Below, in pieces: positions 1 through 64,000 of a stretch of 64,000 bases of DNA. The position numbers were made by a program, and so were the translations under genes. The number at the start of each line of letters is the position of its first letter. Positions within the stretch are counted from its first letter, which is position 1. The notes beneath the pieces were generated by a model, which was given only the letters and a program-made list of their open reading frames with translations, ran no database searches and was not told where the DNA came from. Origin of the DNA: Lachnospiraceae bacterium. Lineage in GTDB: Bacteria; Bacillota; Clostridia; Lachnospirales; Lachnospiraceae. The stretch is taken from assembly GCA_022510565.1 (NCBI GenBank), contig JAFLTE010000002.1, forward strand, positions 62,001 to 126,000, in the 5' to 3' direction.

Positions 1-949
1 TATTTTCTTCGCCGTCTATCTTCAAATTACCGTTTTCATCTACATAGGGATTTCTCAGGCGGATATCCCACGGCTTATGCGAATGACGGCAGTTATACCC
101 ATGTAATCCGAGAGGATTGACTACTTTGCCGATTCCGGTACCAGGTTCGATATCATACCCGGTGCTTTCCAGCAGATTAGGATATTCCGGCTCACTTCCC
201 ACGATTCGGTACACCCTGCCCTGCCAGTTGTCATGTCCGGCCAGTGTCGGTTGTCCTTCCGGTTGTGTTCTAGCCCCTAGATGCGCCGACACAAGCACGT
301 ATTCGCTCTTTGCTTCTACTATGTACTGATTAGTCACTTGGGCGGCTGTCTGGTTCATGCTCGTTACGACACAGCAGCGTACAGCTGCTTCCAGTGTCCG
401 CTTCGTTCCTGTCGGGTATAACACCTCAATTCCTTTGCCGGCATACCTGTCCAGAATATCACACACCGCGGCAGAATAACTCTGTACGCCGCTTGCCACT
501 CTCAGATCAGCTTCATCGAGCATATTGATAAGGTCTTGCTGACTCTGCTCCATGGTGGTCCGTGTAAGGTTCGTCAATTCACCCAGGCTTTTCTTATATT
601 CTGCGTCCATAACACGGACAACTGCAGCATTTTCAAGCGGATTGGATAATTCTACACCTAACTGCTTGAGCGTGGATGCATCGTCCTCCCATGAGGTCAG
701 AACGGCATCCTGCAGAATGGCACGGAGTTCCTCACGGGTCAATCCAGTCATCTCACTCAGCTTTTTCTGTATCTCCTCCCTGCTTTCGCCCATCATCTGG
801 AGTTTATAGATTAACTGATCAGCTGTAGAAGTCATCTCACCGGCAGCAAGCAGGCGGCGGGTGATGTCTTTAAGAATAAAATCCTCTAATTGGCGGTAGA
901 GTTCAAGAAGTCTGTCTTCTTTGTTGGTAAAATAATCGGGTGGAAGCAT
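1..949 (-). CDS. Phage minor capsid protein (Phage_min_cap2 type), C-terminus outside window
   Basis: The reading frame starts with ATG at 949 (MLPPDYFTNKEDRL) and stays open to the window edge, giving about 316 residues. The helical N-terminal part (ELYRQLEDFILKDITRRLL) and the later segment YNCRHSHKPWDI with the preceding GHDNWQGR resemble the minor capsid protein 2 family (pfam06152), found near portal genes in Firmicutes phages and thought to act at the head-tail region. The gene follows the smaller minor capsid gene by 3 bases. It is absent from the ORF track because the stop lies off the window. The family call is by recognition, not search. Confidence 0.75.
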   Translation of the reverse strand, partial: MLPPDYFTNKEDRLLELYRQLEDFILKDITRRLLAAGEMTSTADQLIYKLQMMGESREEIQKKLSEMTGLTREELRAILQDAVLTSWEDDASTLKQLGVELSNPLENAAVVRVMDAEYKKSLGELTNLTRTTMEQSQQDLINMLDEADLRVASGVQSYSAAVCDILDRYAGKGIEVLYPTGTKRTLEAAVRCCVVTSMNQTAAQVTNQYIVEAKSEYVLVSAHLGARTQPEGQPTLAGHDNWQGRVYRIVGSEPEYPNLLESTGYDIEPGTGIGKVVNPLGLHGYNCRHSHKPWDIRLRNPYVDENGNLKIDGEEN

Positions 950-952
950 CCT

Positions 953-1384
953 TTAGTCCTTTCCAATCGTTTCTTTAACAAGCTTAACCCAATCGTCCTT
1001 ATACTGTTCCTTGGCTCTCTCAAACCAATGGTCAGTAGTTCCATCTGTATGCTGTTTGAGCGGTCTTCCGGTCGGATTCTTCTTGGGTGGTGAAAAGTAA
1101 CCGGTCAGATTTCCATCTCCGTCATAGATAGGAATGTTCGGCCCGTATATCTCACCTTCGTACTGATAGTGTGCATATGGTGTGTTCCACTCTATTTCGC
1201 CGCCGTATATTCCCTCTGGATAGTTGACACTGTTTCGCAGCGCTCCTTGTTGGAACGGAATGAGCGGGTCGCAGTCTGCTACTATCTGCATATTCAATAA
1301 TTTTTGCCCCTCCCTCAGCCTATCATCGATGCGTTTTGTATCAATTTTGATATCTACTGACCCAACATGAGTGTTTATCTTCAT
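953..1384 (-). CDS. Phage minor capsid protein (Minor_capsid family)
   Basis: A 143-residue virion protein. The segments CDPLIPFQQGALRNSV and NTPYAHYQYEGEIYGPN match the signature of the small minor capsid / head-tail completion proteins of Firmicutes phages (P plus xQGxLRxS, then PYAhyqyyG). It probably acts at the head-tail interface during assembly. Its start overlaps the stop of the upstream endonuclease-like gene by 4 bases, so the two are translated from one message. The short spacing to the following minor capsid gene supports a late structural operon. Confidence 0.75.
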   Translation of the reverse strand: MKINTHVGSVDIKIDTKRIDDRLREGQKLLNMQIVADCDPLIPFQQGALRNSVNYPEGIYGGEIEWNTPYAHYQYEGEIYGPNIPIYDGDGNLTGYFSPPKKNPTGRPLKQHTDGTTDHWFERAKEQYKDDWVKLVKETIGKD

Positions 1385-2034
1385 TGATTACCTGCTTTCC
1401 TATGGCTTCTGCAACCGCTTTTTTCTCTCTCAACAGCTTCTTCTAAAGAATATCCTTTACTGAGGTTGCGACTCAAATTCTTGTAATTGACGCCGTAAAA
1501 CCTCGCCCATTCCGCAAGAGTCCTTTCTACCCCCAGATGTGATATAATCTTGTTATTTGTCTTATTATTTGCATTTTCAAACCTATCAACCCATCTGCAA
1601 TTTTCTGGACAATAGCTTCCGTTAGTGTCTATTCGGTCTATCTCTAACCCCTCTTTATATCCGTTTGATAGAGCCCAGTCTATAAAAGTTTTAGAATTAT
1701 GCCACTCATCACAAACGAATATTCCCTTTGCTCCGTAATCACAGTATGATTTATGGCTGGGTCTATCGCATCTATTTATCATTCCTTGCCATACATAATA
1801 TATTTTTGTACGTGTTTTTCCGTGTTTTACCTTGCTTTCGTTTGACAGCTTTAATCCGCAGTCTTTACAGTGCTTTGTATGCCCAGATTGCAAATTGCTT
1901 CCCGAAACTATAATTTTCTTCCCACAATCACATTTACAAAACCATTTCTTTTTCTTTCCCGGAACATCAACCGCTAATTCTATTACAACTAGGCTTCCGT
2001 ATCTTCTCCCAGTTAAATCAATCTTTACTGACAT
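1381..2034 (-). CDS. HNH/AP2-like phage homing-endonuclease family protein
   Basis: A 217-residue protein. The N-terminus carries a zinc-ribbon-like cysteine set (CKCDCGKK and HTKHCKDCG). The middle has the conserved block YVWQGMINRCDRP, YGAKGIFVCDEW, LEIDRIDTNGSYCPENCRWV, typical of a large family of free-standing putative homing endonucleases in phages. The C-terminus (LAEWARFYGVNYKNLSRNL) is a probable helix-turn-helix DNA-binding domain. It sits inside the structural operon between the portal and minor capsid genes, a usual site for homing genes, and is preceded by a strong inverted-repeat structure. It is more AT-rich than the flanking structural genes. Activity is inferred. Confidence 0.6.
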   Translation of the reverse strand: MSVKIDLTGRRYGSLVVIELAVDVPGKKKKWFCKCDCGKKIIVSGSNLQSGHTKHCKDCGLKLSNESKVKHGKTRTKIYYVWQGMINRCDRPSHKSYCDYGAKGIFVCDEWHNSKTFIDWALSNGYKEGLEIDRIDTNGSYCPENCRWVDRFENANNKTNNKIISHLGVERTLAEWARFYGVNYKNLSRNLSKGYSLEEAVEREKSGCRSHRKAGNQ

Positions 2035-2065
2035 ATTGCGCCCCTTCCTGCAATCTCCCTAAATA

Positions 2066-2132
2066 ATTAAAGCGTGAGGAAATGGCTAGGGATTGCCACG
2101 TTCGCCCCGTCGGGCTATCCTCACACTTTAAT
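2066..2132 (-). ncRNA. Structured RNA candidate (three-way junction)
   Basis: The ends 2066-2080 and 2118-2132 form a 15-bp helix. In the minus-strand RNA all pairs hold, with one G-U; on the plus strand that position would be C-A. Inside are two 4-bp hairpins (TGGC/GCCA and GCCC/GGGC) joined by short linkers. The asymmetry favours a functional minus-strand transcript, which is the sense of the surrounding genes. It lies between a 60-residue ORF and the homing-endonuclease-like gene. I do not recognise it as a known ribozyme or riboswitch. Confidence 0.45.
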
Positions 2133-2144
2133 CATAAAATACTT

Positions 2145-2327
2145 TTATTTAGTATTTGTACCATTTTTCTGCCGCTTGTTCGCAGCTATTTCTACTGCAA
2201 GCTCCATAAAGTCACGCTCGCCGGGTTGCATTTCGGTCCTTGCTATATAATCAACAACCTCTTTGAAGTCTGTTCTGGACATCAAGACCATAACAACCAC
2301 CATTTCAACAATCTCCTGATCACTCAT
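2145..2327 (-). CDS. Small phage protein of unknown function (60 aa)
   Basis: A 60-residue protein. It begins MSDQEIVEMVVVMVLMSRT and appears to be a small helical bundle with a basic tail (ANKRQKNGTNTK). Its start overlaps the stop of the preceding 70-residue gene by 4 bases, so the two are co-translated. They follow the ribbon-helix-helix gene in a small cassette inserted between the portal and minor capsid genes. No function is assigned. Confidence 0.55.
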   Translation of the reverse strand: MSDQEIVEMVVVMVLMSRTDFKEVVDYIARTEMQPGERDFMELAVEIAANKRQKNGTNTK

Positions 2328-2536
2328 GCAGCACCGCCTTTCTTTAATTCAGAAACAGCCGCCCGATAGCCCTTAGCATAGCCATATTCAAATGTAGTGG
2401 CTATAGTATTTACAACACTTCCGCTGCAGACCGCGTCATCTGCCAGTTGTCTCAATTCTCTAGTATTAATATCATACCGATCATTGACCTCCTTATTTGT
2501 AAAAAACCTTTTTATATACTTCTTGATTCTCTCCAT
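2324..2536 (-). CDS. Small phage protein of unknown function (70 aa)
   Basis: Translation most likely starts at ATG 2536 (MERIKKYIKRFF), which has AAAGGAG 11 bases upstream. The track's longer version would need a TTG at 2557. The protein is helical and basic at the N-terminus, then contains FEYGYAKGYRAAVSELKKGG. It belongs to the same cassette as the 60-residue gene. No recognisable domain. Confidence 0.55.
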   Translation of the reverse strand: MERIKKYIKRFFTNKEVNDRYDINTRELRQLADDAVCSGSVVNTIATTFEYGYAKGYRAAVSELKKGGAA

Positions 2537-2594
2537 AAATAAAAAATCTCCTTTCAAATTGTTCTTGAAAGAAGCCTCTCATGCGTGTTACAAT

Positions 2595-2669
2595 ATTCAC
2601 GCAGGGAAACTTCTCTGTGGTTGATAGAGCGTTTACAACTTTCTCAGGGTGGTAACGCTCTATTTTTTG
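2595..2669 (+). ncRNA. Candidate antisense small RNA in the phage cassette
   Basis: A plus-strand promoter-like pair TTGAAA (2565-2570), 18-bp spacer, TACAAT (2589-2594) is followed by a 6-bp hairpin (CAGGGA/TCTCTG) and then a terminator-like hairpin AGAGCGTT/AACGCTCT running into TATTTTTT at about 2669. It would give an RNA of about 70 nt running against the cassette transcript, in the gap between the ribbon-helix-helix gene and the 70-residue gene. Expression is inferred. Confidence 0.4.
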
Positions 2670-2830
2670 TCCAATTCAGCTTTTACCATTTTGATGCCTT
2701 TATTGATTACTTCTGTTTTGGTAGTTTTGAGTTTTTCGGAGCACTCACTAAGTATTTTGTCCATTTCATTATCAAGTCTTAACTCAAAACGATGGTGTTT
2801 GGACTTATCTGATTTTGGTCTTGGCGACAA
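2660..2830 (-). CDS. Ribbon-helix-helix (Arc/CopG-like) small DNA-binding protein
   Basis: A 56-residue protein with a TTG start (2830), not in the ORF track. GGAGG lies 7 bases upstream and supports this start. The segment HHRFELRLDNEMDKILSECS has the beta-strand then helix pattern of ribbon-helix-helix repressors, followed by a helix rich in Lys and Thr. The gene has its own promoter overlapped by two copies of a TACGTACAA palindromic element, so it probably represses itself. It lies just after the portal operon terminator. Role in the phage unknown. Confidence 0.6.
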   Translation of the reverse strand: MSPRPKSDKSKHHRFELRLDNEMDKILSECSEKLKTTKTEVINKGIKMVKAELDKK

Positions 2831-2846
2831 TTTTTAGCCTCCTTTC

Positions 2847-2890
2847 TTGTACGTACAATTACATTATACACGTACGTACAACAATGTCAA
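2847..2890 (-). promoter_or_regulatory. Promoter and palindromic operators of the RHH gene
   Basis: On the minus strand TTGACA (2890-2885), a 16-bp spacer and TATAAT (2868-2863) form a near-consensus sigma-A promoter. The palindrome TTGTACGTACAA (2847-2858) lies just after the -10, and GTACGTACAAC (2872-2882) lies in the spacer. These are likely binding sites for the ribbon-helix-helix protein encoded next. Confidence 0.65.
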
Positions 2891-2896
2891 TGCCCA

Positions 2897-2926
2897 AATT
2901 AAAAGAGAGTGCCTAAACACCCTCTT
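2897..2926 (-). terminator. Terminator after the portal gene
   Basis: Minus-strand hairpin AAGAGGGTG/CACTCTCTT (one G-U pair), loop TTTAGG, followed by TTAATTT. It overlaps the portal stop codon and separates the terminase-portal transcript from the RHH cassette promoter. Confidence 0.6.
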
Positions 2927-4347
2927 TATTCTTCATCAAAAAGACCTTTTTTCTCGTTCTCTCCTTGCGCGTCTGCCGCAACTTCTCGCGCATTCTGCTC
3001 ACTCATTCCCTCATACTCCATAAAATACCGCCATAATGGGTATTTTCCAGCTTGAACATATTGCCAATGCCGTAATCTGTCCTCCTCAAAATTTAGAGTT
3101 ATATCTTGGAACGAATAGCTTACTTCATAAGTACCTACCGGCGCAAGGTTATAAATATCTGCCCATTTGTCAAGCGCATAGATCAGCCCGTCTGTAGCTG
3201 CCTGAAGACTGTCTCTGATCTGCTTGATTAACTGTATCGTTTCCCTGTCATCAGCTTCTACCTGCGTTGCCGTAACATGTCCCGTCCTGCCGTTTAATAC
3301 AAATTGTCCATTACTGTACCCGATTTTTACCCCTACAAGATTGAGGAAATGGTCGATACCACTCAATCTACTGTCAGTCTGCAGCGCCGGGTTTACTTCG
3401 TGGTATTCATCACCGGTATTGCTACCGGGAATAATGTGCACATATCTCGGCAACGCTTTTCCGGCCTTGTCCACTGCCCCGTTAGCCGTGAATTTACTTC
3501 TTACCGGCTTTCCGGGTTCGTCTATCAGCATATCACCTAAGAACACTTTCTTCTGACTGTCGAATATTTCATCTTCCAGCCTTGTCCATGCAATATCAAG
3601 GGTTTTTAACTCTTTGAGCGCATTGGAGAATACAGATACGCCGAGCGGACTTGTCATGTCCATATTATTGGACAGCGGCATCTTGAATACCGAGAATAAC
3701 GGCTGCCCTATGTTCTCATAGGCTGCATCTTCCTCTAGATTCGCCCATACTGTATCACCCATATTGCACTCCGTACCTATTACGCCCTCTTTGTTCGACT
3801 TGTAAGTTTTGTTGGTAATACGGTATATCCGCATATCTTCCGATATATCCTCAAATCGCTGCCATTCAAGGCGTGTATAGTATTTATTACCATCTGCGTA
3901 GTGGTCAAAGAAAATTCCACCATCAATCTTGCCCTCTGCGGCGTGTGTCGGGCAGAAGTCCCAAGGCATAACATAATCAATACCGGTGCCGTTTGGCTTT
4001 AGAATGATATGACCGAATGCGCAGGCTTTCTCACATTCCTCATTCTTCATTCTGGTTATATAGCTGTCCATAAAGCTGTTAATCCAGTCAGCCCTTGCCG
4101 AACCCTCAACGCTGATACCAAGTGCAAGTGTGGTAAGTCTGGCCGTCTCATTGCACAGCTTCTTTGCAAAGTTAAAGGACTCTATATCATCATTTGCCCA
4201 AGGCGGCTTACCCTGGTAGATTTTTACCCATTCATCTAATGCAAGCCGCATGATATCGCTTTCTATGGTTTTAACTTTAAACTTCTCCTGTGCTTCTTTC
4301 TGCCACAATGATTCCCACCACCTTTTGATTGTTTGAATTATTCCCAT
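2926..4347 (-). CDS. Phage portal protein (SPP1 Gp6-like)
   Basis: A 473-residue protein that forms the dodecameric ring at the packaging vertex. Length and sequence fit the SPP1-type portal family (Phage_prot_Gp6). The N-terminus is MGIIQTIKRWWESLW, the middle contains PLGVSVFSNALKELKTLDIAW, typical of the family, and the region around TGHVTATQVEADDRET precedes a helical C-terminal part. It directly follows the terminase gene (1-base overlap), the canonical order. An acidic tail (EKKGLFDEE) ends the protein. No anomalies seen. Confidence 0.85.
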   Translation of the reverse strand: MGIIQTIKRWWESLWQKEAQEKFKVKTIESDIMRLALDEWVKIYQGKPPWANDDIESFNFAKKLCNETARLTTLALGISVEGSARADWINSFMDSYITRMKNEECEKACAFGHIILKPNGTGIDYVMPWDFCPTHAAEGKIDGGIFFDHYADGNKYYTRLEWQRFEDISEDMRIYRITNKTYKSNKEGVIGTECNMGDTVWANLEEDAAYENIGQPLFSVFKMPLSNNMDMTSPLGVSVFSNALKELKTLDIAWTRLEDEIFDSQKKVFLGDMLIDEPGKPVRSKFTANGAVDKAGKALPRYVHIIPGSNTGDEYHEVNPALQTDSRLSGIDHFLNLVGVKIGYSNGQFVLNGRTGHVTATQVEADDRETIQLIKQIRDSLQAATDGLIYALDKWADIYNLAPVGTYEVSYSFQDITLNFEEDRLRHWQYVQAGKYPLWRYFMEYEGMSEQNAREVAADAQGENEKKGLFDEE

Positions 4348-5948
4348 TATGCGCTGTTTCCTCTCTTATTGAACAACTGTTCAAATGCGTATCTGGTAGC
4401 TGCTATTGTATGATCGTCTTGCCCCTCAGGATATCCGCTTATGACATTTCCATCCTTGTCACGGTCATATTCATAATTTGTAAACTCGTTATAAGCGTTC
4501 GGAGTTCTCCGCTGGTCTATGACGATTGTTCGGCGCTGCAGCCACTTAAAGCCATATTCTACACTGCCGGGTCCTTTCACTGCTGCCCTCGCCGGGAGTC
4601 CTCTGTCACGGTAATCTACAACGGATTTATTCTCGTTGCTGTCACAAGTAATCGTGTAATCATCATATCCCTTTTGCATTATCCACTCGGCCGTAGTTTC
4701 ATTGCTTGTCTTGTGGACATAATTCTCATCAAGCAAATATATTTTTTCGTGTGTACTATCATAGTAAGCCCGGATAAAAGCATAAGCGTCCGGATACCAT
4801 CCCCAGTCCACGCCTTGATAAATACGGTCAAATGTCGCTATTTCTGAGTCTTCAATCGCTCTAAGTTCCAGATACTCAAATACATTGCCGCCCTCACCGT
4901 TTGGCACGCCATCATACTCATGTTCATATGCTTCAGGGTTGACTTCCTTTAAATGCGCGGCATCACTGATAAATTTTTCTCCCAACCATTCCGGCGGTGC
5001 ATCTTTGTAGTGCGAATGATGTATGATCCGGCGTGGGTTCGGCTGCAATTTAATCTTATTTACCCAGTTGTTTTTACTTTTCGGTGGGTTGTATGAAGAA
5101 AAATCATAGCTTTCATCACCGCCACGAAGTACGGACTGATTAACGGAACGCTCCTGCGCGTCCCCCTTCATCTGGTCTTTTTCCTCTTTCCAGAGAATGC
5201 CAATATATCCAAACGGCGGCTTTATTGATTTCAGCTTAGTTTCATCATCAAGACCTCTAAAATAAATAATCTGTCCGGTTTTTATATATCTGATCTCCAA
5301 AGGGCTGACCTTGCAGTCAAATTCTTCATTCAGACCCAACTCATTGATGGCCCATTTTATTTGCGCATATACGGAATCTTTTAACGTACCTGCTACCTGT
5401 CTGGTAATACAAGCATGCATTATAGGGTGATTCTTTACGAGTTCAAGAATCTTTAACGATATAAAAGACGATTTCAGACCGCCACGTCCACCCTCAAAAA
5501 CATATTCTATATTGGGCTTTATTTGACGATTTATATCAACAAAGCTTTTCCCGATCACTCTTGCCGGAAGTTCGTAAGGTTTGCTATCTACCGCTTTCTG
5601 CTTTTCTTCCTGCTCTTCCTTGATGCGTAATGCCTTTTCAAGAGAATCCATAGCCTTTAATTGCGTTGCCGCATCAGGAGCAAAGCCTAAATCGTCCTTC
5701 TTCTCTCCTCTGGCTATGGCAGTGCGCATTTCCTGTATTTCCTTCAAGGTGGCAATTCTCTGAGAGTCAATTTGCTTTTGGCGTTCTGCTATATATGCAG
5801 AAATGCAACTATTTGCAACTAACTTGTGTGCATTTCCCCTCGCATATCCTCTTGAATATCCTGCGTCTACCGCCGCTTTTTCAGCATTTCCACCATTCTC
5901 TATATAATTGTCTGCAAATGCTTTCTGCTTCGGTGTAAGCCCATTCAT
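4347..5948 (-). CDS. Terminase: small-subunit-like N-terminus fused to large subunit
   Basis: A 533-residue packaging motor protein. Residues ~1-115 resemble a terminase small subunit (LTPKQKAFADNYIENGGNA..AGYSRGYARGNAHKL, the Terminase_2 helix-turn-helix pattern). From about residue 130 it reads as a PBSX/Terminase_3-type large subunit: ATPase P-loop region EGGRGGLKSS, Walker B region IGILWKEEKDQ, and an RNase-H-like nuclease domain beginning YQGVDWGWYPDA, ending with GQDDHTIAATRYAFE. No separate small-subunit gene is visible just upstream, so the fusion may replace it. Such fusions occur in databases, but I could not check how common they are. Confidence 0.8.
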   Translation of the reverse strand: MNGLTPKQKAFADNYIENGGNAEKAAVDAGYSRGYARGNAHKLVANSCISAYIAERQKQIDSQRIATLKEIQEMRTAIARGEKKDDLGFAPDAATQLKAMDSLEKALRIKEEQEEKQKAVDSKPYELPARVIGKSFVDINRQIKPNIEYVFEGGRGGLKSSFISLKILELVKNHPIMHACITRQVAGTLKDSVYAQIKWAINELGLNEEFDCKVSPLEIRYIKTGQIIYFRGLDDETKLKSIKPPFGYIGILWKEEKDQMKGDAQERSVNQSVLRGGDESYDFSSYNPPKSKNNWVNKIKLQPNPRRIIHHSHYKDAPPEWLGEKFISDAAHLKEVNPEAYEHEYDGVPNGEGGNVFEYLELRAIEDSEIATFDRIYQGVDWGWYPDAYAFIRAYYDSTHEKIYLLDENYVHKTSNETTAEWIMQKGYDDYTITCDSNENKSVVDYRDRGLPARAAVKGPGSVEYGFKWLQRRTIVIDQRRTPNAYNEFTNYEYDRDKDGNVISGYPEGQDDHTIAATRYAFEQLFNKRGNSA

Positions 5949-5985
5949 GCCTATCCCTTCATTTCATTCGACATACCCCGCCATG

Positions 5986-6324
5986 CTAGGAGTTTTGTAT
6001 ATTCTGTGGATGCACCGGTGCAACCGGAGTATTTTTCACCTTTTCCCATTGCTGCAAAAACCACTTCAGAACCTCAACCTGCGAACACGTATTAAGCAAC
6101 TCCACATCTTTCACGGACATCTCACTGTTTTTCTTCTCATATTCCTGTTTTTCCGTAATACGATAGCCGGTGATAAGGCGGTTCTGCTCTTCGCTGTAAA
6201 ACTGATAAGTATTTATTTTGTATACAATTTTTTTATTGATTAAAGCTCTCTGGAGCTTTTTAATCATCTTCATTATGTTCATACAACTACATTTTGACAT
6301 ACGACAGAAGATAATTTGTACCAT
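5986..6324 (-). CDS. Phage hypothetical protein near terminase
   Basis: Up to 112 residues. The true start may be an internal Met (MNIMKMIKKLQRAL, around 6282), because no strong ribosome site precedes 6324. The part IKKLQRALINKKIVYKINTYQFYSEEQNRLITGY resembles small proteins often encoded just before terminase in Lachnospiraceae phages; their function is unknown. The last residues contain VAPVHPQNIQNS. Confidence 0.55.
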   Translation of the reverse strand: MVQIIFCRMSKCSCMNIMKMIKKLQRALINKKIVYKINTYQFYSEEQNRLITGYRITEKQEYEKKNSEMSVKDVELLNTCSQVEVLKWFLQQWEKVKNTPVAPVHPQNIQNS

Positions 6325-6363
6325 TTTACAGATATTGACGACTGCTGCCGGCAGGGCATAATA

Positions 6364-6392
6364 AAAGCATCGGTCTCTCTCGCCGATGCTTT
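6364..6392 (-). terminator. Terminator of the moron operon
   Basis: Perfect 10-bp stem AAAGCATCGG/CCGATGCTTT with a 9-nt loop, followed on the minus strand by a short T-rich tract. It ends the two-gene unit that starts at the 7,344-7,373 promoter. Confidence 0.65.
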
Positions 6393-6452
6393 ATGTCTTC
6401 TATATCATTATATTTATTGAATTATTCTTTCCGGATATTGCTTTATCAAGTT

Positions 6453-7109
6453 TTACGTACCATATATTTGTGTATTAGCTATATTCTCTGCAATCTTTTC
6501 GATAACCTTTATATCATCATATTTGATAAATACTTTCTGAACGTCCTGATAAGCCTGATTATCTATAATGAGTTTTTCCTCATTACATGTTAATTCATAT
6601 TTTTTACAACTCGATAGTATAACAAATTTATCGCTGTTTTCTTCATACTCATAATTCTTTAGATAACCAACATACGCAAATTTCTCATCATTTAGATAAA
6701 TCTTTAAACATGTATAGCTTTCATTTCGATTTTTTAATAATTCGAATGGTACACTTGAAAGGCAAGTTCGTATTCCTAACTTATCGCATACTGTTGCCAC
6801 AATGCTTGAATACTTAAGCTTATTATATAAAAACGGAAAGAAAATTGACATAATGATAATAATAATATTATATAATATCGCATTATTTTCATATGATAAT
6901 ATGCTTCCAAGAACAATATTGTATAGATAACTTATTGAAAAACTCTTAATAACTAAGCTTTGAGTTTCCCTTGAAGTTTTTGCTTCAAGGAAATTATTCC
7001 AGTAGATTGAAATTATACCTGGATATATATATACTACATAACCCGAAATACTCTGCAGTACAATTTGAACTTTTTCAGGATTGGATAATAGCTCAATTAG
7101 CGCTTCCAT
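6453..7109 (-). CDS. Membrane protein of unknown function (moron gene)
   Basis: A 218-residue, AT-rich protein with two or three N-terminal membrane segments (GYVVYIYPGIISIYW; IVLGSILSY; YNIIIIIMSIFFPFLY) and a C-terminal cytoplasmic part of about 110 residues. The layout resembles DUF6338-type proteins, but I am not certain. It overlaps the preceding small gene by 17 bases. The pair has its own consensus promoter and terminator inside the phage late region, which is the form of a lysogenic conversion (moron) unit. A superinfection-exclusion or defence role is possible but unproven. Confidence 0.6.
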   Translation of the reverse strand: MEALIELLSNPEKVQIVLQSISGYVVYIYPGIISIYWNNFLEAKTSRETQSLVIKSFSISYLYNIVLGSILSYENNAILYNIIIIIMSIFFPFLYNKLKYSSIVATVCDKLGIRTCLSSVPFELLKNRNESYTCLKIYLNDEKFAYVGYLKNYEYEENSDKFVILSSCKKYELTCNEEKLIIDNQAYQDVQKVFIKYDDIKVIEKIAENIANTQIYGT

Positions 7110-7278
7110 TATTATTGTTTCCCTCGTCTCCCGGTACTGGGTTATTTACTGCTTTTTCATTATTTCGCTTTATTGCAGAATGCTCAAGGTAATAATGTTG
7201 ATAACCTCGCTCTTTTCTTTCTGAGTTATTTACACTTTTAGATTGTCTAGTATCATTTGTATAACGTTTTGTCGGCAT
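7093..7278 (-). CDS. Small hydrophilic protein of moron unit (61 aa)
   Basis: Start placed at ATG 7278 (MPTKRYTNDTRQSKSVNN) because GGAGG lies just upstream; the track's longer form has no such site. It is highly polar, with a low-complexity Asn/Gly end (NNNNGSAN). It overlaps and precedes the membrane protein gene, so the two are probably translated together. No domain recognised. Confidence 0.5.
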   Translation of the reverse strand: MPTKRYTNDTRQSKSVNNSERKERGYQHYYLEHSAIKRNNEKAVNNPVPGDEGNNNNGSAN

Positions 7279-7343
7279 TTTTACTCCTCCAGAATTTTTG
7301 TCTTTGATACACCACATTGTATTATATTTTACGTTTGAATGTA

Positions 7344-7373
7344 ATTATATTATCTCGAGTATGTATCTGTCAA
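7344..7373 (-). promoter_or_regulatory. Consensus promoter of moron unit
   Basis: Minus-strand TTGACA (7373-7368), 18-bp spacer, TATAAT (7349-7344). The perfect hexamers imply constitutive expression independent of phage late control. Confidence 0.65.
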
Positions 7374-7390
7374 TACATTTAGTTTTCATT

Positions 7391-7705
7391 TCAAAATAAG
7401 CTATTTTCATCCAGTATATGGTAAAACCTTCGCCGATAGCCATAGAAATCTGTTCTCCCACACGGTATTCTGCCCAAATGTTCCGCATATTCTACTTCTT
7501 CGTAAGTCTTGCTTTCCATGACAGACAGTATAATATACTCCGCAATATCCTTATTTGCCATATATGCCGCCTCTTTGACAATGTCTTGATATTGACCGGA
7601 CTGAGCCGCTTGCTTAAGTTCTATGTACCTTTCATGGGTGATATTATAATCCTTCCATGACGCACGATGATTCTGGATATATTGCTTGGATTTTGATTTT
7701 ATCAA
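7391..7705 (-). CDS. Phage protein, possibly late transcription regulator
   Basis: A 104-residue protein. The C-terminal motif RIPCGRTDFYGYRRRFYHILDE is like the end of ArpU/RinA/DUF1492-type phage regulators (Cys-Gly-Arg then Tyr-Arg-Arg-x-Phe). Its place just before the packaging genes also fits a late-gene regulator. The N-terminal half (YIQNHRASWKDYNITHERYIELKQ) is found in other phage proteins that sit before terminase. The function is an inference from motif and position. Confidence 0.45.
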   Translation of the reverse strand: MIKSKSKQYIQNHRASWKDYNITHERYIELKQAAQSGQYQDIVKEAAYMANKDIAEYIILSVMESKTYEEVEYAEHLGRIPCGRTDFYGYRRRFYHILDENSLF

Positions 7706-7706
7706 C

Positions 7707-8214
7707 TTATATCATCCTCTCTTCTGAATCAGTGAGCTTACAGTTTGCTTGTTTTCTTAAATCAGTTTCTTTATTGGCCCTGCTCCTCTCCATATGTTCC
7801 AACATAGCCATACATGATGCCATGGTCTGAATAGCCTCCGTGTAGATGTCCTGCTCGGTCTCATGTGTAGGATTGAAGCCAAACTCGTTGACAGCCTTAC
7901 ACATCTCGCCATATTCCTCCCCCTATGATGCTTGCCCATACATAGGCACTGTGGTCCTGTTCTCCCCACTTCTCATCCTGCCTATCTCTTTCAGCAATCA
8001 CATCATCTATGATTTTTTTCTTACTAGATTCTCCCACCTCACACGGCACTTCTTTCAGCGGACACCAATCAGGTCTTTCTGTACATTTAGGATTAATGCT
8101 GTATTTTTCGCACCCTCTGCATATAATTGTGTCTTTTTCCTCCGTTTCAAATGATAAAGGACATTCATCACATGCTTTTGGCGTATCCATAACATAAATC
8201 GATTTTCCGCTCAT
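7707..8214 (-). pseudogene. MazG-like pyrophosphohydrolase gene split by a one-base frameshift
   Basis: Two track ORFs (8214-7897 and 7904-7707) join into one protein if a single G is removed from the G5 run at 7919-7923. The frame then reads WASIIGEEYGEMCKAVNEF, restoring the EExxE metal-binding motif of MazG-like nucleotide pyrophosphohydrolases. The preceding helix ERDRQDEKWGEQ and the following helices with E-rich signature fit that family. The N-terminal ~50 residues are a cysteine-rich domain (CDECP, CRGCEKY). It could be a real inactivating mutation, a sequencing error in a homopolymer, or a programmed shift. Confidence 0.65.
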
Positions 8215-8216
8215 AC

Positions 8217-8735
8217 CTAAACCTCCTTATATGTCTCCGTTAACGGTTTCCATGCTATAACTTTAGCATCCACAGCTGTAACTTCTTCACCAAAAGAAAC
8301 AAATTCCCACCAGCCTTCCGGAATGATATATGCGTCTTTTTCTTCGTCATACTCCCATAAGTCGCAATCATTCCAACAATAAACACTATCCTCGGTTGTC
8401 ATTATTCCATCCGTATAAAATGCTCTTCCCGTAAAATAAAGCGTTTCGTCTGTTCTGTAATGTTTTCTGATATATGTAATCTCAACTTCTTCCTCATTTT
8501 CAGGCATCCTCTCACTACACGGAATCCACTCTGCGGCATGACTGCTGCCCGCTGCCATACGTTTCACTGCCTCATAAAAGCCATGTGCACCCATTGCCTG
8601 CAGCGCTGCTGATGCATTGAGGGCAACACTGTCATTACGGTTAAGCCAATGCTCCAGGTACTCTACTGTGTACAATTCATGGCTGAGGTCCGTAACTATT
8701 TCCTTTTCTCTTTCTGTCATCTGAATCTTTTCCAT
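8217..8735 (-). CDS. DUF551-containing phage protein
   Basis: A 172-residue protein. Residues ~90-170 have the DUF551 signature: EWIPCSERMPENEEEVEITY at the start and VIAWKPLTETY at the end. This domain is frequent in phage early regions and has no established function. The N-terminal part has a helical segment with conserved LNASAALQAMGAHGF. The start codon follows the stop of the upstream gene without spacing. Confidence 0.7.
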   Translation of the reverse strand: MEKIQMTEREKEIVTDLSHELYTVEYLEHWLNRNDSVALNASAALQAMGAHGFYEAVKRMAAGSSHAAEWIPCSERMPENEEEVEITYIRKHYRTDETLYFTGRAFYTDGIMTTEDSVYCWNDCDLWEYDEEKDAYIIPEGWWEFVSFGEEVTAVDAKVIAWKPLTETYKEV

Positions 8736-9236
8736 CTACGCCTTGCCCCCCCCCACTTTTTTCTTGTATGTACTTATAGCAGTCGCTACTGCTCCGTATG
8801 TCATACCCATTTCGTCCGCTATCTTCTGATTGGACCAACCGGCATTATGAAGCGCCATGATCTTACCGTAATCAATTTTCTGTCTGGTCTTTTTAACTTC
8901 CGGCTGCAGCTTTCCGTCTTTAGGTGCTCTGAAGAGCTTTGGCTGTTGGTTCGTTTCGCTTTCCTGTGGTTCTGATGCGGTTTCTGGCTGTTTTGATACA
9001 GTTTCCGGCTGTTTTGATACAGTTTCTTTACTTTTCTCAGGTTTTTTAGGGTTCTCTACCGGAGTCTCCATTCCTCTCAGTGCCGCTTCTGCAACAGTCA
9101 AATCAAATCTTTTTGAAATTTTCTCCAATAATTCTTCTTTGTATCTTTGTAAGGTGTCACAGTTATTAAACCTGCAGATTTCTATAGTTTCATCCAACTC
9201 TACATATACTCTGCCATCGGATATGTAAATTCTCAT
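8736..9236 (-). CDS. Phage helix-turn-helix protein with linker repeats
   Basis: A 166-residue protein. Residues ~125-160 (IMALHNAGWSNQKIADEMGMT) form a helix-turn-helix of the type seen in phage GcrA-like and resolvase-like regulators. The middle is a low-complexity hydrophilic linker with a short tandem repeat (ETVSKQP, twice, then a variant). The N-terminus (MRIYISDGRVYVELDETIEIC) is beta-rich. The 3' end of the gene contains a run of nine Gs (8746-8754), four codons from the stop. Probable DNA-binding protein; target unknown. Confidence 0.6.
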   Translation of the reverse strand: MRIYISDGRVYVELDETIEICRFNNCDTLQRYKEELLEKISKRFDLTVAEAALRGMETPVENPKKPEKSKETVSKQPETVSKQPETASEPQESETNQQPKLFRAPKDGKLQPEVKKTRQKIDYGKIMALHNAGWSNQKIADEMGMTYGAVATAISTYKKKVGGGKA

Positions 9237-9300
9237 TGCGCTCCTTTCTGGCGGCGCATCACCCGGCCGCCGCGGGTTCGTGATATACTAATGTTGATAG

Positions 9301-9675
9301 TTACCTATGGTTAATCATTTCCTTGATTGCTGCGATTTCTTCCCGCCGCAGTGGTCTTGCCTGTATCAGCGCGGAAATTAACTCATCCGCTTTGCCACTG
9401 CACCAGAAGTCCACATAGTCGCTGGTCAACTGCCCCTTATACTCCTCCAACGGAATTAGAATCTTATAGAAGAATACACGGCCTTGGCGGTAGTGTCTCA
9501 AATATCCTTTTCTTACAAGACGAGCTAAGAAGGTAGATACCGTCTGCGGTTTCCAATTCTTATGGTACTTATCGTTGACTCTCTGCATAATCTCCATAAG
9601 ACTGAGCTCATCAGCGGCATCCCATACAGTTTTCATCACCAACTGCTCACAATCTGTTAAGTTTTCAAGTGTCAT
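9301..9675 (-). CDS. BlaI/MecI-family transcriptional repressor (phage-borne)
   Basis: A 124-residue winged-helix protein. LTDCEQLVMKTVWDAADELSL then ETVSTFLARL-like PQTVSTFLARLVRKGYL and FFYKILIP match the penicillinase repressor (BlaI/MecI) DNA-binding fold. The usual partner, a BlaR1 sensor-protease, is not present nearby. The start overlaps the stop of the helicase-methyltransferase gene by 4 bases. In this phage it probably regulates an early gene; beta-lactam response is not implied. Confidence 0.75.
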   Translation of the reverse strand: MTLENLTDCEQLVMKTVWDAADELSLMEIMQRVNDKYHKNWKPQTVSTFLARLVRKGYLRHYRQGRVFFYKILIPLEEYKGQLTSDYVDFWCSGKADELISALIQARPLRREEIAAIKEMINHR

Positions 9676-12287
9676 AATCTGCCTCCATTTCTCGCTGTCT
9701 CTATAAAATCAAACAACGTTGGCATCTCCATCTCATCCTCTGCTGCCTGCAGGTACCCGACACCGTCACGGAAGTAATCTGCGTTCAATTCGACTCCATA
9801 ACCTTGCCTGTTCATCTTTACTGCTGTCATCGGTACCGTCATAAGCCCTCCGAACGGGTCAAACACCACATCATTCTCATTGGAATATCTGTTGATGATC
9901 CGCTCCACAATATCGATCTGCAAAGGACAGACATGCATCTGCTGTCTCCTGCGGCTCTGGTTGGTATTTAGGGTCCGCATACGGTTAATGTCGTCCCATA
10001 CCTCCAGGTCATTCCAACTGCCCGGCGCCACAACCATGAATGTGGCGGGAAGTTTGCCGTTTTCATCCAGCTTCTTTGCAAGTTCTACGTGTTCGCGATA
10101 GTTATAGACATTTTCACGGCTGTACTGTCTGTATACCCGCTGAAGGTTATCCACGGAAATGCTTTCCAATTCATCCTTTGCAATCAGCCTATCTCCGGAG
10201 CTGCGCCAGTATCCATGCGCATCAATCTGCCACTGTGCCCTTGTATAATCTTCTTTACTCTTAACTACCGGTTCATCCGCATATGCCGTTGAACGGTCCG
10301 TTGGTAACTTTCTAAAAAGGAGTATGTATTCCGGGCATCCGACACCCATCTTGGAGCCGTCCTTGCACTGCTCAGTCCATCCTAAACGGTAAGTCTGGTT
10401 GTTTTCCCGCACAACATCCGTTACCACGGTAATCATCCCAAAATACTGGAATCCGTGCTTCATATAGTGACTGATGCACAGCGCGTGAAACGGTTCCACT
10501 GTAGGCATTCCTGTTCCCGTGGTGTTGCCAAATAGCACTCTGTCCTTTACATGAATTGCTGCCACTCTTCCCGGCTTTAAAATACGCAGAAGCTCCGGCG
10601 TAAGGAAATCCATCTGTTCAAAAAACCTCTCTGTATTCTGGTTATGCCCGAAATCATTATAATTGGCCGAGTATTCATAGTGGTTTCCGAATGGTATTGA
10701 TGTATGGATTAAATCAATGCTACTGTCTTTCATTCTCTTCGTTTCTTCCACGCAATCATCGTTTACGGCCGTGTATCTGTTTCCTTCAATCTTCACTGTT
10801 TCCACTCCCATCTTCCTTTGCAGTGCATATTGCTTTCCTGCGCCGGACAAACCGTATTTCTTGACTATCTCAATCATCTTTGCAACCATATGGTTATGTT
10901 TTTTCCATTTTTCCAGCAACACCTCTTTAATCTGCCTTTCATCTTCCCGATAGATGATATCAATGACTACCGGCTTTTCCTGCAAGAACCGATAACACCG
11001 ATGGATCGCCTGAATGAAATCATTAAACTCAAAATCTATCCCAAGGAATATCTCCCTATGGCAGTGCTTTTGAAAGTTACAGCCTGATCCGGATAATGAT
11101 TTCTTGGTGGCAAATAGCCTTGTCCTTCCCTCGGAGAAATCAATCACCCTCTTTTCTCTTATGTCATAATCCATAGAGCCGTATATATCCACAGTCTCAA
11201 GCAGCGCCTTTTTGATGGCGTGGCGTTCTGCTTCAAGGTCATGCCATAAAAGGAAGTGGTCTTCCGGGGAAGCATCTACCAACTCTTTCATCTTCTGCAC
11301 CCGCGCATCGATGCTTTCGCGTTTGACTTCTGCCGCTTCTTTTAATCCTGCTGCCGCATTGGTAAAAAGGGATATCTGGCCGTCTTTATCTTTTGATTCC
11401 CCGTATGATACGGGAAGCTCGTGCCAGCGTACCTCAAGCGGCGGCAACACATACCCATCATCCGAATAATCAGGAGATATGTCAGAGGGCTTTGTGATAA
11501 ACAATGCCCAACTGCTCACCCATAGCCAGAATTCATCTTCCATGTTCGGGTAGAGGGTCAGGTTATTTGCCTTTGTACTGTCCCGCTGGAAGAACCGTGT
11601 CAGTGCCTGCCCCGTGTCCATTACTTCCAAGTATCCGGCATAATGAATCAGCTCTTTGTACTTGTTCGGTGACGGTGTCGCCGTGGCAACCAGCTTATAA
11701 GGAACACCCTTGAACTTATCAAGGAAAGTCTGATAGGTCTTGCTGCCGAATGACCGCAAAACACTGGCCTCGTCAAGGCTTGTTGCGGAAAAGTATGTAG
11801 GGTCAATGTCGCCGTCACGTACACGCTCATAGTTTGTAAGCAATATCGTACCTGCTGCTGCCTCTACTTCCTGCATGTTGCGCACATATGTCGGAGTCTC
11901 ATAGCCTAATATTTCCACTGCATCCCGCGTAAACTCCTGTTTTACGCCTAAGGGAAGCACAATCAGCGCTTTACCGCCGGCATATTTGACTGCCTGATAG
12001 CAGAACTCCAATTCCTGTATTGTCTTCCCAAGTCCGAAAGACTCAAACAGTGCTCTTCTGCCGCCTTTCAGCGCCCATGCCACCGCATCGCGCTGGTGTG
12101 GCTTTAATGCCATATTTAGTTTTGAAGGTTCAATCTCGAAACCGCTGTCTTTAGCAATCTCAATCTTTGTTTTTAAGAAATCTAAGTATTCCATTACCTG
12201 AAAGAAGCTGTATACACTTTCGCCGGCCGGGCTGTTGCTCCTTTCTGATTGATGATAGTATTCAAACGTTATGTGTCCCTTTGTCAC
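9672..12287 (-). CDS. Fused SNF2-like helicase and adenine DNA methyltransferase
   Basis: An 871-residue protein. Residues ~60-450 are a superfamily 2 ATPase: LKPHQRDAVAWAL, Walker A ESFGLGKT, DExx-like TSLDEAS, motif III VATATPSP, and C-terminal helicase motifs (SGSGCNFQKH, QAIHRCYRF). Residues ~520-870 are an amino-DNA methyltransferase of the beta type: catalytic DLIHTSIPFGN (a DPPY variant), ILKPGRVAAIHVKD, and the AdoMet loop DVVFDPFGGLMT. It overlaps the cytosine methyltransferase gene by 4 bases. The pair may protect phage DNA from host restriction; no nuclease is evident in it. Confidence 0.85.
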   Translation of the reverse strand: MTKGHITFEYYHQSERSNSPAGESVYSFFQVMEYLDFLKTKIEIAKDSGFEIEPSKLNMALKPHQRDAVAWALKGGRRALFESFGLGKTIQELEFCYQAVKYAGGKALIVLPLGVKQEFTRDAVEILGYETPTYVRNMQEVEAAAGTILLTNYERVRDGDIDPTYFSATSLDEASVLRSFGSKTYQTFLDKFKGVPYKLVATATPSPNKYKELIHYAGYLEVMDTGQALTRFFQRDSTKANNLTLYPNMEDEFWLWVSSWALFITKPSDISPDYSDDGYVLPPLEVRWHELPVSYGESKDKDGQISLFTNAAAGLKEAAEVKRESIDARVQKMKELVDASPEDHFLLWHDLEAERHAIKKALLETVDIYGSMDYDIREKRVIDFSEGRTRLFATKKSLSGSGCNFQKHCHREIFLGIDFEFNDFIQAIHRCYRFLQEKPVVIDIIYREDERQIKEVLLEKWKKHNHMVAKMIEIVKKYGLSGAGKQYALQRKMGVETVKIEGNRYTAVNDDCVEETKRMKDSSIDLIHTSIPFGNHYEYSANYNDFGHNQNTERFFEQMDFLTPELLRILKPGRVAAIHVKDRVLFGNTTGTGMPTVEPFHALCISHYMKHGFQYFGMITVVTDVVRENNQTYRLGWTEQCKDGSKMGVGCPEYILLFRKLPTDRSTAYADEPVVKSKEDYTRAQWQIDAHGYWRSSGDRLIAKDELESISVDNLQRVYRQYSRENVYNYREHVELAKKLDENGKLPATFMVVAPGSWNDLEVWDDINRMRTLNTNQSRRRQQMHVCPLQIDIVERIINRYSNENDVVFDPFGGLMTVPMTAVKMNRQGYGVELNADYFRDGVGYLQAAEDEMEMPTLFDFIETARNGGRL

Positions 12288-13927
12288 ACAATTTTTACTT
12301 GCGGCTCACTGTAATCAATTATCATACCGGGTGCCCGAACACCTACTTTTAAGTATGGGCAGTTAGCTTCTACCAGTTTCTGAGTTATAATAGGGACTAC
12401 ACTATTACCTATTCTCTTAACCCTTTCGCTGATAGGATATGTACGCCATTTATAATCACGGTCGATGATGTAATCTTTGGGAAATCCCTGTGCCAGTTTC
12501 AACTCCTCTGCCGTCAGCATCCGCAGGAAGATATCCAAAATCACATATTCATTCGCTATGACTGTAATCAAGGCGAATCTGTCCTTAGTAACAATCGTGT
12601 GTAACGGGCCATTTACTGTCTGCCCCGTACCCTGTCCGTAATATTCAATGATGAACTCAGATACCCAGGTACATTTCTTAGCCACTTCCTCAGATACTCC
12701 CGCCTTCAGCAGTTCTTCCAGTTTTATGGTGAGCACTGATACCTGACCAAAGTGTCCGGGGCTTGTTGTAATGGTGTGAATAGGCTCAGACAAACTCTGT
12801 CCGGTACAGGTCGTGTAAAACTTCGTAAGGAACGCCATTACCGCTCCGTAACGATTGCTGGTGTCTATGGTTCTTACCGGCTCCTTAACGGATTGTCCTC
12901 TAACTTCCCTGTCAGACTGTTCGGAATGGTACTGAATCAATATTGGCGCTACAACGCAATGCTCATTCTTTGTGACTATCGTGCTGAGGGGCTCGTCCAT
13001 GCCCCTATTTCTGTCTTTTGTAAACCCTGTCTGTCCTATCTGCATGATGTATGGAGTTGCCAGCCTGTTGTGGTCAACCGTCGTAATCGTATGCAGCGGT
13101 TCATGTATGCTCTGCCCTCTAAAGCAGTCGCCACCATGATTGACCTGCACTATAAAAGGTTCAGGATTCTCAAACACGAACTTCTGCAACCCTCTGGCAA
13201 TTCGCCTCATAGTATTGTCTGCAAGCGGTTTGTTCCTGCCAAATATGGACTTTCCCAAATCAGAGAAATCCAACACCGTACTCACAGGCACCCACTTCTC
13301 AAATCCATCGGTACCACCCTTGTTGTGTGTCTGCTTTGGCCAGACAATCGGCTTTCCGTCTCTCCTGAAGATTGCATACCAGCGTTTTCGCGTAGTCGGT
13401 GCGCCATAATCAGCTGCTACAAGCTCCCTGCTGTCAAAATCATATCCAAGACTCTTCATCGCTGTAATGAATCTCTGATACTCCTCTCCTTTTCGCTCTT
13501 TTATTGGAAAACCCTGCTCATCCAATGGTCCCCACTGCTGAATCTCTTCCACATTTTCCATGATGATGACATCCGGAAGTATTGTCTTGGCGTGCTTATA
13601 AACCGCCCATGGCAGTATTCTTAATCCGGAATTTCTCGGTTTTCCGCCTTTTGCCTTGCTGTGGCTCGTACAATCAGGGCTTGCCCACATCAGTGCTACG
13701 CGTCTGCCGTCAACATATTTCTGCAAATCTACTTCGAAAATGTCCTCTGTCAGATGCAGAGTATTGGGATGATTCGTTTTATGCATCAAGATGGCTGAAT
13801 GGTCGTGATTGATTGCTATATCTACCGGTCTGCCCAGAGCCATTTCGATTCCAACGCTGGCACCACCGCCGCCGGCGAAACAGTCAATTATCAAATCTCT
13901 GTCTTTAAATAGAGCTTCTTTACCCAT
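12284..13927 (-). CDS. C5-cytosine DNA methyltransferase with repeat-rich recognition region
   Basis: A 547-residue Dcm-type enzyme. Motif I LIIDCFAGGGGASVG, motif IV SPDCTSHSKAKGG (catalytic Cys in a PDC variant of the usual PCQ), motif VI MENVEEI, motif VIII near TRKRWYAIF and motif X ERVKRIGNSVVP are visible. The target-recognition region (~265-470) holds five copies of a motif like GQSIHEPLHTITT at roughly 45-residue spacing. It overlaps the helicase-methyltransferase downstream and the HNH gene upstream. Probably modifies phage DNA against host restriction; no cognate restriction enzyme seen. Confidence 0.85.
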   Translation of the reverse strand: MGKEALFKDRDLIIDCFAGGGGASVGIEMALGRPVDIAINHDHSAILMHKTNHPNTLHLTEDIFEVDLQKYVDGRRVALMWASPDCTSHSKAKGGKPRNSGLRILPWAVYKHAKTILPDVIIMENVEEIQQWGPLDEQGFPIKERKGEEYQRFITAMKSLGYDFDSRELVAADYGAPTTRKRWYAIFRRDGKPIVWPKQTHNKGGTDGFEKWVPVSTVLDFSDLGKSIFGRNKPLADNTMRRIARGLQKFVFENPEPFIVQVNHGGDCFRGQSIHEPLHTITTVDHNRLATPYIMQIGQTGFTKDRNRGMDEPLSTIVTKNEHCVVAPILIQYHSEQSDREVRGQSVKEPVRTIDTSNRYGAVMAFLTKFYTTCTGQSLSEPIHTITTSPGHFGQVSVLTIKLEELLKAGVSEEVAKKCTWVSEFIIEYYGQGTGQTVNGPLHTIVTKDRFALITVIANEYVILDIFLRMLTAEELKLAQGFPKDYIIDRDYKWRTYPISERVKRIGNSVVPIITQKLVEANCPYLKVGVRAPGMIIDYSEPQVKIV

Positions 13928-14303
13928 TTTCCTTTACCTCTCGACTTCTAAAATCATATTTCGTATACACTAGCTTCTCCTTATCCCAGTCGGAATAAAT
14001 GGATTTCAGGTATGCCTCAAACATCTCAAGCATTTCCTGCCTTAAACCTTTATTCCCGTTATCCAACAGGTCATGGTGGTACCGACATCCCACAGCACCG
14101 TTTTTTTCTATTCCGAGACCCATTTGCGATTTCGGGACGAAATGCATGATATCCTTTATCTCGAGAAGCATTCCCGACGTGCATTCCATGTGATAGCCCC
14201 TTACACAGAAGATGCATTCGCCGTGGTCTCTCGCATATATCCTTTTCTTGGTTTTGGTGTCAAACTGGAGTTTTCTTGTGTATTTATGCGGTTTCTTCGC
14301 CAT
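13920..14303 (-). CDS. HNH-type endonuclease-like protein
   Basis: A 127-residue protein. IYARDHGECIFC supplies a zinc-binding-like pair, IMHFVPKSQMGLGIEKNGA and VGCRYHHDLLDNG fit the beta-beta-alpha HNH fold with His residues and the usual second zinc site. It overlaps the cytosine methyltransferase start by 8 bases, so the two are co-translated. It may nick phage DNA in recombination or packaging, or be a restriction partner of the methylase. The motifs are seen; the role is inferred. Confidence 0.6.
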   Translation of the reverse strand: MAKKPHKYTRKLQFDTKTKKRIYARDHGECIFCVRGYHMECTSGMLLEIKDIMHFVPKSQMGLGIEKNGAVGCRYHHDLLDNGNKGLRQEMLEMFEAYLKSIYSDWDKEKLVYTKYDFRSREVKENG

Positions 14304-14308
14304 ACCGA

Positions 14309-14710
14309 TTACGCCTCCAGACTGGTCTTTTTGCTGACGCTCTGCTCCACCTTGACATTACCTTTGCCTGTCAATGTCACTTTGCCCTTAATACCATGCC
14401 CAGTATCAATCGTTATGCCCGCAATAAGGCTTCTGACTACCGGACTGACCGCCTGCCTTAAAAGGTCTGCTGTTTCAGGATAATTTTCGCGAAACAGTTT
14501 CTCGATATTATCCTTTGCTTTTTCTTCTGATGTGTGCCGTTTCTTTTCCATCTTTGCTCCGGCGCAACTACACATTCCCGTAGCCCAATCATTTAACTGT
14601 TCTTCCGAACACTGTCCCGTTGTTTCCAGGTGATGAACCTGTCCGCAATACTTGCAGGTGCCATAACTCGTTTCCGTTCCTTCTAACTTCTCCCTAGTTT
14701 CACTCATCAT
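14309..14710 (-). CDS. Phage protein with N-terminal zinc-finger (unknown)
   Basis: A 133-residue protein. The N-terminal ~50 residues hold four cysteine pairs or singles (CKYCGQVHHLE, CSEEQ, CSCAGAK), suggesting a zinc-binding domain. Residues ~85-130 (PVVRSLIAGITIDTGHGIKGKVTLTGKGNVKV) look like a small beta domain. It resembles proteins common in Firmicutes phage early regions with no known function. Confidence 0.5.
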   Translation of the reverse strand: MMSETREKLEGTETSYGTCKYCGQVHHLETTGQCSEEQLNDWATGMCSCAGAKMEKKRHTSEEKAKDNIEKLFRENYPETADLLRQAVSPVVRSLIAGITIDTGHGIKGKVTLTGKGNVKVEQSVSKKTSLEA

Positions 14711-14873
14711 ATTCTCCTTTCTGTTGTTCAGTCTCCATCACCGGCTCCAGATGCATTGTCTGCGGATTCAAACTCATGTCGACCAATGTCAGATGTTTCA
14801 CTGCTTGTACTGCCGTTGACTGCTGCCACCGCTTGTTTATTCGAATTGCATGACATCCAAATTTATCAAACAT
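14700..14873 (-). CDS. Small phage protein (57 aa)
   Basis: Start chosen at ATG 14873 (MFDKFGCHAIRIN), preceded by AGGAGAAAGGAT. The longer track ORF would begin inside the stop region of the RNase-H-like gene. Overlaps the next gene by 11 bases. No domain recognised. Confidence 0.5.
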   Translation of the reverse strand: MFDKFGCHAIRINKRWQQSTAVQAVKHLTLVDMSLNPQTMHLEPVMETEQQKGEYDE

Positions 14874-14890
14874 ATCCTTTCTCCTTCCTG

Positions 14891-15385
14891 TCATGTGTTC
14901 CATTCCGGTACCGGCACGTCTGTAAAAGTGCCCTCTTCCGGAGGTTCGTGTTCCAGTTCCATTTCTTTCTTAATCCTGCCCTGCATACACTGTCTGTAGG
15001 TATGCTCCGCATCCTTCCATTCGGTCACGTGCTTTTCCAGCAGGTCGGCACACTTATTCCACGCCTCCGCGTCTTTTACCATCCTGCCCTTGGCATTGAC
15101 CCACCCGTCTTTCCGCCACTGCCAGAGCCAGTGATTCTGCATGGTCCTCAAAACGTGTCCGCATTCAGTAAATACTATGACGCAACAGGTTTTCGTCAGT
15201 ATGGAAAAAGCCTTTTCAACCAGCCTCAAAGCCAGCTCATTTTCCGTGGTCCTGTCTGCATACAGGATGCCGCCCCTTGTAACCGGCCTGCCTGCCTTGG
15301 ACAGATATTCCACCATCCATGCACCTGCTGCCTGCTTCTTGGCCGGACCTCTGAATGATGTCTCTATGTATATGTTCACGTTCAT
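14891..15385 (-). CDS. RNase H-like phage protein
   Basis: A 164-residue protein with an RNase HI-like arrangement: beta hairpin NIYIETSFRGPAKKQAAGAW, the acidic helix TTENELALRLVEKAFSIL, and strand VIVFTECGHVLRTM then NHWLWQWRKDGWVNAKGRMVKDAEAW. The usual DxS and D/N catalytic positions are replaced by Glu in two places (IET, FTEC), so activity is uncertain. The segment on residues 70-110 mirrors the positions where RNase HI binds hybrids. It overlaps the Rep gene by 4 bases, linking it to phage replication. Confidence 0.65.
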   Translation of the reverse strand: MNVNIYIETSFRGPAKKQAAGAWMVEYLSKAGRPVTRGGILYADRTTENELALRLVEKAFSILTKTCCVIVFTECGHVLRTMQNHWLWQWRKDGWVNAKGRMVKDAEAWNKCADLLEKHVTEWKDAEHTYRQCMQGRIKKEMELEHEPPEEGTFTDVPVPEWNT

Positions 15386-16152
15386 CCGTCGTCACCTTCT
15401 TTCCCTCTCTTCCCGGTATTTATCAGCCTGCGGATGGTATAGTGCTGTACCGGATACCCTGTCACCGGGTTCATGCCGTTCCAGATGCTGTCCTTGACCA
15501 CGTACCATCCCCTTGGTGCCACAGGCGGATTCCGCCACTTCCTGCGCCGGATCAGTTCCCGGTGTGGCTGCGGCACGGCCAGGTTTCGGCTTCTGGAATA
15601 AGTACACCACCCACACTCTTCCTTGGTCTCCGCTTTGACGATGTACTCTGCCAGTTTCTCATACTCCCCGTCCTCATACAGTGAGGAGAAGAACTGTCCA
15701 CCGTGGGCCCACAGCTTTTTTACCAGCTCCACGGTGCAGACTCCGTCCCAGTTGATGTCCTCTATAATCAGGTGGTGATGGAGCACCTGACCTTTTTTGC
15801 CACGCTCCGTCACCGCGATCCACCTAAACGGTATCCCCGCCTTTTTATAAATGTCCCTCAACTTATCAAGGAACTTCCTGCGGTGTATCTTTGCCTCCTC
15901 ATAGGTCTCCGGCCGTTCTCCCTTCCCGTACTTCAGGATCAGGTGCCAGTCTCCTTCGTGGAAATTGGCCAGTATGATCCGCTGCACCTTTCTCCATCGG
16001 TTCGTTTCGTTCTGCCTCTGTATATCCGCCGGCGTTCTCTTCTGCTTTTTAGACCTCTCCTTCCCCGGTGCTCCATAATTACCCGGATAGTACTTCTCTA
16101 TTTGCCGTATGACACCCATGTCATATGTAACTTGCCTGTAAATGAATATCAT
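15382..16152 (-). CDS. HUH-type replication initiator (Rep) of the prophage
   Basis: A 256-residue protein. HEGDWHLILKYGKGERP begins the catalytic domain, and GQVLHHHLIIEDI holds the metal-binding His-hydrophobic-His motif. The segment LAEYIVKAETKEECG supplies the nicking Tyr candidate. This fits rolling-circle Rep proteins and relatives found in many Lachnospiraceae phages. The start is uncertain: ATG 16152 or an internal ATG (MGVIRQIEKYY, about 16119). Three inverted repeats, including a predicted antisense RNA and an attenuator, lie directly upstream, which suggests copy-number control. Confidence 0.65.
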   Translation of the reverse strand: MIFIYRQVTYDMGVIRQIEKYYPGNYGAPGKERSKKQKRTPADIQRQNETNRWRKVQRIILANFHEGDWHLILKYGKGERPETYEEAKIHRRKFLDKLRDIYKKAGIPFRWIAVTERGKKGQVLHHHLIIEDINWDGVCTVELVKKLWAHGGQFFSSLYEDGEYEKLAEYIVKAETKEECGWCTYSRSRNLAVPQPHRELIRRRKWRNPPVAPRGWYVVKDSIWNGMNPVTGYPVQHYTIRRLINTGKRGKEGDDG

Positions 16153-16182
16153 CCCCTAACTTTAATATCTTTATTGGCTGTG

Positions 16183-16222
16183 AAAAACCGCAAAAATCCT
16201 TGATTTTTCTTGACTTTTGCGG
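16183..16222 (-). promoter_or_regulatory. Attenuator-like hairpin ahead of rep
   Basis: Minus-strand inverted repeat CCGCAAAA/TTTTGCGG (16188-16222) with TTTTTC directly after it has the form of an intrinsic terminator between the candidate antisense RNA and the rep start codon. This is where attenuation of rep would occur if the antisense RNA changes leader folding. Confidence 0.45.
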
Positions 16223-16244
16223 TCCCGGATGATATCATATTTAT

Positions 16245-16300
16245 AGTTGAATATGTCTCATCCGAGATGTTGGAACTGCCCCGTTGCCGCGGGGCTTTTT
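16245..16300 (+). ncRNA. Candidate countertranscribed RNA of rep leader
   Basis: A plus-strand TTGACT (16210-16215), 17-bp spacer, TATCAT (16233-16238) promoter points toward a stem GCCCC/GGGGC with a T5 tail at 16278-16300. The predicted transcript (~55 nt) is complementary to the rep mRNA leader. This architecture is that of antisense copy-number control RNAs of rolling-circle plasmids. It is a prediction from sequence only. Confidence 0.4.
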
Positions 16301-16329
16301 CATGCCCTTCTTTTTCACTGTCTGCCCTC

Positions 16330-16692
16330 CTAATATGTCCTGACGTTCCGCACTTCGCCGTCACTATCAATAAATTCATCAACGCCGCCCGGTGCTGCAG
16401 GTCTCAGGTGAAGCTCATCGTAGGTCATATTTTGCCGGATGCACTCATAAGATGCCTTTTCCACCATTGCCTCTGGGAAAAGCCCGTCTTTCAATTCTTC
16501 CCTGTCGTCCTTGTATGTCCTGTTTCCAAAAAGCTCTATCATATCCGCATCCGGAAGTTCCATGAACACTGCTACCGTCCGTGCCCGGAAGTATGTAAAC
16601 TTCGCCGCCGCCCAGTCCTGCTTCCTGCAAAGCTGCGTAAACCGCTCTGCATACTCGTACAGTTTATTTCTTGCCTGCCTTTCGTTCAGCAC
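16330..16692 (-). CDS. Phage early hypothetical protein
   Basis: A 120-residue protein. RQARNKLYEYAERFTQLCRKQDWAAAKFTYFRARTVAVF is a helical pattern that recurs in Lachnospiraceae phage early proteins. It contains MIELFGNRTYKDD and a proline-rich end. It precedes rep, with a 177-bp non-coding region of three inverted repeats between them. No biochemical function can be assigned. Confidence 0.5.
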   Translation of the reverse strand: MLNERQARNKLYEYAERFTQLCRKQDWAAAKFTYFRARTVAVFMELPDADMIELFGNRTYKDDREELKDGLFPEAMVEKASYECIRQNMTYDELHLRPAAPGGVDEFIDSDGEVRNVRTY

Positions 16693-16725
16693 CGCTATCC
16701 CTCCGCATCTTCCCGGACGTGTACC

Positions 16726-16947
16726 TCAGGGCTTGTCCACAGAACTGCTGCCGCCAGAATCAGTGCCGTCGTCCTCTTCATCTTCATCCGTCTCATCTCC
16801 TTCTTTTCGTTTGGCTATGTCCATGCCCACTATGCCGCCTATATGTATGACCGCTGCGGCTATGGTACCCACCATGCTTCCTGTCTCTATCCCGCCGGCG
16901 ACTCCTGCTGCCCCGATCAGAATTGCTATAAATGATGTGTATGCCAT
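16726..16947 (-). CDS. Small membrane protein with acidic tail (73 aa)
   Basis: Residues 1-45 are a glycine- and alanine-rich hydrophobic hairpin (two probable membrane segments, TSFIAILIGAAGVAGGI and MVGTIAAAVIHIGGIVGM). The rest is an acidic tail (DETDEDEEDDGTDSGG). It lies between the early genes and could be a phage membrane protein. It is a holin-like shape, but holins normally sit with the lysis genes, so I do not call it one. Confidence 0.5.
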   Translation of the reverse strand: MAYTSFIAILIGAAGVAGGIETGSMVGTIAAAVIHIGGIVGMDIAKRKEGDETDEDEEDDGTDSGGSSSVDKP

Positions 16948-16970
16948 ATGCTTGTCCTCTCCGGAACCGC

Positions 16971-17117
16971 CTAAGCGGTTTCCTCCTTTACTTTAGGCGT
17001 GACAGTGACACTGACTACCTCCATGCCAAGCTGGTCAGCATACAGCCTGAGTAACTGTCTCTTCATGTAATCTACTCTTTCCGGAGTAACTTCCATATCA
17101 AATTCTTTATTATCCAT
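16971..17117 (-). CDS. Small phage protein (48 aa)
   Basis: Too short for the ORF track. ATG 17117 follows GGAGGTGAGCAT, a strong ribosome site. The protein (MDNKEFDMEVTPERVDYMKR) is charged and ends VKEETA. The first gene of the early minus-strand run after the 17240 divergent gene. Unknown function. Confidence 0.55.
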   Translation of the reverse strand: MDNKEFDMEVTPERVDYMKRQLLRLYADQLGMEVVSVTVTPKVKEETA

Positions 17118-17160
17118 ATGCTCACCTCCGTTAAATCTTATGAATTACTGGTTGTACATC

Positions 17161-17189
17161 TTGCTTTTTAATTCTCCTATCCTTATAAT
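17161..17189 (+). promoter_or_regulatory. Promoter of the 117-aa gene
   Basis: TTGCTT (17161-17166), 17-bp spacer, TATAAT (17184-17189), about 50 bases before the start codon of the plus-strand gene. Confidence 0.5.
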
Positions 17190-17239
17190 TCAGTTACAGG
17201 CTCCCGCCAGAGCCGAGTACGAAAGAAAGGAGCTGAATA

Positions 17240-17593
17240 ATGGAAACTTTAAAAAAATATCTATCATTTTGCTATAGTTACATACCTTTAATTGACGACC
17301 TTAAGGATTATAAACTTTGTATAGTCACTCCAGCTGGTGTCATTACTGGTAGCCCTATTGCAAAAGATGATTCCGATGAATCAGTTAAATCTCTTGTCAC
17401 TTTATCTTCTGAATATGTAGAAGAATACAGAAAAGAAAATTCATTGGATCCATCAAAGCCACTTGATGGAAATGACGGATTCTTCATGTTAAAAAACGCT
17501 ACTCTTCGTTCCGGTGGAGCGACCTATAACTTCAATTTCTTGAACGTGTTCTTTGACCAAATTATTGCAATCACTGTTGGAAAAATGGATTGA
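17240..17593 (+). CDS. Hypothetical protein in prophage early region (117 aa)
   Basis: The ribosome site AAAGGAGCTGAATA precedes ATG 17240. The 117-residue protein starts METLKKYLSFCYSY and ends YNFNFLNVFFDQIIAITVGKMD. It is AT-rich and runs against the early operon, with its own promoter and a terminator-like hairpin after the stop. This is the form of a gene expressed independently of the lytic programme. No family recognised. Confidence 0.6.
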   Translation: METLKKYLSFCYSYIPLIDDLKDYKLCIVTPAGVITGSPIAKDDSDESVKSLVTLSSEYVEEYRKENSLDPSKPLDGNDGFFMLKNATLRSGGATYNFNFLNVFFDQIIAITVGKMD

Positions 17594-17674
17594 TTGCGTG
17601 TGCTCCGAGCTATTCCTTATGGCTTGGAGCTCTTTATGTATTTCTGATAACTTTCCATAAATCTTCTTGAGCAT
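17489..17674 (-). CDS. Short phage protein, overlaps the plus-strand gene (uncertain)
   Basis: From ATG 17674 (MLKKIYGKLSEIHKELQAIRN), with AAAGGAG about 9 bases before it. The helical start is like short phage early proteins, but the 3' half is antisense to the 17,240 gene, and the reading frame crosses that gene's terminator. It may encode only a shorter protein. It could also be spurious. Confidence 0.35.
   Translation of the reverse strand: MLKKIYGKLSEIHKELQAIRNSSEHTQSIHFSNSDCNNLVKEHVQEIEVIGRSTGTKSSVF
17602..17636 (+). terminator. Terminator of the 117-aa gene
   Basis: 9-bp stem GCTCCGAGC/GCTTGGAGC (one G-T pair) followed by TCTTT, 9 bases after the stop codon. Confidence 0.5.
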
Positions 17675-17702
17675 TTCGTTCATCTCCTTTCCGAATCATG
17701 TA

Positions 17703-17719
17703 ATCAAATTTAATTTGAT
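17703..17719. promoter_or_regulatory. Operator-like palindrome after cro
   Basis: 17-bp perfect palindrome ATCAAATTTAATTTGAT. It is the same as the operator sequence upstream of cro but placed over the cro stop codon, so it could also regulate the next early gene. Confidence 0.55.
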
Positions 17720-17919
17720 TTTTGTGGTAAAAAAATATTATCTAAAGGAATTCTATATAATTCGCTTAGTTCCCTGCTTTGCGACATTTTGGGTTCTGAT
17801 TTACCTTTCTCCCAACTAACAATCGTCTGCTTTCCTACTTTCAAAGCTTTAGCTACATCTTCTTGTGTTAATCCAGCGTTGACTCTTGCTGCCGCTAAGC
17901 TGATTTGTAATGTTCCCAA
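17710..17919 (-). CDS. Cro-like XRE-family repressor
   Basis: A 69-residue helix-turn-helix protein: ARVNAGLTQEDVAKALKVGKQTIVSWEKGKSEP is the canonical XRE DNA-binding helix set. It is divergent from the CI-like repressor, with operators between them and another one overlapping its own stop codon. It is the first gene of the leftward early transcript, as expected for Cro. Confidence 0.8.
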   Translation of the reverse strand: MGTLQISLAAARVNAGLTQEDVAKALKVGKQTIVSWEKGKSEPKMSQSRELSELYRIPLDNIFLPQKSN

Positions 17920-17953
17920 ACCACATCACCTCCGTTTCTAAAACCGATAATAA

Positions 17954-17999
17954 ATCAAATTAAATTTGATGTCAATACTAAAATCAAATTTTTTTTGAC
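17954..17999. promoter_or_regulatory. Operators in the cro-repressor intergenic region
   Basis: A perfect palindrome ATCAAATTAAATTTGAT (17954-17970) and an imperfect copy ATCAAATTTTTTTTGAC (17983-17999). They lie between the divergent cro and CI genes and are probable repressor/Cro binding sites. Confidence 0.65.
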
Positions 18000-18059
18000 T
18001 TTTTGATTGAAATTTGTAAAATAATATTGTATTATACTTACACAATCACTTGAAGGGCG

Positions 18060-18707
18060 GTGAATACTGTGACCGAAGATGAACAAAAAAAAGTTTTTGC
18101 ACGTAATTTAAATCGATACGTAGATATGTCACATAAAACTCAAAGAGAAATAGCCCAAGCTATAGATGTTTCTCCCCAGACATTTAATACCTGGTGTCAA
18201 GGAATAGCTATTCCCCGTATGGGAAAAGTTCAGCGTCTTGCAGACTACTTTAATATTGGCAAGTCAGATTTAATTGATGATAAACCAATAAATCATTCAG
18301 GGAACGCTGCTAAGGGTATTAAAATCAATGTCCTCGGCCGTGTAGCTGCCGGAATACCTATTGAGGCTATTGAAAATATTATTGATACAGAAGAAATATC
18401 AGAAGAATTGGCACGAACCGGCAAATTTTTCGGTTTACGCATTCAGGGTGATAGTATGGAGCCGGATATCCATAATGGGGATATTGTAATTGTACGTCAG
18501 CAGGATGATGCGGAATCTGACGAAATCGTAATTGCTCTAGTGAACGGCAATGATGGGGTATGCAAGCGACTGAAGAAATACGAAAGCAGCATTGCCCTTG
18601 TATCTACCAATGCAAATTATGAACCAATGTATTTTACCAATAAGGAAATTTCAGAAAAACCTGTTAGAATTATTGGGAAGGTTGTTGAACTTAGGAGAAA
18701 ATTCTAA
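18060..18707 (+). CDS. CI-type repressor with S24 (LexA-like) peptidase domain
   Basis: A 215-residue lysogeny repressor. Residues ~15-65 carry an XRE helix-turn-helix (TQREIAQAIDVSPQTFNTW). The C-terminal domain is S24/LexA-like: cleavage-type AAG near RVAAGIPIE, catalytic Ser in IQGDSMEPDIHNGDIV, and general-base Lys in VCKRLKKY. SOS-induced self-cleavage is expected. The start is GTG 18060 (or GTG 18069). The SIR2 gene follows 76 bases on, so both may be transcribed in the lysogen. Confidence 0.85.
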   Translation: MNTVTEDEQKKVFARNLNRYVDMSHKTQREIAQAIDVSPQTFNTWCQGIAIPRMGKVQRLADYFNIGKSDLIDDKPINHSGNAAKGIKINVLGRVAAGIPIEAIENIIDTEEISEELARTGKFFGLRIQGDSMEPDIHNGDIVIVRQQDDAESDEIVIALVNGNDGVCKRLKKYESSIALVSTNANYEPMYFTNKEISEKPVRIIGKVVELRRKF

Positions 18708-18783
18708 AATCCGTATACAACTACACATTTCATATGTTATGCTAATTTCATAAAGTTGAAATATTTGTTGAAGGGATGATAGT

Positions 18784-20385
18784 ATGCCAAAATCTATACT
18801 GGACAAAATTGTTGAAAAGAGAAAAATGCCTGTGCTATTTATTGGTTCAGGGATTTCCAAGCGTTATTTATATGGTTTTCCTGATTGGGAAGGCTTATTA
18901 AGAGATTCTTTTAAATCTGTAAATCCTGATCCATACTATTACAATCGTTATGTAGAACAATTTAAACGTGAGGGAAATTCTCCCTTTGAGATAAATACTA
19001 AATTGGCTACTATAATCGAAAATGATTTTAATGCTGCCTTCTATGCTAGAAAAATAAAAATAAAAATAGGAAACACTAAAAATCCAAAATGGGTTGACCA
19101 GGGGGTTTCTCCTTATAAAATGTTTCTTGTAAGTTACTTTAAAAAACTTAAGGTCAATTCAGACCCATTATTATTACAAGAAATAGAATCTTTCCGTTTG
19201 TTAAAAAACAAGATATTAGCTGTAATAACAACAAATTATGATACATTTATAGAATCAGAAATTTTAAGAGATGATTATCAGGTATTTTGTCACCAAAATG
19301 AACTTTTTTCTGCTGATAGTTATAATATAGCTGAAATATATAAAATTCACGGAAGTGTATTAGATGCTAAATCGCTTGTTATAACAGAAAAGGATTATGC
19401 TGATTTCAACTCATCCAGAAAACTGATCATAGCCAAAATGCTGACCCTTTTCGCGGAATCTCCCATTATATTTATGGGTTATTCATTTACGGATGAAAAC
19501 ATTCAACATATCATAGAAGATTTTTTGAATTGCTTGACAGTAAAAGAACTGTCAATAATAGGCAATCATTTTGTTTTTATTAGCTATAAGAAGGGCGAAA
19601 AACGTCTGCTAGAGACCAAGCGTACTATATTTACCTCAAACAAAATAGAAATTCCTATTACAGAAATAACGACGGATAATTATGGTGCTATATACGAGAA
19701 GCTCAACAATATCATTCCGGGCATTGCTGCATCGCGTGTTCGTGAAACCCGGAAAATCATAAAACAAATTGTAGATCAGAATATTACTAATGAATCCGCA
19801 GAGTCAGTTATCGTAGATATTGATGATTTGGATAATATTGATCTTTCAACAAAGCCGTTAGCTATTGCAATCGGCTATCGTGACTCAATTTTAAACAAAG
19901 TCGGATATGGCATATTAGATGTGGATTCAATAATAGAAGATATACTTTTTGACAACAAAAAACTTAATGCGGATAATATGTGCTTTGATAGGTTTAAGTC
20001 AATATCTTCAACTCATTTGATACCTGTTTTTAAGTATGCAAAAGGGTGTACTGTACCTATTCCTTCCTCAAGTAAATTGAACGACTATATAAATGCTCGT
20101 AACTCCATAGATAAAATTATTTCAAAATCGCAGTTAAAATCTATAAATGCATTACCAACTGCATCTACTATTGATGAGCTACATACCGCGATGAACAGTC
20201 AAAACTCGTTCGACAAAAAGGCCGGCGTTCTTTTAAAAAGTATCGGTAATTTTACAATTGATGAAATCAGAACAGAGTGCCAGTCACTTTTCCGTGAAAT
20301 CAGCGGTACGAAAATTACATCTACTTGTTTCAAACGATGTGTTATGTATATCGATTTCAAGGAAAACTACACAAAAAAAAGTTAA
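18784..20385 (+). CDS. SIR2-domain protein, candidate anti-phage defence
   Basis: A 533-residue, AT-rich protein. Residues ~10-260 form a SIR2-type NAD-binding fold: VLFIGSGISKR near the start, then AVITTNYDTFIES, IYKIHGSV and MGYSFTDENI. The remaining ~270 residues have no recognised domain and might sense infection. Bacterial SIR2 defence proteins of this type hydrolyse NAD+ and cause abortive infection. It sits between the prophage repressor and integrase, a common site for lysogenic conversion genes. The domain is clear; the defence role is inference from family and position. Confidence 0.75.
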   Translation: MPKSILDKIVEKRKMPVLFIGSGISKRYLYGFPDWEGLLRDSFKSVNPDPYYYNRYVEQFKREGNSPFEINTKLATIIENDFNAAFYARKIKIKIGNTKNPKWVDQGVSPYKMFLVSYFKKLKVNSDPLLLQEIESFRLLKNKILAVITTNYDTFIESEILRDDYQVFCHQNELFSADSYNIAEIYKIHGSVLDAKSLVITEKDYADFNSSRKLIIAKMLTLFAESPIIFMGYSFTDENIQHIIEDFLNCLTVKELSIIGNHFVFISYKKGEKRLLETKRTIFTSNKIEIPITEITTDNYGAIYEKLNNIIPGIAASRVRETRKIIKQIVDQNITNESAESVIVDIDDLDNIDLSTKPLAIAIGYRDSILNKVGYGILDVDSIIEDILFDNKKLNADNMCFDRFKSISSTHLIPVFKYAKGCTVPIPSSSKLNDYINARNSIDKIISKSQLKSINALPTASTIDELHTAMNSQNSFDKKAGVLLKSIGNFTIDEIRTECQSLFREISGTKITSTCFKRCVMYIDFKENYTKKS

Positions 20386-20554
20386 TGAACATTTTTCAGT
20401 AAACACTGGAAACATCACTAACTTTCTTTTTTAGAAAACCTAGCATTTCAATATGCTTTTAGTTCTTTTTATACAGTCATTTAATGACTTATTGGTTTAT
20501 ATAGTACTATCATATTTATAATTTGTCAATATGATAATTTTTATTTATTCAAAT

Positions 20555-20582
20555 TCCGCCCCGGTGCTACCAACACCGGAGC
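20555..20582 (+). promoter_or_regulatory. Conserved leader element upstream of integrase
   Basis: TCCGCCCCGGTGCTACCAAC with ACACCGGAGC forms a CCGGTG/CACCGG hairpin. Almost the same element occurs at 51,532-51,558, upstream of an unrelated integrase. The rest of this 330-bp gap holds a second hairpin (ccgggaaacccg region) and no gene I can support. Confidence 0.5.
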
Positions 20583-20716
20583 GGATCGGAACTATACCGG
20601 GAAACCCGATATAATACATATGAAAACATTTGCATTATATCATTTTCCTGGCTGAATTACAAGTGCCGGGCATTTTTATGTCCTGCCACCAGTAAGATGT
20701 ACAGGAGGACAATACT

Positions 20717-22087
20717 ATGGATAAGGTCAAACGATGTGCAATCTACATCCGCGTCAGCACAGAGGAGCAGCATTTAAACGGTCTCTCTCTGCCGGCGCAA
20801 CGTAAAGCTCTCACAGACTTCGCGGAGCATAACGGCTATACCATTATAGATTACTATGCGGATGAAGGTATCTCTGCACGTAAGCCCATGAAGTACCGCA
20901 AGGGACTCCTCCGTCTGCTCGATGATGTAAAGAAGAACAAAATCGACATGATTCTGGTCACGAAGCTGGACCGATGGTTCCGTAATATCAAGGACTACAA
21001 TATAACCGAGGAGATTCTTCAGGCACATAACTGCTATTGGAAGACCATCTTTGAGAATTATGACTCTTCCACCGCCAACGGCCAGATGGTCATTAATATC
21101 ATGCTGTCGGTAAATCAGGCGGAATGTGACCGTACTTCCGAGCGTATCAAGGCTGTTATGGACTATAAGCGCTCCATCGGCGAAGTCACCAGCGGTAAAT
21201 GTGCCTGCTATGGCTATAAGGTTGTAAACAATCGACTCGTAAAGGATGAATCTGTGTCTGACATCGTCGATGATGCCTACGACCACTATCGCTCATGTTA
21301 CTCTATCCGGAACACCTTTTATTACCTTCAGAAAAAATACGGTGACAGAGCGCCCTCATGCAACAAGGTGGATCGTCTCTTTAAGAATGAGACCTACGCC
21401 GGCAAAGACAAGGATAACTACAACTACTGCGAACCGTATATTACATACAGCGAATTTCAGAAGTTCCGGCAGATATCCTCCGCCAAAACCAGCACTGTCG
21501 GCAAATATGATCCATATATCTTTTCTTCCCTTATCAAGTGTCCCTGGTGCGGCAATAACTATACCGGATACAGGAAGAAGCAGAAGCTGAAGAGCGGCGG
21601 CGAGAGCATCTACATTAAGTACCGCTGCGGCAACAAGTTCGGGCGGCATAGCTGTGCACACTTTACCGAACACAAAATCGAGGAATATATGCTCACCCAC
21701 GTCTCCTCCAGACTGCAGGAGGAGATTACCAGCGTACAGATGAAGGCCAAACAACAGCATAAAGGCTATGATGCCGAAACACTGCATAAGGAAATGGAGC
21801 GGCTGAATATTTTGTTCCAAAAGGGAAGAATCACTGAGAGCTACTATGATGAACAGTATGAATTACTTGAAAATAAGTTAAGGGAATGTGAGGGTGCAGA
21901 GAAACCTACCCCTCTGAGTGCCTACAACAATCTTCTGGCGACTTTTAGCGGCGACTGGCATGAAATGTATGTCAACCTTGATAAAGCCCATAAGCAGACC
22001 TTCTGGAAGAGCACGATTAGTAGCATTGAGATAGACCGTGAGACGCATCAAATAAGCGGTTTTAATTTTCTCAAAGAATTGGAGTAG
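20717..22087 (+). CDS. Large serine recombinase (prophage integrase)
   Basis: A 456-residue site-specific recombinase. The N-terminal catalytic domain has the nucleophile region AIYIRVSTEEQ, and TKLDRWFRN and LSVNQAECDRTSERIK motifs. The central recombinase domain and zinc ribbon (IKCPWCGNNYTGYRKK ... YRCGNKFGRHSCAH) follow, then a coiled coil (MKAKQQHKGYDAETLHKEME). It inserts the phage by attP x attB recombination. Directly after its stop, a host substrate-binding-protein gene resumes, so this is the attR end. The ribosome site AGGAGGA is strong. Confidence 0.9.
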   Translation: MDKVKRCAIYIRVSTEEQHLNGLSLPAQRKALTDFAEHNGYTIIDYYADEGISARKPMKYRKGLLRLLDDVKKNKIDMILVTKLDRWFRNIKDYNITEEILQAHNCYWKTIFENYDSSTANGQMVINIMLSVNQAECDRTSERIKAVMDYKRSIGEVTSGKCACYGYKVVNNRLVKDESVSDIVDDAYDHYRSCYSIRNTFYYLQKKYGDRAPSCNKVDRLFKNETYAGKDKDNYNYCEPYITYSEFQKFRQISSAKTSTVGKYDPYIFSSLIKCPWCGNNYTGYRKKQKLKSGGESIYIKYRCGNKFGRHSCAHFTEHKIEEYMLTHVSSRLQEEITSVQMKAKQQHKGYDAETLHKEMERLNILFQKGRITESYYDEQYELLENKLRECEGAEKPTPLSAYNNLLATFSGDWHEMYVNLDKAHKQTFWKSTISSIEIDRETHQISGFNFLKELE

Positions 22088-22096
22088 TAAAAAGCG

Positions 22097-22534
22097 TACA
22101 CAGTTGAGTTCGAGCCGCATGCCACATCTCTGGAATCCAAGGGCGACGGTTACGTGGTAGCATCTCTCGGCGAGGACTCCGGCTATGTGCCTTACACTGC
22201 TTTCTCTGCCAAGAAAAGTTATATTGCTGAGAATCCGGGAGTGATTCAGTCCTTCACCAACGCTTTACAGAAGGGCATGGTCTATGTACAAAGCCACTCT
22301 CCTGCCGAAATCGCGCAGGTCATTGCACCGCAGTTCGACGGAACGGACATTGACACCATAACCACCATCGTGGAGCGCTACGCATCGCAGGACACATGGA
22401 AAGGCGACTTGATTTTTACAGAGGACAGTTTCAATCTATTACAGAATATTCTGGAAGAGGCCGGCGAACTGGACGGACGGGTACCTTATGCAGACCTGGT
22501 GGATACTTCCTATGCAGAAAAGGCGGCACACTGA
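22097..22534 (+). pseudogene. 3' fragment of ABC transporter substrate-binding protein gene
   Basis: The frame reads FEPHATSLESKGDGYVVASL then AKKSYIAENPGVIQSFTNAL and TITTIVERYASQDTW. This is the C-terminal lobe of an NMT1/SsuA-like substrate-binding protein. It lacks a start codon and begins next to the integrase gene, so the N-terminal part is presumably left of the window. The prophage has therefore probably disrupted a host transport gene. Precise excision would restore it. Confidence 0.75.
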
Positions 22535-22576
22535 TCTTAAACAAGGGTTGACTGCCGAGCGATTTCCTATCACATG

Positions 22577-22614
22577 AAAAAGGGTGTCCCCAAACCACGC
22601 GGGAACACCCTTTT
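22577..22614. terminator. Bidirectional terminator
   Basis: AAAAGGGTGT / ACACCCTTTT stem flanked by A and T tracts, between the fragment gene and the minus-strand Hpt gene; it can work on both strands. Confidence 0.7.
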
Positions 22615-22632
22615 CTTTTCTGTTCTATCTAT

Positions 22633-23010
22633 TTACGAAAGATTAGCCATCAGCTCTTCCAATGTATCTATGACACTGCTATACTGCGCCAACACATCCT
22701 CCACACGTTCATCCACAAGTTGCAAATTATTTTCCTTAACCGCAAATTCCTGTTCCTTGGCAGCCTCGGACAACTTATTTGCACCGATAGACTTCATGGC
22801 ATTCTTCAAACCATGCATCTCTATCCCGTACCGTTCAAAATCTTTCCGTTCATAACACTCCCTGAGAAGCGGCAGTTTCTCCTTACCCTCTTCTAAGGCT
22901 GCATCCAAAACTTCTAAATAGATTTCTTCGTCCCCGGCACACATCGCAATTCCTTCTTCAACGTCGAATCCCCTATTTTCTAAATCGTCAATCGTACGAA
23001 CCGGTTCCAT
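22633..23010 (-). CDS. Histidine phosphotransfer (Hpt) domain protein
   Basis: A 125-residue four-helix bundle. IEMHGLKNAMKSIGANKLSE is the Hpt motif with the phosphorylated His in the HGLKNA position. It transfers phosphate between response-regulator receivers and other histidines in multistep phosphorelays. No sensor kinase or regulator is adjacent, so the partner is encoded elsewhere. The family is clear; its pathway is not. Confidence 0.8.
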   Translation of the reverse strand: MEPVRTIDDLENRGFDVEEGIAMCAGDEEIYLEVLDAALEEGKEKLPLLRECYERKDFERYGIEMHGLKNAMKSIGANKLSEAAKEQEFAVKENNLQLVDERVEDVLAQYSSVIDTLEELMANLS

Positions 23011-23078
23011 GCCAAACCTCCATTCTGTCCAATCCCAAAAGATTATCTAATTAAACTTATTGTGAATATCATAGCACA

Positions 23079-23732
23079 TTACTCTTCTGTTTGACTACTG
23101 CCATCTTGTTTTTTCGTCTTTTTTCGTTCTGATTTCTCTTTGTCGACCGTGATATTGTCTATCATTTTCTCTATCAGAAGCTTCTTCATATAGACATCAA
23201 AACCCAGCATACAGATAAAGGAAAACATCTGCAGAAACTTCCTGCTCTCCTCCGGTGCCTCCTCAAAAGTCTGTTCCGCTGTCCTGAACTTTGTGGTAAT
23301 ATCGCTTTTGAGTACGTCTACCTGTGCCATTTCCAGCCCGAACACTTCCTCGTATACGGTCTCCAGATTAAATGCGTCATCTGTATGAAAAAACCGCTCG
23401 GTAATAGGCGAAAGCAACTGCTGGATATCGTTGATTGACAAAATCCCCTTATAATAATAGATAAAAATCAGCAAAAGCACGTGCTCTTTACTGTACTTCT
23501 TCTTAAGCGGCGGTGGAAGCAAATCATTCTTGGCATAGTTGTTAATCATCGTCTTCGTCAGGATTTTATCCTCCGAAGGATTGCGCGTCGAACTTTTCAG
23601 GTGTGATTCCATAAAAGTAGTCACCTGGTCCATATACAAATCGATGTCCGGTATGTCTTCCGCCTTGATACATGCAATTCTGTCCAGACTTGCCAATATG
23701 CTTCCAAGCAAATCTTCCGTATTGATTGTCAT
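23079..23732 (-). CDS. DUF1836 protein (putative transcriptional regulator)
   Basis: The start MTINTEDLLGSILASLD at 23732 follows GGAGGAAAAA; the track ORF extends 34 residues upstream without support. MINNYAKNDLLPPPLKKKYSKEH is the DUF1836 winged-helix signature. The C-terminal region is a helical dimerisation part ending in a basic tail (SERKKTKKQDGS). Common in Lachnospiraceae; probably DNA-binding, targets unknown. Confidence 0.7.
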   Translation of the reverse strand: MTINTEDLLGSILASLDRIACIKAEDIPDIDLYMDQVTTFMESHLKSSTRNPSEDKILTKTMINNYAKNDLLPPPLKKKYSKEHVLLLIFIYYYKGILSINDIQQLLSPITERFFHTDDAFNLETVYEEVFGLEMAQVDVLKSDITTKFRTAEQTFEEAPEESRKFLQMFSFICMLGFDVYMKKLLIEKMIDNITVDKEKSERKKTKKQDGSSQTEE

Positions 23733-23990
23733 TTTTTCCTCCATCTCAAAGTGTTTCTGATAAGAAACTCCTTTGCGAGCAACCAAATCAATATATACAT
23801 GCTTTATTATATAGTTTTTATAACTACATGACAAGTGTTTTATCTGTTTTCTATCATTTTAGCCGCCATATATTTACAAACAATTATATCTGTGTTATAT
23901 TTATGCTTAACAGCGTTAAAGTTTTAACGCGTGAAAGCGTCGTGTTTACTCCGGCGCTTCATGTAATTTACTATAATTAAAGGAGCTGCT

Positions 23991-24278
23991 ATGAATAAAA
24001 AATTGAAAACGGATGCCGTAGACCATTTGTTTGACGCAATACTTTGCCTGAATACCAGAGAAGAATGTTACAATTTCTTTGAAGACCTGTGCACAATCAA
24101 CGAGCTGTTGTCTCTGTCTCAACGCTTTGAGGTGGCTGCCATGTTAAAGGACGGCAACACTTATCTGGAGATTGCCGACAAAACCGGTGCCTCCACCGCT
24201 ACAATCAGCCGAGTCAATCGCTCCCTTAACTACGGAAACGACGGCTATGAAATGGTGTTGGCACGTTTAGAGAAATGA
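23991..24278 (+). CDS. YerC/YecD family TrpR-like protein
   Basis: A 95-residue protein. NTREECYNFFEDLCTINELLSLSQRFEVA followed by YLEIADKTGASTATISRVNRSL is the TrpR-related helix-turn-helix signature of the YerC/YecD family. It probably binds DNA; its operator is not known in this organism. It ends just before a terminator hairpin. Confidence 0.85.
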   Translation: MNKKLKTDAVDHLFDAILCLNTREECYNFFEDLCTINELLSLSQRFEVAAMLKDGNTYLEIADKTGASTATISRVNRSLNYGNDGYEMVLARLEK

Positions 24279-24291
24279 GAATTTGTTGTGG

Positions 24292-24318
24292 AAGAGCAGA
24301 CCGCGGGGGTCTGCTCTT
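24292..24318. terminator. Terminator hairpin between convergent genes
   Basis: An 11-bp stem AAGAGCAGACC/GGTCTGCTCTT with a 5-nt loop between yerC and the LytM-like gene. T-tracts are weak, so it may work only in part. Confidence 0.45.
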
Positions 24319-25069
24319 AGCCGTCAATATTAATCAATTCCATGGGGTCAATATATTTCTCGTCATAGGTAATCTGGTATCCCAGTTCTGTATTATCCTC
24401 TCCGATTACGTAGAGGATCGCTCCCTTGACCACATCATCGCCTTCTTTAATCATTACATCACCGTCATTGCGATAAATGCTGTTATAACCGTTTCCGTGG
24501 TCTATCCTGATACAGTGCAGATATCCTGTGTCCGTGGCGACAGAAACCACCGTACCGTCCGCAGCGGCGATAATACTGCTGCCCACAGTGCCGTTTAACT
24601 TAACCATGGGATTTTCCCCATCGCTCATTTCCAAAGAGGCTGACGAAGACAAAGGAAAACCTACCGGCATATGCGCCTGTGCCCTCTCCTGCTCCTGTGC
24701 CTCCTCCTGCTCTACCTTCTGGTTAATCGTATCGCTGAGTATGGTTACTTTATCCATCAATTCTTCCCTAAGTTCAATCAGGTCAGCGTTCTCTTCCTGA
24801 AGTGTCAATATGGCTGTCTCCTGAGCGCTAAGTGCATCTGCGCTGGCTGCCACCTCTGCCTCCAGGGTATCTATCCGATTCCCGCGTCTAAAGCACACAA
24901 GCACCAGAAGGATGATAATCGCCAGCAGGATTACCGCAACCGACTCAACCACTGTCGCTCCGATTCCCATCTGACGGACGTTGCCTTCCTTAGAATCCAC
25001 GAAAAGCATCAGCATATAGTTGATTTTTCTTTTTTTCTTACCGTTTTCTGTTTGCTGCAATAAAATCAC
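24317..25069 (-). CDS. Membrane protein with degenerate LytM/M23 peptidase domain
   Basis: A 250-residue protein: one transmembrane segment (AVILLAIIILLVLVC, ~48-65), a coiled coil (~70-125, EAEVAASADALSAQE...), and a C-terminal M23-like beta domain (~165-245). Active M23 enzymes use an H...D pair and HxH. Here the expected histidines appear replaced: GYNSIYRNDGD where a His is usual, and LGYQITYDE where HxH is usual. It is therefore probably an inactive LytM, such as an amidase activator. Confidence 0.65.
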   Translation of the reverse strand: MILLQQTENGKKKRKINYMLMLFVDSKEGNVRQMGIGATVVESVAVILLAIIILLVLVCFRRGNRIDTLEAEVAASADALSAQETAILTLQEENADLIELREELMDKVTILSDTINQKVEQEEAQEQERAQAHMPVGFPLSSSASLEMSDGENPMVKLNGTVGSSIIAAADGTVVSVATDTGYLHCIRIDHGNGYNSIYRNDGDVMIKEGDDVVKGAILYVIGEDNTELGYQITYDEKYIDPMELINIDG

Positions 25070-25192
25070 CTCCAGTGCACGTTATTACTGGAAATTACAA
25101 ACTATCATGCATAGTATATCACAATTGACCGACAAAGACAATGTTTGTTTACATAATGTGCGTACAAATTGTGAAAAAACGTAAAACAATGC

Positions 25193-25221
25193 TTTACATT
25201 TCTATGGACATATGCTATTCT
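25193..25221 (+). promoter_or_regulatory. Promoter of cold-shock gene
   Basis: TTTACA (25193-25198), 17-bp spacer, TATTCT (25216-25221), giving a ~45-nt leader before the cold-shock start codon. Confidence 0.5.
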
Positions 25222-25269
25222 ATCAATGTTGACACAAGCAACAGATTCATAATTTTGGAGGTATGTACG

Positions 25270-25470
25270 ATGAACAAAGGTACAGTTAAATGGTTTAACA
25301 ACCAAAAAGGCTATGGCTTCATCTCTGATGAGCAGGGTAACGATGTTTTCGTTCATTACTCAGGACTGAACATGGAAGGCTTCAAATCTCTTGAAGAGGG
25401 CGCTTCCGTTGAGTACGAAGTAGTTAATGGCGAAAAAGGACCTCAGGCCGTAAACGTAACAAAGTTATAA
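25270..25470 (+). CDS. cspA: Cold shock protein
   Basis: The start is ATG 25270 with GGAGG upstream; the track's earlier start is not supported. The 66-residue protein is a single OB-fold: [18 protein letters not shown] (RNP1 KGYGFI), VFVHYSGL (RNP2-like), then [10 protein letters not shown]. It binds RNA and single-stranded DNA. The gene stands alone with a leader and terminator. Confidence 0.9.
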
Positions 25471-25576
25471 GAGACATCGAACTTATAACACCATAATCAG
25501 TATCACGATGTGCCTGTTCTTAAATATAAATATTCATTTTTATTTAGAATTTGCAGTATTGTTATGACGGATTAGA

Positions 25577-25607
25577 AAAAACCTGCCTCTAACGGCAGGT
25601 TTTTTTT
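25577..25607 (+). terminator. Terminator after cold-shock gene
   Basis: 8-bp stem AACCTGCC/GGCAGGTT followed by eight Ts. Confidence 0.7.
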
Positions 25608-25618
25608 ATATAAATATC

Positions 25619-26395
25619 TCAACGCCGACATTCCCTTAACACTTCCTCAAACTTCATCGAGCCGCCGAATAAATCCAGCGCACTGCCGACAGTCACATGC
25701 ACTTTGTCCTTACCTAATTTCTTTAAAAGTCGCAAATCCTCGAAACTGTGTACGCCGCCTGCATAGGTAATCGGCATTTGTCCCCAATCTCCCAAAAGTC
25801 CGGCAAGTTCTTCTTCTATACCATTCGCTTTGCCTTCTACGTCAACCGCATGAACAAGAAATTCATCACAGTAAGACGACAACTCGTCAAGCGTACTCTT
25901 GGTCAGCTCCACGTCGGTATATTTCTGCCATCTGTCGGTCACAATAAGGTAGCGGCCGTCTTTTTTTCTCGCACTGAGATCGAGAACTAAGTTTTTTTTG
26001 CCAATTTTACGCATAAGCTCATTCAATCTGTCATACTGTATCAGGCCATCCTTGAAAACATAGGAAGTGACGATTACATGACTTGCTCCTGCATCCAGAT
26101 ACGCTTCCGCGTTCTCCGGCGTGATGCCGCCGCCCACCTGAAGTCCGCCGGGATATGCTCTAAGTGCCGCAAGCGCCTGATTTTTCGTCTCCTCATAATA
26201 TGGCGATGTCACAGAATTCAACAATATGATATGTCCGTTTGTAACTTCATATTCACAGTACAATCGGGCATAAAATGCCGCATCCTGTTTTGAAACAAAA
26301 TTTTCCAGCGCCGTATCGTCATGGTCCTTCAAACTGCCGCCCACAATCTGTTTAACGCTGCCGTTATGGATATCAATACAAGGTCGAAATTCCAT
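25619..26395 (-). CDS. hisA: Phosphoribosylformimino-AICAR isomerase, eukaryote-like HisA
   Basis: A 258-residue TIM-barrel enzyme of histidine synthesis (ProFAR to PRFAR). MEFRPCIDIHNGSVKQIVGG and LQVGGGITPENAEAYLDAGA are the substrate-binding signatures. The sequence VHAVDVEGKANGIEEELA and the general spacing match the eukaryotic HIS6 type more than the usual bacterial HisA, which has DLDGA near the start. The gene stands alone here, without other his genes. Call is firm for HisA function, less so for the subtype. Confidence 0.8.
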   Translation of the reverse strand: MEFRPCIDIHNGSVKQIVGGSLKDHDDTALENFVSKQDAAFYARLYCEYEVTNGHIILLNSVTSPYYEETKNQALAALRAYPGGLQVGGGITPENAEAYLDAGASHVIVTSYVFKDGLIQYDRLNELMRKIGKKNLVLDLSARKKDGRYLIVTDRWQKYTDVELTKSTLDELSSYCDEFLVHAVDVEGKANGIEEELAGLLGDWGQMPITYAGGVHSFEDLRLLKKLGKDKVHVTVGSALDLFGGSMKFEEVLRECRR

Positions 26396-26596
26396 CTGTT
26401 TCCTCCATATCGAAGCAGTTTACTGCCAAGATATTCTCCCTTTTCTGCCGTGCATATTTTATTTTCTATCAGACATAATAACATAGGAGCAGGTGTTTTT
26501 ACACAAAAACATTCTGTGTTGCGGAATTTGTGCTAAGAATCCACAAATTTCTTAATTATAGAAAAAGAGCGTATATGCTTCGGAATGGAGGAGAAT

Positions 26597-27112
26597 ATGA
26601 AAAAAGTAAGAGCATTATTACTTGTCAGTGTCATGGTACTGTCTATGACAATGCTGACCGCCTGCGGCGGAATGAACGGTGCTGCAAACAACGGTAACAA
26701 CAATACAAACGCAGCCGGTTCCGGTACAGGCAACGACAATAACACAACAGGCGGAACAGGTACTTCTCAGAACGTCACAGACAATAACACAACTGCAAAC
26801 GGTACAACAAACAATAATACCAACGGCACAACAAACGGCTCCACGGACATTACCGACAACCACGAGAATGTCAATGACGTGACTGCCGGAGACAATGACA
26901 CCAACAATTCCGTATTGGACAATGTAGGTGATGCCATCGGTGATGTCGGCAATGCCGCTTCCGATGTAATTGACGGCGCTGCAAATGGCGTTGAGAACAT
27001 GGTTGACAACGTGACAGGCACAGGTAACGGTACAGGTACTACTACCGGTACAGGCAACGGTACGGGTACAACTGCCGGTACAGGTGCTGCAGGCACAGGT
27101 GGCAATATGTAA
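26597..27112 (+). CDS. Low-complexity lipoprotein
   Basis: The start ATG 26597 is preceded by GGAGGAGAAT. The signal peptide (MKKVRALLLVSVMVLSMTM) ends in a lipobox LTAC, so the mature protein is anchored in the membrane by lipidation. The remaining ~150 residues are almost only Asn, Thr, Gly and Asp, with repeats such as GTGNGTGTT. A middle part (VLDNVGDAIGDVGNAASDV) looks helical. Function unknown. Confidence 0.75.
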   Translation: MKKVRALLLVSVMVLSMTMLTACGGMNGAANNGNNNTNAAGSGTGNDNNTTGGTGTSQNVTDNNTTANGTTNNNTNGTTNGSTDITDNHENVNDVTAGDNDTNNSVLDNVGDAIGDVGNAASDVIDGAANGVENMVDNVTGTGNGTGTTTGTGNGTGTTAGTGAAGTGGNM

Positions 27113-27150
27113 CAAAGCAAGCAGACTCGGTAATGAGTAGGCACAAAAGA

Positions 27151-27186
27151 AATCCGTCCCTATGAAATCACAGGGACGGATTTTTT
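27151..27186 (+). terminator. Terminator after lipoprotein gene
   Basis: 11-bp stem AATCCGTCCCT/AGGGACGGATT followed by TTTTT. Confidence 0.75.
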
Positions 27187-27205
27187 ATCGGGTTTGCCCA
27201 CTTTA

Positions 27206-29164
27206 TTATTTTTCGATAATCAGACCGTTTCGGTATGCCTGCAGAAGCTCCTCCAACTGGTGAATACTCTCACGCAGTTCCGTACCGACATCCGTATCCG
27301 CGATTTTCTGGCGCATACTGCTGGTCTCCAAAATAATGGAATCCGAAAAGATATCCGACTCATGCAGGATGGCAGCCTCAGTGGATTCAAAAGGTTCATG
27401 TGCGACAAGCCTCATACCGTGGGAATTAACTACCAGCGTATAGCCCGCAATTCCCGTCTTGTCCTGATATGCCTTGGAAAATCCGCCGTCGATGATAAGA
27501 AGTTTCCCGCCACACTTGATAGGCGATTCACCTTTCTTACGTTCCACCGGCACATGACCGTTGACAATATGGGAGTTCGTTTCATCCAGGCCGAACTCAC
27601 GAAGAATATTCTCAATCACCGACTCATTGTCAAGCAACTTATAGTAACTGTTCTTAGTCTCCGCATGCAGCTGTTTGTCTTCCAGAAAATACCTCTCAAA
27701 GGTAGCCATCTTATCTTTACCGAACACCGGTGAATAAGGACCCGCCCAAATATACCAGATAATATCCTGTCCTTTCAACTTCTCTTTCAGGTTGTTATCG
27801 GCGTAGTAGCCCTTACGCGCATAGTGCTCCAATACGTCATAGAGTGCCTTGCCACTGTACTCTTCCCCATATACATTGACCTTGCTGAAATTCCCTTTGT
27901 CGTCCATAGGCACACACCCGTGGTAGAGCAGGTTGGAGTTATGAACCTTATACAGACCGCCCTTGGAAAAGAGGAATCTGACGTGTTTTTGCAGCTTCTC
28001 ACATTTCACAAATCCTTGCCTTAAGCGCTCCATGACCTGTTCCTCCTGCGGAGTCAGCTCATAAGGTCTCTCCCTGTTGATTGTCGGGAAATCCACATCT
28101 TTCATGGCATAAGATACGCCATCTATCACGAGCGATTTATTCTCGTAATCAATCTTGTCAAGCAGCAGCCGGTCCTCCATTCCAAACTCAGGTCTGCGCA
28201 TGATAAGCTGCCCTTCTAACTTGAATTGAATTATGGCAATGGCTTTGTGCATTTTCATATCAAGGCTCAAATCCTTGGTGTCATAATCGGTATTGTATTT
28301 GATTGCGAAAGCGCTGCAGTCGGTGTCCTTGTATGCATCCAGCGCAAATGTCGCCAAAGGAATCAGGTTAATACCGTAGCCTTCCTCAAGTGTATCCAGA
28401 TTGCCGTAACGTGCCGCCATCCGAATTACGTTGGCAATACATGCCAAATGCCCACTGGCTGCGCCCATCCATACGATGTCGTGATTGCCCCACTGAACAT
28501 CCACGGAGTGATAGCTGCACAGAGTATCCATAATAATGTGCGGCCCCGGTCCTCTGTCATAAATATCACCCACAATATGCAGATGATCGATGACAAGACG
28601 CTGAATAAGATACCCTAAAGCAACAATAAATTCCTGTGCTCTGCCGATTCGGATGATGGTATGGATAATTTCATTATAATATGCTTCCTTATCCTGAATC
28701 TCCGCCTTCTCCGTAATCAATTCCTCTATAATATAGGAAAAGTCCGGCGGCAGAGCCTTGCGCACCTTAGAACGGGTGTACTTGGAAGAGACACGCTTCG
28801 TAATCTGCACAAGTCGATGTAACGTAATCTTATACCAATCCTCAATAGAGTCCTCATCCTCCTCCCGCAGGATTAAATCAAGTTTTTCCCTCGGGTAGTA
28901 AATCAGGGTTGCCAGACTCTTTTTATCCTTAATGCTGAGTGTATTGCCAAATTCCTCATCAATCTTACGCCGTACGGAGCCTGATCCGTTCTTTAAGATA
29001 TGGTTGAACTGCTCATATTCACCGTGAATGTCCGTCATGAAATGCTCCGTACCCTTCGGCAGGTTTAAAATCGACTGCAGATTGATAATCTCTGTGGAAG
29101 CCGCTGCAATCGTCGGATACTGTTTGGATAAACTTTTCAGATATTTTAGCTCTAAATCGTCCAT
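27206..29164 (-). CDS. fbp: Class III fructose-1,6-bisphosphatase
   Basis: A 652-residue protein with the start MDDLELKYLKSL at 29164, supported by GGAGG; the track ORF is longer. It hydrolyses fructose-1,6-bisphosphate to fructose-6-phosphate in gluconeogenesis. The metal-binding motifs HFMTDIHGEYEQF, HIVGDIYDRGPG, VQWGNHDIVW and HIVNGHVPVERKKGE belong to the large Firmicutes-type phosphatase related to the calcineurin superfamily. Length is normal for class III. Confidence 0.9.
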   Translation of the reverse strand: MDDLELKYLKSLSKQYPTIAAASTEIINLQSILNLPKGTEHFMTDIHGEYEQFNHILKNGSGSVRRKIDEEFGNTLSIKDKKSLATLIYYPREKLDLILREEDEDSIEDWYKITLHRLVQITKRVSSKYTRSKVRKALPPDFSYIIEELITEKAEIQDKEAYYNEIIHTIIRIGRAQEFIVALGYLIQRLVIDHLHIVGDIYDRGPGPHIIMDTLCSYHSVDVQWGNHDIVWMGAASGHLACIANVIRMAARYGNLDTLEEGYGINLIPLATFALDAYKDTDCSAFAIKYNTDYDTKDLSLDMKMHKAIAIIQFKLEGQLIMRRPEFGMEDRLLLDKIDYENKSLVIDGVSYAMKDVDFPTINRERPYELTPQEEQVMERLRQGFVKCEKLQKHVRFLFSKGGLYKVHNSNLLYHGCVPMDDKGNFSKVNVYGEEYSGKALYDVLEHYARKGYYADNNLKEKLKGQDIIWYIWAGPYSPVFGKDKMATFERYFLEDKQLHAETKNSYYKLLDNESVIENILREFGLDETNSHIVNGHVPVERKKGESPIKCGGKLLIIDGGFSKAYQDKTGIAGYTLVVNSHGMRLVAHEPFESTEAAILHESDIFSDSIILETSSMRQKIADTDVGTELRESIHQLEELLQAYRNGLIIEK

Positions 29165-29191
29165 GAATGCCTCCGTGTTACTATTGTTACG

Positions 29192-29219
29192 TAAAAACTC
29201 TGCCACGATGGCAGAGTTT
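29192..29219 (-). terminator. Terminator of dapA-dapB
   Basis: 11-bp stem AAACTCTGCCA/TGGCAGAGTTT followed on the minus strand by TT and T-rich sequence; ends the operon before fbp. Confidence 0.65.
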
Positions 29220-29224
29220 CGCTC

Positions 29225-29986
29225 TTATGAGTCTCCAATCACATCACTCATATCATACATTCCCGCAGGTTTTCCCGCAAGGAATTTCGCTGCCTGAACA
29301 GCCCCTTTGCCGAACACCGCCTTAGAATATGCTCTGTGGGAGAACGTCACTACCTCGTCGGCGCCCGCGAAGATTACGTCATGGTCGCCCACTATCGTTC
29401 CGCCCCGAACTGCGCTGATGCCGATTTCCTGTCTCGTTCTCTTTTCACGTACCTGACTTCTGTCATAGACATACTTATATGTATTGTCCAATTCTTCATT
29501 GATAGAGTCCGCCAGAGCAAGCGCTGTTCCGCTAGGAGCATCCACCTTCAGATTATGATGTTTCTCGACAATTTCGATATCGAAGCCTGCGGGTGCCAGG
29601 ATGCCTGTCGCCTCTTTTAACAGTTTTAACAGCATATTGATGCCCAGAGACATGTTCGCCGATTTTAAAATAGCTACTTTCTTAGATGCCTCCTGCACTT
29701 TCGCAAGCTGTTCCTCCGTCAATCCCGTAGTGCACAATACGCATGGTATCTGTTTCTGCACACAGTATTCGAGCAGCGCATCCACCGCCGGCGCAGCACT
29801 GAAATCAATAATGGCATCCGCCGCCACATCACACGCGCCAATCTCATGAAATACGGGATAGGGATTTTTACCTTCGTCATAGGCATCCACACCCGCCACA
29901 ATTTCCACTTCTTCATCCGCCGCAATCAGGCCGGATATGGTCTGTCCCATCTTGCCGTTGCAGCCATGCATAATAACTCTTACCAT
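29225..29986 (-). CDS. dapB: 4-hydroxy-tetrahydrodipicolinate reductase
   Basis: A 253-residue reductase of lysine/diaminopimelate synthesis. VIMHGCNGKMGQTI is the nucleotide-binding loop; EKHHNLKVDAPSGTALALAD is the catalytic signature (His/Lys). It follows dapA by 19 bases and is under the same lysine riboswitch. The enzyme reduces the DapA product using NAD(P)H. Confidence 0.95.
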   Translation of the reverse strand: MVRVIMHGCNGKMGQTISGLIAADEEVEIVAGVDAYDEGKNPYPVFHEIGACDVAADAIIDFSAAPAVDALLEYCVQKQIPCVLCTTGLTEEQLAKVQEASKKVAILKSANMSLGINMLLKLLKEATGILAPAGFDIEIVEKHHNLKVDAPSGTALALADSINEELDNTYKYVYDRSQVREKRTRQEIGISAVRGGTIVGDHDVIFAGADEVVTFSHRAYSKAVFGKGAVQAAKFLAGKPAGMYDMSDVIGDS

Positions 29987-30005
29987 TTTTCTCCCTCTTC
30001 TTTTC

Positions 30006-30890
30006 TTATAGAAGACCGTAGTTTTGCAATGCAGTCTTTAAGGTCTCTACATTCTTCGGCTCCATCTCCGACAGCGGCATATGTAACGGTCCTACATTCT
30101 TGCCCATCAGATTCATGGCAGTCTTGACAGGAATCGGGTTGACCTCGCAGAACAGCGCATCGTATAGCTCAATTGCGCGAAGCTGCTCTTTCATACTTCC
30201 CTCCACGTCACCATCGAAAAACTTCTGACATATATCGTGCATCTGTTTCGGTGCCACGTTAGATACTACGGAAATCACACCTATGCCGCCTAAAGACATA
30301 AGCGGCACTACCTGATCGTCGTTGCCGGAATACAAATCAATTTTACCGCCCGCCAATGACATCAACTTAACCACCTGCGAAATATTGCCGCTGGCTTCCT
30401 TGATTCCCACAATGTTGCTCACTTCCGTGCATAACTTAACAACCGTCTGAGGCAGAATGTTGCATCCGGTCCTGCTGGGCACATTGTACAGAATAATCGG
30501 AAGTTTTACGGAATTCGCAATCTGTTTATAATGTTCAAACAACCCCTTCTGAGTCGCCTTATTATAATAAGGAGTTACAAGAAGCAGTCCGTCTACACCG
30601 TATTTCTCCGCCTCTTGAGAAAGATATATCGCCGTCTTGGTACAGTTGGAACCCGTACCCGCGATGACCGGTACCCGGCCGTTCACCTTCTCGGCACAAA
30701 ATCTGATTAAATCCAGATGTTCCTCATGGGTCAGCGTGGACGCTTCGCCTGTGGTTCCGCACACAATGATCGCGTCTGTGCTGCCCGCAATCTGCTCCTC
30801 CACTAGTTCTTCGAATTTTTCGTAATTGACACTTCCGTCCTCGTGAAACGGCGTGACGATTGCCACACCTGCTCCTTTAAAAATTGCCAT
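30006..30890 (-). CDS. dapA: 4-hydroxy-tetrahydrodipicolinate synthase
   Basis: A 294-residue TIM-barrel aldolase. The start MAIFKGAGVAIVTPF at 30890 is chosen; the track ORF extends into the riboswitch leader. VCGTTGEASTLTHEEH, ILYNVPSRTGC (catalytic Tyr) and VGIKEASGN (Schiff-base Lys) are visible. It condenses pyruvate with aspartate semialdehyde. It is the first gene of the lysine-controlled operon. Confidence 0.95.
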   Translation of the reverse strand: MAIFKGAGVAIVTPFHEDGSVNYEKFEELVEEQIAGSTDAIIVCGTTGEASTLTHEEHLDLIRFCAEKVNGRVPVIAGTGSNCTKTAIYLSQEAEKYGVDGLLLVTPYYNKATQKGLFEHYKQIANSVKLPIILYNVPSRTGCNILPQTVVKLCTEVSNIVGIKEASGNISQVVKLMSLAGGKIDLYSGNDDQVVPLMSLGGIGVISVVSNVAPKQMHDICQKFFDGDVEGSMKEQLRAIELYDALFCEVNPIPVKTAMNLMGKNVGPLHMPLSEMEPKNVETLKTALQNYGLL

Positions 30891-30961
30891 ATTGCACCCT
30901 GCCTTTCTTTGTGCGCTACTGAATAACGCAAATAAGCAGACTCGAAATGCTCCGCCTATTC

Positions 30962-31175
30962 GAAAAAAAGCTGACCGCATAGGGTCAGCTTTAACTCCAA
31001 GTTACCTGATAGCGCCCCATCGATTCGATGACAGTCATACAGCTCTTAACTGTATGCCCAAGGTGAGAATCTGCAGACAACTCTCCCTTTCGGCGTTTTC
31101 CCCTTTCAAAATCCATCGTCTGTGCCTGCCACATCAAAACCTCTACTGATGAAAAACGCAACCTCTATCTGTCCA
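30962..31175 (-). promoter_or_regulatory. Lysine riboswitch (L box) with terminator
   Basis: The minus-strand leader has AGAGGTTGCG, CAGTAGAGGT, GAAAGGGGAAAACGCCGAAAG, TTGGGCATACAGTTAAGAGC and TGTATGACTGTCAT, all parts of the lysine riboswitch core, followed by GGGGCGCTATC. An intrinsic terminator (AAAGCTGACC/GGTCAGCTTT then T7) at 30962-30993 lies before dapA. Lysine binding should terminate transcription of dapA-dapB. Confidence 0.9.
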
Positions 31176-31233
31176 TATTGTTTCGTGTTTCTGAGTTTGC
31201 GAAGCAAATCTCACAAACAAGCTTGCTTGTTTT

Positions 31234-31263
31234 ATCATAGCACCATACCGTATGGTATGTCAA
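31234..31263 (-). promoter_or_regulatory. Promoter of lysine-controlled operon
   Basis: TTGACA (31263-31258), 18-bp spacer containing the palindrome ACCATACGGTATGGT, TATGAT (31239-31234). Could drive the riboswitch-dapA-dapB transcript. Confidence 0.55.
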
Positions 31264-31267
31264 CCGC

Positions 31268-31768
31268 CTATTCCCATATTTTAAACTGCATAGTCTCTAT
31301 CTTAGTAACTTCATCCGCCAGAACGCACACCGCATCGTTCAGTGCGATGCCGGTCATAATAATATCCATCTCCTCCGGTTTTGCCGACAACAGAGTTTTC
31401 AATTCATCTACTGTGATAATACCGTTATCGATAATCCCCAACACCTCGTCCAAGATTAGCAGGGAACACTCTCCCGTATTCATCACCTTCTTGGCAAAGT
31501 TCAGTCCGTTCCTGATATTCTGACACTCCTCCGCCTGACGCTCCTGCGGCAGATTGATGAAATTCTCATCCGACTTTTCGAAGCGAAAAATCTTAATTTC
31601 CGGTTCAAGACGCTTGACAAATTCCGATTCCGCCAATCCGCGTCCCTTTAAAAACTGTATTATTACTACAGAGCCGCCGTTGCACACAGTTTGTATTGCT
31701 CTCCCCAACGCTGCCGGGGATTTTCCATGACCTTCACCGCTATAGATCTGAATCATGCCGTTTCTCAT
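31268..31768 (-). CDS. Cob(I)alamin adenosyltransferase (CobA/BtuR type)
   Basis: A 166-residue ATPase. IQIYSGEGHGKSPAALGRA is the modified P-loop (GExxGKSxAALG), and LILDEVLGIIDNG and IIMTGIALNDAV are other family motifs. It adds the adenosyl group to corrinoids, giving coenzyme B12. Length is somewhat short of the ~190 residues of some members. No other B12 genes are adjacent. Confidence 0.85.
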   Translation of the reverse strand: MRNGMIQIYSGEGHGKSPAALGRAIQTVCNGGSVVIIQFLKGRGLAESEFVKRLEPEIKIFRFEKSDENFINLPQERQAEECQNIRNGLNFAKKVMNTGECSLLILDEVLGIIDNGIITVDELKTLLSAKPEEMDIIMTGIALNDAVCVLADEVTKIETMQFKIWE

Positions 31769-31885
31769 ATTAAACCCTCACTGTTTCCCTACACATACTC
31801 TGTGTTTTATGTACTTTGCCTGCCTATCATAGCACAATTGGGATTTTAGTGCAACTTTTATATGAAATTGCGCAATGTCCGCGCC

Positions 31886-32521
31886 TCACGATTCCTCTTC
31901 CACCATCTCCAGCTTGCTGACGGACACTTCATAAGCTACCCTTCTCTCCAGCTGGTCTTCCGATATCTTCTTCATATATTCCCTGCTCTGGATTCTACCC
32001 CATATGGCACATCTGCTGCCCACCTCAAAATTGCTGGCAAATCTGGCATTTCTTCCCCAACAGATGCAGGGAATGTAATCGGATTTGCCGTAGGGTCTGT
32101 TCACCGCCAAAAGCAGGTCCGCAATTTCCCGTCCCAAGGGTGTCTTGCGGTATACGGGTGCCTTACAGATATAGCCGTCCAAGAAAATCTGATTAGTCTT
32201 GGCGCTCTCCGCAATATCATCCACAAACTCAATTTCCCTCGCAAACACAGACAATACCAGTCTGTTTTTTCTCTCCTCATGTCTGTTATAGGAGCGGAAC
32301 TGTCCCGTAATACAAATCTTCATGCCCTTGTAGTCTTCATTGACATCAAGAAGCCTCTCAGACACCATCACCGGAATGACATCTGTTGACTCGCTGAGTC
32401 GATCCACGCTGATGTCCACCATGTAAAATCCCTCTCCGAAAATCTCGTGGCTGAAGGTAAAATCACTCACAATTTCCCCCATAATCGCCGCTTGGTTGTT
32501 TTCAATCACCTTATCTGTCAT
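31886..32521 (-). CDS. Single-stranded DNA-binding protein-like (two OB-like parts)
   Basis: A 211-residue protein. Residues ~10-100 and ~110-205 each look like an OB-fold: VMVSERLL / MKICITGQFRSYN and DGYICKAPVYRKTPLGREIADL / YIPCICWGRNARFA and SRCAIWGRIQSREY. The second half matches SSB motifs (IA..LAVNR, WG..A). It binds single-stranded DNA in DNA metabolism. A tandem OB form is unusual compared with ~150-residue SSB, though known in Clostridia. Confidence 0.65.
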   Translation of the reverse strand: MTDKVIENNQAAIMGEIVSDFTFSHEIFGEGFYMVDISVDRLSESTDVIPVMVSERLLDVNEDYKGMKICITGQFRSYNRHEERKNRLVLSVFAREIEFVDDIAESAKTNQIFLDGYICKAPVYRKTPLGREIADLLLAVNRPYGKSDYIPCICWGRNARFASNFEVGSRCAIWGRIQSREYMKKISEDQLERRVAYEVSVSKLEMVEEES

Positions 32522-32736
32522 GTTTTTCTCCCTTCTGCACTCCGGAATTTGCCATACAAATTCCTTTTAGTATTGTACTATCAATATATATGAGTTTTGA
32601 GTGAAATAGAACTGTAAAGGGTCGCGGAATTGTGCATATGATGTCGAAAAACCGTGGAGTTTGTACCTACACTTGCAAGTTATAAGGGTTAGTGATATAT
32701 TATGATATTATGCACAGCGAGAAAGGCACGATAAAC

Positions 32737-34578
32737 ATGAAACAGACAAGGGAAGATATAAGAAATATAGCGATTATTGCCCACGTAGACCACGGTAAAA
32801 CCACACTGGTGGACGAGTTGTTGAAACAGAGCGGTGTTTTCAGGGAAAATCAGGAGGTTGCAGAGCGGATCATGGACTCCAATGATCTGGAGAAGGAGCG
32901 TGGCATCACGATTCTTTCCAAGAATACTGCCGTAACCTATAAGGATGTAAAAATCAATATCATAGATACGCCCGGCCATGCGGATTTCGGCGGCGAGGTA
33001 GAACGAGTCCTCAAGATGGTCAACGGCGTAGTCTTGGTAGTGGACGCTTTCGAAGGTCCCATGCCCCAGACTAAGTTCGTGCTTAAGAAGGCCCTGGAAC
33101 TTGACCTATCTGTCATCGTATGTATCAACAAATGCGACCGCCCGGAGGCAAGACCCGTTCAGGTGGTGGATGAGGTGTTGGAGCTTCTGATGGATTTGGA
33201 CGCAAGTGACGAACAGTTGGACTGCCCTTTTGTCTATGCCTCCGCCAAAGCAGGCACGGCAAGCACACAACTCACTGTCAAAGGCAAGAATATGACGCCC
33301 TTGTTTGATACCATCTTGGAGCATATTCCCGCACCCGAGGGTGACCCCGACGAGGGCACACAGATTCTCATAAGCACGATTGATTACAACGAATACGTAG
33401 GGCGAATCGGAGTCGGCAAGGTTGATAACGGTCGGGTCAAAGTCAATCAGGAAGTAGTTATTGTCAATCACCACGAGCCTGATAAGATGCAAAAGGTGAA
33501 AGTCAGCAAACTATATGAATTCGACGGACTGAATAAAGTGGAAGTGAAGGAAGCAGGCATCGGCTCTATCGTGGCGATCTCCGGCATCACGGATATCCAT
33601 ATCGGAGATACTCTCTGCTCACCGGAAAACCCGAAACCCATTCCCTTCCAGAAAATCTCCGAGCCCACCATAGCCATGCATTTTATCGTCAACGACTCAC
33701 CTCTGGCGGGCCAGGAGGGCAAATATGTGACAAGCCGGCATCTGCGCGACAGATTGTTCCGCGAGTTAAACACCGACGTGTCCCTGCGTGTGGAGGAGAC
33801 GGATACGACAGAGGCATTTAAAGTATCGGGACGAGGCGAACTGCATCTGTCCGTCCTGATTGAAAATATGCGGCGCGAAGGCTATGAATTTGCTGTCAGC
33901 AAGGCTGAGGTACTCTATAAGACAGACGAAAACGGCAAGAAACTGGAGCCGATGGAACTGTGCTACGTGGATGTGCCTGAAGAATTCTCCGGAACGGTAA
34001 TCGAGAAATTAAGCCAGAGAAAGGGCGAGTTGAGAAACATGGGACTTTCCTCCGGCGGCTACAGTCGTCTGGAATTCTCCATCCCTTCCCGCGGACTGAT
34101 CGGATATCGCGGCGAATTTCTGACAGACACGAAGGGCAACGGCATTATGAACAGTATCTTTGACGGTTACGGTCCCTACAAAGGCGATATCCAGTACCGC
34201 AAACAGGGCTCACTGATTGCGTTTGAAGCGGGCGAGGCCATCACCTACGGACTGTTCAACGCACAGGAGAGGGGCACCCTCTTTATCGGACCGGGCACCA
34301 AAGTTTACTCCGGTATGGTAGTGGGACAAAACGGACGTGGTGAAGACATTGAGTTGAATGTGTGCAAGAAAAAGCAGTTGACCAACACCCGTTCCTCCAG
34401 CGCGGACGAGGCTCTGCGACTGACGCCTCCGAAAGTCTTGAGCTTAGAACAGGCATTGGAATTTATCGATACGGACGAACTTCTGGAAGTAACTCCTGAA
34501 ACCATCCGCATCCGCAAAAAGATTCTGGATCCTACTTTACGAAAGCGGGCGGCAATCTCTGCGGCTGCGAAAAAATAA
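32737..34578 (+). CDS. typA: Ribosome-associated GTPase TypA/BipA
   Basis: A 613-residue translational GTPase. Start [14 protein letters not shown] at 32737. G1 is [13 protein letters not shown]2 is RGITI, G3 is DTPGHADF, G4 is NKCDRP, and G5 is YASAKAG. The C-terminal BipA domain contains [17 protein letters not shown]. It acts in ribosome assembly and stress adaptation. Length fits the family. Confidence 0.95.
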
Positions 34579-34590
34579 CGCTCTGTGACA

Positions 34591-34624
34591 ACAGCCACCA
34601 CTTCAAGTGATGGCTGTGTTTTTG
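34591..34624 (+). terminator. Terminator after typA
   Basis: ACAGCCA...TGGCTGT stem with an inner CACTT/AAGTG pair, followed by GTTTTTG. Confidence 0.7.
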
Positions 34625-34639
34625 TTTATGCTCATTATA

Positions 34640-36061
34640 TTATATCCCCAACACGATGGTTGCTACCCTGAAATAGATTAACAGTGAAATAGCATCCACG
34701 ATTGTGGTAATGAATGGACTCGCCATAACTGCCGGGTCCATTCCTATTCTCTTGGCAAGCATGGGAAGCGTGGAGCCTACGATCTTTGCCACAATAACCG
34801 CCATCACCAGCGTGATGCAGACCACGAAAGCCACAGACACGCTTACTTTATCAAATAAAAGAAGTCTCGCAAAATTACAAATTGCCAGCGTCACACCACA
34901 CAAAACCGCCGTCCTGATTTCCTTCCACACCACGGTAAACCAGTCCCGGAACGCTATCTCATCCAAAGAAAGTCCTCGGATGATAATCGCGCTAGCCTGA
35001 CCGCCCGCGTTTCCTCCGGTGTCCATCAACATCGGAATAAATGAATTCAACACTATATATCTGCTCAATGCATTTTCGAAAGAAGTGATGATTCCACCCG
35101 TAAAAGTAGCTGAAATCATCAACAATAAGAGCCACGGTATCCTCTTCTTATAGGCATCAAAAACAGAAGTCCTCAGATAGGGCTTATCCGACGGCACCAC
35201 AGCCGCCATCTTCTCGATATCCTCCGTAGTCTCCTCTTCCAGAATATCCACAACGTCGTCCACGGTAATGATACCCACCAGTCTTTCTTCGTTGTCAACT
35301 ACCGGCATCGCCGTAAATCCATATTTCTTGAACATTCTGGCAACTTCTTCCTGATCCATCAGGGTATGCAGGGAAACAACATTCTTATGCATCATATCCC
35401 CGATGACAGCATTGGTATCACTTAGTAAGAGATATCTGAGCGCCACGGTGCCCACAAGTGTCCTCTGATTGTCCAATACATAGCAGATGTTGATCGTCTC
35501 GCTGTCCAGTCCCATCTTGCGGATACGATCAATCGCCTCCGTCACTGTCTGATTTTCTTTTAAATCAATGTACTCCACGGTCATAATACTTCCGGCGGAG
35601 TCCTCCGGATAACGCATCAAATGATTGATTGCCTTGCGAGTATCGGGACTTGTGTTGGCAATCAGCCTTTTCACCACGTTAGCGGGCATTTCTTCCATCA
35701 GTTCCTTAGCATCATCGGACATCATGTTATCGATAATTGTTCCCGCATCCTTGTCGGACAGGGATGTGATTACATGCTGCTGCAGTTCAATCTCAAGGTA
35801 TGAAAAAACACTTGCCGCCATGTCCTTAGGCAGGATTCGGAATATCTTCACGATTTCCTCCTCGCCCATATCCTCAATATAGTCCGCGATATCCGCATCA
35901 TTTAGCTCCTGAACGACCTGTCTGAGTTTCGTGTACTGTCCTTTGTGCAGAAGCCCCAGTATCTCCTCTTTGCCAAAATCGCTGTAGTTTTCGTAAGACT
36001 CTCTCTCTCGATTTGTCTCCTGCCCTACTTCTTCTCTCAACTCTTCTCTGATTTCGCCCAT
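34640..36061 (-). CDS. mgtE: Magnesium transporter MgtE
   Basis: A 473-residue protein from MGEIREELREEVGQ (36061). It has the MgtE N-terminal domain (LNDADIADYIEDMGEEE...), a CBS-domain pair (GSIMTVEYIDLKENQ ... HTLMDQEEVARMFKKYGF), and a C-terminal membrane domain with motifs DTGGNAGGQAS and GMDPAVMASPFITT. It takes up Mg2+ (or Co2+). No M-box riboswitch was seen in front of it. It follows yigZ in the same direction. Confidence 0.9.
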   Translation of the reverse strand: MGEIREELREEVGQETNRERESYENYSDFGKEEILGLLHKGQYTKLRQVVQELNDADIADYIEDMGEEEIVKIFRILPKDMAASVFSYLEIELQQHVITSLSDKDAGTIIDNMMSDDAKELMEEMPANVVKRLIANTSPDTRKAINHLMRYPEDSAGSIMTVEYIDLKENQTVTEAIDRIRKMGLDSETINICYVLDNQRTLVGTVALRYLLLSDTNAVIGDMMHKNVVSLHTLMDQEEVARMFKKYGFTAMPVVDNEERLVGIITVDDVVDILEEETTEDIEKMAAVVPSDKPYLRTSVFDAYKKRIPWLLLLMISATFTGGIITSFENALSRYIVLNSFIPMLMDTGGNAGGQASAIIIRGLSLDEIAFRDWFTVVWKEIRTAVLCGVTLAICNFARLLLFDKVSVSVAFVVCITLVMAVIVAKIVGSTLPMLAKRIGMDPAVMASPFITTIVDAISLLIYFRVATIVLGI

Positions 36062-36165
36062 AACAGTCCATCCTTTCCCAAAACGAACAAGTTCGTTTGC
36101 GAGATTCGCATGAGTAAACCTATCGGTTAACATGAGTATGTCTAACGACAAACTCCGCGAACTCG

Positions 36166-36807
36166 TTATCTCTTGAACCACATAATATCCGAAACAGTAA
36201 TCATCGCTTTGCCGGCGGTTGCATCCGTGATTTGCTTAATCACACCGTCTTTATCTTCATATGGAATATTGACACGTACAGTCACCTGCTCACCGTAGTC
36301 TGCATCTTCTGTGGAAATACCTCTTACACCAAGCAGATACTGCACCTTACCGATTCCGTTATAATCCGTTACAATACTCATCTCAAAACCACAGCACATA
36401 GTGCGCACAACGCTGGCTGCAATTCCTGCCTGTGCAGCCTTGGTGTAAGCGCGCACAAGCCCTCCCGTTCCCAGTAATGTGCCGCCGAAATACCTGGTCA
36501 CAACCACGATAATATTCCGTATACCCGAGCCCACAAGAACCTCCAGAATCGGTCTGCCCGCTGTTCCTGTAGGCTCTCCGTCATCGGAAAATCGCATCGT
36601 CTGCGCCTGTTCTCCCAACACATAGGCATAGCAGTTGTGTCTCGCATCCCAGAACTGCTTTTTCTTGGCCTCAATAAAAGCAAGCGCCTCCTCCTCGGTA
36701 CTGACAGCCGCAACATGGGCGATAAAGCGGGATTTCTTCTCCTCAATCTCTCCCATGCCCCCGTATTCAATAATTTTATATGGTTCAAAATAATTATCAG
36801 GCTCCAT
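36166..36807 (-). CDS. yigZ: YigZ/IMPACT family protein
   Basis: A 213-residue protein. KSRFIAHVAAVSTEEEAL, ARHNCYAYVLG, FSDDGEPTGTAGRPI and VVVTRYFGGTLLGTGGLVRAYT are the UPF0029/IMPACT N-terminal signatures. A C-terminal domain with ferredoxin-like fold follows. It relates to protein-synthesis regulation in eukaryotes; the bacterial role is unclear. Confidence 0.9.
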   Translation of the reverse strand: MEPDNYFEPYKIIEYGGMGEIEEKKSRFIAHVAAVSTEEEALAFIEAKKKQFWDARHNCYAYVLGEQAQTMRFSDDGEPTGTAGRPILEVLVGSGIRNIIVVVTRYFGGTLLGTGGLVRAYTKAAQAGIAASVVRTMCCGFEMSIVTDYNGIGKVQYLLGVRGISTEDADYGEQVTVRVNIPYEDKDGVIKQITDATAGKAMITVSDIMWFKR

Positions 36808-37026
36808 GTTCTCTAGTCTACTACCTGCAAAGGTGGTGAGTCAAGCGTAATCGGCTTGTATAAAAGTGCCATGATTTGTGAACAATTCTTAATATGGAAG
36901 AAAAACCCTTTATTTACATTTTAAATTTTGTTATAATGCAGGGTAGGTTAATAGGTCCTTTTTAAGATAACATAAGGACTTTGATGAAGGAATGTATAAG
37001 AACCGCATTCCGGAATGGAGATTGTT

Positions 37027-39735
37027 ATGAACTATGGAAAAAGAGGTGTCCGCAGAAGACAGCAAACACTTCACGCCACATCTAAGAAATGGGCAAGAAA
37101 AATCGGTTTTACTTTTGTACAACTGTGTTTGATTGCCGTCATCGGTATCGGCATCATCGGTTTATGCGCAGGTATCGGTATTTTTAACGGTGTACTTGCC
37201 ACCGCTCCCGACATCGGCAATATCGACGTAACCCCTACCGGATTCTCAACATTCGTGTATGACATAGAAGGCAATCAGACGGCGAAACTGGTGTCCACCG
37301 ACTCCAACCGTATTCCGGTTACCATGGATATGATTCCGGAGGATTTAAAGAACGCATTCGTGGCGATTGAAGATAACCGTTTCTATGAGCATAACGGCAT
37401 CGACATCAAGGGTATCATCCGTGCCGGTGTGGTAGGTTTGCAGCAGAGACATTTCTCAGAGGGTGCCAGCACAATCACGCAGCAGCTTCTTAAGAATAAT
37501 GTCTTCACGGACTGGACCAGCGAGGACTCCATGGCGGATAAATTCAAACGTAAGATTCAGGAACAATATCTTGCGCTGGAGCTTGAAAAAGTCATGGACA
37601 AAGACAGCATTCTGATTAACTATATGAACACGATTAATCTGGGGCAGAACACTCTAGGTGTTCAGGCGGCTTCCCTGCGCTATTTCAACAAGTCGGTAAG
37701 CGATTTGACTTTGTCGGAGTGCGCGGTTATCGCCGGAATCACACAGAACCCCTCCAAATATAACCCGATTACTCATCCCGATAAAAACGCGGAACGCCGC
37801 GAGAAAGTACTTGGCGACATGAAGAAGTATGGTTTTATTACGCAGGAGGAGTATGACATCGCCATGGCGGACGACGTGTATTCCCGCATCCAGATTGCTG
37901 ATTTAGAAAACGAGGATACTTCCGTCAATACATATTTCATAGATGCACTGACGGATGATATATTAGAGGATTTAATTGCCGCGGGCTATAATGAGACACA
38001 GGCATATACGCTTCTCTACAGCGGCGGTCTGAAGATATACTCCACACAGGACCCTAAGATTCAACAAATCTGTGACGAGGTCTTTGCGGACGAAAGTAAC
38101 TTCCCCGAGAATGTCAAGTGGTATCTGAATTACGAACTTACGATAGAGAAAAGCAACGGCGACAGAGAAAATCACAGCACGGAGATGTTTCAAACCTACT
38201 GGAAAGAGAACCGTTCCCCTTCCTTTAACCTGATTTATACATCCCAGGAAGCTGCCTACGAGGATATTGAGGCGTACAAAGAGGTTGTTATGGGAGCCGG
38301 AGACGAGGTATACGGTGAGACTGTCAGCCTGATAGCACAACCGCAAGTGTCTCTCATAGTGGAGGACCAGAGCACCGGTCACATTGTTGCCATGGAGGGC
38401 GGTCGAGGCGCCAAGTCCGCAAGCCGTACTCTAAACCGTGCGACGGACACTGTCAGACAGCCCGGCTCTACCTTCAAAGTGGTATCCACCTATGCCCCGG
38501 CCTTCGACAGTGCGGGGCTGACGCTCGCCACCGTCATGAACGACGCGCCTTTTAACTATTCGGACGGTCGTCCCGTATCCAACTGGTACAGTAATCCTCC
38601 CTACAGAGGTCTGAGTTCTCTCAGGGAAGGAATTGCACAGTCTATGAATGTCGTGACTGTCAAGACACTGACCCAGATTTCGCCGCAGCTTGGCTATGAT
38701 TATCTGCTCAACTTCGGCTTCACCACGCTGGTAGAGCGGAAGGAAATCAACGGGAAAATATACTCCGATATCCAGCAGCCGCTTGCGCTTGGCGGTATCA
38801 CTGACGGAGTAACCAATGAAGAATTGAACGCTGCCTATGCCTGCATCGCAAACGGTGGCACCTATATCAAACCAAAACTGTATACCAAGGTATTGGACCA
38901 CGACGGCAACATCATTCTGGACAACACGATGCCGCAATCCAAGCAGGTCATCAAGGAGTCCACAGCATTTCTTCTGACCAATGCCATGGTGGATGTGGTT
39001 ACAGTGGGAACCGGCGGTGCAGTTAATTTCGGCGGCATGGCGATTGCCGGTAAGACCGGAACCACCACTGCCAGCAATGATGTGTGGTTCACAGGATACA
39101 CTCCCTACTACACTGCCACCACATGGGCGGGATATGACAACAATGTAAAACTCACCACCAGCGCGGAACAAAATCTTGCCAAAAAACTGTGGCGCGGAGT
39201 AATGTCCAGAATTCACGAGGAACTGCCCAATGAATCCTTCAGTGTTCCTTCCTCCGGTATCGTGACCGCGACGGTATGCTCCCGCTCCGGCAAACTTCCG
39301 ATTGAGGGATTGTGCAGCAGCACACTGCGTACAGAATACTTCGCCGAGGGAACGGTACCTACGGAAACATGTGATGTGCATTACGCCGGTCAGATATGCG
39401 CATACAGTAACCTGCCGGCATATGAGGGCTGTCCGTTTAAGGTGGAAGGTGTACTGGAACTGACACCGATTGAGGATATCTCCCTGCAGAGCGGCTCCGG
39501 ATTGGCACAACCCACGGAAGAAATCGTAAACGAGGATGGCACCGTCGGCACTGCCACGCCTACACCGCAAACGAATATGTGCCCGCATACCGCAGAGTTT
39601 TTTGCAAATCCCGACTGGGAGGCAATCGTCAACGGACAGCGCGCAGAATTGGAGCAGCGTAATGCTGCGGCCGCAGCGGCGGCACAAGCTGCAGCCCAAG
39701 CAGCGGCTGAACAGGCGGCCCAGCCTCAAGAATAA
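37027..39735 (+). CDS. Class A penicillin-binding protein (PBP1-type)
   Basis: A 902-residue bifunctional enzyme for cell-wall synthesis. Start MNYGKRGVRRRQQ at 37027. A transmembrane anchor (~30-60) is followed by the GT51 glycosyltransferase domain (EDNRFYEHNGID, GASTITQQLLKN) and the transpeptidase domain: RQPGSTFK (SxxK), IAQSMNVVTV (SxN) and AGKTGTTT (KTG). The last ~120 residues hold a small beta domain and an Ala/Gln-rich tail (AAAAAAQAAAQ). Acts at the outer face of the membrane. Confidence 0.9.
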   Translation: MNYGKRGVRRRQQTLHATSKKWARKIGFTFVQLCLIAVIGIGIIGLCAGIGIFNGVLATAPDIGNIDVTPTGFSTFVYDIEGNQTAKLVSTDSNRIPVTMDMIPEDLKNAFVAIEDNRFYEHNGIDIKGIIRAGVVGLQQRHFSEGASTITQQLLKNNVFTDWTSEDSMADKFKRKIQEQYLALELEKVMDKDSILINYMNTINLGQNTLGVQAASLRYFNKSVSDLTLSECAVIAGITQNPSKYNPITHPDKNAERREKVLGDMKKYGFITQEEYDIAMADDVYSRIQIADLENEDTSVNTYFIDALTDDILEDLIAAGYNETQAYTLLYSGGLKIYSTQDPKIQQICDEVFADESNFPENVKWYLNYELTIEKSNGDRENHSTEMFQTYWKENRSPSFNLIYTSQEAAYEDIEAYKEVVMGAGDEVYGETVSLIAQPQVSLIVEDQSTGHIVAMEGGRGAKSASRTLNRATDTVRQPGSTFKVVSTYAPAFDSAGLTLATVMNDAPFNYSDGRPVSNWYSNPPYRGLSSLREGIAQSMNVVTVKTLTQISPQLGYDYLLNFGFTTLVERKEINGKIYSDIQQPLALGGITDGVTNEELNAAYACIANGGTYIKPKLYTKVLDHDGNIILDNTMPQSKQVIKESTAFLLTNAMVDVVTVGTGGAVNFGGMAIAGKTGTTTASNDVWFTGYTPYYTATTWAGYDNNVKLTTSAEQNLAKKLWRGVMSRIHEELPNESFSVPSSGIVTATVCSRSGKLPIEGLCSSTLRTEYFAEGTVPTETCDVHYAGQICAYSNLPAYEGCPFKVEGVLELTPIEDISLQSGSGLAQPTEEIVNEDGTVGTATPTPQTNMCPHTAEFFANPDWEAIVNGQRAELEQRNAAAAAAAQAAAQAAAEQAAQPQE

Positions 39736-39748
39736 GATTGGATAATTT

Positions 39749-39789
39749 AAGGGGTATCAAAATCATTTTCTGACTTTGATACCCCTTTT
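39749..39789 (+). terminator. Terminator after PBP gene
   Basis: AAGGGGTATCAAA/TTTGATACCCCTT with T5; perfect 13-bp stem. Confidence 0.75.
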
Positions 39790-39821
39790 TATGTACCATA
39801 CAATACGGTTATGTAATTAAC

Positions 39822-40100
39822 CTAAACTCCTTTGATTTCTTTGATTCGCGCCTCTAAATCAACGATTGTATTCTGTGCATTCTCAATGTCTTTGCACGCA
39901 TCTATGTATTCATCTTCCGGTGTAGACCCATGCTTCTCATAATAGATTTTGCCAATCTCAATGTAACGCTTCTTAATAAGTTCCTCACAGGTATGAATCT
40001 GTCCTTTCAGATTCGCCAATTCAGCCATGTCCTTCGCCTTATCCGATACTTCCCTTCCCTTGGCGGTGAGAGTTTCACCAAGTTTATCAAAAAAATCCAT
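39822..40100 (-). CDS. Hypothetical coiled-coil protein (zinc ribbon-like N-terminus absent)
   Basis: The start ATG 40100 (MDFFDKLGETLTAKGREVSD) has GGAGGTTTACG upstream; the track ORF starts 7 codons earlier. The 92-residue protein is mostly helical (KDMAELANLKGQIHTCEEL; AQNTIVDLEARIKEIKGV) and charged. Such proteins are common in Clostridia, with no known function. Confidence 0.65.
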   Translation of the reverse strand: MDFFDKLGETLTAKGREVSDKAKDMAELANLKGQIHTCEELIKKRYIEIGKIYYEKHGSTPEDEYIDACKDIENAQNTIVDLEARIKEIKGV

Positions 40101-40180
40101 CGTAAACCTCCGTTTCCTCATACAGGCACTGTAAAACTGCGCCTTCTGTTACTTTTCTGTCACATATTATTGTACACCAA

Positions 40181-40942
40181 TCACCGCTGTGTGGCAAGCA
40201 GCCTGTCCTTTAACACACGCAAATTCATTTTTTCCATCATATAATCGGCACGGACATGCGTGCTCGACTGTTCCCGAGGCGATATAGCAGAACGGATGTA
40301 GAAGCTGTCCATGCCCGCCTGCACCGCACCCTCGATGTCGGTTGCCATATCATTACCAATCATCAGACACTCCGCTGCCGCAAGATCATATCGGTTAAGC
40401 AGAATCTCAAAAAACCGCTTGTCCGGCTTCTTGCACCCCTCCTCAGAGGAAATCAGAATGCCGTCGAACAAATCGTATATTCCCAGATAATGCAGCTCAT
40501 ATTCCGTGAAAATGCGCTGCGCATTGGAGAGAAGATAAACTCCTCTGCCCGATTCCTTTAATGCCCCAAGCAGCTCCTTCGCATGGGCGTACAGTCTGAT
40601 ATATTTCGTGGAAAGCGCACGGAACATCTGTCCTGCATGGAGCACCAACGACGAATCAGGCGCCACACCCTTTATCTCATACAGCTCCCTGAAAACTTCC
40701 TCGAGCGGTATCTCCGGATAGGCTTCATGGGCATACTGAACACTTTCTTCCTGCTTTAGTGCCTTCTCCTTATCATGAACAAGCTTAAGGTACGTCTGAT
40801 GCAATTCACCCGCCTCATAGCGCGCTCCGTAGTAGCCGTAGAACAGACTTATATGCTCCCACAGGCTATGTGCCGTCTCGTCGGTGCGAATATCCACCAG
40901 CGTCCCGTATAAGTCGAAAATATAGTTGCGGTATTGTTTCAT
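40181..40942 (-). CDS. HAD-family hydrolase (YjjG-like phosphatase)
   Basis: A 253-residue HAD enzyme. Motif I IFDLYGTLVDIRTDE (with Tyr after DL), motif II LLSNAQ, motif III KKPDKRFFE and motif IV MIGNDMATDIEGA are clear. The cap fits the YjjG/2-haloacid group. Likely a nucleotide or sugar phosphatase; substrate not known. Confidence 0.85.
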   Translation of the reverse strand: MKQYRNYIFDLYGTLVDIRTDETAHSLWEHISLFYGYYGARYEAGELHQTYLKLVHDKEKALKQEESVQYAHEAYPEIPLEEVFRELYEIKGVAPDSSLVLHAGQMFRALSTKYIRLYAHAKELLGALKESGRGVYLLSNAQRIFTEYELHYLGIYDLFDGILISSEEGCKKPDKRFFEILLNRYDLAAAECLMIGNDMATDIEGAVQAGMDSFYIRSAISPREQSSTHVRADYMMEKMNLRVLKDRLLATQR

Positions 40943-40987
40943 GGAGACTTCACCTATTATAGTAAGATTTTTATGACAAAATCATCA

Positions 40988-41029
40988 CCGCCCGTCTAAC
41001 GGGCGGTTTGTTCTGAGGCTGTAAGCCTC
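40988..41029. terminator. Two tandem hairpins in intergenic region
   Basis: CCGCCCGT/ACGGGCGG (40988-41006) and GAGGCT/AGCCTC (41015-41029) follow the 41,046 gene. The first may end the minus-strand transcript. They may be part of a short repeated element, but this was not compared elsewhere in the genome. Confidence 0.4.
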
Positions 41030-41045
41030 TGTTATCGGCCAGCGC

Positions 41046-41618
41046 CTAACGGTACCGACTTTTCCTTTGTTCAAGCCTTAACGCCCTTGACTCGCCGATG
41101 CCCTTGAAAGGGCGCTCTAACTCAATCTTGTGCATTTTCATCATCGTTACTTTTTTCTTTATTGCTTTTTTATTTCTTATTTTTTCCCAAATCTCATTGA
41201 TAGATTCAAACATGCTAGTTTCTAATACACCACTAATTTCGAAAAGACCTTTATTATAAAAATCGAATATAATAGGCATTTGCAAAAAAGCAAAACAAAA
41301 TGATATCCCAGATAACATTAATAATAAAACAAATAATACTGATGCTACTCCATTACCATCACTCACTGTTTGTGGTTCTTTAAAGTAAATTAATAATGTA
41401 CATATAATACTGAATGCACCAATACATGCAGACAGTATAGTCATGAAACTATTTGAATATTTTTCGTTGCTTTTTTCAATATCTTCATCTTGATCCTTAT
41501 CAAATGAAAACATATTACATATATGATCGATTAGTTCTTTCTTACCTTCCTCTGTAGAAAATCTAGTCTTTGTTATATCATAAATAAGCATATTCATTAA
41601 CTCTCGATCGGAATACAA
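41046..41618 (-). CDS. Membrane protein, unknown (accessory pair)
   Basis: A 190-residue, AT-rich protein with two membrane segments (MTILSACIGAFSIICTLLIYF; VLFVLLLMLSGISFCFAFLQ) after a soluble N-terminal part with acidic residues (FSFDKDQDEDIEK). A basic C-terminus ends GIGESRALRLEQRKSRYR. It overlaps the preceding gene by 22 bases. Its composition differs from the core genes nearby. Function unknown; it lies just outside the inovirus left repeat. Confidence 0.55.
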   Translation of the reverse strand: MYSDRELMNMLIYDITKTRFSTEEGKKELIDHICNMFSFDKDQDEDIEKSNEKYSNSFMTILSACIGAFSIICTLLIYFKEPQTVSDGNGVASVLFVLLLMLSGISFCFAFLQMPIIFDFYNKGLFEISGVLETSMFESINEIWEKIRNKKAIKKKVTMMKMHKIELERPFKGIGESRALRLEQRKSRYR

Positions 41619-41872
41619 GTGTTTTTTGGTATTCCAGTTTCCTTGGAAATAGCATCTCTTATCGCATGTAACACTGGCTCTTCTAAATTTATTTTTTGCA
41701 ATATATATGGTAATATAGCATTTTTATACTCTAAATTGGCTCTTTTAATTTCCTTCTTTGATTTATTAATAGACAAAAACTTAAGAATGATAGCAACAAT
41801 AAGTCCTGTTACTATTGGAGCAACCCATATTATAATTATATTATTAGTCAAAAAAGAAACTACTTTTTCCAT
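41597..41872 (-). CDS. Small membrane protein, unknown (accessory pair)
   Basis: A 91-residue protein with an N-terminal membrane segment (IIIIWVAPIVTGLIVAIILKFLS) and a soluble tail. The start is preceded by AGAGAGGCC. It is co-translated with the following gene (overlap 22 bases). The arrangement resembles two-gene phage-exclusion or defence modules, but no family was recognised. Confidence 0.5.
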   Translation of the reverse strand: MEKVVSFLTNNIIIIWVAPIVTGLIVAIILKFLSINKSKKEIKRANLEYKNAILPYILQKINLEEPVLHAIRDAISKETGIPKNTCIPIES

Positions 41873-41942
41873 CTATGGCCTCTCTTAAATACATTTTATT
41901 ACAGCATACACTAAAATATGGCAAATTGCTACACTGATATTT

Positions 41943-41958
41943 TATGTAATATAAACAC
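41943..41958 (+). repeat. Direct repeat, left boundary (attL candidate)
   Basis: TATGTAATATAAACAC, identical to 49,682-49,697. The sequence just before differs (ACTGATATTT here; CAATTCAGC at the right end). Confidence 0.6.
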
Positions 41959-42024
41959 TGTCACCTGTAAAATTTATTTTGAAAGATGTGTATTCGCTCA
42001 ATACATATCCGTAACTCATAGTTA

Positions 42025-42045
42025 GGGGAAGAGAAAATCTTCCCC
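42025..42045 (+). other. Leader hairpin of the inovirus operon
   Basis: GGGGAAGA/TCTTCCCC, 8-bp perfect stem, GAAAA loop, about 50 bases upstream of the first gene. The ribosome-binding sequence (AAAGAGAGGAAAAGAG) is purine-rich. Could be a packaging signal or leader structure. Confidence 0.4.
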
Positions 42046-42092
42046 CTCTCCGTAAGGAGACACCTAGAAAAAGAGAAAGAGAGGAAAAGAGA

Positions 42093-42395
42093 ATGATAGT
42101 ACAAATCGTAGGTGTAAAGAAATCAGAGTATAAGGGAAATAACGGTGAACAGAAGGTCGGTTATAACATCATGGGACTTAAGGACTTCACTTCTTATGAA
42201 CAGGGGAACGCCGAGTGTCAGGGACATGATGTTGTAAGAGAATTTACTCGTCAGGACTTCGGAGTACAGCCGGGTGATGTTGTTGACTTCGAGTATGAGC
42301 CGGGTTTTGAGAACCGTGCGACATTGGTAGGCGTTAGAAAGCTTTCTGTAACGGACAACCCTCACGAGAAAGACAGTAAGAAAGAAGGTAAGTAA
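42093..42395 (+). CDS. Inovirus single-stranded DNA-binding protein (pV-like)
   Basis: A 100-residue basic/acidic protein, first in the operon. MIVQIVGVKKSEYKGNNGEQKVGYNI then KLSVTDNPHEK and beta strands VVDFEYEPGFENRATLVGV suggest an OB-fold-like single-stranded DNA-binding protein, as pV of filamentous phages. It would coat the displaced strand during rolling-circle replication. Assigned by position, size and beta pattern; no diagnostic motif. Confidence 0.55.
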   Translation: MIVQIVGVKKSEYKGNNGEQKVGYNIMGLKDFTSYEQGNAECQGHDVVREFTRQDFGVQPGDVVDFEYEPGFENRATLVGVRKLSVTDNPHEKDSKKEGK

Positions 42396-42397
42396 TT

Positions 42398-42577
42398 ATG
42401 AACGTATTAATGATGGCAGGACTTGCGTTAATTGCCGGTATTGTCTGTGGTATTGTAGCTGCTTTTATAATTTATTTTGCTTTTTGTGAGGATGTACAGA
42501 ATATCGTACGTTACCTTGACTCAATCCGGCACGAGGTAGATGTCGTACTTGACCAACTGTCAGGAGCGGATAAGTAA
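42398..42577 (+). CDS. Small membrane protein (59 aa)
   Basis: Starts 3 bases after the preceding stop. Hydrophobic ~residues 5-30 (MAGLALIAGIVCGIVAAF), then a charged helix (EDVQNIVRYLDSIRHEVDVV). May be a minor virion or assembly protein. Too short for the track; frame is clean. Confidence 0.55.
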   Translation: MNVLMMAGLALIAGIVCGIVAAFIIYFAFCEDVQNIVRYLDSIRHEVDVVLDQLSGADK

Positions 42578-42646
42578 ATAAGCATTATTCAACGTTGATA
42601 ATGAATACATGATTACGTATGGTATGCATACGGGAAAGGAGAAAAT

Positions 42647-42805
42647 ATGGAGAATTTAACAGCCAATATTGAAACAGTGATTTCACTTGTCAAGTCTATG
42701 ATGGGCTTGTTTGGGGAATTCCCCCTCAACCTCGTCTTGGTTGCCATGTTGGGTGGTGTAGCGTTTAAGCTTTTCAGAAAGGGACGTAAAGCTGCGGGCT
42801 CGTAA
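42647..42805 (+). CDS. Major coat protein (pVIII-like)
   Basis: A 52-residue protein with a strong ribosome site (AAAGGAG). It has the pVIII layout: amphipathic N-terminal helix (MENLTANIETVISLVKS), a hydrophobic middle (PLNLVLVAMLGGVAF) and a basic C-terminus (KLFRKGRKAAGS) for DNA contact. There is no cleavable signal. Position right before pIII-like gene and the size make it the best major-coat candidate. The function is inferred. Confidence 0.6.
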   Translation: MENLTANIETVISLVKSMMGLFGEFPLNLVLVAMLGGVAFKLFRKGRKAAGS

Positions 42806-42882
42806 GTATGTAACGGCGTAGGCGGACATGATGTGAAAACGTCGTGTCCGCTTTATTTTATCAAAATGAAGGGAGATTATAC

Positions 42883-44262
42883 ATGAGAATATCAAGGAAA
42901 GTGAATTTAATGCTAATACTCACACTTTGCGCTGTATGTATATCCATGCTCCACCCTATGACAGTATGTGCGGCAGGTGGTTCTGTAGGCGGTCCCAATA
43001 ATCAGGCTACAGTATCAGCAACGATATACTATGATTTCAAAGGCAATTATGTACAAAATGAATCATGGACATATGTAGCAAAAGATGATTATGAGATTGT
43101 CGGTGTCCTGTATGAAGACCATATAGCTATATGGTGGGTCAAAAGCGGTAAAAGCGGCAGTTTATCTGATAAACACCTATCTGATTATGTTGGATATAAA
43201 TCTGTATATGATATAGATTCCAGTAAATATGATAGTCTCGAATCTTTTCAATATGGTGACGGTCGTACATTTGCAAACAACATTTACTTCAAAGTAGCCG
43301 GACAATATGGTTCGTATTCTGTCAAAGGTATGAAGCTGTTTGCAGACGTACAATCAGCTGTTAATTACGCTGAAAATGGCAGTCTGGATGGAATGATAAA
43401 TGAGGATGATGTAGACAGCGGCACTTATGACAGTGAAATTGGCTATCTTCACGATTTAAAACGTCAAGGTATGATGTATGGTGAACAGGATGAAAATGGT
43501 TTTTATGAATCATTTGAAGACCGTTACATATGGTCGGACTATTATCCTGAATATGATGACAGTTATCTTGTAGAAGTACGTGCATCCTGTGAAGTGGAAG
43601 TCAAAAAATGGTTCGGTCTTGGCAGCTCCATTGAGTATAAGAGTGATGTACGGCTGTTAGATACAGGAGTGCCGTATAAAGACTTGGAATATATTCTTAG
43701 TCTGGAGCATGAAAAGCAAGTGTTTAGTGATTTCATTAATGAATATATGCCGGATACTGGAGTGACGGTCGGCTCTTGGTGGCTTGATACTCTATATTTC
43801 CGTATATATAGATGGGATGCGGAAACAGATTCCTTTAAATATGGTAAATGGGTACGTTTACAAAGGCAGGGTTCTGCTTTAAGTCCTACTCAAGATTTTG
43901 TCACTGATTATGGTGAAATTAACAAGGATGGTAACTGGAAACAAGATTCCGATTCTGATTATGGAAAAGGTAAAAAAGGACAATCGGTTGTCGGTTCAGG
44001 AGCTGACCAAGAAAGTGCAAAAAATGAAGTAAATAAGAAGCAGGAAGAACAAGACAACGGCGGCAAGCAGATCGACTTATCTAATACCAACTTTGCAGAA
44101 CTTTGGGAATGGTTCACGGGTGTACTTCTTTCGTTTTGGAATGGTCTGGGCGTTATTCCTGATTTCTTTGCTCGTCTGTTTTCATTCCTTCCTTCTCCCG
44201 TGATTGGATTTATTGGTCTTGGCATAGTTGTTGCTATTATCCTACGTGTACTCGGGAGGTGA
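42883..44262 (+). CDS. pIII-like adsorption/secreted protein
   Basis: A 459-residue protein with the start MRISRKVNLMLIL at 42883 (GGGAG upstream). A signal peptide (cleavage near VCAAGG) is followed by a long Asp/Tyr-rich extracellular region with coiled and beta segments and a Lys/Gln linker. A C-terminal transmembrane segment (PVIGFIGLGIVVAIILRVLG) anchors it. This is the layout of pIII/pVI-type minor coat proteins that attach to the host. No similarity to Gram-negative pIII can be claimed from sequence alone. Confidence 0.65.
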   Translation: MRISRKVNLMLILTLCAVCISMLHPMTVCAAGGSVGGPNNQATVSATIYYDFKGNYVQNESWTYVAKDDYEIVGVLYEDHIAIWWVKSGKSGSLSDKHLSDYVGYKSVYDIDSSKYDSLESFQYGDGRTFANNIYFKVAGQYGSYSVKGMKLFADVQSAVNYAENGSLDGMINEDDVDSGTYDSEIGYLHDLKRQGMMYGEQDENGFYESFEDRYIWSDYYPEYDDSYLVEVRASCEVEVKKWFGLGSSIEYKSDVRLLDTGVPYKDLEYILSLEHEKQVFSDFINEYMPDTGVTVGSWWLDTLYFRIYRWDAETDSFKYGKWVRLQRQGSALSPTQDFVTDYGEINKDGNWKQDSDSDYGKGKKGQSVVGSGADQESAKNEVNKKQEEQDNGGKQIDLSNTNFAELWEWFTGVLLSFWNGLGVIPDFFARLFSFLPSPVIGFIGLGIVVAIILRVLGR

Positions 44263-44266
44263 TTAG

Positions 44267-44419
44267 ATGGATAGTTTTGCACTGTTGATTGATTTTTGTT
44301 ACCGCATCATGAATATACCCATTAATCTGTTAGGTTACAGTATCTCCATGTGGCAGCTCTTTATATTCTGTGGGTTGGTCTATATAGTAGTATGGTTATT
44401 TTTTGGAATCATGAAATGA
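44267..44419 (+). CDS. Small membrane protein (50 aa), minor coat candidate
   Basis: Starts 4 bases after the pIII-like stop with GGGAGG. Two hydrophobic segments (LLIDFCYRIM..; WQLFIFCGLVYIVVWLFFGI). Size and place fit pVI/pIX-like virion tip proteins. Too short for the track. Confidence 0.5.
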   Translation: MDSFALLIDFCYRIMNIPINLLGYSISMWQLFIFCGLVYIVVWLFFGIMK

Positions 44420-44620
44420 TTAATAATCTTCTATGTGAATCACTTCAGCCCTATTTACTTTACCGCTCTGGATGTCAATCTGGTCTTTTATCATGAAGTA
44501 TGTATTGATTGAAAACCAGAGAGACACCAGAGTAAGTAGGAAACATATAGTCAATAAGATGTGTGTTATCGAGTGATTGTCGTTGTTCAGATTCGTGTTG
44601 TTATTGTTATCTTTAGCCAT
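44420..44620 (-). CDS. Reverse-strand small membrane protein within the capsid operon
   Basis: A 66-residue protein on the minus strand. AAGGAG with ATAATTTC spacing precedes ATG. N-terminus is Asn-rich (NNNNTNLNNDN), then a membrane helix (ILLTICFLLTLVSLWF), then a polar tail. It has its own promoter (TTGACT, 17-bp spacer, TATCAT at 44,650-44,678) and runs against the capsid transcript. It may be expressed in the lysogen as an immunity or exclusion factor. The role is inference. Confidence 0.5.
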   Translation of the reverse strand: MAKDNNNNTNLNNDNHSITHILLTICFLLTLVSLWFSINTYFMIKDQIDIQSGKVNRAEVIHIEDY

Positions 44621-44649
44621 GAAATTATCTCCTTAGGTTGTTTTGGTAA

Positions 44650-44678
44650 ATGATAACACAGATTAAAAATATAGTCAA
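44650..44678 (-). promoter_or_regulatory. Promoter of reverse-strand gene
   Basis: TTGACT (44678-44673), 17-bp spacer, TATCAT (44655-44650), on the minus strand, about 30 bases from the start codon. Confidence 0.55.
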
Positions 44679-44693
44679 AAGGTGGTGTTAATA

Positions 44694-44807
44694 ATGAAGA
44701 TATTGGACTATCTGCTGTACGCATCAGGCAGACCGTGCAGCCATTACATACCAAGTCATAAGCGGAAACGGAAACCTAAAAGAAAGGAAGGTGTAAAGAA
44801 TGGATGA
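44694..44807 (+). CDS. Small basic protein (37 aa)
   Basis: MKILDYLLYASGRPCSHYIP then a strongly basic tail (KRKRKPKRKEG). Overlaps the next start (ATGGATGA). A short translation-coupling peptide or a DNA-binding virion protein are both possible. Too short for the track; supported by frame and overlap only. Confidence 0.4.
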   Translation: MKILDYLLYASGRPCSHYIPSHKRKRKPKRKEGVKNG

Positions 44808-45348
44808 ATATGCTGATTTATATAATGATAGCGATATCGCAGAAGATACCGCTGCCGATGAGTCAGGCGGAGACATGGAAGATTCTTCCGTGGATAATGG
44901 CGGTACTTTTGGCATTGAAGATGTCCTGCGTGATGTCCTCAATGATTATTTCTCTACTGATGAAGATGCTCCGAAAGATGGAGAGGAAACTGAATCGGAT
45001 GCTGTCGGGGATTCTGCAGAGCTGGATGAGGAATCTGCTGACTATACTGAAATACTTGTGGAGATAAGGGACACGCTCCGGCAGCATACGGATGAAGTCT
45101 CAGGCTTTATGTCCGAAGTCACGGTGTCAGGCAATGCGGTCATGGTGTCTCTGGATGGAAACTCCACCTCCCTGCTTGAAGAGAACATAGCCGGACAGGA
45201 ACTCATATTAGAGGGTATGGACTATATAAGCGGTCTTATGGTTATGACACTGTTTGTCCTTGTGTTTGATATCCTGCACCGCTTCGCAAAACGTATCATA
45301 AAAAATGTGACGAGAGGAGATGATGAAAAGAATGCAGCAGATTCTTGA
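44800..45348 (+). CDS. Acidic protein with C-terminal membrane anchor
   Basis: A 182-residue protein. The N-terminal ~85 residues are very acidic (DNDSDIAEDTAADESGG-like). A coiled region (EILVEIRDTLRQHTDEVSGFM) precedes a membrane segment (GLMVMTLFVLVFDILHRF) and basic tail. It sits between the pIII-like and Zot-like genes. It may be a minor virion or assembly protein. No named family. Confidence 0.5.
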   Translation: MDEYADLYNDSDIAEDTAADESGGDMEDSSVDNGGTFGIEDVLRDVLNDYFSTDEDAPKDGEETESDAVGDSAELDEESADYTEILVEIRDTLRQHTDEVSGFMSEVTVSGNAVMVSLDGNSTSLLEENIAGQELILEGMDYISGLMVMTLFVLVFDILHRFAKRIIKNVTRGDDEKNAADS

Positions 45349-45478
45349 ATTTATATTTGTTAACGGAGACTATAACGAGCTTACTGTTGGCGGGCTGTTC
45401 TGTCTTTTTATCTGCCTGTCCGCTCTTGAGTGTATCTCATCAATCATACGTGAGATGTTGAAAGTAGGTGGTATGTGA
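45323..45478 (+). CDS. Small membrane protein (51 aa) upstream of Zot
   Basis: MMKRMQQILEFIFVN; the start is ambiguous among three Met codons after GAGAGGAG. One membrane segment (GLFCLFICLSALECISSII). Its stop overlaps the Zot start (TGATG), so it is translationally coupled. Probable minor coat or assembly protein. Overlaps the preceding gene by 26 bases. Confidence 0.5.
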   Translation: MKRMQQILEFIFVNGDYNELTVGGLFCLFICLSALECISSIIREMLKVGGM

Positions 45479-46383
45479 TGCAGTTCAAGCACATATTGGT
45501 GATTATCGCGTTCCTGTTCTGCTACTATATGTTCATACCGTTCCGTCTGGTTGTGAAACATCCTATCGCAACCGTATTCTATGCGGTAAAGGATTTGTTT
45601 GAGTATGTCGTGCATCACAAATACAGGGAATGCCCTACCGGAAAGATTATCGCATATACTGCCCTGTTCGGCGGTGGAAAGACGCTGTCTGTGGTGCATT
45701 ATGTCGCGTCCCTCTTCTACCGCTATGACGGTCTGAAGGTCTGGGACAGAGAGCGTAAGAAATTTGTGACACAGCGTATACACGTCATATCTAACGTGAA
45801 TTTAAAGATACCTTATGAGTACTTTGTTTCGTTGGAACAGATTGTGCGTGTTGCGGAAAAGTTCCATGATATTGACTTGGAGAATGACACACTCACTGTC
45901 ACCGTTGTATTGGGTGATGAGTTCAGTGTGCAGCTTAACAGTCGCGAGTTTAAGAAAAACATTGACCCGCTGTTCCTGAACACGCTCCTTACGTGTCGGC
46001 ATCATCACATCCTGATGGTGTATGATGCACAGCGTTTCAACCATGTGGATGCATTGTTGAGACAGGTGACGCTTGCGGTCATTGAATGTAAAAAGGTGTG
46101 GCGGTTCATGCTCCAGTATGAGTATGATGCTTTTGAGATGGAAAATGCAGTGAATCCTCTCCTGCTCACGCCTAAGCTGCGCTATGGGTGGTTCATACGT
46201 GACAGGGACTATAACGCATATGATACACTGGCCTGCGTGGGCAACCTTAAGAAATCCTTTGAGAAAGGGGATATGCTCACCGAGGAACAGATATTGGCAC
46301 TGCAATGCAATCAGGGCGTAAACATGGATGCCGTATCCGCACCGCACAGAAAATATGTGCGGCAGCGCAAAAAGATGAAGTAG
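45478..46383 (+). CDS. Zot-like assembly ATPase (pI)
   Basis: A 301-residue protein; ATG 45478 overlaps the previous stop. An N-terminal membrane segment (HILVIIAFLFCYYMF) is followed by the Zot/FtsK-like P-loop: IAYTALFGGGKTLSVVHY (Walker A GGGKT). Walker B is VVLGDEF. The C-terminal part is basic (RKYVRQRKKMK). Proteins of this type drive filamentous phage assembly and export at the membrane. Inovirus marker gene; identity is well supported. Confidence 0.8.
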   Translation: MQFKHILVIIAFLFCYYMFIPFRLVVKHPIATVFYAVKDLFEYVVHHKYRECPTGKIIAYTALFGGGKTLSVVHYVASLFYRYDGLKVWDRERKKFVTQRIHVISNVNLKIPYEYFVSLEQIVRVAEKFHDIDLENDTLTVTVVLGDEFSVQLNSREFKKNIDPLFLNTLLTCRHHHILMVYDAQRFNHVDALLRQVTLAVIECKKVWRFMLQYEYDAFEMENAVNPLLLTPKLRYGWFIRDRDYNAYDTLACVGNLKKSFEKGDMLTEEQILALQCNQGVNMDAVSAPHRKYVRQRKKMK

Positions 46384-46515
46384 CCCGCGCCCTCTTTACG
46401 CAAGGGGTGCGCGTGACAGCCTGAGCCAAGTGGCAGGTGTCCGGCAAGCGTAGCGCGGACACCGCCCGCCGGCACAGAGCCACGTGCACGGGTGCCTTGG
46501 GTCAAGAGGGTTGCG
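46384..46515. other. GC-rich structured non-coding segment
   Basis: Between Zot and the origin. GC content is far higher than in the surrounding provirus. CCGCGCCCTCTT and AAGAGGGTTGCGG close it as a 12-bp stem with one bulge. Inside, GTGTCCG/CGGACAC and other stems (CAAGG/CCTTG) can form. This is a plausible complementary-strand origin, packaging signal or structured RNA. Confidence 0.5.
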
Positions 46516-46551
46516 GAAGTTCCTAAGGCTAGTATTACCCTTAGGAACTTC
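46516..46551 (+). other. CRESS-type origin stem-loop with TAGTATTAC
   Basis: Perfect 13-bp stem GAAGTTCCTAAGG/CCTTAGGAACTTC (46516-46528 and 46539-46551). The 10-nt loop CTAGTATTAC includes TAGTATTAC (46530-46538). This nonanucleotide is the origin-loop sequence of circoviruses, close to TAATATTAC of geminiviruses, where Rep nicks after the second T of the TT in TATTAC. The stem-loop lies 120 bases upstream of the Rep gene. Confidence 0.8.
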
Positions 46552-46651
46552 TGTAACTTGTAACATTTTCAAGTTTTTGGCTTAAATATCAGAAAAATGA
46601 GTTGTAACATTTTTGTAACATTGGTTGTAACATTGCAACTTCTGTAACATT
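46552..46651 (+). repeat. Rep-binding iterons (TGTAAC repeats)
   Basis: Six copies of TGTAAC, five of them TGTAACATT (46559, 46603, 46614, 46626, 46643), follow the stem-loop. Three neighbouring copies are 11-12 bases apart, about one helical turn. This is the standard arrangement of Rep recognition sites beside CRESS origins. Confidence 0.7.
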
Positions 46652-46670
46652 ATGCGGAGAGTATTGATAA

Positions 46671-47681
46671 ATGGATGACAAAACACAGTCTAGGAAGTGG
46701 CTACTCACTTTCAACAATCCTGAAAAGTATGATTTCGGTCATGATAACATAAAGGCTGCATTATCCATGATAAAGAACATCACATATTGGTGTATGTGTG
46801 ATGAGGTTGGAAAAGAGGGTACATACCATACGCACTTGTTTATCTTCCGTGAAAATCAGATGCGGTTTGCTCAGATAAAAAAGAAGTTCCCGATTGCTCA
46901 TATAGACTATTGCCGGGGGACGACTCAGGAGAACCGTGATTATGTCCGTAAAGAGGGTAAATATAAAGATACGGATAAGGCAGAGACTAATCTGATAAAT
47001 ACCTTTGAGGAATACGGGGAATGCCCTACAGAGGAACAGGGAAAGCGGAATGATTTGAATGAATTATATGGACTCATCAAGGATGGTCTGAGTAATTATG
47101 AGATTTTGGAACTCAATCCAAAGTACATGATGCAGTTCCAGAAGATAGACTATTGCAGGCAGGTTGTCAGGAATGAGCAGTTCAAGAACACGTTCAGGAA
47201 GCTGACGGTTGAATACTGGTATGGAGAAACGGGCGCAGGTAAGACAAGGGAAGTCATGGAGAGATACGGATATGAGAATGTATATAGGGTGACAAATTAT
47301 AAATACCCGTTTGACGGATATCAGGGTCAGGACGTGATTGTGTTTGAAGAGTTCTTCTCCAGTATCAGGATACAGGAAATGCTTACATACTTGGACGGCT
47401 ACCCTCTGGAACTGCCATGTAGATATAATAACAAGATAGCCTGTTATACAAAGGTGTTTATCCTGAGTAATGTTGATTTTAATGAACAGTATCGGGATGT
47501 ATTCAGAGAACATCCTGAAACGTTCAAAGCATTCCGTCGTCGGATCGGCTGTATTAAACAGTTTGGCAAGGATGGACTTAAGGAATATCAGAACATAGAT
47601 GAGTATGAAAAGAGTTATGATAGATTTGTGACTTTGGAAGATTATGAACAAGTAGAAATACCGTTTGATTTGGATGAGTGA
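46671..47681 (+). CDS. rep: CRESS-type replication initiator (HUH endonuclease + SF3 helicase)
   Basis: A 336-residue Rep. HUH domain: motif I KWLLTFNNP, motif II YHTHLFIF (His-x-His), motif III RDYVRKEGK (nicking Tyr). SF3 helicase: Walker A YGETGAGKTR, Walker B DVIVFEEF, motif C VFILSN. Architecture and motifs match CRESS-DNA virus and bacterial pCRESS plasmid Reps more than pII of M13-type phages. It presumably nicks the TAGTATTAC loop to start rolling-circle replication. GGAGAG precedes ATG. Confidence 0.85.
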   Translation: MDDKTQSRKWLLTFNNPEKYDFGHDNIKAALSMIKNITYWCMCDEVGKEGTYHTHLFIFRENQMRFAQIKKKFPIAHIDYCRGTTQENRDYVRKEGKYKDTDKAETNLINTFEEYGECPTEEQGKRNDLNELYGLIKDGLSNYEILELNPKYMMQFQKIDYCRQVVRNEQFKNTFRKLTVEYWYGETGAGKTREVMERYGYENVYRVTNYKYPFDGYQGQDVIVFEEFFSSIRIQEMLTYLDGYPLELPCRYNNKIACYTKVFILSNVDFNEQYRDVFREHPETFKAFRRRIGCIKQFGKDGLKEYQNIDEYEKSYDRFVTLEDYEQVEIPFDLDE

Positions 47682-47688
47682 GGTAAAA

Positions 47689-47895
47689 ATGAAAATTGGT
47701 AAAGCTATTAGGTGGGGACATCTTAATAAAAGCTCACAGAAAACATTGCGTGAGAATTTTCCTTGTATATATTGTAAATATATTGAGGATGAGGAAAAAG
47801 ATAATTGTGAATGTAATGATGTATATCGTTATGTGCAACATTTATCAATTTATCAATCTTCTGATTTTGACGTTTATATACCACCGTTTGATTGA
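47689..47895 (+). CDS. Small Cys-rich protein (68 aa)
   Basis: Start MKIGKAIRWGHLNKSSQK at 47689 (GAGG upstream). It contains CIYCKY and CECND cysteine pairs, suggesting a zinc-binding site. Follows rep by 7 bases, so it is probably co-transcribed. No family recognised. Confidence 0.5.
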   Translation: MKIGKAIRWGHLNKSSQKTLRENFPCIYCKYIEDEEKDNCECNDVYRYVQHLSIYQSSDFDVYIPPFD

Positions 47896-47959
47896 ATGAT
47901 AATATGTAGCGGCTTAGACTCCTGCTTCTTCCCTGACTATGTTCTTAAAAATTAAGTGG

Positions 47960-48014
47960 TCGTCTTTAGACGATGGCATGAAACGGGAACCCATGGGCGC
48001 AGGGGTTTCATGCC
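47960..48014 (+). other. Tandem hairpins downstream of rep
   Basis: TCGTCT/AGACGA (47960-47973) then GGCATGAAAC/GTTTCATGCC (47975-48014), 10-bp stem with a 20-nt loop that includes CCCATGGG. Candidate origin, packaging or regulatory structure of the provirus. No coding capacity seen. Confidence 0.4.
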
Positions 48015-48056
48015 AAACGCAAGTTGAGAATGTTATACTTGTAGCCATATAAAAAA

Positions 48057-48113
48057 ATCCATTTGTAAAGGGTGCGCAGCATTCATTTTACCCTTTATGA
48101 ATGGATTCTTTTT
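48057..48113 (+). terminator. Terminator of the rep transcript
   Basis: AATCCAT...ATGGATT outer stem with AAAGGGT/ACCCTTT inner stem, followed by CTTTTT. Confidence 0.55.
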
Positions 48114-48142
48114 ATGACATCCTCGGTTTAAGGGGGTGTTTT

Positions 48143-49171
48143 ATGTACAAATACATTACAGAAGCGGAAAGATATCAGATAGAAATACTTCTGCAGCAAC
48201 ATTACAGCATACGGCAGATTGCGGATGTTCTCGGTCATAAATATCAGACTATCTGGTATGAGGTAAAAAAGGGAACGGTCAAGCAGCTTGACACGCATCT
48301 CGCGGAACACTATGTCTATAAAGCGGACTATGCGCATATGGTAAGTGTCAGAAATAAGTCAAACCGTGGACGCAACTTAAAGATTGGCTCTGATTATGAA
48401 CTTGTGGAATACATAGAGGATATGGTAAAGAATAAGAAGTACTCTCCTGCGGCTCTTTTGGCTCATGCACGGAATGAGGGACTTCATTTTGCCACAAGTA
48501 TTTGTGAAAAGACCATCTACAACTATTTTGATATGGGTCTATTCCTGAATGTTTCTTATGAGAATTTGCCTTATAAGAAACAGAAACGGAAAAAGAAAGA
48601 AACGGAATCCAAAGTGTCATTGAATAACCGTTCAGGACGCAGTATTGAAAAGCGTATGCAGGATGTAAAGGAACGTAAAATATACGGTCATTGGGAAATG
48701 GACACGGTTGTCGGCGGTCAGGGAAAAGGAAAATCATGTCTTCTGGTACTGTCTGAACGCATGACAAGGGAAGAGATTATTGTGAAGTTGAAAGATAAGA
48801 AAGCCGCTTCCGTTGTTCATGCCTTGAACATGATGGAGCGCAGGCTCGGAAGTAAGGCATTCCGTGAGAAGTTTAAAACAATTACCTGTGACAACGGGGT
48901 TGAGTTCTTAAACGGTGAAGGTATTGAAAAGAGTCGCTATACTAAAGGCAACCGCACTATGCTCTATTACTGCCATCCATACAGTAGTTGGGAACGCGGC
49001 ACTAATGAAAATATCAACCGCATGATTAGGCGGTTCTTTCCTAAAGGTATCAACTTTGATGAAGTAACAAAGCGTCAGGTACAGCTTGTAGAGGATTGGA
49101 TAAATGATTATCCCCGTAAGATTTTAGGCGGTCTTAGCAGTAACCAATATCGTGCTAGATTGATACAGTGA
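48143..49171 (+). CDS. IS30-family DDE transposase (possible phage integrase)
   Basis: A 342-residue protein, start MYKYITEAERYQIEILLQQ at 48143 (GGGGGTG upstream). A helix-turn-helix (IRQIADVLGHKYQTIWYEVKKG) is followed by the IS30 DDE core: GHWEMDTVVGG, TCDNGVEF, and ERGTNENINRMIRRFFPKG with the catalytic Glu. It sits inside the repeat-bounded unit. I found no terminal inverted repeats tightly flanking it, so it may be a phage gene rather than an inserted IS copy. Confidence 0.75.
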   Translation: MYKYITEAERYQIEILLQQHYSIRQIADVLGHKYQTIWYEVKKGTVKQLDTHLAEHYVYKADYAHMVSVRNKSNRGRNLKIGSDYELVEYIEDMVKNKKYSPAALLAHARNEGLHFATSICEKTIYNYFDMGLFLNVSYENLPYKKQKRKKKETESKVSLNNRSGRSIEKRMQDVKERKIYGHWEMDTVVGGQGKGKSCLLVLSERMTREEIIVKLKDKKAASVVHALNMMERRLGSKAFREKFKTITCDNGVEFLNGEGIEKSRYTKGNRTMLYYCHPYSSWERGTNENINRMIRRFFPKGINFDEVTKRQVQLVEDWINDYPRKILGGLSSNQYRARLIQ

Positions 49172-49222
49172 ACATTTGTTCAATCTGCAGCGAGAACATT
49201 TGTTTTGCAATTCAAGATTAAG

Positions 49223-49245
49223 CCCCTCTTATGTAAGAGGGGTTT
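49223..49245 (+). terminator. Terminator after transposase
   Basis: CCCCTCTTA/TAAGAGGGG, 9-bp stem, followed by TTT. Confidence 0.6.
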
Positions 49246-49358
49246 GGGGAGATAGTTATAATCATCACCGCTGTATCGAGCGCTGTGCTTTCTTCGACAA
49301 GTTAGATAACAGAAGGATGGGGTTTAATTAACTTGAATGTCCAAGGTAGAATGATATT

Positions 49359-49392
49359 CTTGGGGAATGGGGAACTCTTTCCCTTCCCCAAG
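49359..49392. other. Long G/C-tract hairpin in the provirus end region
   Basis: CTTGGGGAA/TTCCCCAAG with inner GGGAA/TTCCC and a 2-nt bulge. Followed by more G-rich sequence. No gene between 49,172 and 49,817. Possible packaging signal. Confidence 0.35.
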
Positions 49393-49580
49393 TCTCAGTC
49401 AGGGTTAAGGAAATTTATGCCCCTCAGGAGATGGGGAAAGGGGCTGCCAGAATATACTTATGGCTTGTGTTTTAAGTCATTAGTATATTCGGCTGGGGAT
49501 TAGGAATGGTACACAAAGTACTATTATTTTTGATGCAGAAAAATAACATATAGAAATGAGTATGATAAATATATACAAAC

Positions 49581-49626
49581 AAAAGCCCACTTTCGGAGTT
49601 TCATCACATCCAAAAACGGGCTTTTT
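49581..49626. terminator. Terminator-like hairpin near the right end
   Basis: AAAAGCCC...GGGCTTTTT with flanking A and T runs; could stop transcription from both directions before the right repeat. Confidence 0.45.
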
Positions 49627-49681
49627 ATTGTGCATTTTGTACAAAGATTAAGATTTTTCAAAATAATTGTTGCAATTCAGC

Positions 49682-49697
49682 TATGTAATATAAACAC
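49682..49697 (+). repeat. Direct repeat, right boundary (attR candidate)
   Basis: TATGTAATATAAACAC, exact copy of 41,943-41,958. Confidence 0.6.
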
Positions 49698-49817
49698 ACC
49701 CAACCACTACAATATTCAAATGCTTTTAAAAATTCATCTATTATCACCCTTCTTTAACTTTTAAATCAAACTCATATGACGAAATAGATTGACAAAAAAT
49801 ATAATTTGGTTCGCCAC

Positions 49818-50001
49818 CTATTCCAATAAAGTCTCAGGCGGGACCCCAAAGTAATTAGCCAGAACTTTTGTTTGTCTACCTTTGGCTTACTGCGACCGCT
49901 CTTCCATTCGGAGAATGTAGACTTATGAATCCTGTATCAACCGAAACACGATAATCAGTTAGTCCCTTTTCGTCTCTTAACTCCGTATATTTTACATACA
50001 T
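49818..50001 (-). pseudogene. Frameshifted XRE-family repressor
   Basis: ATG 50001 is preceded by AAAGGAGG. Reading pieces in two further frames gives MYVKYTELRDEKGLTDYRV, IHKSTFSEWKSGRSKPK and KVLANYFGVPPETLLE, together one XRE repressor of about 60 residues. At least two frameshifts are needed, so it is a pseudogene. It is divergent from the intact repressor at 50,199, as expected of an old prophage immunity region. Confidence 0.65.
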
Positions 50002-50198
50002 TTGCAAAACCGACCTCCTTTCTGAACTTTATGCTTGCTATTAGTTCGGAAACCAGTTATGCTATTGTTGTAGGTAAAGTATAGAAAAATAATTCGGTAC
50101 GGATTTCTAAACTTTATGGATTAATATCAGTGCGGATATCTGTATTTATCAACATCATTTTTTCGTATTTCTGAATTATTTTTCAGAAAGGTGTTCTA

Positions 50199-50573
50199 AT
50201 GAAAGACGAATCATATGAAAGATATTGTGCTATTAGAGATAAACTAGGGTACAAAGATAGCGTTGTTGCAACAAACACTGGCATTACGAAATCTACATTC
50301 TCTGATTGGAAAGCCGGCAGATACATACCTAAAAAGGAGAAAATGGATAAGATATCGAAATTTTTAGGAATATCGACAGAATACATTACGGATGGTAAGG
50401 AAAAGCAAGGCTACTATCTTAATGAGGAAACTGCCAAACTGGCACAAGAAATGTATGAAGATGAGGATATGCGCTCTCTATTCGATATGAAGCGCAATAT
50501 GCCGCCTGAACGCTTTAAGGCGCATATGGAATTTATGAAGAATCTCTATGAGCAGGAAAAGGGTTCTATGTAA
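50199..50573 (+). CDS. XRE-family phage repressor
   Basis: A 124-residue protein. DSVVATNTGITKSTFSDWKAGRYIPKKEKMDKISKFL is a helix-turn-helix of the XRE type. The C-terminal half is acidic and helical (DMKRNMPPERFKAHMEFMKNL). AAAGG precedes the start. It belongs to the decayed prophage. The next codons encode remnants of an ImmA-like protein, so the immunity module was once a repressor-protease pair. Confidence 0.75.
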   Translation: MKDESYERYCAIRDKLGYKDSVVATNTGITKSTFSDWKAGRYIPKKEKMDKISKFLGISTEYITDGKEKQGYYLNEETAKLAQEMYEDEDMRSLFDMKRNMPPERFKAHMEFMKNLYEQEKGSM

Positions 50574-50786
50574 CTGATAGGATACCATATATATGCGCTG
50601 TCCATTTTATCGGACGTGATTTTTAGTATACTACACAAAGGTGATGATTCTTATACGGTATTCCTCAATGCTAGGTTATCGCAGGAAAGCCGAGCCAGCT
50701 CTTATTATCATGCTCTGCAACATATAAGGGATAATGATTTTGAGTGCGGGGACGTACAATCTATAGAAACAAGGGCACATGAATAG
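50574..50786 (+). pseudogene. ImmA/IrrE-like protease fragment
   Basis: After the repressor stop, the same frame reads DDSYTVFLNARLSQESRASS then YYHALQHIRDNDFECGDVQS and ends AHE. The His-x-x-x-His-like HALQHI followed by DFE is typical of the C-terminal part of ImmA/IrrE metallopeptidases. The start and N-terminal part are missing, so it is a remnant. Confidence 0.5.
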
Positions 50787-50803
50787 GTGGAGGATTAAAA
50801 AGC

Positions 50804-51526
50804 ATGGATTTATTGAACAGTATCGCAAACGGTATCAAAAAGGGCTATGAAAATGGCAAAAAGGCCGAGCAGAACAGAAAAGAACGATTGAAAGATTTAG
50901 CAATCCCTTTAGACATTACATTCGGATATCGCGAAATCGGCATACCTGCAAATTCAATCATGAAGCAGCAACCAGATGGAATCGTATACTTTAATTTTGC
51001 TTTTGGTAGACAATTTCGGTTAATAGGGTATGAATGGAATGGCACAAATTATGAACAGCACACACTTGCCGAAACAAACGGCGATATGCAGTCTACTACA
51101 GTAAAAAAGGGAAAATCAGGGAGAATGGCTGCTGGTGCTATCATTGGAACCATGCTTATGCCCGGAGTAGGTACTGCTGTGGGCGCAGCAATAGGTGCAG
51201 GCGGAAAAAGTAAAACCACGACGAAAGCTAGTAACCACACACAGACCCAACAAGTCACAAGAAATGTTGAAACGGACAGCCAAGCCATCATAAGGTTGCA
51301 GAGTACAGCAGATAACTCTATACATGCCATTACGTTTAAATGTAATTCAGATATAGATGCTAAGATTAGGTGCTTTAATATAGACTTGGAAAAGAATATT
51401 TCTGATATTTCAGAGGACATCAACAATTCTCTGAGCGGAGTAAAAGCATTGAAAGAATTGTTGGATATGGGCGCAATAACACAAGAAGAATATGATCGAA
51501 AAAAAGAACAAATATTAAAATTATAA
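50804..51526 (+). CDS. SHOCT-domain protein with glycine zipper
   Basis: A 240-residue protein. The C-terminal ~30 residues (VKALKELLDMGAITQEEYDRKKEQILKL) are a SHOCT domain, a short oligomerisation motif. Residues ~110-135 are a glycine-zipper membrane segment (GAIIGTMLMPGVGTAVGAAI). The rest is soluble. It has a good ribosome site (GGTGGAGG). Proteins like this are frequent near phage integrases; function is not known. Confidence 0.65.
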   Translation: MDLLNSIANGIKKGYENGKKAEQNRKERLKDLAIPLDITFGYREIGIPANSIMKQQPDGIVYFNFAFGRQFRLIGYEWNGTNYEQHTLAETNGDMQSTTVKKGKSGRMAAGAIIGTMLMPGVGTAVGAAIGAGGKSKTTTKASNHTQTQQVTRNVETDSQAIIRLQSTADNSIHAITFKCNSDIDAKIRCFNIDLEKNISDISEDINNSLSGVKALKELLDMGAITQEEYDRKKEQILKL

Positions 51527-51531
51527 CGAAA

Positions 51532-51558
51532 TCCGCCCCAGTGCACCAACACCGGAGC
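51532..51558 (+). promoter_or_regulatory. Conserved leader element, second copy
   Basis: TCCGCCCCAGTGCACCAACACCGGAGC, close to 20,555-20,582, upstream of an integrase gene in a different element. Confidence 0.5.
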
Positions 51559-51646
51559 ATCTACTTTGACAATATAATATACTTATCAAGGGAGCCAATG
51601 GGGCGATTACGTCAGCTGCCGGACATTTTGAAAGGAGCTGGTGCCA

Positions 51647-51733
51647 ATGGTTACATATTCGGATTTAATTCAATTTGTAATTATGCTTTGCGCAGTAGTA
51701 ACTCTTGTCATTTATTCACAACGCAAAAAGTAG
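51647..51733 (+). CDS. Holin-like type I toxin (28 aa)
   Basis: MVTYSDLIQFVIMLCAVVTL with ending YSQRKK. One hydrophobic segment and a basic tail fit the Hol_Tox/TxpA-like toxin family, with the typical start MxTY. AAAGGAG lies nine bases upstream. The stop codon is in the stem of a terminator. A predicted antisense RNA overlaps its 3' end. Too short for the ORF track. It acts at the membrane when translated, and is kept silent by the RNA. Confidence 0.65.
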   Translation: MVTYSDLIQFVIMLCAVVTLVIYSQRKK

Positions 51734-51824
51734 CGCCCTCGACTTGGTAGGTTAAGGCGCTACTCTTTTGTAATGCTTTACTTTGCCGTCGGCTAGGTGT
51801 ACTCTAGCCATTGGTTCTCTTGTT
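51727..51824 (-). ncRNA. Antisense antitoxin RNA candidate
   Basis: Minus-strand promoter TTGCAA (51858-51853), 16-bp spacer, TATAAT (51836-51831). The transcript includes a small hairpin (GGCTAG/CTAGCC) and ends at AGTAGCGCC/GGCGCTACT with TTTTT. It overlaps the last bases of the toxin mRNA, as for txpA/RatA. Prediction only. Confidence 0.5.
51729..51769. terminator. Shared bidirectional terminator of the toxin-antitoxin unit
   Basis: AGTAGCGCC/GGCGCTACT, 9-bp stem with CTTTT on the plus strand and TTTTT on the minus strand. Confidence 0.65.
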
Positions 51825-51983
51825 AAGTATATTATATCTTAAATATGCAGTTTTGCAATAGAAATTATCGATTTTTACTTTCTAAACATCGGTTTTTACC
51901 TTTGAAACCCCATAATTTGAGGATAAATATACAGAGTTACTCGTGTATTTTTATGCCCTGCGGCCGGCAAGGAGGAAGATACC

Positions 51984-52578
51984 ATGGCAAAAACAAAGAA
52001 ACTACCGAGCGGCTCATTCCGCTGAAGTCCTACTAACATATTTCAGTAGTAAAGATAAGGATATGGAACTTGCCGTCTATCTTGCTGCCTTTGGAACGTT
52101 ACGGTGTTCGGAAATATGCGCATTGACTGCTGACGATGTGAAGGGAAATGTAATCTCCATAAACAAGGCCATGGTCAATAAAGGGAAAAGCGAATGGGTT
52201 GTCAAAACCACCAAAACGATATCAAGTACAAGATTTATAGAGATGCCTGCGTTTGTTATAGAGAAACTGCCAACTTGCGGACGAATAGTAACCATCAGTC
52301 CCGACCAAATCACAAGCCGCTTTGAACGTGCGTTTCTAAAGCTGAATATCCCAGGTTTCCGATTTCATGACCTACGGCATTATGCAGCAAGTATCATGCA
52401 CGCAATCGGTGTGCCGGATCAGTATATCATGCAGCGCGGCGGGTGGGGATCCGACAGAACCCTTAAGGCTATATACAGAGGGACGATTGCAGAGTATACG
52501 CAGAAATATACGGACATGACTTTATCCCATTTTGACAGTATGCAACACGAAATGCAACACGAAATCAAAAACCCCTAG
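51984..52578 (+). pseudogene. Tyrosine integrase with internal deletion
   Basis: The 5' end, ATG 51984 with GGAGG, encodes MAKTKKLPSGSFR, a typical start of Tn916/phage integrases, then a stop. A different frame from about 52,025 encodes the C-terminal catalytic part: LRCSEICALTADDV (Arg of box I), FRFHDLRHYAASIMHA (box II HxxR), GGWGSDRTLKAIYRG with a Tyr. About 150 residues in the middle are missing, so the gene is dead. It borders tRNA-Thr, its likely att site. Confidence 0.75.
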
Positions 52579-52593
52579 ATTTTTCTAGGGGTT
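52570..52593 (+). terminator. Terminator at integrase end
   Basis: ACCCCTAG/CTAGGGGT, 8-bp stem. It overlaps the stop codon and lies between the integrase and tRNA-Thr. Confidence 0.6.
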
Positions 52594-52598
52594 TAATA

Positions 52599-52671
52599 AG
52601 CTGCTGACGGGAATCGGACCCGTGACCTCCGCACTACCAATGCGACGCTCTACCGACTGAGCCACAGCAGC
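52599..52671 (-). tRNA. tRNA-Thr (GGT anticodon)
   Basis: Cloverleaf on the minus strand: acceptor GCTGCTG/CAGCAGC, D-arm GGCTCAGTCGGTAGAGC, anticodon loop TTGGTAG with GGT, T-arm GGTCCGATTCC. CCA is not encoded. The 3' end faces the decayed prophage. Confidence 0.9.
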
Positions 52672-52733
52672 ATTATGATGATAGGACTTATCCAACCACC
52701 GATGTGTAGTATAGCATAGGCATTTTAGCTTTG

Positions 52734-53360
52734 TCAAGTGTGCTGTCTGCTCAATCGCTTCTTAAGTTTTGTCTTAATTCTGTGCAGGGCATTGTCCGTC
52801 GATTTATCGTCCCTGCCCAACACTTTGGCAATCTGCTGATATCCCATGCCGGTCAGATACAAGTCGAGTACTTGTTTTTCAAAATTGCTCAGTTCCTGCT
52901 CAATCGCTTTCTCCAGCCAGACCACGTTCTCCCTGTCGATCACGACCTCCTCGGGACTTTGACTCTCACGTGCCGCCAACACGTTAACCAGCTCCTCCTG
53001 CTCCCCTTCATAATTGGTGCTCACACTGCCGTACAGCGATATGTAAGTATTGAGCGGAATATGCTTCTGTCTTCTGGATGCCTGCACCGCGGTATACATC
53101 TGCCTGGACACACACAGATCGGCAAAGGTCAGAAAACTGGCATCCCTGCCGCTGTCATAATCCCGCAGCGCTTTAAACAGACCAATCATCCCCTCCTGGA
53201 TTAAATCATCATTGTCCGCACCCAGTATATACATAGATTTGGCCTTGCTGCGCACCAGATTCTTATATTTGTTCATCAAATACTCCGTGATGCCGCTCTC
53301 ACCGTCCCTAAGCCGGACAATCAGCTCTTCATCACTGTACTGTCTGTAATCCTTGTCCAT
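52734..53360 (-). CDS. sigH: Sporulation sigma factor SigH
   Basis: A 208-residue sigma-70 factor. Start MDKDYRQYSDEELI at 53360 follows GAGGATGAAG. Region 2: DDLIQEGMIGLFKALRDYD. Region 4: FEKQVLDLYLTGMGYQQIAKVL, then KSTDNALHRIKTKLKKRL. It controls early sporulation and stationary-phase genes in Clostridia. It overlaps the upstream SGNH gene by 29 bases, which suggests co-transcription with it. Confidence 0.9.
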   Translation of the reverse strand: MDKDYRQYSDEELIVRLRDGESGITEYLMNKYKNLVRSKAKSMYILGADNDDLIQEGMIGLFKALRDYDSGRDASFLTFADLCVSRQMYTAVQASRRQKHIPLNTYISLYGSVSTNYEGEQEELVNVLAARESQSPEEVVIDRENVVWLEKAIEQELSNFEKQVLDLYLTGMGYQQIAKVLGRDDKSTDNALHRIKTKLKKRLSRQHT

Positions 53361-54711
53361 CTTCATCCTCATAATATCGTATCAATTCCGCCGCAAAGTG
53401 CTCCGCCATAATACGGTAGCCCTCTTTGTTCGCATGCACACCATCCGGCACATAGTCTTCCACAATGTCAACGTCGTGCGAGTCTAAAATATTGGAATTG
53501 TATAAATCAATGACTCCGTAATCATACTCTTGCGACAACGTCAGAATGACATCCACGAACCGCTGCTGCGGCAGAAGATAATCACGCTCTCTCATCAGAT
53601 AGTCATGCAGGATATTAGGCAGCGGCGTTGCAAAAAAGATATCCGCATCCGGATAGTTCTCGCGCAGCCCACGCATCAGCTCATCCAAGTCTCCGCAAAA
53701 GGTACGATAAGCACGCTCATCCAGACTACCGAATTCTTTATCCGAAACACAGAACCCGTCATTGGTGCCGCCCATTACAATAATGATATCCACATCTTCG
53801 GGTATATCCCGATAACGCTCCACATAGGCATCCGACCAATATCTGCCGATAGAAGAACCACCAATTCCCAGATTGTAGACTTCCTCTGCCCCAAGCAAAT
53901 CTTTAAGTATTGCAGGATATGCGTATTGCTGATAACCTTCTTCCTTTTCCAGATTAGCTGCCGCCGTGATACTGTCGCCCAGACAGGCAATCTTTAATCC
54001 GGAAAAATCAGTCGTGCTGTCGGCAATTATCTCGCGATCCGCCTGATTCACCTCGATTGTCTCCTCTAAGGACGTGCGGAGCAGACGACGCTTAGCCAAT
54101 GTCATGTAATCGGGTCCATACACGAAATCATTGCCCGATACTGTAGTATTCCCCGACAAAGAGACATTGTCTGACACAAGACTGTTGCCTGACAGAGAAG
54201 CATTGTCTGACACGAGGCCATTGCCTGACAGAGAAGCATTCCCCGAAACAAGTCCGTTGCCCGAAACAAAAGCATTCCCCGACACTAATGCATTGTCCGA
54301 TACATAGGCATTCCCTGATACGAAAACATCACCCGGCGTTGCTGCATTCTCCGACACAGATACATTATCCGATACGGTGAAATCATCCGATGCAGATGCA
54401 CTCTCTGCCTCGGCGAAATCATCCGGCATCGTATCGTAGCCCGCCGACTCCTCATTCTGAATCTGTGCAATAAATCTTTCCAGCTCCTCCCTGTTTTCCG
54501 CAAGCTGTTGAATCTCCGTCTGCATCTCCTGCACACGATTCTGGGCTTCCTGATTTCTGGCAAGCACCTGCGCCAGTTCTGCCTCTTCCTGTTCTTCGGC
54601 AAACAACTTGTCCTCTTCATAAATCTGATATGCCCTAAACCCCACCGTTGCCGCCAAAACAGCCGTCAATATAAAAATTAAAACGATTAAAATTTCATTT
54701 ACCTTTTTCAT
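53332..54711 (-). CDS. SGNH hydrolase with VSGN repeats
   Basis: A 459-residue protein. An N-terminal membrane anchor (EILIVLIFILTAVLAATV) is followed by a coiled coil (Glu/Gln-rich). Next come about 15 short repeats of the form xVSGNx / xVSDNx (~125-205). The C-terminal SGNH esterase domain has GDSITAAAN (block I), GGTNDGF (block III) and DGVHANKEGY (block V). It probably acts outside the cell on a cell-wall or glycan ester. The repeat array may be a spacer. The substrate is unknown. Confidence 0.75.
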   Translation of the reverse strand: MKKVNEILIVLIFILTAVLAATVGFRAYQIYEEDKLFAEEQEEAELAQVLARNQEAQNRVQEMQTEIQQLAENREELERFIAQIQNEESAGYDTMPDDFAEAESASASDDFTVSDNVSVSENAATPGDVFVSGNAYVSDNALVSGNAFVSGNGLVSGNASLSGNGLVSDNASLSGNSLVSDNVSLSGNTTVSGNDFVYGPDYMTLAKRRLLRTSLEETIEVNQADREIIADSTTDFSGLKIACLGDSITAAANLEKEEGYQQYAYPAILKDLLGAEEVYNLGIGGSSIGRYWSDAYVERYRDIPEDVDIIIVMGGTNDGFCVSDKEFGSLDERAYRTFCGDLDELMRGLRENYPDADIFFATPLPNILHDYLMRERDYLLPQQRFVDVILTLSQEYDYGVIDLYNSNILDSHDVDIVEDYVPDGVHANKEGYRIMAEHFAAELIRYYEDEDGQGLQTVQ

Positions 54712-54755
54712 AGTTATATTAGCTTATTAAACAACTTAAAACCACTTTTCTGCAG

Positions 54756-55499
54756 CTACTGTATACTGCGTTGTCTGACAATCTCATAGGCAAGCACTCC
54801 CGCTGCCACGGAAGCATTGAGCGAGTCTATGTCGCCATGCATCGGAATTGCCGCTGTAAAGTCACATTTCTCTTTCACAAGTCGTCCCACTCCGCTTCCC
54901 TCATTGCCAATCACCAGCCCGATGGGACCTTTTAAGTCCAAATCATACATCCGCGTACCGCCCATGTCCGCGCACACAAACCACAATCCTTCTTTTTTCA
55001 GTTCTTCAATGGTCTGTCCCAAATTCGTCACTTTAGCTACAGGCGTATAGTTGAGTGCACCCGCGGAAGCCTTCGCCACTGTCGCCGTCAGCCCCACCGC
55101 CCGATTTTTCGGAATGATGACACCATGAGCACCTGCCAGATTTGCAGTACGGATAATTGCGCCCAAATTGTGCGGGTCTTCGATATTGTCCAGCAGAAAG
55201 ACAAAGGGTGGCTCTCCCTTCTCTCTTGCCTTCCCCAGAATATCCTCCACCTCAGCGTATGCATAAGCCGCCGCATACGCGATAACACCCTGGTGTTTTC
55301 CGGTCTCGGACATCTGGTCCAGACGCTCTTTCGTCACATACTTAATCAGACTGCCGTGTTTTGCCGCTTCTCTCTTGATGGTAGTGATCGGACCGTCCTG
55401 ACAGCCATCCAGCACAAACAGCTTGTCTATCGTTTTCCCTGCACGAAACGCTTCAATCACGGCATTTCTGCCCTCTATCGTAAATTCGTTGTGTTCCAT
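54756..55499 (-). CDS. rlmB: 23S rRNA (guanosine-2'-O-)-methyltransferase RlmB
   Basis: A 247-residue SPOUT methyltransferase. LLDNIEDPHNLGAIIRTA (motif 1), LVIGNEGSGVGRLVKE (motif 2) and IPMHGDIDSLNASVAAGVLA (motif 3) are complete. N-terminal substrate-binding domain at residues 1-75 (GRNAVIEAFRAGK). It modifies G2251-type position of the large rRNA. It is in the conserved order rlmB-mrnC-cysS-cysE. Confidence 0.9.
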   Translation of the reverse strand: MEHNEFTIEGRNAVIEAFRAGKTIDKLFVLDGCQDGPITTIKREAAKHGSLIKYVTKERLDQMSETGKHQGVIAYAAAYAYAEVEDILGKAREKGEPPFVFLLDNIEDPHNLGAIIRTANLAGAHGVIIPKNRAVGLTATVAKASAGALNYTPVAKVTNLGQTIEELKKEGLWFVCADMGGTRMYDLDLKGPIGLVIGNEGSGVGRLVKEKCDFTAAIPMHGDIDSLNASVAAGVLAYEIVRQRSIQ

Positions 55500-55515
55500 A
55501 TGTTATTCCTCGTAC

Positions 55516-55956
55516 TTATATCTTCATGTCAATTTTCTCAATCGCCTCATGAATCAGGCATAAGAGTCTTTCCTGCTGTCCGGTCAGATACAGATATCCG
55601 CACAGCGCCTCCAGTCCCGTCGCCTTGCGGTATTCAATAATCGAAGCATTCTTTGCGGAAGTATAGGATTTGGCATTGCGTCCCCGATGGTATACCGCCA
55701 TCTCTTCCTCTGTCAGTTCGCTCTCCAACGCTTCAATCATCTTCGCTTGGACGCGGGCATTCACATAACGCACAGTCTTCTTATGAAGATTGTTGGCGGA
55801 CTGATTCGCCCGCTCCACTACCACGGTGCGAATCACCAGGTCATAGATTGCATCCCCGATATAGGCAAGCGTAAGCGGAGAATAGGTTCTTATATCTGTC
55901 TCTTTGCAGTCAAATTCTTTCTTGACTGCATCCAGAATCGTTATGCTCTCTTCCAT
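55516..55956 (-). CDS. mrnC: Mini-ribonuclease 3
   Basis: A 146-residue RNase III-like domain with no double-stranded-RNA-binding domain. LAYIGDAIYDLVIRT is the signature with catalytic acid pairs; RRGRNAKSYTSAKN-like HRGRNAKSYTSAKNASI also fits. It matures 23S rRNA. It starts 16 bases inside cysS, which is the usual Firmicutes pairing. Confidence 0.9.
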   Translation of the reverse strand: MEESITILDAVKKEFDCKETDIRTYSPLTLAYIGDAIYDLVIRTVVVERANQSANNLHKKTVRYVNARVQAKMIEALESELTEEEMAVYHRGRNAKSYTSAKNASIIEYRKATGLEALCGYLYLTGQQERLLCLIHEAIEKIDMKI

Positions 55957-57350
55957 TTAACGCCCTCTCGTGTATCCTCCAGAACAATGCCCTGAGCCGC
56001 CAGCATATCCCTGATTTCATCCGCTCTCGCAAAGTTCTTTGCCTTCCTCGCATCCTGCCTCTCCTGAATGAGCGCTTCGATGTCCGCATCCAGAATCTCC
56101 TCTTTCTTATCCACAATCAGACCGCAGATATCGGACAGCATAACAATCTCATCCTTGAGCGCCTGGACAAACGCCTTGCCGGATTGCTCGGAAACATTGG
56201 TATTCGTAAACTTTACCAATTCAAAAATGGCAGAAATCGCATCGGCAGTATTAATATCGTCATCCATCGCCTCATCAAACTTGACAGTATACTTCTCAGC
56301 TTCTTTGATAAGCCCTTTCTCTTCTTCCGTCATCTCAGCGTCCGCCGCACTCTCCAGCAGAAAATTCAGATTTCCCACACAGCTTACAATACGCTCTAAT
56401 CCGTTCTTAGCTGCTTCCATCAGCTCAGCACTGAAGTTCAGCGGACTTCTGTAATGAGCGGAAAGCATAAAGAAACGGAGTACCTGTAAATCGTACTTCT
56501 CACTGATGTCCCTGACGGTGAAGAAATTTCCGGCAGATTTGGACATTTTCTTATTATCAATATTTAAGAAGGCATTGTGCATCCAATATTTCGCGAACTC
56601 TTTGTCATTGGCCGCTTCGGACTGAGCAATCTCATTCTCGTGGTGAGGGAAAATCAAATCTTCTCCGCCCGCATGAATGTCAATCTCCTCTCCCAAGTAT
56701 TTTCTGCTCATAACGGAGCACTCGATATGCCAGCCCGGACGTCCCTGACACCACGGAGACTCCCAGTAAGGCTCCCCTTCTTTCTTCGGCTTCCACAACA
56801 CGAAATCAAGCGGATCCTGTTTCTGGTCCTCTCCGGACACGAGAAGGGAACGTTCGCCACTTCTCAAATCATCCAGATTCTTATGAGAAAGCTTACCGTA
56901 ATCTTTAAAGCTTCTTGTCTTAAAATACACCGTACCGTCCTGCGCCACATAGGCATGACCTTTGTCAATCAGCGTCTGAATCATCTCGATCATGCCGTCA
57001 ATCTCCTCAGTTGCCTTAGGATGAACTGTTGCAGTTTTGACATTAAGCCCTTCCATATCCTTTTTGCACTCCGCAATATAGCGTTCGGAGATGACGGAAG
57101 GCTCTACGCCCTCCTCATTCGCCTTCTTAATGATTTTATCATCCACGTCCGTAAAATTGGAGACATAATTTACCGCATAACCCTTATGTTCCATATAGCG
57201 TCTGGCAGTGTCAAACACAATCATCGGCCTTGCGTTGCCGATATGAATCAGATTGTACACGGTGGGTCCGCATACATACATGTTGACCTCACCTTCCTTA
57301 AGCGGTACGAACTCTTCCTTTTTTCTGGATAACGTATTAAAAATTTTCAT
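55941..57350 (-). CDS. cysS: Cysteinyl-tRNA synthetase
   Basis: A 469-residue class I synthetase. Start MKIFNTLSRKKEEF at 57350 with GGAG upstream. CGPTVYNLIHIGNARP contains the first zinc Cys and HIGH; CSVMSRKYLG and GGEDLIFPHHENE supply the rest of the zinc site; KKMSKSAGN is the KMSKS loop. C-terminal anticodon-binding region is normal length. Under control of the T-box ahead of cysE. Confidence 0.95.
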   Translation of the reverse strand: MKIFNTLSRKKEEFVPLKEGEVNMYVCGPTVYNLIHIGNARPMIVFDTARRYMEHKGYAVNYVSNFTDVDDKIIKKANEEGVEPSVISERYIAECKKDMEGLNVKTATVHPKATEEIDGMIEMIQTLIDKGHAYVAQDGTVYFKTRSFKDYGKLSHKNLDDLRSGERSLLVSGEDQKQDPLDFVLWKPKKEGEPYWESPWCQGRPGWHIECSVMSRKYLGEEIDIHAGGEDLIFPHHENEIAQSEAANDKEFAKYWMHNAFLNIDNKKMSKSAGNFFTVRDISEKYDLQVLRFFMLSAHYRSPLNFSAELMEAAKNGLERIVSCVGNLNFLLESAADAEMTEEEKGLIKEAEKYTVKFDEAMDDDINTADAISAIFELVKFTNTNVSEQSGKAFVQALKDEIVMLSDICGLIVDKKEEILDADIEALIQERQDARKAKNFARADEIRDMLAAQGIVLEDTREGVKWKRA

Positions 57351-57407
57351 AATTTTCTCCATTCCGATGTATTTTGTACGACAATAATGTATCTTGTCAC
57401 TTCCCTG

Positions 57408-58079
57408 TTATTCTTTACCTGCTTTGAGCAGTCTTAGCTCTTGCTCCAAATCTAACAACCGATTGGTCAATTCTGAGTTGGCATGCTGCAGACCGGCGAT
57501 ATCCTCCCGCACGGGATCCGGCAGATTGACCTGATCCAATTCTTCCTGCGGCAGCACCTGATTATTGCGCTTCACCACCCTGCCCGGTACGCCCACCACG
57601 GTGGAATTGGGCGGAACTTCTTCCAACACTACACTGCCCGCTCCGATTTTGCTGTTATCACCTATTGTAAACGAGCCCAGCACTTTCGCGCCCGTACTGA
57701 TCATCACATTATTTCCGATAGTTGGGTGCCTCTTGCCCTGCTCCTTGCCGGTTCCGCCAAGCGTCACTCCCTGATACAATGTTACGTTGTCACCGATAAC
57801 CGTGGTCTCTCCTATAATTACGCCGTTGCCATGGTCGATAAAGAACCCCTTGCCTATCTGCGCTCCGGGATGAATCTCTATACCGGTTTTGCGCACTGCT
57901 CTCTGGGAAATCCATCTGGCAAGAAAATAGTGTTTCTTAAGGTACATCTTATGTGCCAGTCTGTAGTAAAGCATCACCTTAAAGCTGGGGTACAGAAAGA
58001 CTTCCATGTTAGAGTGAATTGCCGGGTCGCGCTCACGAATCAGCTTGATTTCTTCTTTAATGGTTTTGATAAAACTCAT
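57408..58079 (-). CDS. cysE: Serine O-acetyltransferase (CysE/EpsC type)
   Basis: A 223-residue enzyme of cysteine synthesis. The N-terminal helical part and the C-terminal left-handed beta-helix (hexapeptide repeats) include EIHPGAQIGKGFFIDHGNG and GVTLGGTGKEQGKRHPTIG. The catalytic DH pair is in FIDHG. Cysteine feedback inhibition is likely. The first structural gene after the T-box. Length matches the short Firmicutes type. Confidence 0.95.
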   Translation of the reverse strand: MSFIKTIKEEIKLIRERDPAIHSNMEVFLYPSFKVMLYYRLAHKMYLKKHYFLARWISQRAVRKTGIEIHPGAQIGKGFFIDHGNGVIIGETTVIGDNVTLYQGVTLGGTGKEQGKRHPTIGNNVMISTGAKVLGSFTIGDNSKIGAGSVVLEEVPPNSTVVGVPGRVVKRNNQVLPQEELDQVNLPDPVREDIAGLQHANSELTNRLLDLEQELRLLKAGKE

Positions 58080-58160
58080 GCTACATTCCTTCTTTAACTA
58101 TTTAAACTCCCAAGAAAAACAAATGCCGCTTCGCGTCGCTTGTTTTCTTTTGCGCCTAAT

Positions 58161-58400
58161 AAATAAATAACCGCGGTATTCTCACTACTCCCTTCAGGAA
58201 ATAGAGACGAAATAATCCGCGGTTCCACTCTACTTAAAGGATACTCCCATAAACATATCCTTTCACTCTAAGACCTATAACGGGGTCAACCGGGCATATG
58301 CCTGACTCCGGGGCGCACTTCCCATTCTCTCCACGAGAACCGCTTACAGCCGACGGCGGTTCCTCTCTGTCGCTTCTAAAAAAGGTACTCTTCCCTTTCA
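58161..58400 (-). promoter_or_regulatory. T-box leader, probable Cys specificity
   Basis: AGAGTGGAACCGCGG is the T-box core. Upstream, GGGAAGTGCGCC contains a TGC codon at a likely specifier position, so uncharged tRNA-Cys is the probable ligand. A terminator (ACCGCGG...CCGCGGT then TATTTATTTATT) lies before cysE. Uncharged tRNA-Cys would permit expression of cysE-cysS and following genes. Confidence 0.85.
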
Positions 58401-58494
58401 TTGTCAGTTATCTATATCCTTTTATGCTATTAGAATATGCAAAAAAGGTGATTTTGTCAATCAAATTTTATATGACGATTACGGTACTTATCTA

Positions 58495-59586
58495 TTATGA
58501 AAAATACTCTGCAATGACCTGCATCCGCTCGGATTGCTTTACCTTAAACGGGCAGCGATTATCGCAGTGACCACACTTTACACAGTCAGCGGCGTGCTTC
58601 GTCAACTTCTCATAATGATTGGCGGCCATCGTATCTCCTGCCACAGCCAAATCATAATACTTGTTCATCAATCCCACGTTCAGTCCTGCGGGGCAAGGCT
58701 GACAATGATTGCAGTACACACAGGCACCGAGTGCTTCCTTGGGAGTGAATGTACCGAGAACAGAGTAATCTTTCTCCTCCGGAGAGCTCTCAAAAAATCC
58801 CAGCAGCCTTTTCACATCTTCCACATTCCGAATACCGGGCAGTACCGTCAGCACTCCGGGCTTGTCCAGTGCGTATTGAATGCACTGGTATTCGGTCAGA
58901 GCCTTGCCAAAAGGCGATGTCTTATCATCCAGAAGCTGTCCTCCGGAAAAAGGCTTCATCACAGTAATACCGATCCCTTCCGCCTCACATCTCTGATACA
59001 GTTTCACGCGCTCATCCGTGCTGCCCTTAGCATATTCACCGTGACGATAGTCATAACCCGGATTGATGGAGAACATCATCTGCTCTATCAGTCCACTGTT
59101 AAGTACCAGATTGGCAACCTCCGGCGTATGAGTAGACAGTCCGATATGGCGGACAACGCCTTGCCTTTTCATCTCCAAGAGATAGTCGAGCACACCGTTT
59201 CCCTGATATTCCTGCCAGTCGGATTCGCTGTCCAGACAATGGATAAACCCGTAATCCACGTAATCGGTCTTCAGTTCACCAAGCATCCAGTCAACCTGGC
59301 TTTTAACTTTATCAAGATTCGTTGTCCACCCATATTCACCGGTCTCGTAATTGGCACCGAAATGTACCTGATAATACATATCCTGCCTGCATCCGGCGAA
59401 AGCTTTTCCGTAATAACCGAAAGTATTTGCTCCGGCAGTCGCCAAGTCTGCGTAATTGATGCCGTTTTCATGAGCAAACAAAAGCGCCTCCACAGCATCC
59501 TTTTCGGAGGCCTCCGATATGTAACTCGTGCCCATACCAAGCACGCTGATTTTGTCGCCTGTTTTTCTGTTGATTCTATACTCCAT
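58495..59586 (-). CDS. Aldo/keto reductase with C-terminal Fe-S domain
   Basis: A 363-residue protein. The start [14 protein letters not shown] is at 59586 (GAGGAGG upstream). An aldo/keto reductase barrel ([18 protein letters not shown]) is followed by a 4Fe-4S domain: [15 protein letters not shown] and [15 protein letters not shown] (two clusters). It may couple electron transfer to reduction of an aldehyde or ketone. Substrate unknown. Overlaps ispF. Confidence 0.85.
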
Positions 59587-60130
59587 CGTTACCTCCTCTC
59601 GGACACCCGCTGCATCCTTCACACCCTCTTACAGCGACATCCTCGCTGTACAATTCTCTGGGGCTTGTGAGCATACAGATTGCCTGAGCCGAAATTCCCT
59701 CGCCAGTGCCCGTAAAGCCCAGTCCTTCCTCTGTTGTCGCCTTGACATTGACCTGCTCTGCCTCAATCTGTAGTGCTGCAGCAATATTTTCCCTCATCTG
59801 ATCGATGTAGGGGCGCATCTTAGGTGCCTGTGCGATAATTGTTGCATCAATATTCTCAATCAGGAATCTGTTTTCTTCAAGAAGACTGCCTACATGCTGC
59901 AGAAGTTTCAGAGAAGATATACCCTTATATGCCGGATCGGTGTCGGGAAAATGCTTGCCGATATCCCCAAGCGCCGCAGCACCGAGAAGTGCATCCATAA
60001 TGGCGTGCAGAAGTACGTCTGCATCCGAATGTCCGAGAAGTCCTTTTTCATACGGTATCTCCACACCACCCATAATCAGTTTTCTGTCCTCAACCAAACG
60101 GTGAACATCATATCCCATACCGATTCGCAT
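59576..60130 (-). CDS. ispF: 2-C-methyl-D-erythritol 2,4-cyclodiphosphate synthase
   Basis: A 184-residue enzyme of the MEP isoprenoid pathway. GYDVHRL (metal Asp/His), [18 protein letters not shown] and [13 protein letters not shown] are conserved. The last ~25 residues beyond the normal ~158 form a Cys/Gly-rich tail ([12 protein letters not shown]), not usual in the family. It overlaps the aldo/keto gene by 11 bases. Confidence 0.9.
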
Positions 60131-60163
60131 CGTTTATCCGCCTTTCTTATTTACTGTTTTCAT

Positions 60164-61528
60164 TTACGCCCGGTTCTCTATTCGTCCAACCACCTTACGG
60201 TAAAAGCATAAAGAGAGTATTGTTGCCACGCTCCAGCCTACCGGCCAGGACATCCAGATGCCCGTGGACGCAAACCGATAGGATAGAAAATATGCTAAAA
60301 TCACTCGCAGGATCAAATCCGTAAATGTAGATATCATAAAATATCTCATGGCTTCCACACCCCGCAGTACACCGTCTGCAACCAGCTTCAACGAAACTAC
60401 CACATAAAACGGTGCAACTATCCTTAAAAACAGAAAACCCGCCTGCATTGCAGTACCTTCCGTATTCTTTAAGAAAAGCTGCATCATCATTCTGCCCGGG
60501 AAAAAATACAGAGCAGAAAAACAAACCGCCACACCCACTGCAAGTTTGATTCCTGCGTAAAAGCCTTCCCGAATTCGCTGTATCTGTCCCGCGCCTAAAT
60601 TCTGGGCCGTGAATCCGGACACACCGTTACCCAACGTGGTAAATCCGGTAATCACGAAAGTGTTAAGCTTTATCGCCGCGGAGTATCCTGCGATGACATC
60701 CGAACCATACGAATTCACCAGACTCTGAATAAAAATATTCCCTACAGATACAAAGCTTTGCTGCAAAATACTGGGCACCGCCACCAGAGCAATCTTACAA
60801 AACATTGCAGCCGAAAACCGTACCGGTCTTTGTTCTTTGTCCCAATCTAAAACCGCTTCCGCGGCCGTATCAATCTCCTTAAGTCTGATCCGAAAGATTA
60901 TAAGTACTAATATACAAGCCACACCTTGTGCTATAAAAGTAGCCCAAGCCACGCCCGCAACGCCCCATTCAAACACAGCTACGAACAGCAGATCAAGCAG
61001 TATATTGCCGAGGGAAGAACCAATCAAAAAATACAGTGACGTCCTGGAATCTCCCAGAGAATTGAACATACCCGTCACTACATTATACAGAAACAGGAAT
61101 ACAAAGCCGCCTATATAGATTCTCAAATAGAGTACCCCATCTCTGAAAATATTATCCGGTGTTTGAATCACCCTCATCATAGAGGGCGTTGTAAGCAGCC
61201 CCACAAGGGTCAACAGTACAGACAACATAGAACCCACAATCAACACGGTAGACACCGCAGTCTTTAACTGTCTGTATTGCTTTGCTCCAAATAACTGGGA
61301 AATCACAACAGAGCATCCAATGTTACAGCCTATCGCTACTGCCATGAAAATCATGGTAACCGGATAGGATGCACCTACTGCCGCCAGTGCATCTTCTCCT
61401 GCGAAACGTCCTGCAATCATACTGTCTGCTATGTTGTAAACCTGCTGAAAGGCCACACTGATAAACATCGGTATGGTGTAACGAAACAAAACCTTTCCGG
61501 AATCTCCCGTTGTCAAATCCTGTATCAA
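60164..61528 (-). CDS. MATE-family efflux transporter
   Basis: A 454-residue membrane protein with about 12 helices in two six-helix halves. IPMFISVAFQQVYNIADSMIAGRF and GVSGFTAQNLGAGQ match MATE (NorM/DinF) motifs. It exports drugs or metabolites with Na+ or H+. Gene is followed by ispF with 33 bases of gap, and preceded by coaBC. Confidence 0.85.
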   Translation of the reverse strand: MIQDLTTGDSGKVLFRYTIPMFISVAFQQVYNIADSMIAGRFAGEDALAAVGASYPVTMIFMAVAIGCNIGCSVVISQLFGAKQYRQLKTAVSTVLIVGSMLSVLLTLVGLLTTPSMMRVIQTPDNIFRDGVLYLRIYIGGFVFLFLYNVVTGMFNSLGDSRTSLYFLIGSSLGNILLDLLFVAVFEWGVAGVAWATFIAQGVACILVLIIFRIRLKEIDTAAEAVLDWDKEQRPVRFSAAMFCKIALVAVPSILQQSFVSVGNIFIQSLVNSYGSDVIAGYSAAIKLNTFVITGFTTLGNGVSGFTAQNLGAGQIQRIREGFYAGIKLAVGVAVCFSALYFFPGRMMMQLFLKNTEGTAMQAGFLFLRIVAPFYVVVSLKLVADGVLRGVEAMRYFMISTFTDLILRVILAYFLSYRFASTGIWMSWPVGWSVATILSLCFYRKVVGRIENRA

Positions 61529-61533
61529 AATAA

Positions 61534-62733
61534 TTAGCCTCTTTTCGCCTTTTGTACCATAATGTAATCAAGCAGTCTGTCCGCCACTTCCTCTTTACTC
61601 ATCATAGGTAATTCCACTGTCTCATCCTTCGTCAGAAGTGTCACTACATTGGTGTCGGTTCCGAATCCCGCACCCTCCTGCTTTAAGTTATTGGCAACTA
61701 TCATATCAATATTTTTCTTTTCCAGCTTGGCACGGGAGTTTTCCACCATATGCTCCGTCTCCATGGAAAAACCGCACAGGAACTGACCATCTCTTCGGTG
61801 TGCCCCCAGATAAGCGAGAATATCCTCCGTGCGCTCCAGCGCAATGGATAACTCATCATCTTTCTTCTTAATCTTCTCATCCGCTGTCACAGCCGGACGA
61901 TAGTCTGCCACCGCTGCAGCCTTGATGATGATATCCTGGTTGGGGGCTGCTCCCTTTACAGCCTGTGCCATATCCGCCGCCGATACGACGGGCACAATAT
62001 GTACGCCTGCAGGAGCTGTCAAGTCGGTCTTTCCGGACACAAGTGTCACTTCTGCGCCGCGCATCATGGCCGCCCTTGCGATAGCATATCCCATCTTGCC
62101 GGTGGAATGGTTGCTGATATAACGCACCGGATCAATCTTTTCCTGTGTAGGTCCCGCGGTGACAAGCACTTTCTTCCCCACCATATCCTTAGGGGTCAGT
62201 GCTTTTACAATATATTCGTAGAGTATCTCCGGCTCCGGCATCTTGCCCTCGCCCGTATCTCCGCACGCCAGATAACCGCTGGCAGGATTAATCACTTCCA
62301 TGCCGTAACGTTCAAGTATCTTTATATTGTCCTGCACGATAGGATTCCGGTACATGGCGGTGTTCATCGCCGGCGCGAAAACCTTCAGACAGGTACATGC
62401 AAGCAGTGTGGTCGTCAGCATATCGTCCGCAATGCCGTGGGCCGCCTTGGCAATCACATTGGCAGAGGCAGGAGCAACGAGAAATACATCAGTCTGCTTC
62501 GCCAGCGACACATGCTCTACCTGAAATTCAAAATTTCTGTCAAAAGTGTCTACCAGACATTTATTGCCGGTGAGTGTTTCAAAAGTAATCGGATTGATAA
62601 AATTAGTGGCATTCTTCGTCATAATGACAGTCACATCTGCCTTCTGCTTTACCAGCATACTGGCCAGAGATGCAATTTTATACGCCGCTATACTGCCTGT
62701 AACACCAAGAACAATATGTTTTCCCGCTACCAT
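61534..62733 (-). CDS. coaBC: Bifunctional phosphopantothenoylcysteine decarboxylase/synthetase
   Basis: A 399-residue protein; start MVAGKHIVLGVTGSIAA at 62733 (GGAGG). CoaC part: PAMNTAMYRNP and catalytic Cys in LACGDTGEGKMPEP. CoaB part: VLVTAGPTQEKIDPVR and NHSTGKMGYAIA, then IVANNLKQEGAGFG. It makes 4'-phosphopantetheine in coenzyme A synthesis. It lies in a CoA cluster with coaX and an ECF S component. Confidence 0.95.
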   Translation of the reverse strand: MVAGKHIVLGVTGSIAAYKIASLASMLVKQKADVTVIMTKNATNFINPITFETLTGNKCLVDTFDRNFEFQVEHVSLAKQTDVFLVAPASANVIAKAAHGIADDMLTTTLLACTCLKVFAPAMNTAMYRNPIVQDNIKILERYGMEVINPASGYLACGDTGEGKMPEPEILYEYIVKALTPKDMVGKKVLVTAGPTQEKIDPVRYISNHSTGKMGYAIARAAMMRGAEVTLVSGKTDLTAPAGVHIVPVVSAADMAQAVKGAAPNQDIIIKAAAVADYRPAVTADEKIKKKDDELSIALERTEDILAYLGAHRRDGQFLCGFSMETEHMVENSRAKLEKKNIDMIVANNLKQEGAGFGTDTNVVTLLTKDETVELPMMSKEEVADRLLDYIMVQKAKRG

Positions 62734-62842
62734 TTTATCTCCTCCGTTCCCTAATTCCAAAAACTCTCCCATAATGTCATAGTTTTAAAATGGTGTAATA
62801 ACCCTTTATTATCTACTTACATTGGGATATCATACCGCTTTC

Positions 62843-63610
62843 TTATTCCACATTCTTGTGATATATAATCCCCAATCCTTTTAAGGTCAATTCGTTGTCA
62901 TAGATAATCTCTCTCTTACAATACGGCACAATGCTGCCGGATAAGCCGCCCGTTGCCACCACAGGTGCCTCGTAACCGAGTTCATCGAAAATGCGCTCAA
63001 TCATTCCATCCAGACAAGCCGCCTGCCCCATCACAATGCCGCTCTTCATGCACTCGATGGTGTTTTTGCCTATCACCTTCTTCGGTGCTTCCAGACTGAT
63101 GCGCGGAAGCTGAGACGTACGGTTGACGAGGGAATCCAGAGAAACTTTGACCCCGGGCAGAATCATACCTCCGATATAATTCTTCTTATCGTCCACAACG
63201 CTGATGGTGGTGGCGGTTCCCATATCAATCATAATGATAGGCGCACCGTAATAATGCAGTCCGGCCACGGCATTAACCACCAAGTCGGCACCGAGCTGTC
63301 CCGGATTGTCCATCAGAATATTAAGTCCCGTCTTCAGTCCCGGTCCCACTACAAGCGGAGCCTTATGGAAAAGCTTAAGAAGTGCCGCATTCACAATATT
63401 ATTCAGAGGCGGAACTACCGAGGAAATAATGCTGCCGGTTATATCCTCCAACCCAATATGATACAACTCAAACAACGTTCTAAATTCTACCACGTATTCC
63501 AGCTCCGTCTTGGACAGGTTTGTGGACACACGTTCCACGAATCTCACCTGTTCTCCCTCGATACAGCCGATTACAATATTCGTATTTCCGATATCAATTG
63601 CTAAAATCAT
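62843..63610 (-). CDS. coaX: Type III pantothenate kinase
   Basis: A 255-residue kinase. ILAIDIGNTNIVIG (phosphate loop), GADLVVNAVAGL and DMGTATTISVVD are conserved in the ASKHA fold. It phosphorylates pantothenate, the first step to CoA. The start overlaps the stop of the upstream ECF S-component gene by 4 bases, so the transporter and kinase are co-expressed. Confidence 0.95.
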   Translation of the reverse strand: MILAIDIGNTNIVIGCIEGEQVRFVERVSTNLSKTELEYVVEFRTLFELYHIGLEDITGSIISSVVPPLNNIVNAALLKLFHKAPLVVGPGLKTGLNILMDNPGQLGADLVVNAVAGLHYYGAPIIMIDMGTATTISVVDDKKNYIGGMILPGVKVSLDSLVNRTSQLPRISLEAPKKVIGKNTIECMKSGIVMGQAACLDGMIERIFDELGYEAPVVATGGLSGSIVPYCKREIIYDNELTLKGLGIIYHKNVE

Positions 63611-64000
63611 ATTTTCACACTTTCTTTCTTAGTATAGATAGGTTTCACTCTCGTCAGCGCAAATCCGACACCTGCCACGATAATCGCCGCAACGACCGCC
63701 TCCACAATGCCGTTAAATGTCACCACACCCATAATGACACCAAGCACTGCCTCTCCTGCTACACCTACCGCCTGCGCGTAAGCGTCTCTATACAGGATAT
63801 ATATACCACTCATAACAAACAACGTGTTGGTAAATGCGCCCGACAACCCCGCATAGGCAAGGGCAATATTGGTGCTTCCTTTTTTACTGCTGCTGATCGT
63901 AAGCACCACCATAAGCACAATACCTGCTGCCAGTCCGATAACCGTGCACACGACCGCGCTGAGCGCTTCCGGAAATAAATGTATTAAAAATGCTCTGACG
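63607..64000 (-). CDS. ECF transporter S component (pantothenate-type likely), N-terminus outside window
   Basis: The frame is open to the window edge (VRAFLIHLFPEALSAV), so the gene starts to the right. It has three or more membrane segments (VCTVIGLAAGIVLMVVL; FVMSGIYILYRD; AVVAAIIVAGVGFAL). The small size and place before coaX fit a PanT-like pantothenate uptake S component. A further ECF module is needed for transport. The substrate is inferred from context only. Confidence 0.65.
   Translation of the reverse strand, partial: VRAFLIHLFPEALSAVVCTVIGLAAGIVLMVVLTISSSKKGSTNIALAYAGLSGAFTNTLFVMSGIYILYRDAYAQAVGVAGEAVLGVIMGVVTFNGIVEAVVAAIIVAGVGFALTRVKPIYTKKESVKI

Follow-up and report, generated by a model that had tools for sequence, protein, structure and literature searches.

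Translation of the HUH replication initiator of a tailed prophage is probably limited by a small antisense RNA encoded in cis, directly upstream of the initiator gene rep. The window in which this was found is a stretch of 64,000 nucleotides from the metagenome-derived draft genome of a gut-type Lachnospiraceae bacterium, and the 177-base non-coding gap in front of rep holds all the elements listed in a first-pass annotation of the same DNA, which had been made from the sequence alone. The arrangement of these elements, their conservation across Rep loci and a complementarity that is specific to each locus are described below. Translational masking of the rep start, as proposed for the staphylococcal plasmid pSK41, is the mechanism which fits best with these sequence data.

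The rep gene and its prophage

By sequence, the product of rep (15382..16152, minus strand, ATG at 16150-16152) is an HUH initiator of the REP_ORF2-G2P kind with predicted catalytic activity. It matches PF23343 above the curated cut-off (44.8 bits, cut-off 27.8, E 1.5e-11) and the replication initiation protein family phrog_3584 (E 4e-49), and the HUH metal motif H124/H126 and the catalytic-tyrosine region Y169..K172 are invariant across 12 homologues. PF23343 being its sole Pfam match, Rep is not an initiator of the Rep_trans type, nor is it, as an HUH protein of a tailed prophage, a RepA_N initiator of theta plasmids. A search of solved structures with Rep gave no match, and no Rep homologue was found in the plasmid collection searched.

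Approximately 1-22 kb of the window are part of a tailed prophage, as the first-pass annotation had claimed. Genes for a minor head protein, an HNH endonuclease, the portal and the terminase lie at 1-6 kb, a helicase-methyltransferase and a C5 methyltransferase at 9.7-13.9 kb, a cro-like gene and a CI/S24 repressor at 17.7-18.7 kb and a serine integrase at 20.7-22.1 kb. The portal family PF04860 was matched in 7 of 20 viral records, which is a partial check only, since the model misses many portals. The modification genes (9675-13927, minus strand), an SNF2 helicase fused to an N6/N4 methyltransferase followed by the C5 cytosine methyltransferase, are unusual in being fused and belong to the early operon. 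An RNase H-like gene (14894-15385, minus strand) shares 4 nt with the end of rep, and translational coupling of the two is possible. A SIR2-domain protein is encoded between the genes for the CI-like repressor and for the integrase (18784-20385, plus strand); its best match is PADLOC PDC-S25 (E 1e-113), a candidate defence family, and it is likely a prophage-borne anti-phage defence.

On the sense strand of the 121 upstream regions compared in this work no rep promoter stood out above the level of shuffled sequences. The gene has no detectable promoter of its own; its expression probably comes by read-through of the early leftward transcript, for which a strong promoter match (17975-17947, minus strand, 11/12) is present beside the cro-like gene. 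The gene upstream of rep (16330-16692) has no Pfam or PHROG match, and no CopG-like gene was recognised directly upstream.

The antisense RNA gene and its conservation

The plus-strand promoter reported in the first-pass annotation (16210..16238, 10/12 matches) is composed of TTGACT (16210-16215), a spacer of 17 nt and TATCAT (16233-16238), with a TG extension at 16230-16231. It is followed, again as annotated, by an intrinsic terminator (16278..16300) with a 7-bp GC stem GCCCCGTTGCCGCGGGGC (16278-16295) and five T (16296-16300). With a 5' end placed about 7 nt past the -10 element, the predicted RNA gene covers 16245..16300 on the plus strand, and the transcript would thus be about 56 nt long, close to the 55 nt annotated, and is predicted to fold as two hairpins (-22.5 kcal/mol, z -3.4). 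It is complementary to the part of the rep leader that lies 93-148 nt ahead of the start codon. No family of Rfam 15 was recognised, the best hit having 13.3 bits against a gathering score of 46.6 (E 2.7).

Within the window promoter matches number 11 against 6.8 expected and terminator matches 4 against 3.5, which is near the chance rate, so that the scan of a single window was dropped as evidence on its own; the matches gain their significance from conservation across Rep loci. Since the single-window matches were near background, Rep homologues were collected from genomes and viral contigs and reduced to 121 non-redundant upstream regions, reaching down to about 30% Rep identity. The antisense strand carries the complete module, defined as a sigma70 promoter near the conserved motif adjoining rep plus a terminator and compared with dinucleotide shuffles, in 81 of the 121 loci; the sense strand has it in none, and the shuffles in 0.08%. 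These counts strongly support the annotated reading of a predicted antisense RNA directed against the rep leader, and they answer the suggestion made there to look at the same region in related phages, where the module is kept in about two thirds of the loci.

The single elements behave in the same way. Promoter scores of at least 10 occur on the antisense strand in 59.5% of the 121 loci; the sense strand reaches them in 1.7% and the dinucleotide shuffles in 2.1%. Of the 90 loci scoring at least 9, 78 have a spacer of 17 nt and 66 have the TG extension. The promoter mostly lies about 40 nt from the conserved motif. A strong antisense terminator is found in 92% of the 88 promoter-positive loci versus 6% of shuffles, while the opposite strand of these loci has no terminator at that score, and the median distance from the transcription start to the end of the stem is 57 nt. 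The published, virion-derived genomes of two Latilactobacillus phages (OQ240258, OP455940) carry a comparable antisense promoter upstream of rep, together with a terminator visible by eye; their virions came from induced lysates. From the locus counts and these phages it follows that the predicted antisense RNA gene is conserved well beyond the genus. A motif scan of viral contigs gave, among the matches listed, mostly chance hits. The start codons used here come from a script, some of its calls (8 TTG) being doubtful. The loci are related to each other; thinning at three thresholds left the pairing result given below unchanged.

Leader arms, rep start and hairpin

Segment-by-segment pairing tests gave two alternative partners for one stretch of the leader. 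Arm 2 (GATATCATCCGGGA, 16223..16236, minus strand), located in the spacer and -10 element of the antisense promoter, can pair either with arm 1 (TCTCGGATGA, 16258..16267, minus strand), which is inside the antisense target, or with the translation start region of rep (GGATGATAT, 16146..16154, minus strand), which comprises the end of the Shine-Dalgarno sequence and the ATG and is complementary to the part GATATCATCC of the window's arm 2. In a cross-locus permutation of 51 divergent loci, in which the segments of each locus were compared with those of other loci, arm 2 fits its own arm 1 with z 17.6 and its own rep start with z 9.8, against z 1.1 for control coding sequence. The predicted fold of the window likewise joins the two arms. 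Scanned along rep, the complementarity to arm 2 is highest at the start codon (z 10-11), and in the direct-repeat orientation the same scan gave no signal.

The start codon itself covaries with arm 2 in the sequences compared. Loci of the window type with an ATG start carry ..ATCATCC in arm 2, and their relatives starting with GTG have ..ATCACCC, with the matching change in both arm 2 and arm 1; in L006 and L007, where the start is ATGGTATC, arm 2 has GATACCAT. One locus, L019, is a natural mosaic of a window-type leader with the antisense RNA and a rep of the other (MPY) type. Leader and rep deriving from different lineages, its arm 2 does not match the start codon, a mismatch that counts against masking and makes this locus a natural test case. 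The N-termini of Rep often read M-P/A-Y (ATGCCATAC / ATGGCATAC) in many loci, including L010, L015 and L257, and these codons look like the promoter's extended -10 element, the complement of which sits in arm 2. RNA pairing may therefore constrain the first residues of the Rep protein.

Folding of the leader is consistent with a switch between the two partners. With the antisense target masked, the expected arm 2:start pairs in the window are predicted to rise from 0.0 to 12.4. Over 73 loci the rise is from 4.9 to 9.0, against 3.4 to 4.2 in controls with swapped arm 2 (p 1.6e-9 for the difference), and masking lowers the accessibility of the start (p 1.6e-7). At least 5 such pairs are expected already in the unmasked leader in 38% of loci, so the predicted switch is not clean everywhere.

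These complementarities could also be read as DNA, the two arms and the copy at the start codon being repeated operators bound by a protein (Rep or a repressor of the Cop kind) and RNA pairing playing no part. Counted in the helices, G-U pairs show no excess over A-C mismatches (10 versus 9, and 4 versus 5); proof of RNA pairing by such an asymmetry was tried and yielded no signal, so that this comparison of RNA with repeated DNA sites lends RNA no support and agrees with operators. Against them, the loop length varies from 2 to 46 nt and the gap between arm 2 and the start from 51 to 108 nt, without phasing, as expected for RNA pairing. Moreover the third copy is complementary in orientation and coincides with the start codon, closely related Reps have different arms, and the antisense promoter and terminator would be left to explain. 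We regard operators as very improbable.

The antisense RNA might also act on the rep start directly, either by its 5' part, which resembles arm 2, binding there in trans, or by blocking ribosomes or provoking RNase III decay without any role of arm 2. The antisense RNA does fit its own rep start (z 8.1, control z -0.9, 51 loci), and there are precedents in the 5' tail of pMV158 RNAII and in the direct blocking proposed for pC194/pUB110 (PMC5703833). However, the full-length target is situated 93-148 nt before the start, and arm 2 complements the start more strongly than the antisense RNA does, which would be needless if the RNA acted directly. This makes direct action quite unlikely.

In the masking mechanism that we prefer, arm 2 of the free leader would be held by arm 1, leaving the rep start open. 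The plus-strand RNA, made constitutively, would anneal to the leader across arm 1, and the freed arm 2 would then pair with the Shine-Dalgarno sequence and start codon of rep and switch translation off. More copies of the phage would mean more antisense RNA by gene dosage, giving a negative feedback in the style of plasmid copy control, and in the lysogen the RNA would silence stray read-through into rep. As rep is probably read from the early operon, the RNA would act within a polycistronic phage transcript; it would be titrated upon induction and would regain control as the phage multiplies its copies.

Between arm 2 and the start codon lies the hairpin that the first-pass annotation had correctly placed on the minus strand before rep, with a tail of five T (16183..16226, -17.5 kcal/mol, z -5.3), and after it the conserved motif GATATTAAAGTTAGG (16155..16169, minus strand), a candidate site for recognition and nicking by Rep. 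The motif has one match at up to 2 mismatches in the 64 kb, and across 77 loci its TATTA is invariant and the next A is kept in 99%. Most loci, antisense-positive ones included, have the centre of the hairpin loop 23-26 nt ahead of the motif, and the hairpin is kept at this distance in 11 of 14 loci without an antisense promoter. Butyrivibrio phage Arawn, which is Siphoviridae-like, carries some lysogeny-type genes and was observed in the lytic cycle, has no good antisense promoter either and yet keeps hairpin and motif. Because the hairpin stands at a fixed distance from the motif also where the antisense RNA is missing, hairpin and TATTAA motif are most likely the origin of Rep; placed immediately ahead of an HUH rep, they have the look expected of a double-strand origin.

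The annotation had instead taken this hairpin for an antisense-controlled attenuator and equated the pattern with pT181. In attenuation of the pT181/pIP501 type, binding of the antisense RNA lets the T-tailed hairpin form and the rep mRNA is terminated. Such a hairpin is indeed present before rep, and hairpins with a T tail occur in 38% of the 55 antisense-positive loci versus 1.5% of shuffles and in 1 of 14 antisense-negative loci. Upon masking, 11 of 65 loci gain the hairpin, with L006 and L007 going from 0.01-0.03 to 0.85. In the window, on the other hand, the hairpin probability is already 0.96 in the free leader and 1.00 with the antisense target masked, and the mean over the 65 loci changes from 0.72 to 0.77, which is not significant (p = 0.20). 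The pT181 pre-emptor was looked for as a conserved feature and found neither by segment pairing nor by masked folding; arm 1 has no locus-specific pairing with the hairpin arms, and the position of the hairpin is unchanged in loci without the antisense RNA. Of the equation with pT181 there stands the predicted antisense RNA to the rep leader, while pre-emption is not supported, and a role of the hairpin as attenuator is unlikely. Considering that the T tail is commoner in antisense-positive loci, the putative origin hairpin may have a second role in termination.

Significance and comparison with known systems

Short antisense RNAs acting in lysogeny and immunity are found in temperate phages, examples being lambda OOP, P22 Sar, the P4 CI RNA and P1/P7 C4. 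To our knowledge none of these controls an HUH initiator by an arm that masks the start codon. Among the papers searched, none describes an HUH rep of a tailed phage under the control of an antisense RNA, and the paper on Latilactobacillus sakei prophages does not mention antisense RNA. We tentatively propose, as a possibility that falls somewhat short of an even chance, a large undescribed class of temperate tailed phages, in Lachnospiraceae and probably in Latilactobacillus, in which plasmid-style antisense RNA controls HUH-initiated replication; a three-way RNA switch would use one arm of the leader to mask the start codon of rep, with this arm also serving as spacer of the antisense promoter, and, given arms that vary in sequence from phage to phage, the RNA may also decide whether closely related phages are incompatible in replication or immune to superinfection by one another. 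The usual view of tailed phages is that replication starts when a repressor is lifted, not that the initiator is metered by a copy-control RNA. An antisense module before an HUH Rep in two thirds of more than a hundred phage-type loci suggests plasmid-style copy control in ordinary temperate phages. It offers a testable route to sequence-specific incompatibility of phages, and the covariation of start codon and arm permits clean tests by compensatory mutation.

Three groups of plasmid systems are the closest for comparison. In pT181 the antisense RNA frees an arm of the terminator from its pairing with a pre-emptor (PMC5703833). Both pT181 RNAI/repC and pIP501 RNAIII/repR have, as predicted for the prophage, an antisense RNA opposite the leader of rep and, right ahead of the gene, a hairpin with a T tail; the prophage differs from pT181 in having no conserved pre-emptor, a hairpin which in the window is not switched by the antisense RNA, and no Rep_trans initiator. 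The second group is that of pMV158 RNAII/repB and pC194/pUB110, where, as may be the case here, a small antisense RNA (48 nt for RNAII) keeps down the translation of a rolling-circle initiator. According to the review PMC5703833, RNAII works on translation via its 5' tail, and for pC194/pUB110 direct blocking by a countertranscript has been proposed. RNAII targets the stretch directly before the ribosome binding site and comes with CopG, whereas in the prophage the target lies 93-148 nt ahead of the start, and no gene resembling CopG was seen next to rep on its upstream side.

The third system is pSK41, a staphylococcal RepA_N theta plasmid whose rep is controlled by RNAI (Kwong et al., reviewed in PMC5703833). 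This RNA of about 83 nt has two stem-loops and a 5' tail and targets the leader about 100 nt before the rep start, and its upstream binding has been proposed to induce a structure hiding the ribosome binding site (PMC5703833). The prophage resembles pSK41 in the two predicted stem-loops of the antisense RNA, in the upstream leader target and in the predicted masking of the start, for which folding (0.0 to 12.4 pairs in the window) and the locus-specific fit (z 9.8) both argue. It is unlike pSK41 in having an HUH initiator in a tailed prophage, an RNA of about 56 instead of 83 nt, a rep seemingly without a promoter of its own and a masking arm shared with the spacer of the antisense promoter. 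By type of initiator the prophage element is a member of none of the pSK41, pT181 and pMV158 systems; judged by analogy, it would resemble pT181 in layout only and work most like pSK41 RNAI.
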